Source: Aliiglaciecola sp.
GTDB lineage: Bacteria > Pseudomonadota > Gammaproteobacteria > Enterobacterales > Alteromonadaceae
Assembly (NCBI GenBank): GCA_028356795.1
Contig: JAOMVH010000004.1
Location: 1 to 58,237 of the forward strand
DNA: 58,237 bases
Direction: 5' to 3'
Positions 1 through 58,237 of this stretch are shown piece by piece. Within the stretch, counting starts at the first letter, position 1. Each line of letters opens with the position of its first letter. The position numbers and the translations under genes are program-made. The notes beneath the pieces were generated by a model. It made no database searches. It was not told the DNA's origin and saw only the letters and a program-made list of their open reading frames with translations.

Positions 1-473
1 AGGCTCTTTTTGGTATATCGAATCTGATCACCCGGCAAGCCAATGACGCGCTTAATGTAGTCAAGACGGGTATCCATTGGAAATTTAAAAACTGCTACAT
101 CACCACGCTCTGGCTTTCCGGTTTCAATAAACTTGTGACGAACGACTGGGTCTTTTAGACCATAGGAAAATTTTTCCACCAAAATAAAATCACCAACTAA
201 CAGGGTTGGCATCATAGAACCCGAAGGGATCTGAAATGGTTCATAAATAAACGAGCGTAAAACCAATACAAATGCAATAACAGGAAATATCTGTTGGGCC
301 GTATCAACCACATAAGGGATAGGTAACTCAGTCCCCTCAGGAAGCGGCTTACCACCATTGGCGACCGCGAACTTTTCACGTCTTTTAGGGGCAAACATCT
401 TGGCATCAACTAACCAAATTAGCCCTGATACAACCGTCAAAATCACTAAAAATATGGAGAAATAGTTGGCCAT
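1..473 (-). CDS. lepB: Signal peptidase I (partial, C-terminal part beyond left edge)
   Basis: Membrane-bound leader peptidase that removes Sec/Tat signal peptides on the periplasmic face. The first 157 residues are visible. There are hydrophobic segments at about 4-22 and 62-75, then box B with SGSMMPT, where Ser86 is the expected nucleophile. Box D (KRVIGLPGD) follows, with Lys141 as the expected general base. The gene starts at the ATG at 473-471, immediately after the lepA stop, so lepA and lepB form an operon as in most gammaproteobacteria. The rest of the catalytic domain lies outside the window. Confidence 0.96.
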   Translation of the reverse strand, partial: MANYFSIFLVILTVVSGLIWLVDAKMFAPKRREKFAVANGGKPLPEGTELPIPYVVDTAQQIFPVIAFVLVLRSFIYEPFQIPSGSMMPTLLVGDFILVEKFSYGLKDPVVRHKFIETGKPERGDVAVFKFPMDTRLDYIKRVIGLPGDQIRYTKKS

Positions 474-2270
474 TTACTTTCCTGTCTTTAATACTGCTAA
501 AAATGCGTCTTGCGGCAGCTCAACGTTACCGACCTGCTTCATACGCTTTTTACCTTCTTTTTGCTTTTGCAAAAGTTTCTTCTTACGACTCACATCACCG
601 CCATAACATTTGGCGATAACGTTTTTACGCAACTGTTTGACCGTACTACGGGCAACAACATGATTTCCGATTGCCGCTTGTATGGCGATATCAAACATTT
701 GTCTTGGAATAAGTTCTCGTAGTTTTTCAACCAATTCACGACCACGCCCTTGAGAATTGTCTTTATGGGTGATAACAGCCAATGCATCAACCCGTTCACC
801 ATTGATTAAAATGTCTAATCGCACCATGTCTGCGGCATTAAACTTCACAAAGTTATAATCCAGTGACGCAAACCCGCGACTGGTTGACTTTAAACGGTCA
901 AAGAAATCCATGACCACTTCGGCCATTGGAAGTTCATAAGTAACCGCAACCTGCTTGCCATGGTAAGTCATGTTTGTTTGCACACCACGCTTTTCGATAC
1001 ACAAAGTGATAACGTTACCTAAGTATTCTTGTGGCACAAGAATATGCGCTTCAACAATTGGCTCGCGAATCGTTTCAATATCGTTCACCGCAGGAAGTTT
1101 AGAGGGGTTATCCACTTTTAACACTTCACCTTTGGTGGTCTCAACTTCATACACTACCGTTGGCGCGGTAGTAATGAGATCCAAGTCATACTCGCGCTCA
1201 AGTCGCTCTTGGATAATTTCCATGTGCAACATGCCCAAGAAACCGATACGGAAACCAAACCCCAACGCCGAAGAACTCTCCGGCTCATAAAATAAGGAAG
1301 CGTCGTTCAATGTCAATTTTGCTAGCGCATCACGAAAATCTTCATATTCATCTGAGCTAACTGGAAACACACCAGCATAAACCTGCGGTTTGATTTTTTG
1401 GAAGCCAGGCAATGGCTCTTTGGCAGGCGCTTTGGCCATGGTGATAGTATCGCCTACTGGCGCACCATGAATATCTTTAATCCCCGCAATTACATAACCC
1501 ACTTCACCGGCTTTTAGCTCACCAGTTTGGGTTTGTTTGGGTGTGAAAATGCCCACATTGTCGGCCTGATGAACAGCACCATTAGACATGATTTGTATTT
1601 TGTCTTTTGCTGTCAGTTTGCCTTCTAAAACACGCACCAAGGAAACCACTCCTTGATAGTTGTCGAACCAAGAATCGACAATTAGCGCACGTAAGGGCGC
1701 ATCTAGATCACCTTCAGGTGGCGGAACTTGATTTACAATCACCTCAAGCACGTCTTCAATACCAATACCGGTTTTTGCAGAGCAGCGCACCGCGTCTATG
1801 GCATCAATACCAACAATATCTTCAATCTCTTCAGCTACGCGATCAGGTTCTGCCTGAGGTAAATCAATTTTATTCAGAATTGGAACCACTTCCATTTCTA
1901 AATCAATTGCGGTGTAACAGTTTGCCAAAGTTTGTGCTTCTACCCCCTGCCCCGCATCAACAACCAGTAATGCACCTTCACATGCCGCCAATGAACGGGA
2001 TACTTCATATGTAAAATCCACGTGCCCTGGTGTATCGATGAAGTTGAGCTGATAAGTTTCTCCATCTTTGGCGGTATAGTTTAATGTCACACTCTGTGCC
2101 TTGATGGTAATACCGCGCTCACGCTCTATGTCCATAGAATCAAGTACTTGTTCAGACATCTCGCGATTGGTTAAGCCACCACAATGTTGAATCAATCTGT
2201 CAGACAAGGTGGATTTACCATGGTCAATATGGGCAATAATAGAGAAGTTACGAATGTGCTTATGTTGCAT
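474..2270 (-). CDS. lepA: Elongation factor 4 (LepA GTPase)
   Basis: Ribosome-associated translational GTPase (EF4) of 598 residues, the usual family length. The P-loop AHIDHGKST is at 13-21, the G3 motif DTPGH at 79-83 and G4 NKID at 133-136. EF-G-like domains II, III and V follow. The LepA-specific C-terminal domain carries the lysine-rich [11 protein letters not shown] signature near residue 560. It lies directly upstream of lepB and downstream of the rpoE-rseABC genes, the E. coli order. A 150-bp gap after rseC suggests lepA has its own promoter as well as possible read-through. Confidence 0.98.
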
Positions 2271-2420
2271 AGTGTTCAGACTGTTACCTACAGCAAGTGT
2301 GTTGGCTCACCGAGATAGAAACCGAGAGACAAAACAAGATAAATAAATTGGCGGGGATTTTACAGTGTTATGAGCAACAATGCGATATTGTTCTAAACAT
2401 AACCTTGTAGTGAGCAAGCA

Positions 2421-2897
2421 TTAAGCTTGTTTTATTGTAATTATCTCGTCTTCTGCGGGTAAAATAGCCAGTAGTTTGGGTTGAAAACGACTATCTGGGT
2501 CTTTTTCAGCTTTCTTCTTCACCCATAAAAAACTGAAGTAAGTGGCAAGGAAGGCAAAAACAACCACCCACAACTCATGATCAAGGCCAGCTTTTGGCAG
2601 AGCATACTGACTAAACAACGAGACGATAACTAAGGTAATTAACGGTAACACATACATGAGCGCAGACGCGCTGATCAAATGTTCTTCTTGTATACCTAAT
2701 TTGACCCGCTGACCCACTCGCGCGGCTTGTTTACACCTAAGTATCAGTTTTTCTTTTTTAGGTGCGAATGCCTTGGCGACCATACCAGTGCCACAATTTT
2801 CTTGCGCTTGGCATGAACCACAGGTGGTTTTTATTTGTGTTTCTACCCAGATATGGTCTTTGTCGACGGCAGTGATGACACCTATTTCTTCAATCAT
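2421..2897 (-). CDS. rseC: SoxR-reducing system / sigma-E regulator RseC
   Basis: Small inner-membrane protein of the RseC/MucC family, 158 residues. The cytoplasmic N-terminus has a cysteine cluster (Cys26, Cys29, Cys35, with Cys55 further on), typical of the family and linked to redox functions. Two transmembrane helices lie at about 74-97 and 108-126, followed by a lysine-rich tail. It is the last gene of the rpoE-rseA-rseB-rseC group, 8 bp after rseB. Its role in sigma-E control is modest in the species studied. Confidence 0.93.
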   Translation of the reverse strand: MIEEIGVITAVDKDHIWVETQIKTTCGSCQAQENCGTGMVAKAFAPKKEKLILRCKQAARVGQRVKLGIQEEHLISASALMYVLPLITLVIVSLFSQYALPKAGLDHELWVVVFAFLATYFSFLWVKKKAEKDPDSRFQPKLLAILPAEDEIITIKQA

Positions 2898-2905
2898 GAC
2901 CAGAC

Positions 2906-3907
2906 CTAATTAGTCCGACTGATAGAGGTGGCAATCGCATTCGCCGTATTGGCCGGAATTTTTCCAATAACCGTTATCAGCATTTGACCTTGGGTACGTG
3001 AATAATAAATATCAGAGCCAAACTTGGCGACAATATCATTTTCTGATGACGAACCAATGGAAGGTTGAATGTAAACCGATACATCGACCAGACCATCGCT
3101 AACCATGATATGTTCTAGCGACCCAGCATTGTCTTGCATTTTGAGCACGCTATGTTTGATTTGCTGCATGCCAACCGGGACGAAACCGAGCTTCCAGCTT
3201 TGTTTAGACTCGACCGACACGGGTAATTGAATCACGTCAGGCAACGCACCAAGGTCGATATTTTCCGAAAAGAATGGATCTGGTTGCTCAGTCACTTCTA
3301 TGCCAGTTACTTGTATTTGTTCAATCTTCTGACCGTTTAAATCAACAATATCAATTTTAAGTGGTAAGCCGGTGCTTTGATCAAGCCAAAGGCTATAACC
3401 AAAACGTGTTTTGTCTTTACTGACCATTCTGATTTGCTGAGCAGCACGGCCTGAAACTCGACTCTTGCCCACAACAACAAACTCGTATGCGGCCATTAAT
3501 GAAATTGGATCAGTGAGCAGCACATGGGGAAGAGGACCCGAAATATACCCAGCCATCAAACCATATGGGGGACGATGAGAGTCAAAATAGCTAACCCTAT
3601 CGCCGATCCTTATTACTTCACGACCAGGACCATTTAGCTGATCCAACTGTTCCATTTGAGTACCCTGGGCATCAACAGCATGCCGCCAAGTATAAGGCTG
3701 AGGATCTCCACCTGGTTTGGATAACACAAACGACATGCGGTAATTCAAGCTTTGCACCGCTTCTGACATTTTGCTTAGCCAGATTTGTGCATTGGGATCT
3801 TGTACCAAACCAACTTGGCCTTGGGACTGGAAACTAACAAAAAGAAATAGAAACGCGGCAGGAACCCACCGCGTTAGGAAATTGACTTTATTCAGGAAGA
3901 TTCTCAC
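2906..3907 (-). CDS. rseB: Periplasmic sigma-E regulator RseB
   Basis: MucB/RseB family protein, 333 residues. It binds the periplasmic part of RseA, protecting it from DegS cleavage, and senses mislocalised lipoprotein or LPS. A signal peptide with core VPAAFLFLFVSF spans about residues 14-30. The N-terminal domain resembles LolA/LolB lipid-binding folds and is followed by the smaller MucB C-terminal domain. The start is a GTG at 3907-3905, and the gene overlaps the end of rseA by 20 bp, so translation is probably coupled. Confidence 0.94.
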   Translation of the reverse strand: MRIFLNKVNFLTRWVPAAFLFLFVSFQSQGQVGLVQDPNAQIWLSKMSEAVQSLNYRMSFVLSKPGGDPQPYTWRHAVDAQGTQMEQLDQLNGPGREVIRIGDRVSYFDSHRPPYGLMAGYISGPLPHVLLTDPISLMAAYEFVVVGKSRVSGRAAQQIRMVSKDKTRFGYSLWLDQSTGLPLKIDIVDLNGQKIEQIQVTGIEVTEQPDPFFSENIDLGALPDVIQLPVSVESKQSWKLGFVPVGMQQIKHSVLKMQDNAGSLEHIMVSDGLVDVSVYIQPSIGSSSENDIVAKFGSDIYYSRTQGQMLITVIGKIPANTANAIATSISRTN

Positions 3908-4505
3908 GATCTTGGCTTACTTCTGGTTGCCCATCATCTTGAGTATTAGACAGCGGTGGCTGTATTGCACCCGGTTGCACGTTTTTGATCATCACCTGAT
4001 TCATATGATGCCTCATTAACATGTTGAAACGACGTTGCTGCTCTTGAACGCTGACATTTGGCATGGTTCGAGTTTGTTCTAGACTCACAGGCGACAATCC
4101 GCCTTGGATACCATTGAAGCTAGCTGGAGCTGGATTAAATATTTGTTGTTCAGGTTGATTATTGACTTGCTGGAAACCAATAATTACCGCAACGGCTACA
4201 GAAGCAGCAATCGCTAATTGACCACTTGAGCGCACCAATGGAATAACATTACCGATAACGGGAATATCGCTCCATTTACGCTTAGGTGCCAATATCGCGG
4301 GCTCAGATTCTAGTGCATTCATCACAGAAGCACTGATATCAAAAACTGCATTTTCAGGCATTTCTTTACGTAACGACTGTCGAATAATATGGTAGCGCTG
4401 CCACTTCGCAGACAACTGGGTATCGTTACCTAATTCGGTGACGAACTTATCATCTTGCTGTTCTCCATCGACAAATGCCGAGAGATTTTCATGCTTTTGC
4501 GTCAT
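3888..4505 (-). CDS. rseA: Anti-sigma-E factor RseA
   Basis: Single-pass inner-membrane anti-sigma factor that holds RpoE at the membrane until regulated proteolysis. The N-terminal RseA domain begins MTQKHENLSAFVDGE. A single transmembrane helix (GQLAIAASVAVAVIIGF) lies at about 95-112, followed by a periplasmic tail of about 90 residues. The ATG at 4505-4503 is chosen because AGGAA sits about 6 nt upstream and the protein then begins like other RseA proteins. An in-frame start 12 codons further upstream exists but lacks a good ribosome site. The gene is 58 bp downstream of rpoE and overlaps rseB. Confidence 0.93.
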   Translation of the reverse strand: MTQKHENLSAFVDGEQQDDKFVTELGNDTQLSAKWQRYHIIRQSLRKEMPENAVFDISASVMNALESEPAILAPKRKWSDIPVIGNVIPLVRSSGQLAIAASVAVAVIIGFQQVNNQPEQQIFNPAPASFNGIQGGLSPVSLEQTRTMPNVSVQEQQRRFNMLMRHHMNQVMIKNVQPGAIQPPLSNTQDDGQPEVSQDRENLPE

Positions 4506-4563
4506 ATAAGGTTCCTGAGTTAACGCTTCATTTTTAAACATTATGGTGCAAATGTCATCTATC

Positions 4564-5142
4564 TTATTGCTGTAAAAGCGGGTTCAGCACTTTATCAATT
4601 GCTTCACGGGCTCTAAATATTCGTGACCGAACCGTACCAACCGGACAATCCATCACGTTTGCAATATCCTCGTAACTTAATCCTTCCAACTCTCGTAAGG
4701 TAATTGCCATACGTAAGTCTTCGGGTAACTTATCAAGTGCATCAAACAGCACTTTTTCGAGTTCTTCAGACATAAGACTACGCTCTGGGGAGTTTTGTTC
4801 CTTAAGCGCGTCACTTCCGTCATAATAATCTGCTTCGTCAGCGTCTACATCGCTGGCAGGTGGCTTTCTTCCCTGGGACACCAAATAATTTTTAGCACTG
4901 TTGACTGCAATCCGATAAAGCCAAGTATAAAATGCACTTTCTCCTCGAAAGTTTGGCAATGCTCGGTACGCTTTGATAAACGCTTCTTGTGTCACATCTG
5001 CTACATCGCCTGAATTTTTTACATAGCGTGATACCAGATGGGCGACTTTATGTTGGTATTTCGTTACCAACAGACCGAAAGCGTTTTTATCACCACGTTG
5101 TACTTTTTCAACAATCTGTTGATCGGTTAATTGCTCGCTCAT
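4564..5142 (-). CDS. rpoE: RNA polymerase sigma factor RpoE (sigma-24)
   Basis: ECF sigma factor for envelope stress, 192 residues. Region 2 is at about 25-92 (DVTQEAFIKAYRALPNF, then the promoter-melting segment TWLYRIAVNSAKNY). Region 4 is at about 133-183, with the helix-turn-helix around LSYEDIANVMDCPVGTVRSR. It heads the rseABC group and is divergent from nadB, as in E. coli and relatives. A sigma-E-type promoter lies 50-80 bp upstream of the start, suggesting autoregulation. Confidence 0.98.
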   Translation of the reverse strand: MSEQLTDQQIVEKVQRGDKNAFGLLVTKYQHKVAHLVSRYVKNSGDVADVTQEAFIKAYRALPNFRGESAFYTWLYRIAVNSAKNYLVSQGRKPPASDVDADEADYYDGSDALKEQNSPERSLMSEELEKVLFDALDKLPEDLRMAITLRELEGLSYEDIANVMDCPVGTVRSRIFRAREAIDKVLNPLLQQ

Positions 5143-5192
5143 TCGAGCCTTCTCTCCCTAAATATATACTTCAACGGCTCATGCAAGCACCA

Positions 5193-5222
5193 TAATAGAC
5201 TCTGCACTTTTGTAAAAGTTCG
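5193..5222 (-). promoter_or_regulatory. Candidate sigma-E promoter upstream of rpoE
   Basis: Reading leftward, CGAACTT (5222-5216) is followed after 15 bp by GTCTATT (5200-5194). This is close to the known sigma-E consensus of a GGAACTT -35 and a GTCTAA/TCAAA-type -10. The -10 element ends about 50 bp upstream of the rpoE ATG. Autoregulation of rpoE from such a promoter is established in enterobacteria; its use here is inferred. Confidence 0.7.
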
Positions 5223-5329
5223 ATTTTATTTGAATTATTCTTAATTTCCTTTCGAACGCCTTGTTTTCACAAGCTTTCAATTCGATTAGTATGTCAGAAT
5301 AATTTATCATATTTTGGGTATTATACGCT

Positions 5330-6925
5330 ATGAGCTCTGCTGTTGAACATCGCTGTGACGTATTGATTATAGGAAGCGGGGCAGCCGGATTAACGCTAGC
5401 CTTAAAACTTGCAGACCAGATGAACGTTATTGTGCTGAGCAAAAGTACCTTATCTGAAGGCTCAACACGTTATGCCCAAGGTGGTATTGCGGCGGTTTTT
5501 GATGAAGATGACTCAATTGAATCGCACGTTAAAGACACACTTTTGGCAGGCGCAGGCTTGTGTGACGAAGACGCGGTTCGCTTCACCACCAGCCAAGCCA
5601 AGGAATGCATGCAATGGTTAATCAACTTTGGCGTGCCTTTCGACCAAGAAAAAGATACCCAAGGAAACACCCGCTACCATTTAACCCGTGAGGGCGGCCA
5701 TAGTCACCGACGTATACTGCATGCTGCCGACGCAACCGGCCAAGCCGTGCAAACGACACTTCAAGAAGCGGTTCAACAGCACCCCAACATCCATTTATTT
5801 GAGCGTTATAACGCTATTGACCTAATTCGTCACGAAGAGGTCGATAATCAGGCGTTAGGGGCTTACGTATGGAATCGCAAAGCGGAGCACGTTGAAGTCA
5901 TTCGTGCAAAGTTTACGACTTTGGCAACAGGTGGTGCTAGCAAAGTTTATCAATATACCTCAAATCCCGACGTTTCAAGTGGCGACGGCATCGCCATGGC
6001 CTGGCGTGCGGGATGCTCAGTAGCCAACATGGAATTTAATCAATTCCATCCAACATGTTTGTTTCACCCTGAAGCAAAAAACTTTTTGATAACTGAAGCA
6101 CTTCGCGGCGAAGGGGCATTCTTGTGTCATGCAGATGGTACACCGTTTATGCATAAATTTGATGAACGAGGAGATTTAGCGCCAAGAGACATAGTCGCCA
6201 GAGCTATCGACTATGAGATGAAACGACTAGGTGCAGATTGTATGTATCTTGATATTAGTCACAAACCTGCAGACTTTGTGGTGAAGCACTTCCCTAATAT
6301 TTACCGTAAATGTCGTTCTCTAGGGATTGATATTACCCGACAACCTATACCTGTGGTACCAGCAGCTCATTATAGTTGTGGTGGCGTGAAAACTGACTTT
6401 GATGGGAAAACCGATTTAGACAACCTCTATGCCATTGGCGAAGTGGCTTACACCGGGCTCCATGGTGCCAATCGCATGGCCAGTAACTCGCTGCTAGAAT
6501 GTGTGGTTTTTGCCCATGCTGCCGCCAAACACATATTAAAAAAGGTCACCAAACCGGCATTTACACAAACGATACCAGCTTGGGATGAAAGTCAGGTTGG
6601 CAACTCCGATGAAGAAGTGGTGATCCAACACAACTGGCATGAACTCAGGCTGTTTATGTGGGATTATGTAGGCATTGTCAGGACCACAAAACGCTTGGAG
6701 CGGGCACTTAGGCGCATCGATGTACTGCAACATGAAATCCATGATTATTACGCCAACTTTAGAGTCAGCAACAATCTGTTGGAATTACGAAACCTAGTTA
6801 CCGTCGCAGAACTCATAGTGCGCTGTGCGATGCAGCGTAAAGAGAGCCGAGGCTTACATTACATTCTGGATTATCCAGATGCAGAAGAAAACCCAAGCGT
6901 CACGGTTTTATCGGGACGTGGTTAA
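5330..6925 (+). CDS. nadB: L-aspartate oxidase
   Basis: Flavoprotein that oxidises L-aspartate to iminoaspartate, the first step of de novo NAD synthesis, with NadA as the expected partner (not in the window). The 531-residue length is normal. An FAD dinucleotide-binding loop IGSGAAGL is at 14-21. The succinate dehydrogenase/fumarate reductase-like signatures [26 protein letters not shown] and EFNQFHPT are followed by the flavin-contact segment [12 protein letters not shown] and a C-terminal helical domain. It is divergent from rpoE, and its last 26 bp overlap the convergent MaoC-type gene. Confidence 0.97.
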
Positions 6926-7781
6926 ACTGCAGCTGCCCTTGAAGATGGGTAAACCGGCTGTTTTTGCTCGTCACTTGAAATTGAATAACGTGCTGGTCTG
7001 AGGATGTTTCAGACGCTGAAAAATCGACATAAGACGGCAAAAACAATGGCTGTTTAAAGCCAACTTCGCAAGTAAATGCGGGCTGCGCCATTAACTGCTC
7101 TTGATAGTGGGACAAACATCGTGCTTTTGTCCACATCCCATGGGCAACGGCTCGCTTGAAACCAAATAATTTTGCACTAAAGGCCGATAAATGAATGGGA
7201 TTAAAGTCTCCCGATGCCAAAGCATATTGACGCCCAAGGTTTCCATTGCATTGCCAGCTTTGTTTGTGTTGATATGCAGGTGAACTAGACGCTTGTTGAT
7301 GTATCGCTTTAGCTTTATCGGCGTGTTGGTTAATACATAAAAACTCACCAAAAGATCGCCACAATACTTCCCCTCGATCTTCTAACTGACTGGAAATAAT
7401 ACAACTTATTCCCCTAGGTTGTCTGACAAAACTCTCTACTTTGCTGCTTAATACCCCACTGACTAAACGTGTCAATGGCACAAATTGTTGAACAGTATTC
7501 GACTTATGGACTAACCCTAACAATGCAAAAGGAAACTGTTTGTTCAACATCAATTGAATATGCTGCTGAAAAGCTTGAGTGTGCAAGTAGCTTGGATGCA
7601 AATAGTCATCTGACGTGTCTTGCCATCCCACTACCTTATGAAACCTTCGGCAGTGAGCGGCACTGAGCCTTCCTAGAGGTTGCTGAACGCTAAGCTCACA
7701 ATTGGGCAGCAAAGCAGAATCAAAAAGTAACGGCTTATTCTTCTTCAGCGCGGCTAACAAAATTCGGGGATGAATACTCAT
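6900..7781 (-). CDS. MaoC-like hotdog-fold dehydratase
   Basis: A 293-residue protein of the MaoC/(R)-specific enoyl-CoA hydratase superfamily. The C-terminal hotdog domain carries the hydratase signature SGDFNPIH at about 190-197, where Asp192 and His197 are the expected catalytic pair, followed by [10 protein letters not shown]. The N-terminal 150 residues are probably a second, degenerate hotdog, a common double arrangement. Substrate cannot be told; a 2-enoyl-CoA or ACP thioester is likely. The start ATG overlaps the end of ygfX by 4 bp, giving an sdhE-ygfX-maoC operon. It converges on nadB with a 26-bp overlap. Confidence 0.8.
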
Positions 7782-8230
7782 GAAATATTCTCTTTTGACT
7801 CAAAAGGGGATGACTGGCAACGATAAATCACTTTACACAATCGACAAAAATCGGGCTCGCTGAGTTGATCGCGGGCTAGCCACTTCACAAAAACGGCATT
7901 TTGACTATAGCTATCACATAGCACCATATAGATAAATGGACCAACAATACGTGATTGAGCACTAATCTGCCTCTGTTGCTCTGAATGCTTCGGCATAAGC
8001 ACTTGCCCAGTATCATCTAACAACAAAATAGGAACAGCTAATCGAGGGCGAAATATACGGCTCACGACAACTATGATAGATAGTGTTGTAAACCACTGTA
8101 TGGCAACTTGATAAAGCATGACATCGGTTTTCCATGACCAAACCGATAAACACAAGACGGTAACCCAAGTTACTCCCACTACTTGGAGGTAGAGAGAGTT
8201 TGACGCTATCAGAATTCTATACTTTAACAC
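7778..8230 (-). CDS. ygfX: YgfX (CptA) family membrane protein
   Basis: A 150-residue protein with two closely spaced transmembrane helices at about 15-32 and 40-58, then a cytosolic domain with the moderately conserved VPILLLDDTGQV segment. Position and layout fit the YgfX/CptA family, which is encoded with SdhE in many gammaproteobacteria. A toxin role has been proposed for E. coli CptA, and a role in flavinylation-linked prodigiosin control for Serratia YgfX. The GTG start at 8230 lies inside the end of sdhE (14-bp overlap), so translation is coupled. The assignment rests partly on synteny. Confidence 0.75.
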   Translation of the reverse strand: MLKYRILIASNSLYLQVVGVTWVTVLCLSVWSWKTDVMLYQVAIQWFTTLSIIVVVSRIFRPRLAVPILLLDDTGQVLMPKHSEQQRQISAQSRIVGPFIYMVLCDSYSQNAVFVKWLARDQLSEPDFCRLCKVIYRCQSSPFESKENIS

Positions 8231-8468
8231 GGTCCAAGATATGTTTTATCATCTCGGCCAACTCCTCATCATCACAACTTTGATGTCCCATAAACCACGC
8301 GTAGAGGTCAGGGTCATCACACGTGAGCAGTCGTTCGAACACCAACTGCTGTTGCTCATCTAGCTGGTCAAAAGCATCTTCTACAAATGGCATAAACAAT
8401 ACATCGAGCTCTAACATTCCCCGTCGACATGCCCACCTCAGTCGTGACACTCTTTTTTTATCAAACAT
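8217..8468 (-). CDS. sdhE: FAD assembly factor SdhE
   Basis: An 83-residue YgfY/SdhE (Sdh5-like) protein that promotes covalent flavinylation of succinate dehydrogenase SdhA and fumarate reductase. The diagnostic RRGMLELD motif is at 15-22, followed by acidic helices with the aromatic DLYAWFMG segment. AGGAG stands 5 nt before the ATG. First gene of the sdhE-ygfX-maoC operon, divergent from ygfZ, the usual neighbour in this group. Confidence 0.95.
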   Translation of the reverse strand: MFDKKRVSRLRWACRRGMLELDVLFMPFVEDAFDQLDEQQQLVFERLLTCDDPDLYAWFMGHQSCDDEELAEMIKHILDRVKV

Positions 8469-8639
8469 GACTTCTCCTAACCTATTTTACCTAAGCAACC
8501 CATTAATAACGTTAATCAACAGGCAACCAGCTTGATGCCTCCACTAGCATACATTTTTGTGATTATTGAAACTTGCATATTAATGGTTAACCCCCATTAT
8601 AATGTCAATTACGATAAGACTAACAAGGTTTGGGAACTC

Positions 8640-9587
8640 ATGCAGTCCAGTTTTACATCACCTGGCACACTTATATGCCAACTAGCTAGTTTAGGGATCA
8701 TATCGATCATTGGTGAAGATGCAACGAGTTACTTACAAGGCAAAGTAACCAACGATGTTGATCAATTGAACTCGACATATGCTCAGCTCGGCTGTCATTG
8801 TGACTTTAAGGGAAAAACCTGGAATATTTTTTACGCCCTAGATGGCCAACAACATATTGATTTAATATGCCACCAGCAAAGCTTAACTGACTCATTGGCT
8901 GAGCTAAAAAAATATGGTGTATTTTCTAAAGTAGATTTCTCTGACAGCTCGTCAAACTTTGAAATATTAGGCTTAATGGGTAAAGAAGCTGAAACGGCAT
9001 TAATAGAGTTAGTTGGAAGTTTGCCTGACTCTCATTTACAAGTTAGCAAAAACCAAGATCTGCATGTTATGCGTATCGATCAGCCTAGTCCCCGCTACTT
9101 AGTAGTGGCAAACAAACAGGTGGGCCAAGCATTAGTCAACGCGCTTAGCCAATATGAGCAACCTGAAGACGTTTGGAATAGCCTCGATATTGTCGCAGGT
9201 ATCGCCAACATACAAACGGCTACCTCCGCGGAATTTGTGCCGCAAATGATGAATATGCATGCATTGGGTGCTATCAGTTTCGAAAAAGGCTGCTACATGG
9301 GTCAAGAAGTCGTCGCAAGGACAAAGTATTTGGGCAAAAATAAACGTTCCGCCTTTGCCCTTGTGTCCCCAGATACATCGTCTATCGAAGCCGGTGATAC
9401 ACTTGAAGTAAAGGCTGGAGACAACTGGCGACGCTCTGGTACGGTATTACGTTCAGCAATCCAAGATGGGAAAACCTGGGTATTAGCGGTTCTGCCTAAA
9501 GACACCGAAATAGACGCAGCATTGCGAGCAAAAACCAATCCAAATCAAGAGTTTACACTGGAACCCCTACCCTATGATGTAGAATAA
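8640..9587 (+). CDS. ygfZ: tRNA-modifying / Fe-S cluster maintenance protein YgfZ
   Basis: Folate-binding, GcvT-like protein that supports maturation of certain Fe-S enzymes such as MiaB. The family signature KGCYMGQEVVAR is seen near residue 217 of the chosen product, with Cys218 the conserved cysteine. The chosen start at 8640 gives MQSSFTSPGTL and the expected length of about 315 residues. An in-frame ATG 36 codons upstream (8532) would add a non-conserved, AT-rich leader. It is divergent from sdhE. Confidence 0.93.
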   Translation: MQSSFTSPGTLICQLASLGIISIIGEDATSYLQGKVTNDVDQLNSTYAQLGCHCDFKGKTWNIFYALDGQQHIDLICHQQSLTDSLAELKKYGVFSKVDFSDSSSNFEILGLMGKEAETALIELVGSLPDSHLQVSKNQDLHVMRIDQPSPRYLVVANKQVGQALVNALSQYEQPEDVWNSLDIVAGIANIQTATSAEFVPQMMNMHALGAISFEKGCYMGQEVVARTKYLGKNKRSAFALVSPDTSSIEAGDTLEVKAGDNWRRSGTVLRSAIQDGKTWVLAVLPKDTEIDAALRAKTNPNQEFTLEPLPYDVE

Positions 9588-9689
9588 TACGATCTATTTA
9601 TTGGATTAATAGAAATTCGGCAACTAGTCTAAATTTAACTTTTAGGCACCAACAAAACAGACGAAACAGAAAAATTTAAAGAGAAAATT

Positions 9690-10175
9690 ATGCAAATTAT
9701 AAACAACGCCGTTGTTACCATGCACTTTACTGTTAGCACCCAAGATGGCACTCAAATTGATTCATCTCGTGACGATCAGCCCATGGTGTATCTGCAAGGT
9801 AGTCAATATTTAATTAAAGGCCTTGAAGATGCTTTGCAAGGTAAAACAGTGGGAGACAAATTCGAATTAGACGTCGCCCCTGAAGATGCCTATGGTGAAC
9901 GTCATGATACCTTGGTGCAAATGGTGCCTAAATCCATGTTTGATGGCATGGAAATCGAAGTAGGCATGACGTTTAGAGCAACCACTGATGAAGGCGAACA
10001 ATCCGTGATGATCATTGATGAAACAGATGATGAAGTGGTTGTAGATGGTAATCATCCTTTATCGGGTATTCATCTGCACTTTGATGTCGAAGTACTTGAC
10101 GTGCGGGAAGCAACAGAAGAAGAGATTGCCCACGGCCATGTGCACGATGCTGGTGGATGCGGCCATAAACATTAA
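9690..10175 (+). CDS. slyD: SlyD-type FKBP peptidyl-prolyl isomerase
   Basis: Cytoplasmic FKBP-type prolyl isomerase and chaperone, 161 residues. The FKBP half has DGTQIDSS and the flap/active-site segment YLIKGLEDALQGKTVGDKFELDVAPEDAYGE split by the inserted-in-flap chaperone domain at about 70-125. A short metal-binding-type tail (HGHVHDAGGCGHKH) is shorter than in E. coli SlyD. It could be named FkpB/SlpA by some pipelines, but the His/Cys tail favours SlyD. It stands alone between ygfZ and a convergent solute-binding gene. Confidence 0.9.
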   Translation: MQIINNAVVTMHFTVSTQDGTQIDSSRDDQPMVYLQGSQYLIKGLEDALQGKTVGDKFELDVAPEDAYGERHDTLVQMVPKSMFDGMEIEVGMTFRATTDEGEQSVMIIDETDDEVVVDGNHPLSGIHLHFDVEVLDVREATEEEIAHGHVHDAGGCGHKH

Positions 10176-10321
10176 GAAGGTATAACCTTTTCAAACACAG
10201 CCGATTGCCTTGGACTGAGATTAAAAAACCAATTACTGGAAGTCGTGACTAGGCTTAGGTAGACATTTGCGACCAAGAGCTAGGCGATGTCGTGAAAGAT
10301 TCTAAACGGTTATTTACCCAG

Positions 10322-11128
10322 TCAATCGCTTGGTTTATATCGCTCATACAGCATAGCTTTATCGATGTTTTGGGCTTCGACTATAATTTTTTTGACTAAT
10401 ACCTGATAGGTATTTGCGAACTTCTCACTAAAAATGATGTACGCAGGGTTTGATAAATAAGGTGGGTATAGGGTTTCAAAATTTGTAAACCCTTTAGATT
10501 CTGCTTTGGTTTCGATTGGGTAAAGACCATCCATCGCACAGACTTGTACAATAGCATCAACCCGCCCTTTTTCTAACATTCGATATTTTTCAATGGGGTT
10601 AAAAAGAACCAGCCATTGGGGTTCGATGGACGGACTATGCTTTTTCGAAAAGCCTGCTTCTATCCCCACCAAAAAGCTAGTTTTGCCTTGCATACCTAAA
10701 CGTGTTTTTTGTTTTTGTCTGCCAGCAATAGTAGAAAAACATACCTCAGCATTAGATACGACTGTGTCATTTAGTTCAAACCCTAAGTTTGAAGGATAAA
10801 CAACCCTTTTGCGATCAACATCATAGCCACCGATCATCATATCCACTTCTCCACTTTCGAGATCGGCGTTGCATCGTTTCCAAGGGCGTTTTACAAAATC
10901 AATAGTGACATTGGGAAATCGGGTTTCAGTGAATATTTGTTCTATTATATCGGGATTAATCCCTGTCAATACACCGTTTCGAGTAAAGGAGAAGGGATAA
11001 ACGTCGCTTTGCGGAACGCAAAACGCTATTATGGTTTGCGTCACTGGCTTCCCAGCCGAGAGTACGCCGTATGATGGCAACATCAAGGCTACTAGCAAAA
11101 ATTTTGAAATGTACCTAAACCAATTCAT
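10322..11128 (-). CDS. Periplasmic amino-acid-type solute-binding protein
   Basis: Family 3 (SBP_bac_3, PBPb) substrate-binding domain protein of 268 residues with a Sec signal peptide (FLLVALMLPSYGVLSAG). The mature part has the family layout, with GVLTGINPDIIEQIF near the N-terminus and LESGEVDMMIGG. No permease or ATPase gene is adjacent, so it may be an orphan binding protein or act with a distant transporter. The ATG at 11128 is preferred; an upstream in-frame TTG at 11176 would disrupt the signal peptide. Ligand unknown. Confidence 0.8.
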   Translation of the reverse strand: MNWFRYISKFLLVALMLPSYGVLSAGKPVTQTIIAFCVPQSDVYPFSFTRNGVLTGINPDIIEQIFTETRFPNVTIDFVKRPWKRCNADLESGEVDMMIGGYDVDRKRVVYPSNLGFELNDTVVSNAEVCFSTIAGRQKQKTRLGMQGKTSFLVGIEAGFSKKHSPSIEPQWLVLFNPIEKYRMLEKGRVDAIVQVCAMDGLYPIETKAESKGFTNFETLYPPYLSNPAYIIFSEKFANTYQVLVKKIIVEAQNIDKAMLYERYKPSD

Positions 11129-11320
11129 TAAAAATCCACTACATAATAAGCCTATAAGTGTGCAAAAATAATTCAAAATAACGAAACTTGCTTTCCATTC
11201 AGAGTATAGAACCTGAATTTTATTTTAGCGATATCTACTAAGATAAATTTATCTATTCATTTCAAAGAATTACAAAACTACTTTTTGACTAGGCTATTAA
11301 CAAAAATTGACAATTTGTCC

Positions 11321-11662
<342 letters not shown>

Positions 11663-11696
11663 TTATCCTTATTAAAATTCCTACACTAAGGCCTGT

Positions 11697-12527
11697 TTAG
11701 TCGTAAACGGTTGGTATAGGCACTCGTTTATGTTGAGTTTTAACGTATATGTCCACCAACTTGTTTTCAATTTCAACCGGTACTGTTTTACCTTCTAAGA
11801 AATCATCAATCTGATCATAGGTGATACCTAATGCTTGTTCATCGGATTTTTGAGGGGATAGAGTTTCCAGATCGGCGGTTGGCGCTTTATGCACCAATAT
11901 GTCAGGCGCGCCCATATGCGTAGCTAGTTGTCTCACTTGTCGCTTGTTTAAACCAAACAATGGGGCTAGGTCACAAGCGCCATCTCCATATTTGGTGTAA
12001 AAGCCAGTAATATTTTCGGCAGAATGATCGGTCCCCAAGACAAGGCCATTCAACATGCCTGCAATTTCATATTGAACAACCATACGAGTTCTTGCTTTTA
12101 CATTTCCTTTGACGAAATCTCGTTTCTTCGCATTCTGCGGCAAAAGATCTATTGATTGCAATGCATCCGATGTTTGCGCATGAATCGCATCAGCACCAGG
12201 TTGAACGTTGACAGATACGGATTTTGAAGGCTGAATAAACTCGATGCTCAGTTGTGCATCTTGCTCATCTGCTTGAATTTGATATGGAAGTCTAACTGCA
12301 ATAAATTGATATTCACTCTGGGAGCCGTCATTTAGTTCATTCACTGCGATTTGCGCAAGTCGTCCCAGTGTGCATGAATCAACACCACCGCTAATACCCA
12401 GCACCAAGGTTTTTGAACCTGAATGCTGAAGCTGCTTTTTGATAAAACCGACCCGTTTAGCGATTTCTTGTTCAACGTCAATGTCGGGGAGAACTCGCAT
12501 TTCCTGCAAAATGGCTTGTTTGTGCAT
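11697..12527 (-). CDS. nadE: NH3-dependent NAD+ synthetase
   Basis: Final enzyme of NAD synthesis, amidating nicotinate adenine dinucleotide. The 276-residue, single-domain form lacks a glutaminase domain, so free ammonia is the nitrogen donor. The ATP-pyrophosphatase loop SGGVDS is at 46-51. [26 protein letters not shown] is the family's substrate-binding segment, read here in two parts around the tyrosine-lysine pair. It is upstream of glnB in the same direction and divergent from the pseudopilin gene. Confidence 0.97.
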
Positions 12528-12772
12528 GTTTTTTCTCTGTATTTTATACTTAACTGCTTATATTCAGCTGCAATCATAAGATTTTTGCAGCAGACCGCAA
12601 ATCATTTTCACACTGATTTGTCTGTGTGTGGGCATAGGTCAATACTGGGTTACTTATTTATATACCCAAAACATGTGAATAGTGAGTACACTTTAACCTT
12701 ACAATGGTGAGTAAGATCCCAATTCGGTTCACGGCCATAAAATATGAAACAACAATTGAGAAATCGTACTTA

Positions 12773-13333
12773 ATGAATAACAGATTATTGATGCAAAAAG
12801 GTCTGACACTGATAGAGCTGATGATTGGCTTGGTGATTCTTGGCGTTGTATTGACAGTTGCCCTGCCTGCTGCACAAAGTATTGTTAATAAAAATCGGAT
12901 TGTCTCTGAAATCAATGAAATTAGTGGCATCATTCAATTTGCCCGAGTAAACGCAGTAGATGAACAACTAGAGACCATAGTTTGCCCCACTGCCGACTTC
13001 TCAACGTGTACGACCAATTGGAACCAAGTGAAAATGGTATTTGGTGATGAAGACGGTAACGGTCAAAGGGGAAATGATGAAGACATACTAGTGGCCACAT
13101 CCCTGATATCAAGCAACAATTACGTCATTGGGCCCTCGCAATCTATTCAATTTTTTCCCAATGGATCAGCTGATAGCCAATCGCTTATTTTGATTTGTCA
13201 TAAGGACAAAGAAGCTATCTATGCCAGACAATTAACCATAACGCCTCAGGGGCGCGTTAAGATGAGCCAAGACAGAAACAACAGTGACGGTATTCATGAA
13301 AACGATGCAGGTACGGACTTGAGTTGTCCCTAA
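12773..13333 (+). CDS. GspH/FimT family type IV pseudopilin
   Basis: Minor pseudopilin of 186 residues. Its class III signal peptide MNNRLLMQKG is cut after Gly10, and the mature protein begins LTLIELMIGLVILGVV with the conserved Glu5. The C-terminal beta-domain has acidic EDGNGQRGNDED and a hydrophobic strand pattern typical of GspH/FimT, plus several cysteines that may form disulfides. An earlier in-frame start at 12704 would place 23 extra residues before the prepilin signal, which is atypical. No other pilus genes are adjacent; it probably acts with a type IV pilus or type II secretion machine encoded elsewhere. Confidence 0.88.
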   Translation: MNNRLLMQKGLTLIELMIGLVILGVVLTVALPAAQSIVNKNRIVSEINEISGIIQFARVNAVDEQLETIVCPTADFSTCTTNWNQVKMVFGDEDGNGQRGNDEDILVATSLISSNNYVIGPSQSIQFFPNGSADSQSLILICHKDKEAIYARQLTITPQGRVKMSQDRNNSDGIHENDAGTDLSCP

Positions 13334-13376
13334 ACAAGATAATTTATCACCTTTAAAGATAGTGACTGGGCGAATG

Positions 13377-13634
13377 CTAATCCATTTTACTGATCGCTTT
13401 AAGCTTTAACTCGAAGTTTTCTAACTGCTCTGACTTTTCATAGTCAAAATGATATTGGTTGTGAAAGCCAAACCTCAGAGACACATAAGCGTCCTCAAGA
13501 TAAACCGTGTAACCATCAAGATCGGTATAGGCTTTAACTCCATCTAAAACGTAAGCGTCATTAACTTTTTCACCATGTTGACGAACTTTTTCAAACACAG
13601 ACAAAATAAAACGACTGTCTAATTCATTTTTCAT
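13377..13634 (-). CDS. DUF3081-type small protein
   Basis: An 85-residue acidic, soluble-looking protein beginning MKNELDSRFILSVFEKVRQHGE. This resembles the uncharacterised DUF3081 family of Vibrio/Alteromonadales; I recognise the family only by its pattern. AGGAG stands 8 nt before the ATG at 13634, so the upstream in-frame start at 13655 is rejected. The ribosome site lies in a small hairpin (13643-13658). It is downstream of the beta-barrel gene on the same strand and converges with the pseudopilin gene. No function known. Confidence 0.7.
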   Translation of the reverse strand: MKNELDSRFILSVFEKVRQHGEKVNDAYVLDGVKAYTDLDGYTVYLEDAYVSLRFGFHNQYHFDYEKSEQLENFELKLKAISKMD

Positions 13635-13642
13635 GCTTAACT

Positions 13643-13658
13643 CCTTTGGTTGCAAAGG
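13643..13658 (-). promoter_or_regulatory. Hairpin covering the ribosome site of the DUF3081-type gene
   Basis: On the minus strand CCTTTG-CAAC-CAAAGG forms a perfect 6-bp stem with a 4-nt loop, and its 3' arm is part of the AAGGAG ribosome-binding sequence. The stem could dampen translation or act as a weak boundary after the upstream beta-barrel gene. Seen in sequence; function inferred. Confidence 0.35.
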
Positions 13659-13685
13659 AAAAGGCGCTATTTGAAAGGATTAACC

Positions 13686-14315
13686 TTAGAAGTTATAACG
13701 CAACCCAAGATAGGCAGCATTATTTTCAAATCCGTTCTCACCCTTGATGTGTTCAACCTCTGTACGTAGCATCAAATTGACACCTAGGTAGAAATCGAAA
13801 CCCACACCAAATACACCGGCAAAAATACCTTCGTCGTATTCACAAAGTGTGAGGTTTTCACCACTATCAAGGCTAAATGCTCGTGCAGAACCGACTTCAC
13901 ATTCGGTGCTTTCAACTACGTCTTGACCTTTTAAATCAACGTTTAATACGCCCAAACGATAAAAAAGCTCACCAGTGTTGCTCGATGCCTTACCTAAAAT
14001 TGAAGCATAGAGTGCATCAGCTTCTAATCCAAAGTCGGTTTGATTCAGTTCGTCAGTTGTCGTTGGCAAGGCATCAACGAGGGATTGATTCGATAGCCTT
14101 TGGTAACCAAACTCTGCATACCATTGACGATGAAATTCATATCCAATTCCAAACTTATAACTGCTGCCTTTGGCATCGCCGTAATCAAAGTCACTGTTTG
14201 CCATACCCCCACTTACCACGCCATACATTTCGTCGATAGCAAAAACACGTGGTGACGACAATAAACTCAAAGCCAGTAGAATAAGAAGAGTAAACTTCAC
14301 GATAAATCCTTTCAT
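13686..14315 (-). CDS. Small outer-membrane beta-barrel protein
   Basis: A 209-residue protein with a clear Sec signal peptide (LLILLALSLLSSPRVFA) and alternating beta-strands throughout. It ends AYLGLRYNF, with the terminal aromatic residue expected of Bam-inserted outer-membrane proteins. Probably an 8-strand OmpA/OmpW-like transmembrane domain without a peptidoglycan-binding part. Two cysteine pairs in an extracellular-type loop (ESTECEVGS, LTLCEYDE) may form a disulfide. Specific role unknown. It is followed by the DUF3081-type gene on the same strand. Confidence 0.75.
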   Translation of the reverse strand: MKGFIVKFTLLILLALSLLSSPRVFAIDEMYGVVSGGMANSDFDYGDAKGSSYKFGIGYEFHRQWYAEFGYQRLSNQSLVDALPTTTDELNQTDFGLEADALYASILGKASSNTGELFYRLGVLNVDLKGQDVVESTECEVGSARAFSLDSGENLTLCEYDEGIFAGVFGVGFDFYLGVNLMLRTEVEHIKGENGFENNAAYLGLRYNF

Positions 14316-14714
14316 TGTTGTTCAGTTCAAATAGTTTGATACGGGTAGGACGACTTCATCTAATTATAGAATGATAAACCAGACATGATATGTGACATCC
14401 AATTTTATTTGGGTAAATCATGGTAAATGTCATTATTTAGCCCCAAACTGGGAAGTAAACGCCTCTCAATAACGACAGTTACTAGTTTTCGACGTTTTTT
14501 ATCCACTATTTAGTGATATTCAGATAAAACTAAAAACCAAATACTAACGTAAAATGGTTAGTTGTGTTACGGGTTTTTCATTTTTAGTTAGAAAAGTTTA
14601 GAGCTGAACTTACTTCTAAGATAAGCATTTAACACCAAAAGTAACGACTCGCTTTTAATCCGCATACAAATTGCAGTAAGCTGAGGCTAATAAATAGAGT
14701 GAAAACACCGTCTT
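14316..14714. other. 399-bp intergenic region, AT-rich
   Basis: Divergent space between the beta-barrel gene and the small lipoprotein gene. I see no credible coding sequence or RNA gene. It contains a 12-bp near-palindrome CACTATTTAGTG at 14504-14515 and several A/T tracts, so it presumably carries both promoters. No clear -35/-10 pair could be chosen. Confidence 0.5.
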
Positions 14715-16284
<1,570 letters not shown>

Positions 16285-16285
<1 letters not shown>

Positions 16286-17136
16286 TGGCTAACTGGGAGC
16301 TAGTTTCGTCGGCAGCAAGTTTTGGAGGCCAACAGCAAAGATATCGTCACCAGTCTGATAGCTTGAACTGCCAAATGCATGTCAGTGTTTTTGTTCCTCC
16401 TCAAGCCCAAAAAAGCCACCGTCTACCCGTATTGTATTGGTTGAGCGGCCTCACTTGTACCGACGAAAATTTTGTGATCAAAGCCTCAGCACAAAGAATA
16501 GCGGCTGAATTGGGAATGATTATTGTTGCTCCGGATACCAGTCCGCGGGGTGAGCAAGTTGCAGATGACCAAGGCTATGATTTAGGTCAAGGTGCCGGTT
16601 TTTATGTAAATGCCACCCAAGCGCCTTGGGACCAACACTATCAGATATACGACTATATCGTTGAGGAATTGCCAGCTTTGATTCGCCAGCACTTTCACTG
16701 CAAACAAAAAGCGTCAATAGCGGGACATTCAATGGGTGGCCACGGTGCGCTCATTGTTGGCTTATCGAATGTTCAACAATATATGTCTATTTCTGCCTTT
16801 GCACCTATCGTCAACCCGATGGAGTGTGATTGGGGTAAAAAGGCCCTTGGTGCTTATTTAGGTGACGATACGACTCACTGGGAGCAATACGATGCCTGCC
16901 ACTTGTTGAAGCAACAGGGACAATTTCTGCAACTACCGATCTTGATTGATCAAGGCTTAGATGATGACTTTTTAACGTCACAAAAACTCACCAAACCCTT
17001 TGATGAGTTGACCAAAAAGATCAACTACCCAGCGCAAGTCAATTACCATCCAAACTATGATCATAGCTACTTTTTCATCGCCACTTTCATTGAAACCCAT
17101 TTGCGCTTTCACTATAAACACCTAATGAGCCAATAG
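16285..17136 (+). CDS. frmB: S-formylglutathione hydrolase
   Basis: Esterase D-type alpha/beta hydrolase, 283 residues, releasing formate and glutathione from S-formylglutathione. The nucleophile elbow AGHSMGGHG contains Ser149; the catalytic Asp is expected in QGLDDDFL and the His in NYDHSYFF near the C-terminus. It completes the glutathione-dependent formaldehyde pathway with frmA, whose stop overlaps its ATG. The next gene (symporter) starts in a TAGTG overlap, so all three are one operon. The fghA name is equally valid. Confidence 0.96.
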
Positions 17137-18203
17137 TGGCAAGCAGTAGTCAATCTCGCCCGCATTTTGCTAGTCGACTGGGTTTTGTCTTTGCCGCTGC
17201 TGGTTCTGCCGTCGGATTGGGAAACATTTGGGGTTTCCCAACCCAAGTGGCTAATCATGGTGGCGGCGCATTTATTGCTATCTATATCGCTGTTTTGTTG
17301 GTGTTGGCTGTCCCTGCTCTATACGCTGAATTATCCATAGGCTTTCATGCACGGGCAAACCCCGTTGACGCGCTGACACTAAGCTGCCCTGGGGCACCAA
17401 AACTTGGGCGCGTACTTGGGCTAACCAGTATATTTGCTGCGATCATGATGCTCGGGTTTTACAATATATTAGCGGGCTGGATGCTAGCCCATGCGGCAGG
17501 GAGTGTATTCGAACTATTTGGCTGGAGTGATGCCTATCAATTTGTAACGCAAAACTCTATTGCACGTAACCTAATATTTAGTGGTTTAGTGGTTGCCTTA
17601 ACCGCCTCAATTATATTGGCCGGTGTTCAACGAGGAATTGAAACCTGGTCTAAACGATTGATGCCATTGTTGTTAGCCTTGTTAATTTGTTTGATCATCT
17701 ATGTACTAACTTTGCCCGGTGCATTGCTAGGATTAACTCAATTTCTGGCACCGGATACTGCCGTATTCAGTGAGCCGAAACTCTATTTAGCGGCAATGGG
17801 GCAAGCGTTTTTTTCGTTGTCTGTCGGTGTTGGTGGAATGATGATTTATAGTTCTTATTTACGAAAAAATGAGAACCTCAGCAAACTCACTTTCTCAGTT
17901 GCAGGGCTAGACACCTTAGTGGCCATTTTAGCAGGCTTGCTAATTATTCCCGCTTTGTTTGCTGCCAAACACGTAGGCCTGACAATTATGAGTAATGGCG
18001 AGTTAATTGGCCGAAGTCAATTGATCTTCGAGGTTCTTCCTGCCTTATTCAGTGGTATCAGTTGGTTTGGCATATTACTTGGTGCTGCATTTTTTGGCCT
18101 AATGAGCATTGCTTCCATCACAAGTACCATATCTAGTTGTGAAGTCCCGGTGAGTTACCTAACCGAATCACAAAACATGACTCGCCGCAAAGCCGTATTG
18201 TTA

Positions 18204-18225
18204 TACCAATCCACCTTAATATGTG
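18204..18225 (+). repeat. Left terminal inverted repeat of the MITE-like element
   Basis: 22 bp, begins TACCAATCC and ends TATGTG; exactly complementary to 18445-18466. Beyond it the two arms are only partly similar (CTCACTCAGCGAG against ATCAGCTCAGAAG). Confidence 0.9.
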
Positions 18226-18444
18226 CTCACTCAGCGAGAGTTAAAATGGCGTATATCAAGGCGTATTGTTGAAGGTCTAACGGGTTAAATCGATACAATA
18301 CAACAAAGAGATACGCCATTTTAAACTCGCCCGCAGGGAAGCTCTGATAAGCTTTTTATCTGCATTGCATACTTTTAAAAGGGAGCAACCATTACTACAA
18401 GCATGCGCTTTGCTAAAAAACTTATCAGAAGCTTCTGAGCTGAT

Positions 18445-18466
18445 CACATATTAAGGTGGATTGGTA
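18445..18466 (-). repeat. Right terminal inverted repeat of the MITE-like element
   Basis: 22 bp, begins CACATA and ends GGATTGGTA on the plus strand; the exact reverse complement of 18204-18225. Confidence 0.9.
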
Positions 18467-18735
18467 TTAGTTAGTATTGTAGTTTTGAGTTTAAACTGCG
18501 TCATTATTTTCAACTTTGAGGTTTTATTTAGAGCCGTCATTGGTCTATTAACACACTTTATGTTGCCATTAATGGGCTTGTGTTACTTTATCGTCATTGG
18601 CTGGTTCCGAGACTGGCCCAAAGCCACAGCACCTTCAGTGCTGGCCAGCATTCTCAAATGGCATATCCGCATCACCTGCCCGCTACTCATGCTACTGGTT
18701 TTCTACAACGTTATTTAGCGCTTTATGAATAGCAA

Positions 18736-18757
18736 AAACCCCGTTTTCACGGGGTTT
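18736..18757. terminator. Bidirectional rho-independent terminator
   Basis: AAACCCCGT-TTTC-ACGGGGTTT is a perfect 9-bp stem with a 4-nt loop between the convergent symporter and dehydrogenase genes. On the minus strand it is followed by TTTTT, and on the plus strand by TTTCATTT, so it serves the leftward dehydrogenase gene best and can also stop the frm operon. Confidence 0.85.
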
Positions 18758-18770
18758 CATTTACGTCATA

Positions 18771-20888
18771 TTAATGGTGATGATGCTTATCTGGCAATGA
18801 CTCAATATAGGTAACAAGGTGCTCAATTTCTTGAGGTTTTAAGAAACCGCCCCAAGGAGGCATCAGTGCACTTTTACCAACGCCAACACCGCCTTTCTCA
18901 ATAATCGCCTTGATGGCCGCCGAATCAGTATTGTAATGATAGAGTGGCGAGGTCAAATCAGGCATCTCAACGCCTAGCAAACCAGAGTCAGGTCCTTTGC
19001 CATCACCGTTAACGCCATGGCATCGACCGCAATTAACTGCAAACAGTGCTGCCGTAGCTTTGTCATCATAACCTTTAGGGGTGTTGTCTTCTTCTTCTCT
19101 AAATACATTGGCTTGATCAGCATGTACCAGCTTTAACACTTCACCGCTTGGTTCAGACGCTGCCCCTAATGTGGTAATAATGATGCTGCCATCACGCAGT
19201 TGCACAACAGCACTCACACCACGTTGAGCATATTGATTAGCACGAGCGATCAATTCAACTTCTTCAACCTGCTCTTTATCTGATTCCATTACAAATATCT
19301 TGGCCGAATAGTTATCAGCAAAGACATATTTATCCATCAGTTCGGGATACATCTGCGAGCGATTTACAATTCCACCAATAACAGCCCGATCATAGGCGTT
19401 ATGTTCATAGGTATAAACCGGGCCTTGCTGCGGAATATCTAAGCTTTCCCATCCTTCCACACCACTTGGCTGACGGCCTTCTATCACTGGAAACTGGTAA
19501 TGTTTTCCTTTCTCAATTTTGTTTATTTCTTCCCAAATGGTTGAGCCGATATCGCCCAACCACAAATCATTGGTCTGTGGGTCAAACTTAAATCGAAATG
19601 GGTTTCTAAGACCTAAAGCATAAAACTCATTACGAATATTTGGGTTATCTAGAAACGGGTTGTCTTTAGGAATGTAGTAATTTTGAATCGTACCGATATC
19701 AAACGGTTGAGATATAGGCATGCTTCGCTGTGGATCCATATCAACATCAACTCTTAAGATTCCCGATCGGAATGTTTCTGCAGAGGTTCTAGCCTCCGGA
19801 GTATGCACGCCCTCACCGATTCCGATATACAGAAATCCATCAGGGCCGAATTCAACTGAACCGCCATTATGGAAGCCGGAATCGTTGCGTTCTAATTCAA
19901 ACAAAACCGTTTCTGTTGCATTATTAATCGCACTATCCTGTGAACGGATTTCAAATCTCGAAATCCGATTGTGCTGTTTATCTTCTGCACGGGTATCGGT
20001 GTAATACAAATACAAGTAGGGTTTGTTGGCCCCTTCATCGGCAAAACTAGGGTGGAAATCAAAGCCCAATGCGCCATTTTCCATCTCGACCTCGCCCATC
20101 AATTCAGACACATCAACGATGGTCTGGGCAGATGATGCATCCAAATTTTCAACCTTTAGAATTTTTCCACCACGCTCAAGAATATATAAAGAGGTGTCAT
20201 CGCCAGGTGCTTGACGCACTAAAAGAGGTTGTGAAAACTTCAGGTTTGGTAAATAGTTTCTAAATCCCCAATCGGACGTCTCGACAGGGTTAAACCAAAT
20301 TCTAACTTGGGTAATGGCATTGGCAATATCGCGATCTGAAGTGAACGCTTTGCCCATAACCAGTGGCACTAAAAAGTAAACCAGTGCTAACACGCCAGAG
20401 AAGCTGAAGATTCGCTTAAACATATTGGAAATGCCTGTTCCAATATTGGTTAACACGCTCTGCTTGTACCAAAGCATGTGGCAGACAGCAAAACCAATCA
20501 AATAAAGCAAGGTGGCGAACAAACCTATGGCTGCGATTAATTGAGGATCGTAGTTAATCGTAGTCGCCATGAATAAATAAAGAGAAGCAGTAGTGTAAGC
20601 ATACAAAAACCAGACATATTCGTTAGCAAATCGCTTGGCAGACGTAAAAGCCCCTGAGCCGTTTCGCCAATATGCCAGTCCGATTTGAATTGCATAAGTA
20701 ACAATGAATATTTTGACTATTTGCCACATGTCAGATTGACTGACATAAACATCAGGCAAGTGCAGTAATGCTTTGGGTATGATCGCAAAGTGTTGTGTAA
20801 ACCGATAACTCAACATTACGGTAACGGCAATTAGCACCAACTGTATCAAAGCGGTGATTGCAAAATGCTTACTACTTTTTTGAGTCAC
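18771..20888 (-). CDS. Membrane-anchored PQQ-type sugar dehydrogenase with C-terminal cytochrome c
   Basis: Three-part chimera of 705 residues. An N-terminal membrane domain has about five helices (about 10-32, 54-74, 88-109, 116-141 and 163-182). A glucose/sorbosone dehydrogenase-type beta-propeller spans about 215-590 (LYILERGGKILKV, NGALGFDFHPSF, FHNGGSVEFGPDGFLYIGIGEG, YALGLRNPFRFKFDP), known in the family to bind PQQ. A cytochrome c domain has haem motif CGRCH at 620-624 and likely axial Met676 in ALMPPWGG. The tail is KHHHH. The chosen start is the GTG at 20888 with AGGA 8 nt upstream; the TTG at 20906 lacks a ribosome site. Probably oxidises a periplasmic sugar or polyol and passes electrons to the respiratory chain. 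Substrate unknown. Confidence 0.82.
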   Translation of the reverse strand: MTQKSSKHFAITALIQLVLIAVTVMLSYRFTQHFAIIPKALLHLPDVYVSQSDMWQIVKIFIVTYAIQIGLAYWRNGSGAFTSAKRFANEYVWFLYAYTTASLYLFMATTINYDPQLIAAIGLFATLLYLIGFAVCHMLWYKQSVLTNIGTGISNMFKRIFSFSGVLALVYFLVPLVMGKAFTSDRDIANAITQVRIWFNPVETSDWGFRNYLPNLKFSQPLLVRQAPGDDTSLYILERGGKILKVENLDASSAQTIVDVSELMGEVEMENGALGFDFHPSFADEGANKPYLYLYYTDTRAEDKQHNRISRFEIRSQDSAINNATETVLFELERNDSGFHNGGSVEFGPDGFLYIGIGEGVHTPEARTSAETFRSGILRVDVDMDPQRSMPISQPFDIGTIQNYYIPKDNPFLDNPNIRNEFYALGLRNPFRFKFDPQTNDLWLGDIGSTIWEEINKIEKGKHYQFPVIEGRQPSGVEGWESLDIPQQGPVYTYEHNAYDRAVIGGIVNRSQMYPELMDKYVFADNYSAKIFVMESDKEQVEEVELIARANQYAQRGVSAVVQLRDGSIIITTLGAASEPSGEVLKLVHADQANVFREEEDNTPKGYDDKATAALFAVNCGRCHGVNGDGKGPDSGLLGVEMPDLTSPLYHYNTDSAAIKAIIEKGGVGVGKSALMPPWGGFLKPQEIEHLVTYIESLPDKHHHH

Positions 20889-21039
20889 AATATGTCCTGT
20901 ATACAAAAGTAAAGTGTTAAATAAAATGTAAAGTAGGCCTAGCCCAGCTAAGTGGCATTATATTGCCAGTCTAGTAGGAAAAAACACAAGATAATTCGTA
21001 ATTCAGCGGCCAAAAACTGCGATATATACTGAATTAGAA

Positions 21040-21879
21040 TTAAGTCATTTTCCTTACAAACTGTATCGTCAACGCTTCCACTTCTTGCTTAAATGAGCGA
21101 CTTGAAAAGGTATGGTCGGCTAAATCAATACGGTGAAGCTCAGCTTGGGAACTCGCGAGGTTACGCCACCCCTTATTGTTCAGGGTTTGCTCTTCAAATT
21201 CCTTTGCAGTTAAATCAACGCCGCTAAGTATCAGGCAAACTTTTCCAGAAAACTGCTTCAGGCCATGTTGCATTTTCGATTGATAGGTCTCTTGACCATG
21301 CTCTTGTTGAGACACGCTGTCTTTAACAAAGCCTTTAGCATCACCTAAACTTGAGGCAACATTGACATTACCTCTAAACAACTTTTGCCAAAAATCCTTA
21401 GATAGAAGTCGTTGTAAATAGTAATATTTAATCATCGACTTACCCATTGCCGCATCACTGCGCAACCAAGGATTCAATACCAAGATACCGCAGATTCGAG
21501 AGTCGGTATGCGCATATATCATGGCGGCAGATGCGGCATCGCATAACCCCCAAATAACCAAGCGCTCTACGCCCAACTCTTGAATAGCGACATCACAAGC
21601 TTGTTGGATATCGTCACTGATATGATCAAATTCCTTTTTGTCGCCACCGCTATCACCCATGCCTGTGTAGTCAAAACGTAAAGAAGGTATATTGTTTTTT
21701 GCTAGTGCGCGCGACAACTGAACGAATTGACGGTGACTGCCAACACGATACTGTGGGCCGCCAACAACGATAAGTACACCGACTTGTGAGTTCGTAGCTG
21801 CTTTATGGCAAATACCTAGCAGTGGCTTACCATCGCTTGCAAAGGTTATCGCCGACTCGTTGTAAGACTCATGCCCCAT
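21040..21879 (-). CDS. Exosortase A system-associated hydrolase 1
   Basis: Alpha/beta-hydrolase-fold protein of 279 residues matching the XrtA-linked hydrolase 1 family, with the characteristic GGPQYRVGSHRQF at about 40-52 and RFDYTGMGDSGG. The nucleophile elbow reads GLCDAA, with Cys113 in place of the usual serine. Its start lies inside hydrolase 2 (11-bp overlap). It is the last gene of the long leftward polysaccharide operon. In other XrtA loci these hydrolases accompany an acyl-CoA ligase and a PLP decarboxylase, neither of which is present here. Biochemical role unknown. Confidence 0.88.
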   Translation of the reverse strand: MGHESYNESAITFASDGKPLLGICHKAATNSQVGVLIVVGGPQYRVGSHRQFVQLSRALAKNNIPSLRFDYTGMGDSGGDKKEFDHISDDIQQACDVAIQELGVERLVIWGLCDAASAAMIYAHTDSRICGILVLNPWLRSDAAMGKSMIKYYYLQRLLSKDFWQKLFRGNVNVASSLGDAKGFVKDSVSQQEHGQETYQSKMQHGLKQFSGKVCLILSGVDLTAKEFEEQTLNNKGWRNLASSQAELHRIDLADHTFSSRSFKQEVEALTIQFVRKMT

Positions 21880-22666
21880 GACTCACCTCCAGAGCGTTTA
21901 ATGTTGGCTCTAGTAAGTCAGGTTGAACGAATATTTCCGGAATTTGCCAAAACGCACTGCCCTCATAACTAGCAAGTTGATATTGGTCATCAGGCCACAG
22001 TTTGGTTTGCATCGCGATGGCTGGAGTAAGCTTTGCAGCAGCGAGCTCCATCCAACAGATCGGCACATCGAACTCTAACTGTTTAGGCATTTCTAATTCA
22101 TCAATGCTACGTAACAAAGCACTATTAATCGGATAACCAGCAACCTCAGTTTCGTTACCATCTAGAATATGTTGTCGCCAATTCACTTTTTCTTGCCCTT
22201 GCATCATCGAATTGGCTTGTTTGAGGCGCAAAAACTGCGTCATGAACTGCTTGCCTTTGGCCACAGGTTTCCACAACAAAATCGAGTTAATAGGCAGCAG
22301 CTCTTGAATTGATTGAACTGATTGCATCGCTAACAATGCACCAAACCTTACTCCCCAAAGGTCAATCGAAGAAACGCCTTGTGCTGACAACCAACTCACT
22401 GCGTCGAGGACATTTTGTTGCCAGTGCTGAACCGTAAATTCCTCTACCTCGCCTTCACTATCTCCTGTACCGGCATAATCCAGTGCGTAAACACAGTAAC
22501 CATGCTGATTTAGGTAAAATGCTTGTTTTGCCAGAATTGCCCGGCACAAGTTCATTTCTTCAAACAAAGATGGCAGTAGCAGTACATTTTTCTGACTATT
22601 ATTTTGACCATATTGAGTGATAAACAGTTTGTGCTGAGCACTTGCAATGAAGTGGCCTTGTATCAT
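21869..22666 (-). CDS. Exosortase A system-associated hydrolase 2
   Basis: Alpha/beta-hydrolase-fold protein of 265 residues resembling the XrtA-linked hydrolase 2 family, with LLPSLFEEMNLCRA near 30-43 and ALDYAGTGDSEGE near 61-73. The elbow is WGVRFGA, with Arg107 where a catalytic serine would stand, so it may be non-catalytic or use a different mechanism. It overlaps hydrolase 1 by 11 bp and follows the GNAT gene by 27 bp, so the pair is co-expressed. Confidence 0.85.
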   Translation of the reverse strand: MIQGHFIASAQHKLFITQYGQNNSQKNVLLLPSLFEEMNLCRAILAKQAFYLNQHGYCVYALDYAGTGDSEGEVEEFTVQHWQQNVLDAVSWLSAQGVSSIDLWGVRFGALLAMQSVQSIQELLPINSILLWKPVAKGKQFMTQFLRLKQANSMMQGQEKVNWRQHILDGNETEVAGYPINSALLRSIDELEMPKQLEFDVPICWMELAAAKLTPAIAMQTKLWPDDQYQLASYEGSAFWQIPEIFVQPDLLEPTLNALEVSHGA

Positions 22667-22693
22667 TTAATTCTCGCTTAAAGCAGTTTTCTA

Positions 22694-23752
22694 TCAGTGA
22701 GATTGATCTTTATCAAGATAACTTTTCAATGCGCCACCAAGCCCTAAAAAGGTCTTAGTATTGTATGCTGTCAATTTATAGAGCGGTCGAGATTTACTCA
22801 TCCAGTCCTTTTTATAATTATCATTGCCGGTCAAAAAGTCGACTTTAGTGACCTTATCTTTTTCAATCACATAATTGAACATTTCAGCAGTAAGCACTGA
22901 ACCTAAACTATGCTTTTCGGCTTCTGGACAATGTGCGAGTTTAAAGATGTAAGCAATACCATTTTCAACAAACCACATTTGCGCAGCTAAGGGGCGTTTG
23001 TCTTGATAAACAACGCCCATCCTCAACTTTCCTGCGTCCATCATATCTTGAGCTAGTTGGTCAATAAAAGCTGGAAAGGGTTCGTTAACTTTCCAGCTAT
23101 GGTAATAAACATGATGAAAATCGGCTAAAGACCTAAGAAGCTCACCTTCACTTTGGATAACAAATTCATATTGGCCACTTTTATTGACTTTATCCCGCCT
23201 GCGCCGAATGGTATTTTTCAATTTGCTTCTGCGCCGAGACCAATAGTCGTCAACATCTATAATGTTGTCTTCATACCAGTTGGTAGAACACACATAGGTG
23301 GAAACAAAATAACCTTGTTTCTTAAACGCCTTTTTAAAAGCTAGCATTTCTGATTCAACAAGGGGATTGAGTTCAATTCTATTGAAACACTTCAGGTACC
23401 TTTGAAACGCTGAAATATGTTGATCATGGATATTTGCTGAATTGTCAGGTTGGCTTAATGGAAACAAACCAAAATATGGCGTGTAGTAGTTGCTCAGTGC
23501 TTTTAGTTTTAGCGAATTAAGCAGTCCGAACACCTTTTTTGATTTCTCAACCTTCAATGGCAACCGGCAAGTTTGCTCATTCGTTTCAGATATCAAGTAT
23601 CGTGTTAATTTGTCATTGAAACAGATGAATTGCTCAAAGTTCTTGTACCATAAATGCGAATTGAACAATGAACTACCAGTTGGGTCATTGGCATCGCTAA
23701 CATTTTCCTTAATGTCATGGGAAAAGTACTTTAATAAACGTTTTTTAATCAA
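22694..23752 (-). CDS. GNAT/FemAB-like acyltransferase, copy 1
   Basis: A 352-residue protein of the GNAT (BioF2/FemAB-like) acyltransferase type. The core includes DDYWSRRRSKLKNTIRRRR at about 168-186, then QMWFVENGIAYIFKLAH and SLGSVLTAEMFNYVIE, with VDFLTGNDNYKKDW as the usual end of the fold. It is clearly paralogous to the next gene. The TTG start at 23752 overlaps the stop of that gene (TTGA). It probably transfers an acyl or aminoacyl group to an amino sugar of the polysaccharide unit; substrate unknown. Confidence 0.75.
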   Translation of the reverse strand: MIKKRLLKYFSHDIKENVSDANDPTGSSLFNSHLWYKNFEQFICFNDKLTRYLISETNEQTCRLPLKVEKSKKVFGLLNSLKLKALSNYYTPYFGLFPLSQPDNSANIHDQHISAFQRYLKCFNRIELNPLVESEMLAFKKAFKKQGYFVSTYVCSTNWYEDNIIDVDDYWSRRRSKLKNTIRRRRDKVNKSGQYEFVIQSEGELLRSLADFHHVYYHSWKVNEPFPAFIDQLAQDMMDAGKLRMGVVYQDKRPLAAQMWFVENGIAYIFKLAHCPEAEKHSLGSVLTAEMFNYVIEKDKVTKVDFLTGNDNYKKDWMSKSRPLYKLTAYNTKTFLGLGGALKSYLDKDQSH

Positions 23753-24780
23753 TGTCCCAAAACCTTGTTTTTCAACTTTTTAATACCGGGCACTAATGCA
23801 CTCATCCAACCAAAGCGATAACATGACGCACTATAAATAGTTCGCTGAGCTGTCGACCACTCTAACTGATCCCTGTTCGCATTTGTATAGAAGTCAATTA
23901 CGTTAGTAAGTTTATTTTCATACAAATATTCAATCACCAAATAAAGCAGCACTCTTCCAACCGCAAATCGCTTAAAATGCTCTTCATAGGTGGTTTTTAG
24001 CATAACAATAATTGACTCACTGTGGGCACACAACCGGCTTGCGACTACCTCACCATCAATGAGCAACTCGAACACTTTAGCACTATTTGTCATGTTAAAA
24101 TCTTCAAGCAATTTTTCGTAAAATTGCCCTTGAACATCGCCCGGGTGCAATGCTGTCCCAGCCTGCCCCTTCCATCCACGACTCTCGATCATGCCATATT
24201 TTGACACTCCGATACTGACATCATCTGGCAGCTCTCTCACATTAAACGTAAACGCATGCTCTTTTTGAATTCGGTTGATATAACGCTTCACATTACTCTT
24301 GAGCTTTTTGTTTCGCTGACTCCAGTAATCTTCAAAATCCCCTAAAACTTCTACCGTAATGTTATTCGCAGAAGGGGTTATTAAATCGTCAGATATGACG
24401 GATATGAGCGATTGATGCTCTCTTGGATCCAAAGACATGAAGTCCAGCTTAATGCAATAATGTGGTAATTGACCGATTAAATCTGAGACGTTAGGTTCAA
24501 AATCAGGGCGCATGACGATGAGCGAAATTTGTGCTTGGCTAGGCTTGTAAGATTGCCAAACAGCTTTACCTTTGTAATAAAGCAAAATGATTGCTGCAAC
24601 CTCTCCGCTAACCGTTCTAGCCGTTGCCGCAAAGACATCTTGTGGGAAAAACTCAACAAGTCGCTTCACAAAACGAGGATCTAAAATAGGATTGCCTTCA
24701 TGACAATGGGTACAAAGAAACTCCCAGTCTTTCCAAAAGCTCTCTTCTACTTCTTCTAGGCGGGTTACAGACCATTTCAT
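23749..24780 (-). CDS. GNAT/FemAB-like acyltransferase, copy 2
   Basis: A 343-residue acyltransferase with the same pattern as its downstream neighbour: EDYWSQRNKKLKSNVKRYINR at about 150-170, GRVLLYLVIEYLYEN near 280 and VIDFYTNANRDQLEW near the C-terminus. It starts 1 bp after the DegT-type gene and overlaps the following paralogue by 4 bp, so DegT, copy 2 and copy 1 should be made together. Likely an N-acyltransferase on the amino sugar made by the PLP enzyme (inference). Confidence 0.75.
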   Translation of the reverse strand: MKWSVTRLEEVEESFWKDWEFLCTHCHEGNPILDPRFVKRLVEFFPQDVFAATARTVSGEVAAIILLYYKGKAVWQSYKPSQAQISLIVMRPDFEPNVSDLIGQLPHYCIKLDFMSLDPREHQSLISVISDDLITPSANNITVEVLGDFEDYWSQRNKKLKSNVKRYINRIQKEHAFTFNVRELPDDVSIGVSKYGMIESRGWKGQAGTALHPGDVQGQFYEKLLEDFNMTNSAKVFELLIDGEVVASRLCAHSESIIVMLKTTYEEHFKRFAVGRVLLYLVIEYLYENKLTNVIDFYTNANRDQLEWSTAQRTIYSASCYRFGWMSALVPGIKKLKNKVLGH

Positions 24781-24781
24781 T

Positions 24782-25831
24782 CTAGTTTTGTTGCCCTATG
24801 ATTGTTTGCTTTATAAGGCTCAACTGTTGTTCAGTTAAGTCTTGATGACATGGTAATTGAATAAGCCTACCACGCATGTCCAACACATCTGTGTTATTAA
24901 TTTGCGTCGCTATTTCTTCCCAGCGAAGAGCTTGAATACCAGCCAATCTAAACGCTTTGAATCGTTCTTCACTATCCACATACACTGGCACAACGTAAGG
25001 TACCATGTTGTATTCCAATGGACAGGCTACTCGCGCCCAGCTTTGTGCATCAACCACCTCAGCAATAGAAACGAAATTAGCCCTTCTTTTATCCCTTATC
25101 TCAGCACCTGACATGGTAGATATACTTTGCTCTACTTGTTTTTTAGAAAGCTTGTGCATAACGTCGGTGTTGGTATAGGTGCCTTTGTTCTGTAGTTGAG
25201 TTAAACCAAGTTTAGCGAATATGGAGAGCAGCTTATAACGGAATTTACTCATCAGCCGGCTCGGCAATTTCGCATATGCATCATCTAACACTTCATTGAA
25301 GTCGTTTTGCTCACCAAGGATAAGCTCAGCAGCAACAATATCAGGGTAGAACTTAGTTAAACTTGTTATCGCTATGTCTCCTATCATACTGTCTGTAAGA
25401 CCCGCATGAGCAAGATCTTCAATAAACAAAATATGGTTTTTACGACAAACGTTTGCAACCTCACTTAAATTGCACAAAGATCCAAAAAATCGTACGCCAA
25501 GCAACGCTTCGTTAGTTTTCACATGGTGATTAACAAATTTTATATCAACATGGAAGTGCTCATCAATTGGATAAAATTTAACGTCTACCCCCGCTAAATA
25601 GAGCGGCTCAATCATCGCTGGACAATGATATTCTGGCGCCCAAACCGTTTTATTTTTTAAGGTTTGAGCAATTAAAAAAAGAGCTGTTCGGCCACGATCA
25701 ACTAATAGTGCTTTAGTGGCACCTTGAGGCAATTTACGATCCGCCGTGCCATCTGCTTTAATAGCCGCATTTGACTTCACTTGGATGTCGGGAAAATCGT
25801 TAGCACTTAGCAATGCTGGCCGGAATTGCAT
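24782..25831 (-). CDS. DegT/DnrJ/EryC1/StrS-type PLP aminotransferase (divergent)
   Basis: A 349-residue fold-type I PLP enzyme. Visible features are LLVDRGRTALFLIA near 45-58, VWAPEYHCPAMIEPLYLAGV near 68-87, FIEDLAHAGL (PLP pyridine-binding Asp) and SLTKFYPDIVAAEL near 183, where the lysine is the likely Schiff-base residue. The sequence is far from textbook sugar aminotransferases, and the usual glycine pair after the lysine is absent, so activity is not certain. It sits between a deacetylase and two acyltransferases, consistent with making an amino sugar that is then acylated. Confidence 0.7.
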   Translation of the reverse strand: MQFRPALLSANDFPDIQVKSNAAIKADGTADRKLPQGATKALLVDRGRTALFLIAQTLKNKTVWAPEYHCPAMIEPLYLAGVDVKFYPIDEHFHVDIKFVNHHVKTNEALLGVRFFGSLCNLSEVANVCRKNHILFIEDLAHAGLTDSMIGDIAITSLTKFYPDIVAAELILGEQNDFNEVLDDAYAKLPSRLMSKFRYKLLSIFAKLGLTQLQNKGTYTNTDVMHKLSKKQVEQSISTMSGAEIRDKRRANFVSIAEVVDAQSWARVACPLEYNMVPYVVPVYVDSEERFKAFRLAGIQALRWEEIATQINNTDVLDMRGRLIQLPCHQDLTEQQLSLIKQTIIGQQN

Positions 25832-25833
25832 TC

Positions 25834-26787
25834 TTAGCTTTTCACCAAAGTATGAATGAGTCGCGTATGAAACTTCAACGGATGATTATCCCAGGGCAAA
25901 AACCGTTGCAACTGAAATACGTCCGTTGAAGAGTCGGAAACTCCTTGTAGCGTGGATACCGCATTCTCAAAACCACATTGTTTGACTATCTCTACCGTTT
26001 CAAGAGAATAATCGTCGTCAAGCTTGCCGTTTGGATATGCAAATTGAGTAACACCTTTATCTAAAATAACCTCTAATATTGATTTGGATTGAGCAATCTG
26101 TTCAGACTGTTCGGCAGCGTCGAGTGTTCGTAATATCGGGTGGTCGTGAGTATGGGCGCCGATTTCCACGCCCTTATCACTTAATGTTTTGATTTGTTCC
26201 GAAGTCATCATTCGTCTGGGATATTCTTGCGCTGCATTGTCCTTGTATAGTTTGTCGATGGTCTCAACACGAAGTGCATAATGTAAATATTTGGTTTTAC
26301 GTATAATTTGATAACTCAAGTCTAGACGTGAAGCATAGTCAGATACGTCAACCTCCCCCAGACCAATGGCTTTGAGGTCAAATCGTTGCCGCTGCGTATC
26401 ACCAATGAGATCAAAAATACGATCGTTGAACATATTTTTCCCATCACTAAAGGCAGTCGCAATATAGACTGTTGCAGGTACTTGGTATTCGTCAAGAATA
26501 GGCTGAGCGACGGTCAAATTATTGATATAGCCGTCATCAAAAGTCACGCAAACTGCATTTTGAGGCAAGGAATTATTGCGTAATCCCTGCATAGCTTCAG
26601 CTAATGAAATCGGCGTCATATAGCGACTGATCAACGCCATGTGCCAGCGAAACACGCTTTCGGTAGCTTCATCAGGGCGCATAGGATCAAAATCAGGCAA
26701 CACTTGATGATAGATAAGAATACTGAGCTTTTGTTTACCTAGATTTTTACCAATTAGCTGTAACAATCGATGAGCTAAACCTAACAT
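25834..26787 (-). CDS. Polysaccharide deacetylase (NodB type)
   Basis: Carbohydrate esterase family 4 protein, 317 residues. Motif 1 VTFDDGYINN is near 100-109, with the metal-binding and catalytic Asp pair, and motif 2 HTHDHPI near 200 has the metal-binding histidines. YPNGKLDDDYS follows later. There is no signal peptide, so it probably acts on a cytoplasmic or lipid-linked intermediate. It is distinct from the XrtA-type deacetylase at 48.6 kb. It is 2 bp from the PLP gene and 5 bp from the upstream amidotransferase-like gene. Confidence 0.88.
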   Translation of the reverse strand: MLGLAHRLLQLIGKNLGKQKLSILIYHQVLPDFDPMRPDEATESVFRWHMALISRYMTPISLAEAMQGLRNNSLPQNAVCVTFDDGYINNLTVAQPILDEYQVPATVYIATAFSDGKNMFNDRIFDLIGDTQRQRFDLKAIGLGEVDVSDYASRLDLSYQIIRKTKYLHYALRVETIDKLYKDNAAQEYPRRMMTSEQIKTLSDKGVEIGAHTHDHPILRTLDAAEQSEQIAQSKSILEVILDKGVTQFAYPNGKLDDDYSLETVEIVKQCGFENAVSTLQGVSDSSTDVFQLQRFLPWDNHPLKFHTRLIHTLVKS

Positions 26788-26792
26788 CTACG

Positions 26793-28505
26793 TTATGCCT
26801 CCTGTTGCAGCCAAAGCTCAAGTACAACCATGATCCAAATTAGCTCCCCATAATATCCAGCGTGAACACTTTTATGGGCTTCAATAGCTTGGTCAATCAA
26901 TGAGTTTGAAACAATACCTCGCTGTTTGAACTTCTCTAATGCCTCAAGAGCCAGCTTTTCGAGTTTGGCATTTTCTTTTAACCAAGCACCAAATGGCAAC
27001 CCAAAGCCATGTTTTTCTTTGTCGAGCGTTGAATCAGCTAAGAAGCCACGACAAGTCTGCTTATAAAAGTCACGCAGCTTTTGCCCTGGTAGTTTAAGCT
27101 CGGCGGGCACCTGGCAACTAAAATCCACCACGCTCTTTTCTAGCAAGGGGTAACGTACGTCTACACCCGCCATTTCGCACATTCGATTAACTTTAATCAA
27201 GTCATTGTCAGCGAGTGTGAATTTCCAGTCTAAGTACAACATGTTATCAATAGGATCTGATCCCGCTGATTCTGCATAACGCTGATTCAATTGTTCAACT
27301 GGCTGATTTGTATCTACTTTCGCCAAGAATTCAGGTGTAAACATATTGTCTAAACCGACGATATTGACAAAATTATAGCTTTGCAATCGACCGGGCAGCT
27401 GAACTTGAGCTTGACGAATGTAACTAGCTACTTTTTTAAATCCCGGCAATTTGGTGGTAATACTATTGTTAAAAATGGCACTGAGTGAACCTTGTAAAAA
27501 TGAAGGTAGACGCAGAAAGACCTCAAACTTTTTTTGTTTTGCATAACGTTCATTGCCAGCAAACAATTCATCACCACCATCACCTGCGAGCAGCGTATCG
27601 ACGCCATTCTGTTTGGCGAAACGGGCGCAGAAATATCCCGCCATTGCTGATGAATTACCGAAGGGCTCATCAAAGTACTGGGCAACGTCAACAAAGGCTT
27701 CGGCAGCTTCTTCTGGCGTGAGATATAAAACACTGTGCTCAGTACCAAAATGATTGGCAGTTATTTTGGCGAATTCGGTTTCATCATAACCTTCAGCTTC
27801 AAAGCCAATACTGAAAGTTTTTGCTGGATCTTTTTTCTTTGCCAGCATGCCGGCGACCGTTGAGCTATCCAAGCCACCACTTAAAAATGCACCACAGTTT
27901 TCTGTTACATTGCTATGTACCGCCTTCTCTATTTCATCTAAACAGGTTTTTTGCAATGTTTGGGAACTGGCTGCAGTAGATGCAAACTGAGGTTGATAAA
28001 GTAGAACAGTGCCATTTTGTATTTGCCCTTCAAATATTACGCCTTTGCCCGGTTCAAGTTTTGAAGCTTCTTTGTATATGGTGCTAGGCGACGGAATACA
28101 ATGAAAATACATGTAGTTAAATAGAGCCTGCTCTGATACAGAAAAGGTCATGCTGTCTAACCCTTTAAGGGCTTTTAACGAAGCGGAAAAGTAAAGAGCA
28201 CCATTTTGACTAGAGAAATAACAAGGCTGCATACCCATTGCATCGTTGAATATGATTGTTTGGGCGCTTTTAACCTCATGCAGAAGCACAGCAAACTTCC
28301 CACTAAACTGCTGATAAGAAAGCGCTAATCTTGTAGTATCATGTTCAAGAACAGAGGCTAAATCTTGTGCATTAATAGGCTGACCTTGATGTTTTAATTG
28401 ACCATAAATAAGGACGACGAATTCATCACTTTCATAGGCATCAAGTAGTTGCTCGTTGCCCACAAATACAACCTTGTGATTACAAAATTCTTTCATCAAT
28501 CCCAT
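26793..28505 (-). CDS. Asparagine synthetase-like amidotransferase lacking the N-terminal cysteine
   Basis: A 570-residue protein with the asparagine-synthase layout: a degenerate N-terminal Ntn-hydrolase (glutaminase) domain to about residue 190 and an ATP-pyrophosphatase domain with loop FLSGGLDSST near 210-220 and LAGDGGDELFAG. The product begins MGLMKEFCNHK, so the catalytic Cys at position 2 of class II glutaminases is missing. It may use ammonia or another amine, or act as a beta-lactam-synthetase-like adenylating enzyme. The ATG at 28505 has GAGGAA 8 nt upstream. It is the first gene of the leftward decoration block. Confidence 0.8.
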   Translation of the reverse strand: MGLMKEFCNHKVVFVGNEQLLDAYESDEFVVLIYGQLKHQGQPINAQDLASVLEHDTTRLALSYQQFSGKFAVLLHEVKSAQTIIFNDAMGMQPCYFSSQNGALYFSASLKALKGLDSMTFSVSEQALFNYMYFHCIPSPSTIYKEASKLEPGKGVIFEGQIQNGTVLLYQPQFASTAASSQTLQKTCLDEIEKAVHSNVTENCGAFLSGGLDSSTVAGMLAKKKDPAKTFSIGFEAEGYDETEFAKITANHFGTEHSVLYLTPEEAAEAFVDVAQYFDEPFGNSSAMAGYFCARFAKQNGVDTLLAGDGGDELFAGNERYAKQKKFEVFLRLPSFLQGSLSAIFNNSITTKLPGFKKVASYIRQAQVQLPGRLQSYNFVNIVGLDNMFTPEFLAKVDTNQPVEQLNQRYAESAGSDPIDNMLYLDWKFTLADNDLIKVNRMCEMAGVDVRYPLLEKSVVDFSCQVPAELKLPGQKLRDFYKQTCRGFLADSTLDKEKHGFGLPFGAWLKENAKLEKLALEALEKFKQRGIVSNSLIDQAIEAHKSVHAGYYGELIWIMVVLELWLQQEA

Positions 28506-28766
28506 TTTGTGTTTCCTCAAACCGCTTGTCTGCAAAGCCGACAGAATAAAGAGCTATTGTCAGGAAATACCCTATGAAAAGCAAGCGATTAGGTGATTGG
28601 AATGCATATAACAGTTAGTTTTATTTACACCTTGTATTTGATTGGCTCCATATCTTTTCGATTCATTAGCTCAAGGAGTGAAAGTTCGAAAATCCAAGTT
28701 GCTTTTAGCATCAGAAAGTAAGACCATTTAATTTATTAGTTATCAACATATTGAATCGACAAACTT

Positions 28767-29669
28767 ATGCCAGATTCCTCACCTAGTGTGACGATTATTA
28801 TCGCTACCACTGCAGAAGCGAAGCGTGACAACGACATTAGGCAAGCCATATCTTCGATTCGTTCGGCGTCGAAAAACCCCGTCACGATTTTAGTTTATGT
28901 AAACGGAAACCGATACTCTCCTGCCCTATGCAGTTGGCTTAAAGAGGAAGCTGGTGTGGACTATTTTTATAGCGAAGTTGGGTCTTTCCCACTGGCGCTG
29001 TATGAGGCAAAAAAACTCGTTAAAACCGCATATTTTGGTTTCTTAGATGACGATGATGAACTCTTGCCAGGCTCAATTGACAAGCGACTAGAGGTTTTTG
29101 AGCAGGAGCCGGGTATCGATGCCGCTATTGGTAACGGAGTTCGAAATATTAATGGCAAGGAAATAGTGACTCAGAAAAGTATCGAAGAATGTCGTAAGGA
29201 CCCTCTGCGCTCTTTGCTGAGAAACAATGGAAACTGGTTAGCTAGTTGTGCCGGTTTGTTTAAGACGAGCAGCTTTGATAATGAATTTTTTGCAGACTAT
29301 GCGCCCTATTCCGAATGGACCTACACGGCGTATCGAATTGCTAATTTAAAAAAAGTGGGCTTCACCGAATATAAAACTTATCGCATTAACTATACTGACA
29401 ACTCCCTGTCTGCAGGGTTGGAATACATACAAGGACAATACAACTGCGCAAGCAAGGTACTAAAACTCAAGTTGCCGAGAGATGTTAAAAAAGCGCTCAA
29501 AAACAAGGCGATTAATTTCGCCCATGATGTTGCTCACAGAGCGCTAATAGAGAAACAGTTTTGGTGTGCTTTAAAATTCCACCTTATATCCTTGAGCAGT
29601 TTCAGTGGATTTAGAAACTACGCCATGTTTTCACGGTACTTTTTATCCAAAGATACCCTGCGTCAGTAG
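28767..29669 (+). CDS. Family 2 glycosyltransferase
   Basis: A 300-residue GT-A-fold transferase. The N-terminal nucleotide-binding strand is VTIIIATTAEAK, and the metal-binding motif FLDDDDELLPGS is near 92-103. A variable acceptor part follows, ending in basic residues, with no transmembrane segment. It is one of only two rightward genes inside the leftward arm, flanked by a divergent amidotransferase-like gene and a convergent sulfotransferase gene. Donor and acceptor unknown. Confidence 0.85.
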   Translation: MPDSSPSVTIIIATTAEAKRDNDIRQAISSIRSASKNPVTILVYVNGNRYSPALCSWLKEEAGVDYFYSEVGSFPLALYEAKKLVKTAYFGFLDDDDELLPGSIDKRLEVFEQEPGIDAAIGNGVRNINGKEIVTQKSIEECRKDPLRSLLRNNGNWLASCAGLFKTSSFDNEFFADYAPYSEWTYTAYRIANLKKVGFTEYKTYRINYTDNSLSAGLEYIQGQYNCASKVLKLKLPRDVKKALKNKAINFAHDVAHRALIEKQFWCALKFHLISLSSFSGFRNYAMFSRYFLSKDTLRQ

Positions 29670-29765
29670 TTTGCCTTTTACCACAGTAATAGGCTAATTT
29701 CTGCCAACATTAACACTGACCGCTTTTCGTTTCCCTTGATTGTTTTATCTTAAAAAACGATTTAA

Positions 29766-30533
29766 TTATTTCAGGTTCCGCGCAAGTATCTGTTTTTGTA
29801 AACTAGAATTATCAAAGTTATAGCCCAGTAAACTAATATCTTCGGCATATACTTTTGCAACAATATCTTTCGTTTCTTCATTGTAATAGTCTATATATTT
29901 ATTATGCGTACTTTTATTAGATTCGTTTAAATTTACTTCTAGGCCAATTTGATTTTTAATAATGTCAAAGTCCTGATCGATATTCTCTAAAAATCCTACA
30001 AAATCTAGTTTTATTTTGCCATGTTTGTTTAAAATATATTGGTACTGAGGTCTAAAGTGGTGCCATTTCTGAATATTATCTTTACTCAACCAATTCTTAA
30101 CAAAATCATCAAAACTATTGTAGGCACTTAGTTCACGTTCAAACCAAGCCCTATCTTTTTTCCCGAAGCCGCCTTTTTTCAAAAAAAAGTAAGCTGAAAC
30201 CAATCTATCCCATGGGTTTCTTACAATCGTAAACTTAAAATAGTTTGTGAGATTGCACGGTTCGAATACAGTAATATATTCATCCAAAGTGGTATGACCA
30301 CCAGCCAGACAACCAAATAAGGTTTTAGCAATAGATACGCCTGCACACTTCGGTACATGAACAAATATCGCGTTATTTTCGTCGAAAGGTCTGTAAGAGT
30401 ACTCCCTATCGTCGATGTTTCTCCTCAACTTTTGTTTGCTCTCATGCCCCCGTTTGTTTGTGATTTTATAATCCCAATATCGATACTCTAGATAAAGTCT
30501 CTGTGGGAGAACTTTTATCGCTATATTTTTCAT
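29766..30533 (-). CDS. Carbohydrate sulfotransferase family 2
   Basis: PAPS-dependent sulfotransferase of 255 residues. The 5'-phosphosulfate loop VPKCAGVSIAK is at 60-70, and the 3'-phosphate-binding motif VRNPWDRLVSAY is at 104-115, both standard for the Sulfotransfer_2 family that modifies glycans. An AAGGTG ribosome site stands 6 nt before the ATG. The gene is visibly richer in A/T than its neighbours, suggesting recent acquisition. Sulfated exopolysaccharide is common in marine Alteromonadales. It probably sulfates a sugar of the polymer made by this locus (inference). Confidence 0.88.
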   Translation of the reverse strand: MKNIAIKVLPQRLYLEYRYWDYKITNKRGHESKQKLRRNIDDREYSYRPFDENNAIFVHVPKCAGVSIAKTLFGCLAGGHTTLDEYITVFEPCNLTNYFKFTIVRNPWDRLVSAYFFLKKGGFGKKDRAWFERELSAYNSFDDFVKNWLSKDNIQKWHHFRPQYQYILNKHGKIKLDFVGFLENIDQDFDIIKNQIGLEVNLNESNKSTHNKYIDYYNEETKDIVAKVYAEDISLLGYNFDNSSLQKQILARNLK

Positions 30534-30537
30534 TGAT

Positions 30538-30636
30538 TCACCTTATAATCGACTTATGTAAGGAAGTATTATTAGAGTGTTCAGAATAACGCATCCGAGT
30601 TCCACGTAATTCTTCAAAAGTCTGGTAGAGCGTCAT
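30538..30636 (-). CDS. Possible 32-codon leader ORF upstream of the sulfotransferase gene
   Basis: An ATG at 30636 opens a 32-residue frame beginning MTLYQTFEELRGTRM and ending 4 bp before the sulfotransferase start, with the sulfotransferase ribosome site inside its last codons. No good ribosome site of its own is seen. It could be a coupled leader peptide, a remnant of a lost gene, or chance. Confidence 0.2.
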   Translation of the reverse strand: MTLYQTFEELRGTRMRYSEHSNNTSLHKSIIR

Positions 30637-30683
30637 TTTAAGGGTTCCAATCTATAGTGAGGTAAAAATAAAAGTTAACATAA

Positions 30684-32144
30684 TCAGCGTGAAAATTGCT
30701 GTTTTATTCTGGACAGCAACATCTGTTCAAGGGAGTCAGTGGGTTTACCACGAAGCCAAAAGAGTGCCAACAGGCAGGATAGATATACCAAAGCCGCACT
30801 ACTGACTTTTAACAACAATGTCACTATTACAGAGCCGTATACTGCTGGCACAACACTTACCACATATGCCATCACGCTAACCGATAACATCGCCGGCCAC
30901 CAACTTGCCAATAAACTCGTTATGCTTAATTGAAGCGCTCGGCTAATAACCACTAATACAAAAGGTAAGCTAGCCAAAGAACAGATAAACAGTGCAAAGG
31001 GTAACGCAAAAACATCATAAAAAGACAACGTAATCGCTAAAGTAATGATTAAAAGAACATTTCTTAGCCACATCAGTTTGTTTGACAAGGGCTCCTTGTC
31101 CAAAATAACTAAAAACTGCTCGCTAAAAAACATCATCAGGCCAGCTAACATCGCATGTAAACTAAACCATGACAACATGGGAGCCGCCGCTGACCATTGA
31201 GAGCCCAGAATGACTTTTACAAACTCATAGGAAATCATAGATAAGCCGATTCCAATCGGAAGAAAAACATACACAGCAGCGGCGAATGTTGTGACCAAAA
31301 TTTGATTAAAGTTGTCAGAATCTTTTTGCACCGAAATATTTGGAATTAGCCCGCGAATAACCGGAATCAATAGCTCTTTGGTAAACAATGTCGCCAGATT
31401 TACTGCCACATGATAAAGACCAACAAACTCTGCCATTGCAACTCGACCAATCACGGCGACGTCTAGCTGGTTGTTAATATATCGGCCAAAACTAAAGGGC
31501 ACGGTGTGAGTAGAAAACCTGAGCATTTCACGCCAATGCTGCAGGCAAAATTTAGGTCGAAAGGGATGAACCCAATAGCTAACGGCACAGCCCACCACAG
31601 CCGAAACTAACTGCCCGAGCACCAATGCCCAAAAACTTTGAAAATAAAGTGCAAAGCCGACAGTGCTAACTAAATAGCTCAATCGAGTAATTAGTGTGAA
31701 GGTGAATTCAATTTTGAAGTTCAGGTGTTTTTGCGCAACTATGATGCCTAAACTATTAAAACTTTGCAGAATGCGCGCTAACGCCAAGCAATAAATCACT
31801 TCTTGTAACGCCCCTTGATTGTAAAAATCGGCAATCCAAGGAGCACCGATCACAAGCGGCACTGCGATCAAGAAACCTTGAATAACACCCAGTGTCCATG
31901 CAGTGTCAAAAATACTGCTATCGTCTTTTTTTTGTCTTAAAACATAGAGATTTAAGCCTGCATCGGTAATGGAGTCTAAAAAAGCAATGACAATGGTCGC
32001 CAGTGCTATGATGCCAAAATCAGCGGGAGTAAGAAGTCTTGCCAACACCATAGTGCTGGCCATACCAATGAGTTTAGAACTCCACTTGGACAGAATGGAC
32101 CAAAGAATACTAAAAAACGTATTTGTTTTAATCGTCTCAGTCAT
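30684..32144 (-). CDS. Wzx-type polysaccharide flippase (PST family), copy 1
   Basis: Multi-pass MOP-superfamily exporter, 486 residues, with about 12-14 helices. The N-terminus has the PST signature LARLLTPADFGIIALATIV near 36-54. It would flip undecaprenyl-linked oligosaccharide across the inner membrane. The start overlaps the end of the propeller gene by 8 bp. A paralogue lies at 35.2-36.7 kb; which one serves the XrtA polymer is unclear. Confidence 0.9.
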   Translation of the reverse strand: MTETIKTNTFFSILWSILSKWSSKLIGMASTMVLARLLTPADFGIIALATIVIAFLDSITDAGLNLYVLRQKKDDSSIFDTAWTLGVIQGFLIAVPLVIGAPWIADFYNQGALQEVIYCLALARILQSFNSLGIIVAQKHLNFKIEFTFTLITRLSYLVSTVGFALYFQSFWALVLGQLVSAVVGCAVSYWVHPFRPKFCLQHWREMLRFSTHTVPFSFGRYINNQLDVAVIGRVAMAEFVGLYHVAVNLATLFTKELLIPVIRGLIPNISVQKDSDNFNQILVTTFAAAVYVFLPIGIGLSMISYEFVKVILGSQWSAAAPMLSWFSLHAMLAGLMMFFSEQFLVILDKEPLSNKLMWLRNVLLIITLAITLSFYDVFALPFALFICSLASLPFVLVVISRALQLSITSLLASWWPAMLSVSVMAYVVSVVPAVYGSVIVTLLLKVSSAALVYLSCLLALFWLRGKPTDSLEQMLLSRIKQQFSR

Positions 32145-33129
32145 GACTACCGGGCATAACTCCGTAAATTGCGTCTATCATGCCATCTGGCGTCACATAG
32201 GTCTGTTTTACCTCGCGACGGGCCATATCAATTTTGACCACTAACGCATTGTTGCCTGATGCATATTTAAAATTACCCTGACTTAAAAACTTCAAGCGAG
32301 AACGCACATTTGTTTTTCGCAATTTCGAAAAACCAAGATAGAAGTCGTTACCATCTACCATTAAGCCCCGGCACCAACCCATCGGCCTGTTTGTTATCTG
32401 TTTGAATGGATCATAAATTTCAGTCAGGGCCTGTGTTTTTGGATCACAAATCAAAAGGTTTCCATCGACTTGGGTGAATATCAATTGATTGTTCCACCAC
32501 ACACCATCGTGAACTCCTTTGTCACCGCCAAGATCAATGTCTATTCTGTCTTTTGGATCAGAAATTTTGACGGCATCTTCTTGGCTGCAGCGCGTCACCC
32601 AGAACTCACCATCTACTTTAAAAACATAGTTTGGATGGCAATCATGTGGTCGCGTGGAGTGAACTTTCCGGTAGTCAATATTTTGATCAAATCGATGCCA
32701 AGGGTCTTTTGCTTCACAGTTTAATATTTTCACTACATCGCCAGAGTGTTTGTCTAAGACAATAACGTTGTCTAACCCGGTGGATGTAATATACAAACAC
32801 TCACCAAACAACTGGGCAGAATGGATGTTGTGAAAACACGGGTGTGAATAAACTTTGAGTAATCGAAAATCTGAAAGACGATAACAATGTACTTCAGTAT
32901 CAGTGGGTAACCAAATAACATCACCATCTACACTACCAACAGTAAACTGCAAATTGGGATGTTCCTCTGGGTAGTTATCCCCACCATCGCTTTTCTCGAC
33001 AACCACACGATACTCACCTGTGGAGAGGTCTAGTTCTACCAATCTGGCAAGGTCATAGTACTTCCCTTCGCCCAATTCAAAACCGTTTGGTCTTAAACGT
33101 CCCCCAGATAACAACAATTTTTTTAACAC
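32137..33129 (-). CDS. Uncharacterised beta-propeller-like protein
   Basis: A 330-residue protein made of repeated beta-hairpin units of about 45-50 residues (DGDVIWLPTD, FGECLYITSTG, DGEFWVTRCS, NNQLIFTQVDG, DGNDFYLGFSK), suggesting a six- or seven-bladed propeller. Conserved-looking histidines cluster in CFHNIHSAQ, HSTRPHDCHPNY and GVHDGVWW, which could line a central metal or ligand site. There is no signal peptide. The GWCRGLMVDG...LGFSKLRK part resembles DUF4915-like propellers, a weak resemblance. It sits between a glycosyltransferase and a flippase with an 8-bp overlap to the latter, so a role in polysaccharide synthesis is likely but undefined. Confidence 0.65.
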   Translation of the reverse strand: MLKKLLLSGGRLRPNGFELGEGKYYDLARLVELDLSTGEYRVVVEKSDGGDNYPEEHPNLQFTVGSVDGDVIWLPTDTEVHCYRLSDFRLLKVYSHPCFHNIHSAQLFGECLYITSTGLDNVIVLDKHSGDVVKILNCEAKDPWHRFDQNIDYRKVHSTRPHDCHPNYVFKVDGEFWVTRCSQEDAVKISDPKDRIDIDLGGDKGVHDGVWWNNQLIFTQVDGNLLICDPKTQALTEIYDPFKQITNRPMGWCRGLMVDGNDFYLGFSKLRKTNVRSRLKFLSQGNFKYASGNNALVVKIDMARREVKQTYVTPDGMIDAIYGVMPGSHD

Positions 33130-33168
33130 GACATTCCCTAACTATATTTTTAGTTGCAGGTTTACTTA

Positions 33169-34434
33169 TTATTCAAGCTCATCAATGAGTTTTGTTAACT
33201 CAACAGCCTGAGCACTCCTTGAGTAGCTATTCACGACACTGTCTGCGGGCATGACAAATTCATTGTCCGTTAGTCGTTGAATAAATCGAAGCAGCGCTTC
33301 TTTAGTTTTGTCTTTGTCATCCAAAGGCGCTAACTCAGCGATGTTTAAATTGGAAATTAGTTGTCCTGTATCCCCTTCTTCAGGCATCAACCCCAAGATA
33401 GGTTTCTTTAACTTAATATATTCATAAGACTTAGCAGGTATCTGGTGATTGCAGCCTTGGGATTGCATCAGCAAAAAGCCATCAGCGCTCATCATCTCAG
33501 CTATTGCTTCTTTGTAAGAGATCGTGGGTTCTAATTTAATAATGTCAGCAATATCCAATTCAGCAATTCGTTTGGCATAAATCTCATCATGACCTGTCGC
33601 TCTTAACCTGATCTCTAACGTTGCGGCACTTAATTCTCCAGCAATTTTAAGCTCGGAAACCGCCTCAAACAAAGCATTGGGATTGCGTTCTTTAGGGTAG
33701 ATAATACCACTATGTAGCAGAACCAATTTGTCATTTTCATTCTGCGATATGGAAGCATCTTGGCTCACTGACTCAATCACACTGTTAAAGGTTTTATCAT
33801 CGAAGCCATTGGGCAAAACTTTCCAAAAATCAGGATTTGAATCGGGGAACTTTTCCAAATAGAATGCTTTGGCTCCCGGTGTTGTCACTATGGCAAATTG
33901 ACACTTTTCGACAATTTTTCTCTCTATCCACAGAAATATTTTTTTCTTGCGAGGATCAGCGGGATAATTCTTTTGCGCCATAGGATCACGCAAATCCGCA
34001 ACCCATGGCACGCCCAAAACTTTATGCAATAGGTAACCAATGATATGGGCCGATGCTATTGGGTATGTGGAAAAGATAAGTTTGGGCTTTCGCTTGAATG
34101 CCGACCATAAACCCGTGAAAAATCCTCCCAGGATCCAACTCTGCCAATTGTCTGGCAACGACATAAAGGAAAAATACTTGCCCTTAAAAGAAAGGTGTTT
34201 AGTGACTTCCAATGCGAATGCACGACGAACCTTTACATTGCTAGGAATTAATTCATATTGCTCAGGAGACCAACTCTCATATGCCGTTAATGCAGCCGTT
34301 ACCACTTCAACGTGATATCCTTCGTCAGCCAAATGACGAGTGAACGACAGCGTTCTATAGACGCCACTGCTGCCAACTATCGGTGGATAGTGAAAAGCAA
34401 CAACTAGCAAATCTCTGGAACGAGTTTGTTTCAT
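33169..34434 (-). CDS. Family 4 glycosyltransferase
   Basis: A 421-residue GT-B retaining glycosyltransferase. The N-terminal acceptor domain begins VAFHYPPIVGSSGVYRTL, and WVADLRDPMAQ is near 145. The C-terminal donor domain contains VLLHSGIIYPKERNP and ends with SYEYIKLKKPILGL, the usual nucleotide-sugar contact region. It is the first gene of the sub-operon GT4-propeller-flippase and is divergent from the TPR gene with a 58-bp gap. Confidence 0.88.
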   Translation of the reverse strand: MKQTRSRDLLVVAFHYPPIVGSSGVYRTLSFTRHLADEGYHVEVVTAALTAYESWSPEQYELIPSNVKVRRAFALEVTKHLSFKGKYFSFMSLPDNWQSWILGGFFTGLWSAFKRKPKLIFSTYPIASAHIIGYLLHKVLGVPWVADLRDPMAQKNYPADPRKKKIFLWIERKIVEKCQFAIVTTPGAKAFYLEKFPDSNPDFWKVLPNGFDDKTFNSVIESVSQDASISQNENDKLVLLHSGIIYPKERNPNALFEAVSELKIAGELSAATLEIRLRATGHDEIYAKRIAELDIADIIKLEPTISYKEAIAEMMSADGFLLMQSQGCNHQIPAKSYEYIKLKKPILGLMPEEGDTGQLISNLNIAELAPLDDKDKTKEALLRFIQRLTDNEFVMPADSVVNSYSRSAQAVELTKLIDELE

Positions 34435-34492
34435 TGATATAGGTACTTTGATAATATAATTTGCACAAAGCCTAATCTAAAGAGAGAGAAAA

Positions 34493-35149
34493 ATGAAGAC
34501 TAATATGGGTTGTGGTTACCTGATTGGGTTACTTTTACTTGCGATTAATGTGCCAGCACTGGCTGCACAGAAGAATAATCAGACGTGCGGTATCACGCCG
34601 GGAAAACCAATTACCAATAGTTATGGTCCATTTGATTGGACCAACCCAGAGCATGCTCCTAAGTTTCCGATCGTAATCAATGCCCACTTCACGCCACAAG
34701 TAGAGCGTTTGATAGAGGGGTCTACCGGGGCTTTACCTCATGATATAGATTACACGTTGCGCGCAATTCCCAATCACCATCGCGCACTAAATGCTATGTC
34801 TCGCTTTGAAATTCAAGGGAAAAAAACGCCAGGAGCATTTAGTCGGTACTATTCCGCAGATTGCTTTTTCAAACGTGCTATTTATTTTCAACCTGCAGAT
34901 GCAACATCGAGAATGCTTTATGGTATTCATAAACATCAACTAAAACTTTTTGGTGATGCTGAAAAGTTGTACTTACAAGCTCTTGCCATGTCACCAAACA
35001 ACCCTGAGATTCATTACAATCTAGGTTTATTGTATGTTGATACAAATGCGATAGACAAAGCAAAAAAACATGCAAAAGTAGCCTATGCGGGTGGCTATCC
35101 GCTGCCAGGTTTAAACAACAAAATAGCTAGGGCTGAAAAGGCTAATTAG
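34493..35149 (+). CDS. Periplasmic TPR-containing protein of the polysaccharide locus
   Basis: A 218-residue protein with a signal peptide (YLIGLLLLAINVPALAAQ). A distinctive N-terminal region holds YGPFDWTNPEH, AHFTPQVERL and IDYTLRAIPNHHRAL. About two TPR units follow (SRMLYGIHKHQLKLFGDAE, PEIHYNLGLLYVDTNAIDKA). Two cysteines (near 32 and 123) could form a disulfide. Its function is unknown. Similar secreted TPR proteins occur beside polysaccharide genes, so a scaffold or polymer-length role is conceivable. It runs rightward between leftward glycosyltransferase and flippase genes. Confidence 0.7.
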   Translation: MKTNMGCGYLIGLLLLAINVPALAAQKNNQTCGITPGKPITNSYGPFDWTNPEHAPKFPIVINAHFTPQVERLIEGSTGALPHDIDYTLRAIPNHHRALNAMSRFEIQGKKTPGAFSRYYSADCFFKRAIYFQPADATSRMLYGIHKHQLKLFGDAEKLYLQALAMSPNNPEIHYNLGLLYVDTNAIDKAKKHAKVAYAGGYPLPGLNNKIARAEKAN

Positions 35150-35178
35150 AGAGAACCTAAAAGTAAAATACGGGTAGT

Positions 35179-35199
35179 AGCCTTTCAATTGTAAAGGCT
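35179..35199. terminator. Candidate hairpin between convergent TPR and flippase genes
   Basis: AGCCTTT-CAATTGT-AAAGGCT gives a perfect 7-bp stem with a 7-nt loop in the 58-bp gap between convergent genes. No strong T-run follows on either strand, so termination efficiency is uncertain. Confidence 0.4.
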
Positions 35200-35207
35200 G
35201 CTTAACC

Positions 35208-36689
35208 CTAAAATTTGTTTTTTATGGTTTTCCAAATCACATTTTCAACATCTTCTTCATGCCCAAAAACACGCCATAAAAGTAAAATAGTAACCAAGTA
35301 AACCACCCCACCTAGAGCGACAGACGCAAATAGTGCAAACAAGCCTTCCTCAACAAGATTAGGGCGCAATAAGTACACGTTAGTTGACCACATTGCTAGG
35401 CACCCCATAGATGGTCTAACAATGCGCTTTAAGATCAAAAACGGATTTAATTTTAAAAAAAACAAAATACCGGTTTGGGTCAAGGCCAACATGATAATTG
35501 CAGTAAAAAACATCGCATAGCCAGCACCGAGTAAACCATAGATATCCACCAGGTAAACGAGTGCAGTTAAAAAGATAATTGCTCTCGTTAGCCCAAAGAA
35601 GAAGGAATATTTAGGCTTGCCACAAGCTAAGTAGATATAGCCGTTATTGGTTCCCAACCCGAGGAATATGCTAGATAAGGCTACCCATTGCATCAGCTCT
35701 ATGGTTTCAATCCACTTTTCACCTAAAACATTAATCACAAACAAGTCAGCAACTATAAAAATACCTACCGATGCAGCTGCAGTTAAGCTAAAGGTCATAG
35801 CAAGGGTATTTAAGTATGCACGCTTTAATTCCTCGAGCTTATTTGCAAATTTCGAATACACAGGGAAAGAAGCTCTATTAATCGGTGCGGCTAACTCTGT
35901 GGTTGGTAAAGTGGAGATTTCATTGGCCATGGAATACAAGCCAATAGCGCGGGCAGAGATGAGTCGGCCGATCAATAGTTCAGTCATTTTATTGTTGAGG
36001 AAAAAGACGATATTGTTTAACAACAGCCACTTTGAAAAACTAAACAAACTACTAAAGGAAACTAAGCTAAATCGCGGACGAAACGGATGCATCAGGTAAC
36101 TTAGTGCAACGATTGCTAGTTGAAAACTAAGAGTTCCCAACACCAAAGCCCAGTAACTCTGTAAGTAAAATGCCAAGGATATGGTAATAGTAAAACTAAA
36201 TATCTTCGGTAAAAGCTGAAATTTGAACTCTTTCTTAAAATCCAAATCTTTTTGAAAATCTATTACGCCAATGTTGGCAAACCCAGAAATCAATCCCAAT
36301 AATCCTATTGTTTGAACCAAAGGGACCAGCCGTTGATCATCATAAAAATCTGCGGCAGGCCAAGACAGTCCAATCAACGCTATACAGGTAACCAAACCAA
36401 ATAGTACTTTGAACGTCCACGCCGTATTGTAGTCATCAACTGATTTTTCTTGTTTTTGAATTAATACCGTACCAAGCCCAAACGCTCCGAACAGTTCGAT
36501 GAACGCATAAATGGCCATGGCAATTGCCACTAAACCAAAATCTTCGGGTACCAATAATCTAGCCAGAATAACGGTACTTATTAGCCCCAAGGACTTTATT
36601 GACATTCTCGTGATCAACATGAACATTGAACTAGAGAATAACTTGGCGTGTATTTCCTTATCAGTATGCTGAGGGGTATTACTTTGCAT
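35208..36689 (-). CDS. Wzx-type polysaccharide flippase (PST family), copy 2
   Basis: A 493-residue, multi-helix MOP-superfamily exporter with the signature LARLLVPEDFGLVAIAMAIYA near 40-60. It follows the polymerase/ligase gene with an 11-bp overlap, so it is part of the core XrtA arm and is the likelier flippase for the core repeat unit. It shares layout with copy 1 (both have a DTAWT or YNTAWTFK segment after TM3) but is clearly diverged. Confidence 0.9.
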   Translation of the reverse strand: MQSNTPQHTDKEIHAKLFSSSMFMLITRMSIKSLGLISTVILARLLVPEDFGLVAIAMAIYAFIELFGAFGLGTVLIQKQEKSVDDYNTAWTFKVLFGLVTCIALIGLSWPAADFYDDQRLVPLVQTIGLLGLISGFANIGVIDFQKDLDFKKEFKFQLLPKIFSFTITISLAFYLQSYWALVLGTLSFQLAIVALSYLMHPFRPRFSLVSFSSLFSFSKWLLLNNIVFFLNNKMTELLIGRLISARAIGLYSMANEISTLPTTELAAPINRASFPVYSKFANKLEELKRAYLNTLAMTFSLTAAASVGIFIVADLFVINVLGEKWIETIELMQWVALSSIFLGLGTNNGYIYLACGKPKYSFFFGLTRAIIFLTALVYLVDIYGLLGAGYAMFFTAIIMLALTQTGILFFLKLNPFLILKRIVRPSMGCLAMWSTNVYLLRPNLVEEGLFALFASVALGGVVYLVTILLLWRVFGHEEDVENVIWKTIKNKF

Positions 36690-37980
36690 TTGCCGGGTCT
36701 TTGTAAGCTAATTGATTAATCGCCATCACTGCCACAATCCCAATCATCGCATAGAGCAAATCAAAATATGCCAAACTTACATTACCACCTGTGATACAGA
36801 AGCCGACCATCGACAACATAATAGCCGAACACAATTTCTGAACCCATTCCACTTCTTCTTTTTTTGCAATTTTCCCCAGCCGTCGAAGCGCGAGTAACAC
36901 CTTCATTAAGATGGTTAAAAATATCATCAAACCCACAATACCGTGGTCGCCCAGTACTTGCATATACACATTATGGGCAGCTTTAGGCTTTAAATCGTTT
37001 GGAATTGGCGGAGTTTTAATCGGCCCGAAATTGGACGTCTCTGGCGCGTAAGTTAACCACAAAACAGGATCGGTTACCGCTCGAAATCCTCCTCCGGTAA
37101 GTGGATTGTCTAATGCAATGAGGGTTGATATTTTCCAGGCCCACAAACGACCGATGAAAGAGCCATCAGATTTGGTTGCATCTTTTACCGTATCTTGCCG
37201 CTCTCGCCATTCTTCAGGCGCCATTGAATAAGCAGCCGGTAACGCCAATACCGCAATAACCGCTAACACGATCTTGTATCGAGACGCCATCCAAAAAGCG
37301 ATGGCTAAAATAATGAGACCGATAAACCCACCACGAGAATAGGTACCGACAATCGCAATTACATTCAACCCCAATAATCCCAACAAACCCAATTTGATGG
37401 TTTTATGTTTGGTCGTTTGAAATAGGTAAATCAATAGCGGAATAGCCATATTAATTGCTACAGCCAAATCGTTTCTATCGATTATAATCCCGGCTTTTCC
37501 GATAATTCGGTGTCCACCACCAGACAATACAAATTTCACCGCTTCCATGCCTGCGTAAGACGAAATAGAAAGCACCACAGCCCACACAATTGTGTCCACA
37601 TGCAAACGCTTGGTAACCGTCAGTGTAATAAAGAAAAACAACAAATAGGTTTTGAAAAACGCAATCCAGTACCCGAAAGTTTTTCCCTCATAAACACTTA
37701 GATTTGCGGCGGTTGAAATCAATGTCCAAAAAGCAAAAAAACCAACCCAAAAAAACAAGCTATGTTTGGGAAACGTCTTATTTTTTGTGAGAAACATGTA
37801 CGACAATGCAGTTACCAGCACGATCGTTAAATTAAGACGAAACGATTGTGAAAAACCAAATACCCAATCTGCTGGCGCCGTTAACGCGATCCATACCCAG
37901 GCAGCCATGCCGATGTATGGACGCTTGAAGCTATAATAAATTGCAACAAACAAAAAACCTACAAGTAGCAAATCACGCAT
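36679..37980 (-). CDS. XrtA-associated O-antigen ligase/polymerase-like membrane protein
   Basis: Wzy/WaaL-fold membrane protein of 433 residues, like the putative O-glycosylation ligase family of exosortase A loci. It begins MRDLLLVGFLFVAIYYSFKR and has about ten to twelve helices. A long periplasmic loop near 260-345 contains GSFIGRLWAWKIS and KAAHNVYMQVLGDHG, the conserved His of the Wzy_C region. The ATG at 37980 has AGGAAGA 8 nt upstream and overlaps the stop of the 27-codon ORF (TAATG). It probably polymerises the repeat unit or transfers it to protein. Confidence 0.88.
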   Translation of the reverse strand: MRDLLLVGFLFVAIYYSFKRPYIGMAAWVWIALTAPADWVFGFSQSFRLNLTIVLVTALSYMFLTKNKTFPKHSLFFWVGFFAFWTLISTAANLSVYEGKTFGYWIAFFKTYLLFFFITLTVTKRLHVDTIVWAVVLSISSYAGMEAVKFVLSGGGHRIIGKAGIIIDRNDLAVAINMAIPLLIYLFQTTKHKTIKLGLLGLLGLNVIAIVGTYSRGGFIGLIILAIAFWMASRYKIVLAVIAVLALPAAYSMAPEEWRERQDTVKDATKSDGSFIGRLWAWKISTLIALDNPLTGGGFRAVTDPVLWLTYAPETSNFGPIKTPPIPNDLKPKAAHNVYMQVLGDHGIVGLMIFLTILMKVLLALRRLGKIAKKEEVEWVQKLCSAIMLSMVGFCITGGNVSLAYFDLLYAMIGIVAVMAINQLAYKDPANAK

Positions 37981-38063
37981 TAATCTTCTTCCTGCTGGCT
38001 TGACCACCAAAACACAAAGCAGATAGCGCCAATATCAGCGAGTAGATATAAACTGTCTATCAT
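37980..38063 (-). CDS. 27-residue membrane microprotein, coupled on both sides
   Basis: Small ORF of 27 codons. The ATG (38063-38061) overlaps the PaaK-like gene's stop as ATGA, and its TAA (37982-37980) overlaps the polymerase/ligase start as TAATG. The product has a single hydrophobic stretch LYLLADIGAICFVFWW with aromatic interface residues, an N-terminal MIDS and an acidic, polar tail SSQQEED. The double overlap leaves no spare base and is hard to explain unless ribosomes translate it. No family recognised. It could be a subunit of the polymerase/ligase or just a coupling cistron. Confidence 0.6.
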   Translation of the reverse strand: MIDSLYLLADIGAICFVFWWSSQQEED

Positions 38064-39418
38064 CCTACACTTACCTTACTAATCACATATCGATATTTAC
38101 CAGACTTTTCTGGTTCAATTTCGCGCACATTTTCAATGCTGATATTCACCGTCTCTCCAAGCCTAGCTTTAAAACCTTGGCTAATGGTATCACGCATCTC
38201 TTGATTTACCTCGCCCGTTTTCGAGACGACCTGGACATGGGTGTTATCAATATCATGTTGAACAATTTTAAATGACTCCACTGACTCCATGTCACGCAGA
38301 ATATAAATCAGTGATAATCCATGCAGTATGGTGCCATCTGCTGCCACAACAAAGTCGGTGCTGCGCCCTTCGATGGATTCAAGCATAGGAAGCCCTCTTC
38401 CGCACTCACATTGTTTGTCAGACATGACTGCGATATCGCCGGTTTTATAGCGCACAAAAGGAAATTCCGATGTGCCTAAATGGGTCACAACAATTTCACC
38501 CGATTGACCAGCGGGCAGCGGGTTACCCTCAGGGTCGACGATTTCAACCACGATATCTTCAAAGGAAAGGTGCATGCCACCTCTTGGGCACTGGTGCGCA
38601 ATAAAGCCTGCGTCCCGCCCACCATAACCATTTGCCACAGGACAACCAAAGACAGCTTCAATGTTCTCTCTTTGATAGGGATATAAACGTTCTGAGGTAA
38701 CAAAAGCGACTTTGATCCCCAGATTATCCATTTTAATGCCTTTTTGCTTCGCTGTTTTTGCCAACAAATCAAATACGGATGGATAACCGAATAACATTTT
38801 GGGCTTTGATTTTTGAATAGTGTCGAGAAAAGACAGCAATTTTTCTTCGGTCATATCAAACGCTGGGATCAATTCAGATCGAAATAGGCCATCACGGATC
38901 AGTCGTACTTTATCCTGTGCACCTAATTCGATCGGTGAGCCCCAAGCGACAATTTCCTTATCACCAATATCCACATCCCACCAACGGGTTGCTCGCCACT
39001 TTTGTGCAACGTCGTGGGATACTCGCTCATTACCTAATAAAAAGATAAGCGGTTGACCGCTAGAACCACCAGTATTAAAACGAGATAACGGACCAGCTAT
39101 ATCAGATTTCAAGCCCTCAAAATTTTCAGAAATTGTTTTTTTATCTAAAAAAGGTAATTTAGTTAAGTCAGCAGGAGATTGAATGTCACCAGCCTTGAGA
39201 CCTAAAGAGGCAAATAGCTCTCGGTAAAAAGGCACATTAGTGACAATATTTTCAATGAACTGGCGCAGTCTTAACGATTGATTTTCACGCAGAGTGTCAA
39301 CATCGCGCCATTGAGATGCTTCTAATTGCTTGCGTATTTTTACGGTATCGTGCTTTTTAAGTTTTTCATGCAAAGGAAATAGCATTTTTGAAACAATGGA
39401 CGTGTAAAAACCTGACAT
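38060..39418 (-). CDS. PaaK/CapK-like adenylate-forming enzyme
   Basis: A 452-residue member of the phenylacetate-CoA ligase-like branch of the AMP-binding superfamily. The P-loop FNTGGSSGQPLIF is near 115-127, with further motifs YGGRDAGFIAHQC (acyl-pocket/AMP region) and VRYKTGDIAV. CEKGRGLP-type cysteines appear in QCECGRGLP. Proteins of this group in capsule loci (CapK) are thought to activate acids for transfer to sugars. It abuts the upstream glycosyltransferase gene and overlaps the microprotein gene by 4 bp. Confidence 0.85.
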   Translation of the reverse strand: MSGFYTSIVSKMLFPLHEKLKKHDTVKIRKQLEASQWRDVDTLRENQSLRLRQFIENIVTNVPFYRELFASLGLKAGDIQSPADLTKLPFLDKKTISENFEGLKSDIAGPLSRFNTGGSSGQPLIFLLGNERVSHDVAQKWRATRWWDVDIGDKEIVAWGSPIELGAQDKVRLIRDGLFRSELIPAFDMTEEKLLSFLDTIQKSKPKMLFGYPSVFDLLAKTAKQKGIKMDNLGIKVAFVTSERLYPYQRENIEAVFGCPVANGYGGRDAGFIAHQCPRGGMHLSFEDIVVEIVDPEGNPLPAGQSGEIVVTHLGTSEFPFVRYKTGDIAVMSDKQCECGRGLPMLESIEGRSTDFVVAADGTILHGLSLIYILRDMESVESFKIVQHDIDNTHVQVVSKTGEVNQEMRDTISQGFKARLGETVNISIENVREIEPEKSGKYRYVISKVSVG

Positions 39419-40630
39419 CTATGATTGCTCCGCTTTGTTGACTAATGAACGGAAAATGTTCAGCAGCTTGTCCATTCTGGTATTCCAGTGATTGTCTTGT
39501 GCGTACTGAATAATATGCGCTTTATCCCACTGCTTTGCTAACCCGTCATCCAATGCTGCTAATAGTTTATCGTGATCGTCAAACGGAATGATGGTGCCAA
39601 GCTTTTGGCTGTTAATGACTTCACTGTTGCCACCCACATCGGTAGCGATAACCGGTGTGCCACACGCCATGCTTTCGAGTATGACGTTCGCCCAACCTTC
39701 ATTTGCCGTTGCTAGAACAAAAGCGTCCGCAGCCGATAAAGGTACACTCAATTCACTCGGTGGCAACGAGCCAAGAAACTTCACGTTCGAGGTAACGCCC
39801 AATTGTTCAGCCTGTTGTCTTAGTTCGCTTTCAATATTTCCTTCGGCGCTGGCGCCACCGACAATAAGATATACTAATTTGGGATAGGTTTTCATTAGTT
39901 CCGGCATACAGGCAATGACGCGGTGAAATCCCTTGCGTTTAACAAGCCCACCGACAGTGATAAGTACCTTGCTGTCGTCATCAATACCCAACTGCTTGCG
40001 CGCTGCGTTTTTTTCGCACACAGAAAACTTTTCAGTGTCGACACCGTTGCCAACCACTGTAAATTTATCCACATCTGCGCCTAGAGAAACTGCCAATTTT
40101 TTCAGCGAATTAGCCACACATATCATGTGGTCAGCCCGATTCCATGCTTCTAGCAACAAGGCTTTTTTCTGGGCATCTTTACTATGGGATAATTCTGTAC
40201 CTCGGAGCGTTATCGTGACCTTTTTATTCAGTCTCTCTCCAATTTTTCCTGCCGCAAAACCATCGGGGTAGGTAAAGTGGCTATCTATCACATCAATACA
40301 TTGTTGCTGTTCAATCTTTTCAATTACACGACTTGCCGCACGTGCCAGCATGGCACCGTCCCATTGACGGAACAAACCAGGCATAGAAAGAAATCGTGGG
40401 AAATGGACTTTGATACCATTTTGAATTTCAATTTTTTCAGGCATGGGGCGATAGTTAGGTTTGAACCATCGAATAATTGATTGACCTGGGAACCATGGCA
40501 CTGGACTGACGACCTCAATATCAGCAAACTCTGCCACCCGAAACATTCTTTCTCGCACAAACAAGCCAGACTGCTTGCGCACTGAACTGGGAAACAGCGA
40601 GCTTAATACCACTATTTTAAGTCGGTCCAC
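39419..40630 (-). CDS. Family 4 glycosyltransferase
   Basis: A 403-residue GT-B enzyme. The N-terminus reads VVLSSLFPSSVRKQSGLFVRER, typical of GT4 proteins in exosortase loci. The C-terminal GT4 domain has VGGLVKRKGFHRVIACMPEL, ADAFVLATANEGWANVILE with the donor-binding glutamate, and ACGTPVIATDVGGNSEVI. The start is GTG at 40630 with AAGG about 8 nt upstream. It lies between the Daro_2409-type transferase and the PaaK-like gene. Confidence 0.9.
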   Translation of the reverse strand: MDRLKIVVLSSLFPSSVRKQSGLFVRERMFRVAEFADIEVVSPVPWFPGQSIIRWFKPNYRPMPEKIEIQNGIKVHFPRFLSMPGLFRQWDGAMLARAASRVIEKIEQQQCIDVIDSHFTYPDGFAAGKIGERLNKKVTITLRGTELSHSKDAQKKALLLEAWNRADHMICVANSLKKLAVSLGADVDKFTVVGNGVDTEKFSVCEKNAARKQLGIDDDSKVLITVGGLVKRKGFHRVIACMPELMKTYPKLVYLIVGGASAEGNIESELRQQAEQLGVTSNVKFLGSLPPSELSVPLSAADAFVLATANEGWANVILESMACGTPVIATDVGGNSEVINSQKLGTIIPFDDHDKLLAALDDGLAKQWDKAHIIQYAQDNHWNTRMDKLLNIFRSLVNKAEQS

Positions 40631-40644
40631 AATTACCTTCTCAA

Positions 40645-41850
40645 TTATTTATTTGCAAGTTTTTGGTATATGGCTTGATAATTCGATACGGAGTTTTTCC
40701 AGTTTCGAACTTCAGTCACAAACTCTCTTCCATGGGCGACCATGGAGGGCCAATTGTCACGATTACCTAATATTTTAATGGCAGAGTTTGCCAACGCATC
40801 CACGCTGCCACTGTCAAACAACCAGCCCGTTTTGCCGTTTTCAATTAACTCTTTGTGGCCACCGACATCTGAAGCCAGTACCAGTTTACCTTGCGCCATG
40901 GCTTCTAGGGGTTTCAAAGGTGTTACCAGCTCAGTTAAACGCATAGGCTTGCGTGGATAAACCAGCAGGTCAACCAAGCTATAGTATTTATCCACTTCAG
41001 AATGAGGAACGCGGCCAGGCATGATCACATGGTTTTGCAAGCGTAATCGTTCGATTTGGGCCTTAAGGTTATGTTCTTGTGGGCCACCACCGACCAATAA
41101 AAACATCGCGTTGGGAATAGCTTTTAATATTTGCGGCAAAGACTCTACAATCATGTCGAGTCCTTCATAACCATAAAAAGAACCCAAAAAGCCAAGGGTC
41201 ACTTTGTCTTTAAGCTGGTATTTTTCTTCAAGTTCAGCATGTCGCTTGGTAATGATATTAAATTGTTCAACGTTTACGGCATTGGGGATCACCGTGATTT
41301 TGTTTTCGGGTAAGCCCCGCCCCAATAAATCTTTGCGCAAACCTTCACAAATAGTGGTAACGGCATCGGCTCGGTTGACCACAAATGTCTCCATTTTGCG
41401 TGTTAATCGATAACGAATGTCGCCTTCTTTGCATGTTCCATGATCCACCGCAGCATCTTCCCAAAAGGCACGTATTTCATATACCAAGGGTAAGCCTGTT
41501 TTTTTTGCGACCTTCAGCGCCGCTAAGCCATTTAGTGCTGGGGAGTGCGCATGAAGTACATCCGGTTTTTCTTCTTCTACGGCTTCTAACATGCGATCAC
41601 GAAGAGGATTAACCAAAGATAACTGGTTTAACACGGGCAATTTACTGCTGAAACCATTTGGAGGCGTAGTTCGATAAAAACGCAATCCATCTACATCTTC
41701 AATGGCTGATTCGCATAATCCTTGCTTGGCGCTAGTGACATGACAGGTCTCCCAGCCTCTAGCTCTTTGTTGATTTAAAATAGAGCGAGTTCTGAAGGTG
41801 TAACCACTGTGCAAAGGAATTGAATGATCAAGAACATGCATTATCTTCAC
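40645..41850 (-). CDS. XrtA-associated glycosyltransferase, Daro_2409 type
   Basis: GT-B family 4 transferase of 401 residues. Its N-terminus, HVLDHSIPLHSGYTFRTRSI, is the hallmark of the exosortase A-associated Daro_2409 family. The donor domain contains LGFLGSFYGYEGLDM and ACLxEAMA-type LEAMAQGKLVLASDVGGHKE. The start is GTG at 41850; an internal ATG at codon 4 is possible. It is 3 bp from the amidotransferase gene, consistent with one operon. Confidence 0.92.
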   Translation of the reverse strand: MKIMHVLDHSIPLHSGYTFRTRSILNQQRARGWETCHVTSAKQGLCESAIEDVDGLRFYRTTPPNGFSSKLPVLNQLSLVNPLRDRMLEAVEEEKPDVLHAHSPALNGLAALKVAKKTGLPLVYEIRAFWEDAAVDHGTCKEGDIRYRLTRKMETFVVNRADAVTTICEGLRKDLLGRGLPENKITVIPNAVNVEQFNIITKRHAELEEKYQLKDKVTLGFLGSFYGYEGLDMIVESLPQILKAIPNAMFLLVGGGPQEHNLKAQIERLRLQNHVIMPGRVPHSEVDKYYSLVDLLVYPRKPMRLTELVTPLKPLEAMAQGKLVLASDVGGHKELIENGKTGWLFDSGSVDALANSAIKILGNRDNWPSMVAHGREFVTEVRNWKNSVSNYQAIYQKLANK

Positions 41851-41853
41851 GGT

Positions 41854-43752
41854 TTAAGCGACCTTCTGCTGACGGATAAAAGATTCAAACATCATCAATG
41901 TCCACAAAGACGCACTATTGTCCCTGCGGCCAGTAACATGATCATCAATTAATCTGCGCAAGCGCTTCTCATTGAAATACCCAGATTGGGTCATTTGTTG
42001 CGACAATACGCCATCGTACAGACGCTCTTTAAGAGGACCTCTAAACCAGTTAGCCAATGGCACTGCAAAGCCCATTTTTTTGCGATAAAGCACATCATGG
42101 GGTAAGTGTGGTTCTAAGGCTTTTTTGAATGATAGTTTGCCAACGCCGTTTGCCAAGTTTTTGCTAGTCGGAACATTGAACGCCCACTCAACAAATTTGT
42201 GGTCAATAATAGGCACTCGAACTTCTAACGAATGGGCCATTGAGGCACGATCGACCTTGGTTAGAATATCGCCTACTAGATAGGTTTTCATATCGATATA
42301 TTGGGCAATCTTAGTTTCGTCTAGGTGCTTCACCTTTTCGCCATATTTTTTAAACAAATCGAGCGAATTGTAGCCGTTTAAACTCTCTTTATATTCAGCA
42401 GAAAACAACTTAGCACGTTCGTCAGCACGCAAAATACTCATGGTATTGTGATAGCCTTCGACAGTATCCATTGCCATCGATTGGAAGGTCGTTTTTGCTC
42501 TTAGAAACTTAGGCGCCCAGTCAGCTTTAGGGTATAACTTGCCTAATGGGCCGAAAATGGGTTTGCGCAACCCTAGCGGCAGCAGATTACGAATTTTTTC
42601 CTCACCTTGATGCATTCTATAGCGGCTGTAACCAGCAAACAGTTCGTCACCACCATCACCAGACAAAGCTACTGTCACATGTTTTCTAGCTAACTGACAA
42701 ACACGAAACGTCGGAATTGCAGAGCTATCCGCATAAGGTTCATCATAGAGGTGCGCTAAATGATCGACTAAATCAAAGTCATCTTGACCGACCACTTCGA
42801 CACGATGATTAGTTGCATACCGGTCAGCTACTGACTGCGCATATTCAGTTTCATTAAACTCTTTGACATCAAAGCCAATTGCACAGGTGTTTACCGGGTC
42901 TGATTGTAATTGTGACATCAAGGCAACAACCGCGCTCGAATCAACACCGCCCGATAAAAACGAACCCAAGGGCACATCGGCTACCATGCGAATATCCACC
43001 GCTTCCTTCAAACGTTCAATAAGTTGCTCATCAATTTCAGATTGATCAAGTGGCTTATCGAAGTTTACAGGCACATCCCAATACTCTTTAGAATCTGGCA
43101 GCCCTCTATCGCCTTTATGGAGCGTTAGCGTATGGCCAGGCATCAGCTTGAAGGCATTGTGATATATGGTATTTGGCTCAGGCACATAACCTAAACTGAA
43201 ATAGTCTTCAATCGTAGTATTGCGAAGTGTTTTATCAAAAGCGGGATGGGCAGTAAGAACTTTTAGCTCAGAGCCAAAAAGAAACTCGCCACTTGGCAGT
43301 AGACTATAGAAAAAGGGTTTTATACCAAGCCTGTCGCGGGCAATAAACAAGGTTTCTTTTTGTCTATCCCAAATGGCAAAAGCAAACATGCCTCTGAGCT
43401 TGTGAACACATTCCTCCCCCCACTCCAAGTAGGCGTTTAAAATGGTTTCTGTGTCTCCGTCGGTATTAAACGTATACCCTTTGGCAGAGAGCTCTTTATG
43501 CAACTCTTTGAAATTATAAATCTCACCATTGAATACAACACAAGCGCGTTTGTCAGCGCTTAACATGGGCTGAGGACTACCCTCTAAATCGATAATTGAC
43601 AGACGCCTATGGGCTAACGCTACTCCAGGGTCAAAGAAATAATCACCTGCATCGGGCCCCCGATGAATTTGTCTATCATTCATTTGGGCAATCAAATCAG
43701 CATCAATATTCGTTTGATCTGATAAGTGAAAAATACCGGCTATTCCACACAT
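41854..43752 (-). CDS. Exosortase A system-associated amidotransferase (AsnB-like)
   Basis: A 632-residue class II glutamine amidotransferase. It begins MCGIAGIFH, with the intact Cys2 nucleophile of the glutaminase domain. The PP-loop SGGVDSSAV is near 267-275, and SGDGGDELFAGYSRY and LEVRVPIIDH are in the synthetase domain. It belongs to the XrtA-associated amidotransferase 1 group. It probably amidates a uronic-acid sugar or similar carboxylate of the repeat unit (inference). It is 12 bp from the upstream stp2-type glycosyltransferase. Confidence 0.93.
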   Translation of the reverse strand: MCGIAGIFHLSDQTNIDADLIAQMNDRQIHRGPDAGDYFFDPGVALAHRRLSIIDLEGSPQPMLSADKRACVVFNGEIYNFKELHKELSAKGYTFNTDGDTETILNAYLEWGEECVHKLRGMFAFAIWDRQKETLFIARDRLGIKPFFYSLLPSGEFLFGSELKVLTAHPAFDKTLRNTTIEDYFSLGYVPEPNTIYHNAFKLMPGHTLTLHKGDRGLPDSKEYWDVPVNFDKPLDQSEIDEQLIERLKEAVDIRMVADVPLGSFLSGGVDSSAVVALMSQLQSDPVNTCAIGFDVKEFNETEYAQSVADRYATNHRVEVVGQDDFDLVDHLAHLYDEPYADSSAIPTFRVCQLARKHVTVALSGDGGDELFAGYSRYRMHQGEEKIRNLLPLGLRKPIFGPLGKLYPKADWAPKFLRAKTTFQSMAMDTVEGYHNTMSILRADERAKLFSAEYKESLNGYNSLDLFKKYGEKVKHLDETKIAQYIDMKTYLVGDILTKVDRASMAHSLEVRVPIIDHKFVEWAFNVPTSKNLANGVGKLSFKKALEPHLPHDVLYRKKMGFAVPLANWFRGPLKERLYDGVLSQQMTQSGYFNEKRLRRLIDDHVTGRRDNSASLWTLMMFESFIRQQKVA

Positions 43753-43764
43753 TTCTTTTAATCC

Positions 43765-44907
43765 TTAGTCACTAAAGGCTTGATACAATTGGTCATATTT
43801 AGACACCATTGTATCTATACTGAAGTTTTCTACGCAATGCTTTCTCACGCGTTCGCTGTTTGATTGAAGTAAATCGGTTGATTCAACATACTGCTGCATG
43901 GCAGTCATTAATGCTTCCACGTCATTCACTGAGACTAAATGAGACGCTTGCATACTTGATTCAATGAGCTCAGGATTACCGCCAACACGGGTAGCAATAA
44001 CGGGTAAGCCCGACGCTGATGCCTCCAATATAGTATTTGAAATGCCTTCGGCGAGGGAAGGCAAAACAAAGATATCCATGCAGTTCATAATACTTGGCAC
44101 ATCAGCTCTATTGCCTGCAAACCAGACATTATCTTGCAATTTCTCTCGCTCTACTTTGGCTTTCATTTGCGGCATTAACACGCCATCACCGACAATAATC
44201 AAACGCAACCGCTGCTTTTGTTCTGGGAAAGCCTTTACTAAAGCAATAAACGCATCAAGTAAGAAAGGTTGATTCTTTACTTCAGCTAACCGCCCTACGG
44301 TACCAAACGTCAACGAATTGCCAGCGCTAAAATGACTAGGAAGCAAATTTTCAGGCTTCTGGCGGGGCGCAAAGGTGTCAATATCGACACCATTGCAAAT
44401 ATGATGAATTCGCCCTTCGAACACAGAAATTGTATCTCGTAAATAGTCAAACGCTTCCGTAGACAAGGCAACATAGCGGTGTATGAAAGTCTTCATAAAA
44501 CGGCGCAGCATTTGGTATTTTTTGTTTTGGCCATGCATATCGTTGACATCCCAGCCATGCTCGCCATGAATACGATATGGCACTCTACACCACCACCCAA
44601 CCAACTGATTTTCTAATGTTGCAGTATTTCTAGTATGCAAAATATCCGGTTTCAATTGTTTCAGAAGCTTGCGTAATTTAAAGAATATTTTGATGTCATT
44701 GCCATCTTGTTTTTCAAGGTCGTAAAATGCCACATTGCCAGTTTTTATCCGTTGACAAAATTCTTCGCTGAAGCCTTTGAGAGTCACAATAGTATGTTTA
44801 TACAATTTTGTATCTAAGCGATTGATAAGATTGACAACGCCATTTTCTAGGCCGCCCGTATCAAATCGATAAATTACATGCAAAATATGTTTTGGCTCAG
44901 CACTCAT
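43765..44907 (-). CDS. XrtA/PEP-CTERM-associated sugar transferase, stp2 type
   Basis: GT-B family 4 glycosyltransferase, 380 residues, of the EpsH1-linked stp2 group. The N-terminus HILHVIYRFDTGGLENGVVNLI is diagnostic. It is followed by ILHTRNTATLENQ, GRLAEVKNQPFLLDAF and FVLPSLAEGISNTILEA. The ATG at 44907 lies 1 bp after the exosortase stop and is preferred to an in-frame start 13 codons earlier that would overlap that gene. Confidence 0.92.
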   Translation of the reverse strand: MSAEPKHILHVIYRFDTGGLENGVVNLINRLDTKLYKHTIVTLKGFSEEFCQRIKTGNVAFYDLEKQDGNDIKIFFKLRKLLKQLKPDILHTRNTATLENQLVGWWCRVPYRIHGEHGWDVNDMHGQNKKYQMLRRFMKTFIHRYVALSTEAFDYLRDTISVFEGRIHHICNGVDIDTFAPRQKPENLLPSHFSAGNSLTFGTVGRLAEVKNQPFLLDAFIALVKAFPEQKQRLRLIIVGDGVLMPQMKAKVEREKLQDNVWFAGNRADVPSIMNCMDIFVLPSLAEGISNTILEASASGLPVIATRVGGNPELIESSMQASHLVSVNDVEALMTAMQQYVESTDLLQSNSERVRKHCVENFSIDTMVSKYDQLYQAFSD

Positions 44908-44908
44908 A

Positions 44909-46354
44909 CTAGTCACCGGATAACAATGCCTGTGCAGAGCCGTCAAAGATTTGCTGCGCTTTTTGCTCGAGTTCTAATTTGTCTTGTTCGCGATTTTCAA
45001 TCGGCTTTGATAGCACTAACACAAATCCATTTTGCGGCTGACCAATAAGTGCCTGCAGCGCTTGAACTAATTTAATTTCCAACGACTTATGGGTAACATG
45101 CCACGGTGTGACATAGGCGTAGGTCATCAATCGACTACGTCCATAGTTGTCGATAACCTCTAATGTTCTGAATCGTTCGTTGGCATCGTCTGTCACAATC
45201 GACCATCGTTCAATGTTGTAAATTTTGTTACGACCGTTAATTAACTCTTGGCCTTGAATATTAGCGTTGTAGTAGGCGTAATAATAGTCGATGCCACTGG
45301 CGCTGCCGGTCACCACTTTAGTCGGATTATTAAAAATAGGTAACCAACTCGTTTCTGCAATAGCGTCATCGGCACTAAATACACTAGCAATGTTTGGATC
45401 AACATCGCTGACTGGGTTTTCAAACACGACTTTATAACTGATCGCCGCAGCAAGCAGAATAACCAACCCAGTTCCAGGTTTAACTAAACCAGAGAAGTCC
45501 ATTTTAGGACCCATTGGGTTATTGGCAACCTCAGCTTCTGGAATAGGGTCTGCCCAACGACCGCCAACCGTAAACATAATTAAAATAACCACACCGAAAA
45601 ATAACCACCCATAAATTAAATGGTCTACGCCGGTAGCATATTTCATATCAGATAAGTGCGCGATCATGACGATGCCATAAGCGCGTATGCCGTTGGCTAT
45701 AAGAGGTAAAACAATTGAGAAAGCAATAAAAATTAAGCGCTTCTTAATGCTTGTGTAATTTAAATACGCGAACAAGGTGCCAAGGGTAAATGATGCAATC
45801 AAGTAACGTATTCCTGAACATGCCACCGCAACCTCAAAAATTCCCCCAGGAATATAAATGTAGAGGCCCTCGCGATACACGGGAATACCGGTAAGTTCGA
45901 TAGCCAAAACGGTTATATCAGCGGTCAGTTCTTGTAGCTGGGGGATCAGAAACTCTCCCGCAGGAACGCTAAACAACCAGAAGAATGATGCAAACATCAA
46001 AATGCGCGCAATTTGGTTACCAAGCAAACACCAAATCATCAGCGGCAACATGGCAAACGTGGCAATTTGCTCTATCACCAGCACTTGCGCCATGCTCCCA
46101 AACAACCATATGACTAATGTTCCAACCACGAACAATAATGCTAATAATGACGGTTTTAACTCAGCGTTATTGAGTTTCCCCCATTTAAGTTTTATCAGGT
46201 AGATACATATTGGCAGAATAATAAAACAGTGGGCAAAGGTTTCAGAGCGATACCATATAGCAACAGTTGACTCGATACTGCTATAAAACAACACTGACCA
46301 TGCTGCAAAAATAGCGAGCAAATATTTGAAGATACTACTTTTCAAAAACGTCAT
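44909..46354 (-). CDS. xrtA: Exosortase A fused to EpsI domain
   Basis: Inner-membrane cysteine protease/transpeptidase of 481 residues. The exosortase half (about 1-265) has eight or so helices and the triad Cys179 (VACSGIRYL), Arg224 (NGIRAYG) and His245 (VDHLIYGW). In known systems it recognises PEP-CTERM tails and couples them to a lipid-linked polymer or envelope anchor. The C-terminal half (about 290-481) is an EpsI-type periplasmic domain after one more helix. Such fusions are common for XrtA. It lies centrally in the biosynthetic arm, 2 bp after the stp1 transferase. No PEP-CTERM substrate is encoded in the window. Confidence 0.96.
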   Translation of the reverse strand: MTFLKSSIFKYLLAIFAAWSVLFYSSIESTVAIWYRSETFAHCFIILPICIYLIKLKWGKLNNAELKPSLLALLFVVGTLVIWLFGSMAQVLVIEQIATFAMLPLMIWCLLGNQIARILMFASFFWLFSVPAGEFLIPQLQELTADITVLAIELTGIPVYREGLYIYIPGGIFEVAVACSGIRYLIASFTLGTLFAYLNYTSIKKRLIFIAFSIVLPLIANGIRAYGIVMIAHLSDMKYATGVDHLIYGWLFFGVVILIMFTVGGRWADPIPEAEVANNPMGPKMDFSGLVKPGTGLVILLAAAISYKVVFENPVSDVDPNIASVFSADDAIAETSWLPIFNNPTKVVTGSASGIDYYYAYYNANIQGQELINGRNKIYNIERWSIVTDDANERFRTLEVIDNYGRSRLMTYAYVTPWHVTHKSLEIKLVQALQALIGQPQNGFVLVLSKPIENREQDKLELEQKAQQIFDGSAQALLSGD

Positions 46355-46356
46355 AT

Positions 46357-47544
46357 CTAGTCCTTAAACAAATTTTCTAAGCCACTGAGAGTGGCGGTCC
46401 ATTTTAGATTTTCGATGAGCCATTGCCGATTTTCAGGCGCTTGTCTGGCATTTTCAATGTAGCCACACACTTTTTGAGAAAAGTCCGCTGCATTGTCGGT
46501 AATTTGAATATTCGCCGTGGAGGCGTGTATGCCCTCTATCGCCATACTGGTAGCAACAACAGGTTTAGCCATCGCCATAGCTTCAATTATCTTATTCTGA
46601 ATACCACGAGCAATTTGCAACGGTGCAACCGAGACAGAAGCTTGATGGATGTATGGTCTGACGTCTTCCACACGGCCTGTCACGGTAATCCCGCCTTGCC
46701 CATCCAATGCTTTTACATGTGATGTAGGGTTCCCGCCTACGATGAAGAAGGTCGCTTTGGGATAAGTTAAGCGCACCAATGGCCAAACTTTATCAGCAAA
46801 CCAAATAACCGCGTCAACGTTTGCCCAATAATCCATGGCACCTGTAAACACAACATCGATAGAAGCTTCAATTGGCGCCATTTTCGCCAAAGGGGAGAAA
46901 AAGTCCACGTCAACACCATTTAGCAGTCCGCTTACATGGCTTGTTGCGTTTGGTGGCAATTGCTTTTTGAACAGCTCGGCCTCTGGATCAGATACAAACA
47001 GAGAATGTGCAGATTGATTTGACACTTTATTTTCAAAAGACTGAAGTTTTTTGTGTTCTCTGGCATAAACCCATTTAGCGATACCTGATTTATTTTCTGC
47101 ATATTGGCGCCACTTGTCAGAATCCACATCAACAAAATCAACAACTTGATGCAAATTCTGCCAATGTTTCTGGGTAAACAAAGCCATTACGGAGGAATAT
47201 ACAAACACTTGTGAAATGTGTTTGCGCACAATAGTTTGATCTACCCACTGCTGCATTTTAGCGTGCGAATAGTAGTGTTCCGAAATAGACTTGCCAGTCA
47301 AAAATGCCGTTAAGCCCTTAATTTTACACTGTGTTTTGTTTTGGTTTAACAAAAAAACTTCTTGGCAGAATTCATCTAACTTAGGCGCATACTGCCAATC
47401 GTATGGATCATCAACAAAACTGGCAAGATAAATATCGAACCGCTTGCTTAGCGCTTTGAGAATATTGAAAGAGCGTATTTTGTCACCTTTATTCGGAGGA
47501 AAAGGTATCCGATGACACAAAAATAAAAGCGGCGTCTTTTCCAT
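46357..47544 (-). CDS. XrtA/PEP-CTERM-associated sugar transferase, stp1 type
   Basis: GT-B glycosyltransferase, 395 residues, of the EpsH1-linked stp1 group. It begins LLFLCHRIPFPPNKGDKIRSF, followed by VVDFVDVDSDKWRQYA and DVVFTGAMDYWANVDA, and ARGIQNKIIEAMAMAKPVV in the donor domain. It is 3 bp from the FemAB gene and 2 bp from the exosortase, so it is part of the conserved core order. Confidence 0.94.
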   Translation of the reverse strand: MEKTPLLFLCHRIPFPPNKGDKIRSFNILKALSKRFDIYLASFVDDPYDWQYAPKLDEFCQEVFLLNQNKTQCKIKGLTAFLTGKSISEHYYSHAKMQQWVDQTIVRKHISQVFVYSSVMALFTQKHWQNLHQVVDFVDVDSDKWRQYAENKSGIAKWVYAREHKKLQSFENKVSNQSAHSLFVSDPEAELFKKQLPPNATSHVSGLLNGVDVDFFSPLAKMAPIEASIDVVFTGAMDYWANVDAVIWFADKVWPLVRLTYPKATFFIVGGNPTSHVKALDGQGGITVTGRVEDVRPYIHQASVSVAPLQIARGIQNKIIEAMAMAKPVVATSMAIEGIHASTANIQITDNAADFSQKVCGYIENARQAPENRQWLIENLKWTATLSGLENLFKD

Positions 47545-47547
47545 TAA

Positions 47548-48591
47548 TTAACCCAAATACTTTGACAAAAAGGGTCCTAGCATACGGCTAAACCAAACCG
47601 GCAACTTTTGCCACATTTTTATAAAAAACTGATACTTAGGGTTATTTGGACTCAGATTCGGCAACTCATCAGCTTTGACCAGATGAAATTGGTAATGCAA
47701 TGCCACGGGTTCCATACCCCAAGTACTTTTGTACTTAAATGCCCCCGACTCATCTTTGCTTCGACCAAAATCAAAGTAGTCAAAGCCCTTTTTCTTGGCA
47801 TTGCACATAAGTTGATAGTACATAAAGTCATTGCTTTTAAGGGCGCGAGCATCAAACAAGCCACCACCATAAAACGGCATCACCTGCCCTTTGTAATAGA
47901 AACTCAAAACAGAAGAAACGGCACGATTATCTTTTTCAACTGTTAAGACATCACATGCATCGCCAAATTCTGCTTGCAGCGCAGCAAAGTATTTTGATGG
48001 AAAAACAGGCGTGCCTAAGTTTCTAACACTTTCGGAATAAACTTCATATGCAACTGATGTATCGGAATCAATTCGATAAGTGAGTTCGTTTTTCAATGAG
48101 TGACGAACCACTGCCCGTTGTTTCTTTTTGATGCCAGCCAGAATTTTTTCATCATCCTCGGCAAGTTCAATACCAAAGGTTGAATGTGCGCATTTTTCGG
48201 TTAGTTCAGGGTTATTGCGCTCAAATGGGTAGCGAAGCTCTAAGTAATCAACGCCTAAATCGTGAGCTTTCCTAATGGCTTGTTGCTCTAAAAAGAGCAT
48301 TGCTTCTTCAGAATCCGACGCGACACCACCAAACATACAAAAGGGGGTTGATATTAAGGCATGCCCAAATAACACACTTTTTTGTTCGACTAACGGCAAC
48401 ACGGCAACAATTTCGTTATCGCATGTGGCATACATGTAATGACAACGATGCCCATATACTGACTCAATAACCCGTTTCCATCCGGTTAAATGGAAAAAGG
48501 TGCCAGTTTGCACTTTATCGACAAAGGCATCCCATTGCTTGCATGCCTGTTCGCTTGTATCCAGAATCTTCAGGGTATAGTCAGTAGACAC
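47548..48591 (-). CDS. XrtA/PEP-CTERM-associated FemAB family protein
   Basis: GNAT/FemAB-type aminoacyl or acyl transferase, 347 residues, of the XrtA-associated group. Visible segments are FFHLTGWKRVIESVYGHRC, EKILAGIKKKQRAVVRHSL, YGGGLFDARALKSNDFMYY and FDFGRSKDESGAFKYK. The start is taken as GTG at 48591, which overlaps the preceding stop (TAGTG) and has GGAG 8 nt upstream. A TTG 12 codons earlier is less likely. It probably modifies an amino sugar of the repeat unit, as a core counterpart of the two GNAT genes at 22.7-24.8 kb. Confidence 0.9.
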   Translation of the reverse strand: MSTDYTLKILDTSEQACKQWDAFVDKVQTGTFFHLTGWKRVIESVYGHRCHYMYATCDNEIVAVLPLVEQKSVLFGHALISTPFCMFGGVASDSEEAMLFLEQQAIRKAHDLGVDYLELRYPFERNNPELTEKCAHSTFGIELAEDDEKILAGIKKKQRAVVRHSLKNELTYRIDSDTSVAYEVYSESVRNLGTPVFPSKYFAALQAEFGDACDVLTVEKDNRAVSSVLSFYYKGQVMPFYGGGLFDARALKSNDFMYYQLMCNAKKKGFDYFDFGRSKDESGAFKYKSTWGMEPVALHYQFHLVKADELPNLSPNNPKYQFFIKMWQKLPVWFSRMLGPFLSKYLG

Positions 48592-49427
48592 TATGCCACT
48601 CCGTAAACATCTCTCATTGTTGACCAATTAAAATCGGTCAGTAGGCGTTCCAACTTGGACTCAGTTTTACTTAAATTAACATAGTGACGAAATCTTGATT
48701 TTAGTGGTGCATTTGTCAATCTAGGTTGCTCTGCATCAATTTCCCATGGGTGGAAATAAAACGAGTAGGGTTGTTTTTCTTGTGCAAGATATCTGTTGAC
48801 CAACATTTTAGTTAATTTATAGGGGTACAAACGAAAATATCCACCACCACCTATTGGCACCTGTTTACCCAGCATTTTTAATGTTGGGATTGGAATTTCA
48901 ATAATGTTTTCTGGACGCTGATAAGCAAATCGTGGCCAATCAGGCGTACCATACAAATCATGTTTGACTGGATAAGTACTTGAGCTATATTTGAAACCTA
49001 ATTCTGCTAGTACCTCAAATGCCCATTCGTTGTCATAACCAATAGAGAAACTCGGTGCTCTGTAACCACTAAGTGGCTCACCGATAAGATCCTCTAGATG
49101 ATTTTTAGAACGGGTAATGTCATCAAACAGTTCTTGGCGAGTTTGTTCATAGGCTCGTCGGTGCGCATAGCCATGGCTGGCGATTTCGTGACCTTGAGCA
49201 TGAATATCTTTAATCAATTGAGGATAAAGTTCGGCGACCCAACCCAATACAAAAAATGTCGACTTAACATTTGCCTTGGCGAACAGGTCGAGTAAACGTC
49301 GTGTATTGAAGTCTACCCGAGGTTGATATTGGTCCCATTGATCAGGTTTGATAATGGAATCAAAAGCCGATACATGGAAAAAATCTTCTACATCGACCGT
49401 CATTGCATTTAGTGCTGTGTTTTTCAC
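48591..49427 (-). CDS. XrtA system polysaccharide deacetylase
   Basis: NodB-type carbohydrate esterase, 278 residues, of the XrtA-associated group. The N-terminus MTVDVEDFFHVSAFD holds the catalytic and metal-binding Asp residues. HEIASHGYAHRRAYEQT holds the metal-binding His pair. SGYRAPSFSIG and YFHPWEID are later motifs. The GTG at 49427 follows the EpsB stop by 4 bp and is preferred; a TTG at 49463 would overlap EpsB. It probably de-N-acetylates a lipid-linked sugar before FemAB acts. Confidence 0.93.
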   Translation of the reverse strand: MKNTALNAMTVDVEDFFHVSAFDSIIKPDQWDQYQPRVDFNTRRLLDLFAKANVKSTFFVLGWVAELYPQLIKDIHAQGHEIASHGYAHRRAYEQTRQELFDDITRSKNHLEDLIGEPLSGYRAPSFSIGYDNEWAFEVLAELGFKYSSSTYPVKHDLYGTPDWPRFAYQRPENIIEIPIPTLKMLGKQVPIGGGGYFRLYPYKLTKMLVNRYLAQEKQPYSFYFHPWEIDAEQPRLTNAPLKSRFRHYVNLSKTESKLERLLTDFNWSTMRDVYGVA

Positions 49428-49431
49428 GTTA

Positions 49432-50844
49432 CTAGCGCCCTTTACCAAACAAAACCACTTCAACAGTGCGGATTAAAATCAACATATCGAGCAACAAACT
49501 TTGGTGTTTTACGTAATACAAATCGAATTTCAACTTTTCCATTGAATCTTCAACACTGGCTCCATAAGGGTAATTCAATTGAGCCCAACCTGCCAGCCCT
49601 GGTTTCACGTTATGCCTTTGATTATAATATGGAATTTCTCGAATTAGTTGTTCGACGAATTGTGGTCGTTCTGGTCGAGGCCCAATAAACGCCATCTCGC
49701 CTTTAAATATATTGAAGAGTTGCGGTAACTCATCTATCCGATACTTGCGAATAAACTGACCAATACGCGTAACACGATTGTCATTTTGAGTGGCCCATTT
49801 AGCCCCATCTTTCTCAGCGTCGGGGCGCATGCTCCTAAATTTCATAATCTTAAACAGCTTGCCGTTTAGTCCAACACGCTCTTGCTTATAAAACACTGAA
49901 GTTCCAGTGCGTCGTCCATCGTCGAGGTAAATGACAATCGCGGTAAGCAACATAAACGGCCAGGTAAAAAATAGCACAATGAAAGCAACCATTGAATTAA
50001 TGCCATATTCTAAAACATCCCTAAGGTAGTTTTGTGAATTAAACCCATTGGAGTAAACCACCCAGCTTGGATACATCAGATTAACCACAATTTGACCCGT
50101 TTCACGTTCCATGAAGTCGAGTAGGTCTGTAATCTCAACCCCTCTCAAACGACAGTCAAATAACACCTCTATCGGCAAGGTGCCGCGCCTTTGATCACAG
50201 GCAATGATGATTTCATCAATTTCGTTATCAATGACATAGTTGCGAAAATTATCATCAATTTTCACGTGTACTAGACGTTCATTGCGAATGCCGTCTTCAC
50301 GATTGTCTCCAGGAATCGGGATAAAACCGAGTAATTCAAAACCAAGGCGATCAACGTCCCTACGCATACGCTTTTCAATGATTGATGCTCTTTCACCTGC
50401 TCCGATAACAACAATCCGAGTGCGCCCGAGGCCAAGCAAACCCAAACGATTGGTAAAATAGCGGAATGTTACCAAAGACAGGATCACAACGCCTGACGCA
50501 ACAGGTAGGAAGTAAGAATGCATTCGCAATTCGGACATAAAAGTACTGGTAATGACTTCGACCACAAAGTAGGTCAATGCCAAACTGACAAAGATGCGAC
50601 GAATTATCCCACGGAAGGTTTCACGCAGTTTCGCTTCATACAACCCCACGGACAGAGAGGACACTAGCACTAAAAAAGTAAGCAGAGATATATTCGCTGC
50701 AAGCTTTAAAAAGCTGGGGGAATCAATATCAAGAATACTAACAACGAGAAAGTTTGCTAAATATGCAGCGTAAGAAACAATTACCGCTTCAGCTAAAACT
50801 AACGCATTTGACCTCTTGTTCTGTTTTGTGTTGGTCGCTGCCAT
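49432..50844 (-). CDS. Initiating undecaprenyl-phosphate sugar transferase (EpsB type)
   Basis: Polyisoprenyl-phosphate hexose-1-phosphate transferase of 470 residues in the XrtA-associated EpsB group. There are four N-terminal helices, a CoA-binding-like fold at about 140-250 (VVIGAGERASIIEKR), a fifth helix, and the bacterial sugar transferase domain with KIMKFRSMRPDAE, RKYRIDELPQLFNIFKG and MAFIGPRPERP. It makes the first sugar-pyrophosphate lipid intermediate. First gene of the leftward arm, divergent from the export arm. Confidence 0.95.
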   Translation of the reverse strand: MAATNTKQNKRSNALVLAEAVIVSYAAYLANFLVVSILDIDSPSFLKLAANISLLTFLVLVSSLSVGLYEAKLRETFRGIIRRIFVSLALTYFVVEVITSTFMSELRMHSYFLPVASGVVILSLVTFRYFTNRLGLLGLGRTRIVVIGAGERASIIEKRMRRDVDRLGFELLGFIPIPGDNREDGIRNERLVHVKIDDNFRNYVIDNEIDEIIIACDQRRGTLPIEVLFDCRLRGVEITDLLDFMERETGQIVVNLMYPSWVVYSNGFNSQNYLRDVLEYGINSMVAFIVLFFTWPFMLLTAIVIYLDDGRRTGTSVFYKQERVGLNGKLFKIMKFRSMRPDAEKDGAKWATQNDNRVTRIGQFIRKYRIDELPQLFNIFKGEMAFIGPRPERPQFVEQLIREIPYYNQRHNVKPGLAGWAQLNYPYGASVEDSMEKLKFDLYYVKHQSLLLDMLILIRTVEVVLFGKGR

Positions 50845-51001
50845 TAACGCTTACCTGTGGATTTTTTTGACAAATTTATCATATGCTAAACGAATCTTTT
50901 GAGATAGACTAAATTTTCTGGTCCGCCATTATAGAGATAAACACGCTCGGGTAAATGGCAGATTTGCTACATTTGTTTCTGATTGGATAGGAAAGATATA
51001 T
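50845..51001. promoter_or_regulatory. Divergent promoter region of the XrtA locus
   Basis: This 157-bp gap must hold promoters for both the leftward arm of about 30 kb and the rightward export arm. Leftward, TATGAT (50883-50878) is a fair -10 without a convincing -35. Rightward, AGGAAAG stands 6 nt before the ATG of the export lipoprotein. No clear operator or enhancer site was seen. Confidence 0.4.
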
Positions 51002-51637
51002 ATGAAAGCAAGTAGAATAGCACAGTTACTGATCGTAGTTGCTGCTGCTGGATTTATTTCAGCATGTACAAGTTCAGGGAATACGTTGCCTCAAGCGACG
51101 ACCAGGTCGTCATTGACAACCAATATCGATGATTACAGTTATCTAATTGGGCCAGGTGATAGTTTATCTATTTTTGTTTGGCGTAATCCTGATGTATCGG
51201 GCTCCTTCTTAGTTAGACCTGATGGTATGATCACAACTTCATTAGTTGAGGACATTCCTGTATCAGGGAAAACCCCTACTGCTCTTGCTCGTGATTTGGA
51301 GCAAGAACTAGGAAAATACATTCGAGATCCAATTGTCACAGTCAGTGTCGCTGGGTTTAATGGTCCATTTAGTGAACAGGTTAGAGTAATTGGCGAGGCG
51401 TCAGCCCCAAGAGCTGTAAGTTATACTGAAGACATGACATTGCTCGACTTAATGATTCAAGTTGGTGGACTGACTGAATTTGCCAATGGCGACGGTGCTA
51501 AATTAATCCGTGTTGTTGGCGGACAGCAAATAGAATACTCGGTGCGTTTGGACTCGTTGATTAAAGATGGAAATATCTCAGACAATGTAGATATTTTACC
51601 CGGTGATATTTTAATTATCCCTGAAGCTTGGTTCTAG
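51002..51637 (+). CDS. XrtA-associated polysaccharide export lipoprotein (Wza-like)
   Basis: Outer-membrane polysaccharide-export lipoprotein, 211 residues. The lipobox is FISAC with Cys22. The Poly_export domain begins DYSYLIGPGDSLSIFVWRNPDVS, followed by a SLBB-type repeat (VRVIGEASAPRAVSY). Shorter than Wza and lacking its long C-terminal helix, as usual for the XrtA family, so another outer-membrane protein (the 54.3-kb barrel) may supply the pore. First gene of the export arm, 45 bp before the chain-length gene. Confidence 0.94.
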   Translation: MKASRIAQLLIVVAAAGFISACTSSGNTLPQATTRSSLTTNIDDYSYLIGPGDSLSIFVWRNPDVSGSFLVRPDGMITTSLVEDIPVSGKTPTALARDLEQELGKYIRDPIVTVSVAGFNGPFSEQVRVIGEASAPRAVSYTEDMTLLDLMIQVGGLTEFANGDGAKLIRVVGGQQIEYSVRLDSLIKDGNISDNVDILPGDILIIPEAWF

Positions 51638-51682
51638 GCAACACACGAGTATTTGACGATTTAAGGTTGAGAAGAAGTATCT

Positions 51683-53287
51683 ATGTTAGGAATACAGGAA
51701 GCGATTGACCAAATCCTTACTTACCTCAAAGGTGTTTGGATAAAAAAACGCTACATCATAATATCGACGTGGTTAATTTGTCCCATTGGATGGGGATATG
51801 TAGCCAGTTTACCCGATCAATATGCATCATCTGCGCGTTTGTTTGTTGATACAAGCAGCTTGCTGCGGCCTCTTTTGAGGGGTTTGGCGGTCTACAACAA
51901 TCCAAACGAACAAGTCAATTTAGTAGCACGTACGCTATTAAGCCGTCCAAATCTTGAGAAGATTGCGCGTGAAGCCGACTTAGATATTACGGTGACAAAG
52001 CAAGCAGAGATGGAAGAGTTGATCAACGAACTTCGTGATGGTATCAACCTTATTAGTACTGCTGAGCAAAATATTTATAACATCAGCTACACGTCAAAAT
52101 CGCCAGAACTTGCGCAAAAAATCGTACAAATCACTTTGAACGAATTTGTTGAGTCATCCTTGGGCAGTAATCGCCAAAGTAGTGATTCAGCTGAGGAATT
52201 CATTAATCGGCAGATTGAAGAATATGAGCAACGTTTAGAGGAAGCTGAGCAGCGATTGGCTGAGTTTAAAGTCAGTAGAATTGACCGCGCACCTGGTTCT
52301 TCACAAGACTATTACGGTCAATTGCAGCGCCAAATCAGTGATTTGCAAGCAACCGAACTTAGAATACTCGAACTTGAGTCTCAACTCAGTGCAGCCAGAG
52401 CGCAGATGGCAGGTGAAACACCGGTGTTTGGTTTAGCTGCGCCCAATAATCGCGTAGCAAGTTCCATAAACACACCGTACGATCAACGAATAGCCTCATT
52501 GGAAAATAGTATCAATGAGCTTTTGATTCAGTACACAGATAATCACCCTGAAGTGAAAAATACTCAGTCATTGTTGAATAAGTTGTACGATGACCGAGAA
52601 AAACATATACAAAGCTTAACGGATGTTGCAGAACAAACTGGCTCATATAGTCAGTTTGGTAACGTTAATCAGAACCCTGTTTATCAGCAAATAAAGTTAA
52701 CCGTCGCTCAATACGAGAGTCAATTAGCGCAACTTAGTGTAAGAGCTGAACAAACTCGCAATAAAATCTCAGAGCTAGAGCGAATTGTTGACTTGGTTCC
52801 ACAAATTGAAGCTGAAGAGCAAGGTCTAAATCGGGATTACGAAATCACTCGAGATAAGTACCTTGAACTCATCAGTCGTCGTGAACAAGCTGAATTGTCA
52901 CGAAAAGCTGAAGCCACATCGGACGACGTCCAATTCAGAGTCATTGACCCTCCCACTCTTCCCAATAAACCCTCAGGTCCAAATAGAATCATGTTTTATT
53001 CTATGGTTTTATTTGTCGGGTTTGGAGCAGGACTGGGAATCGCTTTCTTGGTTAGTCAAATAAATCCTGTGGTGCTAAGCCCAAGTCAATTGGTGAGCAG
53101 TTTTGGTATACCTGTGTTTGGTAAGGTGTCCCATGTTAATGCTGATGAAATTGCTAAAGTTGATAGACGACGGATGTTGCTATTTACTGCATCCAGTTTA
53201 ACTATCCTATTCATCTTTATAGGGCTAGTTTACGCCGACATTGCTTATGGAAGGCTCCCTATTTATCTATTGGAGAATTTAGTATGA
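51683..53287 (+). CDS. XrtA system polysaccharide chain-length determinant
   Basis: Wzz/PCP-type inner-membrane protein, 534 residues. TM1 is near 27-46 and is followed by ASSARLFVDTSSLLRPLL. A long periplasmic coiled-coil stretch spans about 165-420 (EQRLEEAEQRLAEFKVSRID). The proline-rich FRVIDPPTLPNKPSGPNR precedes TM2 near 437-458, and an extra helix near 500-525 is typical of this group. It controls polymer length with the kinase encoded next, whose ATG overlaps its stop (ATGA). Confidence 0.95.
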   Translation: MLGIQEAIDQILTYLKGVWIKKRYIIISTWLICPIGWGYVASLPDQYASSARLFVDTSSLLRPLLRGLAVYNNPNEQVNLVARTLLSRPNLEKIAREADLDITVTKQAEMEELINELRDGINLISTAEQNIYNISYTSKSPELAQKIVQITLNEFVESSLGSNRQSSDSAEEFINRQIEEYEQRLEEAEQRLAEFKVSRIDRAPGSSQDYYGQLQRQISDLQATELRILELESQLSAARAQMAGETPVFGLAAPNNRVASSINTPYDQRIASLENSINELLIQYTDNHPEVKNTQSLLNKLYDDREKHIQSLTDVAEQTGSYSQFGNVNQNPVYQQIKLTVAQYESQLAQLSVRAEQTRNKISELERIVDLVPQIEAEEQGLNRDYEITRDKYLELISRREQAELSRKAEATSDDVQFRVIDPPTLPNKPSGPNRIMFYSMVLFVGFGAGLGIAFLVSQINPVVLSPSQLVSSFGIPVFGKVSHVNADEIAKVDRRRMLLFTASSLTILFIFIGLVYADIAYGRLPIYLLENLV

Positions 53288-54300
53288 ATACAATAGAAAA
53301 AGCCCTTCAAAAAAATAAAGCGATGCAGTCTGAAGCGCAAGAAAAAGACAAATCGACACTTGAAGCTGCACAAGAAAAAGCAAATGAAATGCAGGAGCAA
53401 AAACAGGCATCTGTGAAGCAACCTGCAGAGCCAATCAAAGAGGAAAAAGCTCCTCAGGCGAGCGAGGCCGTTAAACAGCCAAGTGCCGAAAAGGTTGCAG
53501 CATCACCAAAAAGTGCACCTACTAAGGCACCTACAGCGGCTAAAAAAGAGCCGTCGCCGAACAACCAGAAGAAAAAATTCATCGCCCTGAACAATATTCA
53601 AAAGGAAGGTTTTGTTTCTAACATTGGACGACATACCATCAATGAAGAGTATCGAGCGATTAAGCGCAAAGTACTGAGCAATGCGTTTGGTCCATTAGCG
53701 AAAACCCTTAACAACGCCAATATTGTTATGGTGACTAGTCCGAATCCTAATGAAGGGAAAACGTTTACCGCGATTAATTTAGCCTTGAGTATTGCATTGG
53801 AGCAAGACAAGACGGTACTGCTGGTCGACGCCGATGTACTGCGTCCAAGTGTGATGAAAACTATCGATCATCCATTTGAAAATGGATTAATGGAATATCT
53901 TTTAGGTGAAATTGATGACCTGAGTGAAGTTATTCACCATACCACTTTGGATACACTTAGGATTATCCCTGCGGGTAAATCTCACCATTTGTCTACCGAG
54001 CTTTTGGCCAGTGAAAAAATGCTTGAATCTGTTAGTGAGTTTGCTCATCGATATCCAGACCGCGTTGTTATAATTGATAGCCCGCCATTATTGGGTATCA
54101 ACGAAACGGCTATATTAGCTAACTTAGCGGGACAAGCAGTTGTTGTTGTTCAAGAAGGCAAAACGGCGCTAAACCGCTTATCTCAAGCTGTGGATCATTT
54201 AAACCCTGATATGGCAAAAGGCTTTGTGATCAATAAAGCTAAACAAGGTGGCAACAATGGCGCCGGATATTACGGATACTACTATGGTAGTGATGAGTAG
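53284..54300 (+). CDS. XrtA-associated tyrosine autokinase
   Basis: Cytoplasmic BY-kinase of 338 residues. A long, probably disordered Lys/Glu/Ala/Pro-rich N-terminus spans about 1-95. Walker A TSPNPNEGKT is at 151-160, Walker A' VLLVDADVLRP at 178-188 and Walker B VVIIDSPP at 261-268. The C-terminal tyrosine cluster GYYGYYYGSDE is the likely autophosphorylation site. It has no transmembrane domain, so it must dock on the chain-length protein, as in Gram-positive pairs and other XrtA loci. Confidence 0.95.
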   Translation: MNTIEKALQKNKAMQSEAQEKDKSTLEAAQEKANEMQEQKQASVKQPAEPIKEEKAPQASEAVKQPSAEKVAASPKSAPTKAPTAAKKEPSPNNQKKKFIALNNIQKEGFVSNIGRHTINEEYRAIKRKVLSNAFGPLAKTLNNANIVMVTSPNPNEGKTFTAINLALSIALEQDKTVLLVDADVLRPSVMKTIDHPFENGLMEYLLGEIDDLSEVIHHTTLDTLRIIPAGKSHHLSTELLASEKMLESVSEFAHRYPDRVVIIDSPPLLGINETAILANLAGQAVVVVQEGKTALNRLSQAVDHLNPDMAKGFVINKAKQGGNNGAGYYGYYYGSDE

Positions 54301-54323
54301 AGTTGACTGAAAAGGACCTGAGT

Positions 54324-55943
54324 GTGAAACGCATTGTTGTAACTACGTCTTTGCTGATCCCGTTTTTTTGCTCTGCTGCAGAAGTGGAATATGCTGCGAG
54401 TGTAGAGGGATCTTACATTCATATTGAAAATAGTGATGGGGACGGCGATGAAAACCGACTTGATACTTTTTCATTGGATCCACGCATAAGTTTAATCTTT
54501 AATAGTCGTCGCTTTAAGGCCGTAGCATCAGGTAGCAACAGACTAGTAGATAGGCACCTATCCTCAAACGTCATTGATGATACATCGTCAGATACAAAAA
54601 ATAGTTTCTCATCTTACGATTTGACCGCGACTGCTGTCATCATCGAGGACTTTCTTACTATATCGGGTAATACCAGCCAGTTTTACAGCAACTCTGGTGT
54701 CACCAGCTCATTAATTACTGATGAAGTATTTCGAAGCAACAGCCTAGCCAAAGCGAAACGCTCGGGAGGTAACTTTAGATTTGGTTTGCCAAATCCCAGA
54801 CTGTTTAATTTGAATGTTTCTGGTGGCTACGACAAGGTCACAACAGACAGAACTGAGAGCGAATTCGGCGATACTGAAGAAGTCGACAGTGAGACGGTGA
54901 ACTACCAAGCGCAGTTTACCCAAGGTAACGAAGTTCGCAATGTGAGTTGGAATATTCTTGCCAACTATGCAGATACCCAAGGAAGGTCACAGAATGATGT
55001 GATAACCGAGCGTGTCAATGGCTCATTTTATCTTGGCTTAATGGACAACCTTCGTTTTGTCGCAACAGGAAGCACAGAAAACAACGAGCTTTCTACCGCT
55101 GATGATTCAGACACCAATACCAGAGAACTCGAATACAAAAGTGCCGGTGCGGGTCTATCCTATTATCAATCGAACTCAAGATACATTGACCTTACTTACA
55201 ATGTCTCTAGTCAACAAGACGGTGAGCGAGACAAATTTGTTGGTGTTAACTTTAACTGGGCGTTTTCAGCTCGTACACAAGCTTCTGGGGAGTTTAGTCG
55301 TCGCTTCTTTGGTCGTAGCGGTTCTTTTAGTTTGCAACACAGAGTCAGAAAATTAAGAACCAGCATAAATTATAATGAGACAGTCACTACCTACTCACGA
55401 CTTAGAGCTGGTGATCCATTAAATGGCGTGTTTGTTTGTCCAGATGCCGGGGAATTTACCGATTGCTTTATTCCAGACTCAATTGATTACCAATTAGAAG
55501 CTGGAGAGCAATTTGTTCCACTTAGCATCCCAACATTTGTGGTTAGCGAAGAGCCTATACTGCGCAAGTCTTTAGGCGTAAACGTGGGATATACATTTAG
55601 GAAGATACAAGCCGACTTGCGGGTTTCGAACAGTGAAACTAGCTTCCTAAATACACAGAGAGAACAAGACGCATTTTATACGACACTTTCATTGTCGCTA
55701 AATTTGAATAGACGGGCGTCATTGTCATTTTCTAATAGCTTTTCAGATATAACTCGAGGCGGAAGTAGTGGCTTAGGCGAAAATGAGAAAACGCTAGTGT
55801 CTACTTTGGGGTACAACTATGAGTTGTCGGCAGATTCGACCGCTAAAGCCGAATTTAGTTACGCAAACCAAGACTCGCCTGTTCCAAACAGGGATTTTAA
55901 TACACGAAGATTAACACTCTCTTTTAGCTATAATTTTCGATAA
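54324..55943 (+). CDS. XrtA/PEP-CTERM-associated outer-membrane beta-barrel protein
   Basis: A 539-residue outer-membrane protein of the group found in exosortase A loci (often called PEP-CTERM hypothetical 1). The signal peptide is MKRIVVTTSLLIPFFCSAAE. The rest is alternating beta-strands, and the end LTLSFSYNFR is aromatic-rich. It may form the export pore partner of the short Wza-like lipoprotein. The GTG at 54324 has AGGA about 8 nt upstream; an in-frame TTG at 54303 is less likely. There is one Cys pair (VCPDAGEFTDC). Confidence 0.9.
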   Translation: MKRIVVTTSLLIPFFCSAAEVEYAASVEGSYIHIENSDGDGDENRLDTFSLDPRISLIFNSRRFKAVASGSNRLVDRHLSSNVIDDTSSDTKNSFSSYDLTATAVIIEDFLTISGNTSQFYSNSGVTSSLITDEVFRSNSLAKAKRSGGNFRFGLPNPRLFNLNVSGGYDKVTTDRTESEFGDTEEVDSETVNYQAQFTQGNEVRNVSWNILANYADTQGRSQNDVITERVNGSFYLGLMDNLRFVATGSTENNELSTADDSDTNTRELEYKSAGAGLSYYQSNSRYIDLTYNVSSQQDGERDKFVGVNFNWAFSARTQASGEFSRRFFGRSGSFSLQHRVRKLRTSINYNETVTTYSRLRAGDPLNGVFVCPDAGEFTDCFIPDSIDYQLEAGEQFVPLSIPTFVVSEEPILRKSLGVNVGYTFRKIQADLRVSNSETSFLNTQREQDAFYTTLSLSLNLNRRASLSFSNSFSDITRGGSSGLGENEKTLVSTLGYNYELSADSTAKAEFSYANQDSPVPNRDFNTRRLTLSFSYNFR

Positions 55944-56008
55944 AATTGAACAATGTTAACTCATTAACAAATAATAACTGAAGACGCCGGTGGCAATAAC
56001 CAGCGTCA

Positions 56009-56101
56009 ATGTCTCTTTGGCATATTTACCATGAAAATATGCCTGCCTTCGATTTTTCCGCCTTTCAACAACTGGCTGATTACTACCTTCTGGACTATTA
56101 A
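56009..56101 (+). CDS. Possible 30-codon ORF or gene remnant
   Basis: The ATG frame begins MSLWHIYHENMPAFDF and ends ADYYLLDY before TAA. The composition looks protein-like and differs from the surrounding A/T tracts, but there is no ribosome site. It could be a remnant of a lost gene. Confidence 0.2.
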   Translation: MSLWHIYHENMPAFDFSAFQQLADYYLLDY

Positions 56102-56173
56102 GCGGTCTCATTTAACACCCATTCGATTGATAATGGTAAAATTACTACTCTTCAAAAGTTAGAGAAGATCAAA

Positions 56174-56197
56174 TAAAAATAGTTCATACTATTTTTA
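56174..56197. repeat. AT-rich inverted repeat
   Basis: TAAAAATAG-TTCATA-CTATTTTTA, a perfect 9-bp stem with a 6-nt loop. It could act as a weak bidirectional terminator or a protein-binding site; low GC argues against strong termination. Confidence 0.4.
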
Positions 56198-56331
56198 CCT
56201 ATCGACCATATTAGATATTTATTTAGTAAATTCAATGGGATATTGGAAATATCGTTATTTTAAAATATTTCTGAGTAGTAAAGATGAGAAACAAGATGTG
56301 CCATAGGCTAATCAAAACACGGTATTAAATT

Positions 56332-56364
56332 GAGCCGGACTTATCTTGGTGAATAGTCAGGCTC
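56332..56364 (-). terminator. Candidate terminator after the XrtA-associated ATPase gene
   Basis: GAGCCTGACT pairs with AGTCCGGCTC (9 of 10 pairs) across a 13-nt loop, 24 bp beyond the ATPase stop. On the minus strand it is followed by AATTTAAT, a weak T-run. On the plus strand it is followed by GTGTTTTC, so it could also stop rightward transcription. Confidence 0.4.
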
Positions 56365-56387
56365 GTGTTTTCACTATTTAATTAGAT

Positions 56388-57446
56388 TTAATCATCAGAC
56401 TTTAAACGCACGTAGGTTTTATATTTTTTCTTCAATAAATTATCAATGTAACGGGTTAATTTTATTTTATGACTAATGGCATTGTCTAAAGCATCAGTAA
56501 GCTCGTTTAACATGGTTTTATAGTACTGAACATCTTTTACGCGGCCATCAGCAGTAACATCTGATAATACGCCATTGTTATCACCTTCCGCTGACGCTGG
56601 GGTTTTGTTGGTTAAATCACTCCCCTCTTCAGGTCGAAACATTTCATCTGCCACTTCAGATGTTACTGTCGCAATATCTTTTTCGTCCAACGATTGACGT
56701 TCTTCAAGAAACCCATAAAGCAGTACGCGGTCCATCAAGGTATTAATGCGTCTTGGGACACCATTGGTAAATTTAAAGATTTTTTCAAAAGCCCCCTCAG
56801 AAAACAATGAATCATTTTTCAATCCTGCATGTTTCAATCGGTACTCTATGTATTCTTTACATTCTTCTAATGTTAAAGGAGCCAAATGACAAGATGCTAC
56901 GATGCGCTGTCTGAATTGCTCCATATTGGGAGCTCTTAAAATGGGTTGCAGCTCTTCTTGGCCAAGCAAAAAGCTCTGCAGAAGGGGTTTACCTTGTTGC
57001 TGAAAATTGGACAACATACGTAATTCTTCAATTGTTTCTAAAGGCAGGTTTTGCGCTTCATCAACCAGTAGTAGCGCTCGCTTACCAATTTCATGGAGTT
57101 TAAATAGATAATCTTCCAAATCCTTTAGGATATCTGCTTTAGTTTTGTTCAAAGTATCAATTTCAAACTTGCTCGCGACCATTTTCACCAGTTCATCTGG
57201 AGACAATTTGGGTGTCACTATTTGAGCCGCTACAATATCGTCTTCAATATTGTTGAGTAAGCTATTTGCAATCGTCGTTTTACCAGTACCTATATCGCCA
57301 GTGATGACAATAAATCCTTCAGCTTGCGATAGCCCATACTGTAAATAAGACATAGCCCGCTTATGCCACTTACTTGCAAAGAAAAAACTAGGGTCAGGGG
57401 TAAGCTGAAATGGTTTTGAGTCTAGTCCGTAATAATTCTCATACAT
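56388..57446 (-). CDS. XrtA-associated AAA ATPase (ExeA/GspA-like)
   Basis: A 352-residue ATPase of the exosortase A-associated group. It begins MYENYYGLDSKPFQLTPDP, has Walker A GDIGTGKTT at 50-58 and Walker B ALLLVDEAQN near 124-133, then a sensor/arginine region and a C-terminal tail ending in a basic helix. It is usually the gene beside the tyrosine kinase and barrel genes; here it faces them on the other strand. Its precise job in polymer export is not known. The ATG at 57446 matches the family start; an in-frame start 22 codons upstream is not supported. Confidence 0.92.
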   Translation of the reverse strand: MYENYYGLDSKPFQLTPDPSFFFASKWHKRAMSYLQYGLSQAEGFIVITGDIGTGKTTIANSLLNNIEDDIVAAQIVTPKLSPDELVKMVASKFEIDTLNKTKADILKDLEDYLFKLHEIGKRALLLVDEAQNLPLETIEELRMLSNFQQQGKPLLQSFLLGQEELQPILRAPNMEQFRQRIVASCHLAPLTLEECKEYIEYRLKHAGLKNDSLFSEGAFEKIFKFTNGVPRRINTLMDRVLLYGFLEERQSLDEKDIATVTSEVADEMFRPEEGSDLTNKTPASAEGDNNGVLSDVTADGRVKDVQYYKTMLNELTDALDNAISHKIKLTRYIDNLLKKKYKTYVRLKSDD

Positions 57447-57660
57447 AATGTAAAAACTTCCTGAATTCCCGTAAACAAATGGGCATTGTAGCCGATGAGT
57501 AAAATGTCCCAATCAACTTAACAATTAGCGAAAGGCGTAGCTTAACGAGCACAACAGCTGTGCGCAAATTTATTATATCAATAAACTGACTTGAAACTTT
57601 AGCGCAATAACCGAGTTGATATAAACTCAGGGTAACGAATACAAATATGAGGAAGTAAAA

Positions 57661-58237
57661 ATGGAAGAGACTATTCAACAAAGTAGCGACACAATTGAAA
57701 TGATTACCCAAACAGGGATTGAGCTTGGCATGTCATATGGACCTAAATTACTGCTCGCACTATTGGTTCTGATCATTGGCTTTTGGTTAATAAGTGTGGT
57801 TTTAAAGGGCGTAAACAGAGCTCTAACCAAGTCAAATGTGGATGTCACCCTTACCCAGTTTTTACACAGTATTATTAGCGTGCTCTTAAAACTACTTCTG
57901 GTAGTTGTTTTTGCTTCTATGATCGGCGTTGAGACTGCATCCTTAATTGCTATGCTCGGTGCTGCCGGCTTAGCAATTGGTCTAGCATTACAAGGTAGCT
58001 TAGCTAACTTTGCAGGAGGTGTGTTAATCCTGCTTTTCAAACCATTTAAAGCCGATGATATCATTGAGGCACAAGGTTACTTGGGCAAAGTTAAAGAGAT
58101 ACAAATATTCAATACCATTTTGTTAACCCTCGACAATCGCCGTGTGGTTATCCCCAATGCTCTTTTATCCAATGGGTGTGTAACCAATCTTTTTTGTGAG
58201 GAAACCAAGCGTGTTGATGTTACATTTGGAATTAGCT
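57661..58237 (+). CDS. mscS: Small-conductance mechanosensitive channel MscS (partial, right edge)
   Basis: The first 192 residues of an MscS-type osmotic release channel. TM1 is near 29-50 and TM2 near 66-88. The pore helix TM3 has the Ala/Gly pattern MLGAAGLAIGLALQGSLAN near 98-116, followed by FAGGVLILLFKPFK. The beta domain (VKEIQIFNTILLTLDNRRVVIPN) is also visible. GAGGAAG stands 5 nt before the ATG. The rest of the cytoplasmic vestibule lies beyond the window. Divergent from the XrtA-associated ATPase gene and probably unrelated to it. Confidence 0.95.
   Translation, partial: MEETIQQSSDTIEMITQTGIELGMSYGPKLLLALLVLIIGFWLISVVLKGVNRALTKSNVDVTLTQFLHSIISVLLKLLLVVVFASMIGVETASLIAMLGAAGLAIGLALQGSLANFAGGVLILLFKPFKADDIIEAQGYLGKVKEIQIFNTILLTLDNRRVVIPNALLSNGCVTNLFCEETKRVDVTFGIS

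Follow-up and report, generated by a model that had tools for sequence, protein, structure and literature searches.

A putative 27-residue membrane microprotein associated with one branch of exosortase-A glycan ligases

Tiny single-pass proteins acting as accessories of large membrane enzymes are a known kind of protein. In the KdpFABC K+ transporter, KdpF is a membrane peptide of 30 amino acids that shares a transcript with its large partners and is presumed to stabilise them. The bPBPs that accompany the SEDS polymerases are large enzymes with periplasmic domains. We know of no account of the reaction of the exosortase-A glycan ligase, either of what it transfers or of the way in which it does so. 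Among the systems described in published articles, CydX groups tightly on the CydA tree and is linked to a long Q-loop of CydA (PMC4325964), DltX is a small protein needed for the D-alanylation of teichoic acids (PMC5541007), and the SEDS polymerases work with a membrane partner, as in the pairs RodA-PBP2 and FtsW-FtsI (PMC8078798) and in the further pair RodA-RagB (PMC12457691). In the O-antigen ligases (WaaL, GT121), two arginines and one histidine (R191, R265 and H313 in structure 7TPG) bind the diphosphate and activate the acceptor (PMC10920833).

The present analysis deals with a frame of 27 codons, hereafter the microORF, located in a window of 58,237 nucleotides (the whole stretch of Aliiglaciecola sp. 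DNA that was analysed). With moderate confidence, we regard its product as a dedicated, translation-coupled single-pass accessory subunit, probably obligate, of one branch of the WaaL-fold glycan ligases. The best reading is that it would bind to the ligase and work in the manner of CydX or KdpF.

The microORF and its cluster

The surroundings of the microORF look like an ordinary XrtA cluster, made of a TIGR03013 sugar transferase, a TIGR03006 deacetylase, a TIGR03019 FemAB protein, a TIGR03087 protein, exosortase A itself (XrtA, 44909..46354 on the minus strand; TIGR03109, 337 bits for a cut-off of 208), a TIGR03088 protein, a TIGR03108 amidotransferase, a TIGR04063 protein, a TuaC-like glycosyltransferase scoring under the cut-off of its model, a PaaK-like enzyme, the microORF, the ligase and a flippase. 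The PaaK/CapK-like adenylate-forming enzyme (AMP-binding PF00501) is the upstream neighbour, at 38060..39418 of the minus strand. The exosortase-A-associated putative O-glycosylation ligase occupies 36679..37980 of that strand, and the next operon gene, at 35208..36689 (minus strand), encodes a Wzx/MOP-type flippase (PF13440, 270 bits).

The microORF itself, at 37980..38063 of the minus strand, starts with the ATG at 38063-38061, ends with the TAA at 37982-37980 and encodes MIDSLYLLADIGAICFVFWWSSQQEED; its sequence, the selection acting on it and its presence in every sampled member of one ligase clade designate this product as a putative single-pass membrane microprotein. An ATGA overlap at its start and a TAATG overlap at its end had been predicted with no indication of the strand, and both are borne out on the minus strand. 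At the 5' end, the PaaK-like gene terminates in GTA-GGA-TGA and its stop (38062-38060) shares bases with the microORF start, while at the 3' end one base (37980) is common to the microORF stop and the ligase ATG. The conserved start of the ligase is this ATG at 37980 (M1 R2 D3), and not the TTG at 38010 of the mechanical list of open frames. The Shine-Dalgarno-like AGGAAGAAG of the ligase gene (37985..37993, minus strand), recognised from the sequence and from a CAG bias at Gln24, lies within the Q-E-E-D codons of the microprotein tail. An AAGG within the last PaaK codons (38074..38077, minus strand) is, by consensus match only, a possible Shine-Dalgarno of the microORF.

The double coupling also claimed for the frame holds on one side. 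The link to the ligase is widespread, since in 54 of the 73 dereplicated members of the family the end of the microORF overlaps or directly adjoins the beginning of the ligase gene, but the link to PaaK is local, 34 of the 73 clade loci having no PaaK upstream. As a conserved feature, double coupling is ruled out: at 44 loci of the family of the host, the microORF starts between -4 and +28 nt from the PaaK stop, and it starts still farther from the upstream gene at some loci with other neighbours. The upstream ATGA overlap is lineage-specific.

The ligase, the presumed partner of the microprotein, belongs to PEP_O_lig_1, with 340.1 bits against TIGR03097 for a cut-off of 188.1, and also carries the Wzy_C and DUF5935 profiles. 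Its AlphaFold2 model, built on 112 rows (pLDDT 93.1, pTM 0.92), adopts the WaaL fold, the best Foldseek match being WaaL 7tpg (E 1.6e-6, TM 0.64), followed by FtsW (E 2.8e-3) and RodA (E 6.8e-3). Residues R216, R278 and H336, invariant in the 112 rows, would correspond to R191, R265 and H313 of 7TPG, judging from their order and not from a residue-level superposition.

The microORF is apparently unannotated. In three annotated plasmids of V. alfacsensis, the gap of about 86 nt between a glycosyltransferase and the ligase encodes MESFLYAGCLAMLIFICIRATKIENEDDE, with an ATGA overlap with the ligase, and the PLSDB table lists no gene in this gap, an absence that is indicative only, the table being incomplete by its own description. 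The expectation that so small a gene would have been overlooked agrees with the gene lists of these three records.

Distribution among ligases and PaaK-like neighbours

Within the genus, the microORF occurs in eight of nine genomes (search E 1.2e-6 to 9.7e-15); the ninth, G002, possesses only a distant ligase (29%) and gives no PaaK match at E 1e-60. At the level of the family, a PaaK search over 295 genomes yielded 56 loci in 56 genomes at E ≤1e-60. A same-strand ligase follows directly downstream in 44 of them, the window included, and all 44 possess the microORF. At the 12 loci where the ligase is not adjacent downstream, no stretch of the locus scores above 7.1 bits with the microprotein profile.

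In the class, a TIGR03097 search of 369 genomes gave 76 match rows from 75 genomes, and 68 of these rows were read. The microORF occurs at two of the 63 loci with a usable ligase start (L138 and L145) and is absent from 61, some of the starts (L151, L155, L157) being uncertain. A scan with 14 ligases of the microORF clade gave 123 relatives, the best 80 of which are the named loci, 78 of them with a ligase start. Among these best-scoring relatives the microORF occurs at 75 of the 78 usable loci, with L210 and L212 scored positive by reading of the sequence and L220 by position, not by profile; the three loci devoid of it all belong to Alphaproteobacteria. Carriers are found in Aliiglaciecola, Paraglaciecola, Bowmanella, Lacimicrobium, Rheinheimera, Alishewanella, Thalassotalea, Colwellia, Litorilituus, Vibrio, Halieaceae, Massilia/Telluria, Noviherbaspirillum and Pseudorhodoferax, and the clade spans genomes of Alteromonadaceae, Colwelliaceae, Halieaceae, Vibrio and Oxalobacteraceae. 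The host bacteria are marine and soil bacteria.

A maximum-likelihood ligase tree was built from 133 rows, dereplicated at 80% from 191 ligases of which 122 were labelled positive. On this tree the microORF occurs in 73 of 73 rows on one side of a single branch and in none of 60 on the other, which corresponds to one change of state versus a shuffled mean of 44.1 (0 of 500 shuffles as low). Presence or absence of the microORF is one evolutionary event on this tree. The dividing branch has a support of only 88 (SH-aLRT, quick method) and some rows, L015 among them, are long-branched; calling the microORF rows a clade presupposes a root on the opposite side, of which the root of the drawing is no proof. 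Since most labels had been assigned by a profile built on these very sequences, the count was repeated free of the profile: a hydrophobic ORF of 24-65 aa ending -40 to +12 nt from the ligase start exists in 73 of 73 clade rows and in four of 60 outside, these four being unlike the family. The hydropathy threshold of 1.4 was chosen after the members had been seen (lowest 1.46), which makes the 73/73 partly true by construction and the 4/60 the informative figure. Weak by profile, L220 (4.4 bits), L232 (13.0) and L009 (14.1) are counted mainly by position. When the microprotein was searched for in 60 genomes, 12 strong matches were obtained (E ≤1.2e-7), one per genome and all at the ligase. The next match, L243 (E 6e-5), occurs via the N-terminal helix of a DUF3301 protein (PF11743, 108 bits) at a locus with no ligase profile match, and eight weaker ones lie at E 0.005-0.07; profile matches near E 6e-5 alone mean little.

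Presence was also predicted from the ligase sequence, using two ligase profiles (microprotein clade versus the rest) applied to 33 loci from plasmid and order-level searches, the latter matching in 96 of 394 genomes with the best 30 loci read. Twenty of the 33 loci were new to the analysis, several of them from genera of the training set, and 13 were repeats. Seven new loci score higher for the clade and all seven contain the microORF (profile 9.9-46.5 bits), two of them coming from the same Vibrio species and L251, L252 and L254 having been inspected before the test. The other 13 score higher for the rest, with no microORF by profile (≤3.4 bits); one of them, L282, is ambiguous, with ligase scores of 215 versus 222 and a small hydrophobic ORF unlike the family. 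L264 shows a borderline hydrophobic frame. The rule missed a repeat locus, L281 (same place as L015), where the microORF is present and the ligase scores 246 for the clade versus 257.

The PaaK-like enzyme does not share this distribution. A PaaK gene (≥200 bits) ends at most 400 nt upstream in 39 of the 73 clade loci and in none of the other 34, the upstream PaaK of L009 being a weaker match at 163 bits; conversely, seven of the 60 tree rows outside the clade (L014, L091, L092, L108, L114, L116, L120) have PaaK upstream and no microORF. PaaK as a partner is ruled out by these two sets of loci. Depending on the locus, other genes take the upstream place: at 10 scanned non-PaaK loci they are five TuaC-like glycosyltransferases (below the model cut-off), one XrtA amidotransferase TIGR03108, one TIGR03088 protein and three genes with no profile name at the threshold used. 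By Pfam, the upstream gene is a UDP-glucose/GDP-mannose dehydrogenase in L138 and a glycosyltransferase in L145 and L220, with no Pfam name for those of L199 and L231.

Sequence distances point the same way. Over 38 dereplicated loci of 43 (L078, with a truncated ligase, left out), the partial correlation of microprotein and ligase distances given PaaK is r 0.73 (0 of 2000 permutations as high), and that of microprotein and PaaK distances given the ligase is 0.16, a value reached in 1.5% of permutations, which leaves a small PaaK term. In genera g37, g54 and g61, where ligase types are quite different and PaaK is similar, the microprotein changes with the ligase; between L040 and L048, for example, the distances are 0.11 for PaaK, 0.59 for the ligase and 0.60 for the microprotein. 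The microORF is contiguous with the ligase gene, so that linkage by itself could account for the distance correlation; independence from PaaK is the stronger evidence. The microORF is associated with the ligase, not with PaaK.

The ligases of the clade also possess a loop of their own, identified by alignment at residues ~316-329 (36994..37035, minus strand), just before the conserved His336. Positions 320-327 of this loop are occupied in 94-100% of 72 clade ligases and in 0% of 53 others, 8 rows (L015, L147-L151, L155 and L157) being left out of the comparison. As a strict co-marker the loop is weakened by L015/L281, which have the microORF and lack the loop, and by the alphaproteobacterial L235 and L236, which have no microORF and, in another alignment, a partial and different loop. 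Because the loop and the microORF both date to roughly the same branch, their correlation is one coincidence, a sample of one and not a test.

Anatomy, selection and proposed role

The members of the family are short and diverse. The 73 dereplicated sequences measure 25-59 aa (median 29) and start with ATG in 64 cases, GTG in seven and TTG in two, the TTG of L180 being probably wrong, one codon inside its ATG (L180 was left out of alignment A2). The consensus of 72 members reads MIDSLxxLxDxxAVxYLxxWAxKxD. The hydrophobic core, whose conservation in several genera had been named as a sign of a real gene, is the part that is kept; the tail varies most, in length as well as in sequence, and the acidic tail described for the window becomes a mixed-charge tail in most relatives. 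Summed over the 73 members, K/R occur 3 times before the hydrophobic segment and 243 times after it (D/E 31 and 276 times), which by the positive-inside rule suggests an N-out, C-in topology.

Evidence for coding comes from substitution patterns. Seven sequences of the genus give a pN/pS of 0.195 in frame (pS 0.78, pN 0.15) versus 1.36 and 1.39 in the shifted frames, and 24 sequences of the compact type give 0.27, with 0.89 and 1.45 in the shifted frames; over 60 sampled pairs of the latter type, pN/pS is 0.26 versus a column-shuffle mean of 0.84 and a minimum of 0.45 (300 shuffles). Four further groups, hand-picked and cut to 22 codons (33 sequences), show 0.32 for the Massilia type (n=12), 0.10 for Colwellia (n=6), 0.24 for the Colwelliaceae/Rheinheimera/Vibrio MES type (n=7) and 0.21 for the Halieaceae type (n=8), with shifted frames at 0.94-2.35 and, in each group, 0 of 200 shuffles as low. 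The synonymous-biased substitution named as a check of the original prediction is present in the genus and in these four groups alike, and by this pattern the microORF is a coding gene under purifying selection.

We propose that the microprotein is translated just ahead of the ligase from what is presumably the same mRNA. Since the microORF runs into the start of the ligase gene and appears to hold the ligase ribosome-binding site in its final codons, the helix would be made beside the nascent ligase, with its N-terminus outside and its charged C-terminal tail in the cytoplasm. The helix would then pack on the transmembrane bundle of the ligase and may act in its stabilisation, assembly or activation. 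All sampled members of the clade have kept the microprotein, which is therefore probably a working part of the ligase enzyme, although co-inheritance could reflect tight linkage and not function. Of the earlier suggestion of a subunit or assembly factor of the O-ligase-like polymerase, the association with the ligase stands and makes this the leading reading; the interaction itself we infer.

An unlikely alternative, but one with points in its favour, is that of a membrane anchor or adaptor which, much as RmpD does, would use its charged tail to recruit either a soluble partner, such as the PaaK-like enzyme or a glycosyltransferase, or else a chain-length regulator akin to Wzc. The tail is charged and, by the positive-inside rule, cytoplasmic, and the long-tail forms L138, L233 and L234 have in common a DLG-x-x-x-F/Y motif (LGLFAY in L231). 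A precedent exists in RmpD, a small protein described as a Wzc binder that controls the length of the capsule chains (PMC10294653). However, it is the membrane segment that is conserved and the tail that is most variable, and 34 of the 73 clade loci are devoid of an upstream PaaK.

A translation-coupling leader, in which the ORF would serve solely to deliver ribosomes to the start of the ligase gene and to open up its Shine-Dalgarno, the peptide being a by-product, is improbable in our opinion. The arrangement of the genes speaks for it, the overlapping or abutting stops being 31 of the TAATG type at +1, 10 at +4, 8 at +8 and 5 at 0, and SD-like motifs preceding 61 of the 73 ligases and 52 of the 73 microORFs. 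Moreover, all 20 short-form sequences with Asp/Glu after Gln24 encode this glutamine by CAG, so that the tail codons carry AGGA, although the 20 are related and not independent cases; two short forms with Gly after Gln24 use CAA and still read AAGG. Because the two glutamine codons are nearly balanced across the ligase genes of the 32 short-form loci (162 CAG to 153 CAA), part of the so-called acidic tail appears to be dual-coded with the ligase Shine-Dalgarno. Yet amino acids are conserved well upstream of this motif, with pN/pS at 0.10-0.32 in five groups, many ligases outside the clade directly follow their upstream gene with no leader, and, besides 16 microORFs that stop 2-4 nt before the ligase, three end 14, 23 and 36 nt before it. 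As the sole explanation, a coupling device, which had also been considered at the outset, is not supported, given the purifying selection on the amino acids and the spacings and overlaps that change where the protein stays.

A passenger inherited along with the ligase gene but serving something else, such as the whole exosortase or flippase system, is very improbable: tight linkage alone would yield the distance correlation, but the microORF marks a ligase clade across families, lies immediately upstream of the ligase behind differing genes, and is missing at 61 of the 63 usable class-sample loci, where the TIGR03097 ligases are from outside the clade. Finally, a chance open frame between coupled genes, conceivable for just 27 codons in the window, is refuted for practical purposes because of the conservation data, namely the pN/pS values, the conservation across families and a chance rate of four in 60 outside the clade.

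Comparison with known systems

The preferred reading, that of an accessory subunit of the ligase, concerns a short membrane protein that is conserved and under selection, follows a single enzyme clade and belongs to no described family found. No Pfam or NCBIfam family fits the 72 members scanned, which match 18 Pfam families, and the gene family, spread across Gamma- and Betaproteobacteria, lies outside the current coverage of both collections. In the open-licence PMC literature, no small protein tied to TIGR03097 or to exosortase clusters appears among the matches listed, and the main text of a survey of small membrane proteins (PMC10903887) does not mention exosortase, O-antigen, polysaccharide or ligase.

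Several described small proteins were compared and set aside as identities. CydS (PF22282) resembles the microprotein below threshold in its hydrophobic segment and tail (17.5 bits for a cut-off of 25; 12 of 72 members match weakly at E up to 1, best E 0.0019), and the operon genes scanned include none for cytochrome bd. DltX (PF12459) is likewise a small protein of an envelope-polymer operon (PMC5541007), but differs in its enzyme and host group; 2 of 72 members match it weakly (best E 0.023), and the scan of the operon shows no dlt gene. RmpD (PMC10294653) is a small protein acting on a surface-polysaccharide assembly machine, but its target is Wzc and not a ligase, and the likeness is one of description, not of homology. 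KdpF has another partner enzyme; the neighbours here are not kdpFABC, and no KdpF model occurs among the Pfam/NCBIfam matches.

A likeness in kind exists with CydX (YbgT/YccB), although no such model occurs among the 18 Pfam families matched by the 72 members and the neighbours are a PaaK-like gene and a TIGR03097 gene. Both are tiny single-helix proteins encoded with a large membrane enzyme and often left unannotated, and the microprotein is confined to a single ligase clade that has a loop of its own, comparable to the relation of CydX to the Q-loop (PMC4325964). The microprotein differs by its partner, a glycan ligase, and by its gene, which lies upstream and overlaps the start of the partner; moreover, CydX is experimentally required (PMC4325964), whereas we infer the requirement for the microprotein.

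If the preferred reading is true, any reconstitution of the ligase must include the microprotein as a missing obligatory part, and the genetics of the exosortase-A glycan ligase gains a small handle; the O-ligase-type enzymes would also join the SEDS polymerases, cytochrome bd and Kdp among the membrane enzymes provided with an accessory membrane helix. A further-reaching view, which we advance tentatively and hold to be doubtful as a whole, is that of a founding family of dedicated microprotein subunits of WaaL-fold (GT-C, O-ligase type) ligases: a bare helix, found in all 73 tree rows of the branch, would have been acquired once together with the loop beside the catalytic His and have become indispensable, activating or gating the enzyme somewhat as the bPBPs do for the SEDS polymerases. 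In this respect, the next-best folds of the ligase model, FtsW and RodA, are those of enzymes that need a cognate bPBP (PMC8078798), the difference being that the microprotein is a bare helix with a tail, unlike the large bPBPs.

Variation of the ligase-microprotein pair

Within a single genus, the exosortase-A-associated ligase (TIGR03097) and the small membrane protein encoded directly before it, the microprotein, occur as strongly different types of pair beside a similar PaaK-like enzyme, as seen among the sampled loci from other genomes when L040 and L041 are compared with L043 and L048, L052 with L066 and L071, and L053 with L067 and L073. It looks as if the pair were swapped as one cassette next to PaaK. 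Long-tail microproteins (L138, L231, L233 and L234) have in common a second motif in their tail, approximately (D)LG-x-x-x-F/Y, a sequence feature hinting at a tail-specific contact within this lineage.

Other genes of the polysaccharide cluster

A TPR-repeat protein of 218 aa is encoded on the plus strand (34493-35149 of the window) inside the otherwise minus-strand operon. Near the cluster end, the minus-strand gene of a sulfotransferase-family protein (29766-30533; PF03567, 60 bits) suggests a sulfated glycan.

Divergent, plasmid-borne and look-alike genes

At L282 (G073:C4, from the same family as the window), the TIGR03097 ligase is diverged and the small membrane ORF immediately 5' of it, MDLDVEGLGKLIASVMLFIIIIFYSKKDDL, which overlaps the ligase start by 11 nt, is unlike the microprotein; it may be a distant relative or a separately recruited gene. 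The plasmid-borne ligase of Vibrio alfacsensis is annotated as two pieces, adjoining an integrase gene, in one strain (L253, NZ_CP032095.1) but as a whole in two further strains. With no ligase nearby, a DUF3301 protein (L243, G679:C1; PF11743, 108 bits) possesses an N-terminal helix similar to the microprotein.
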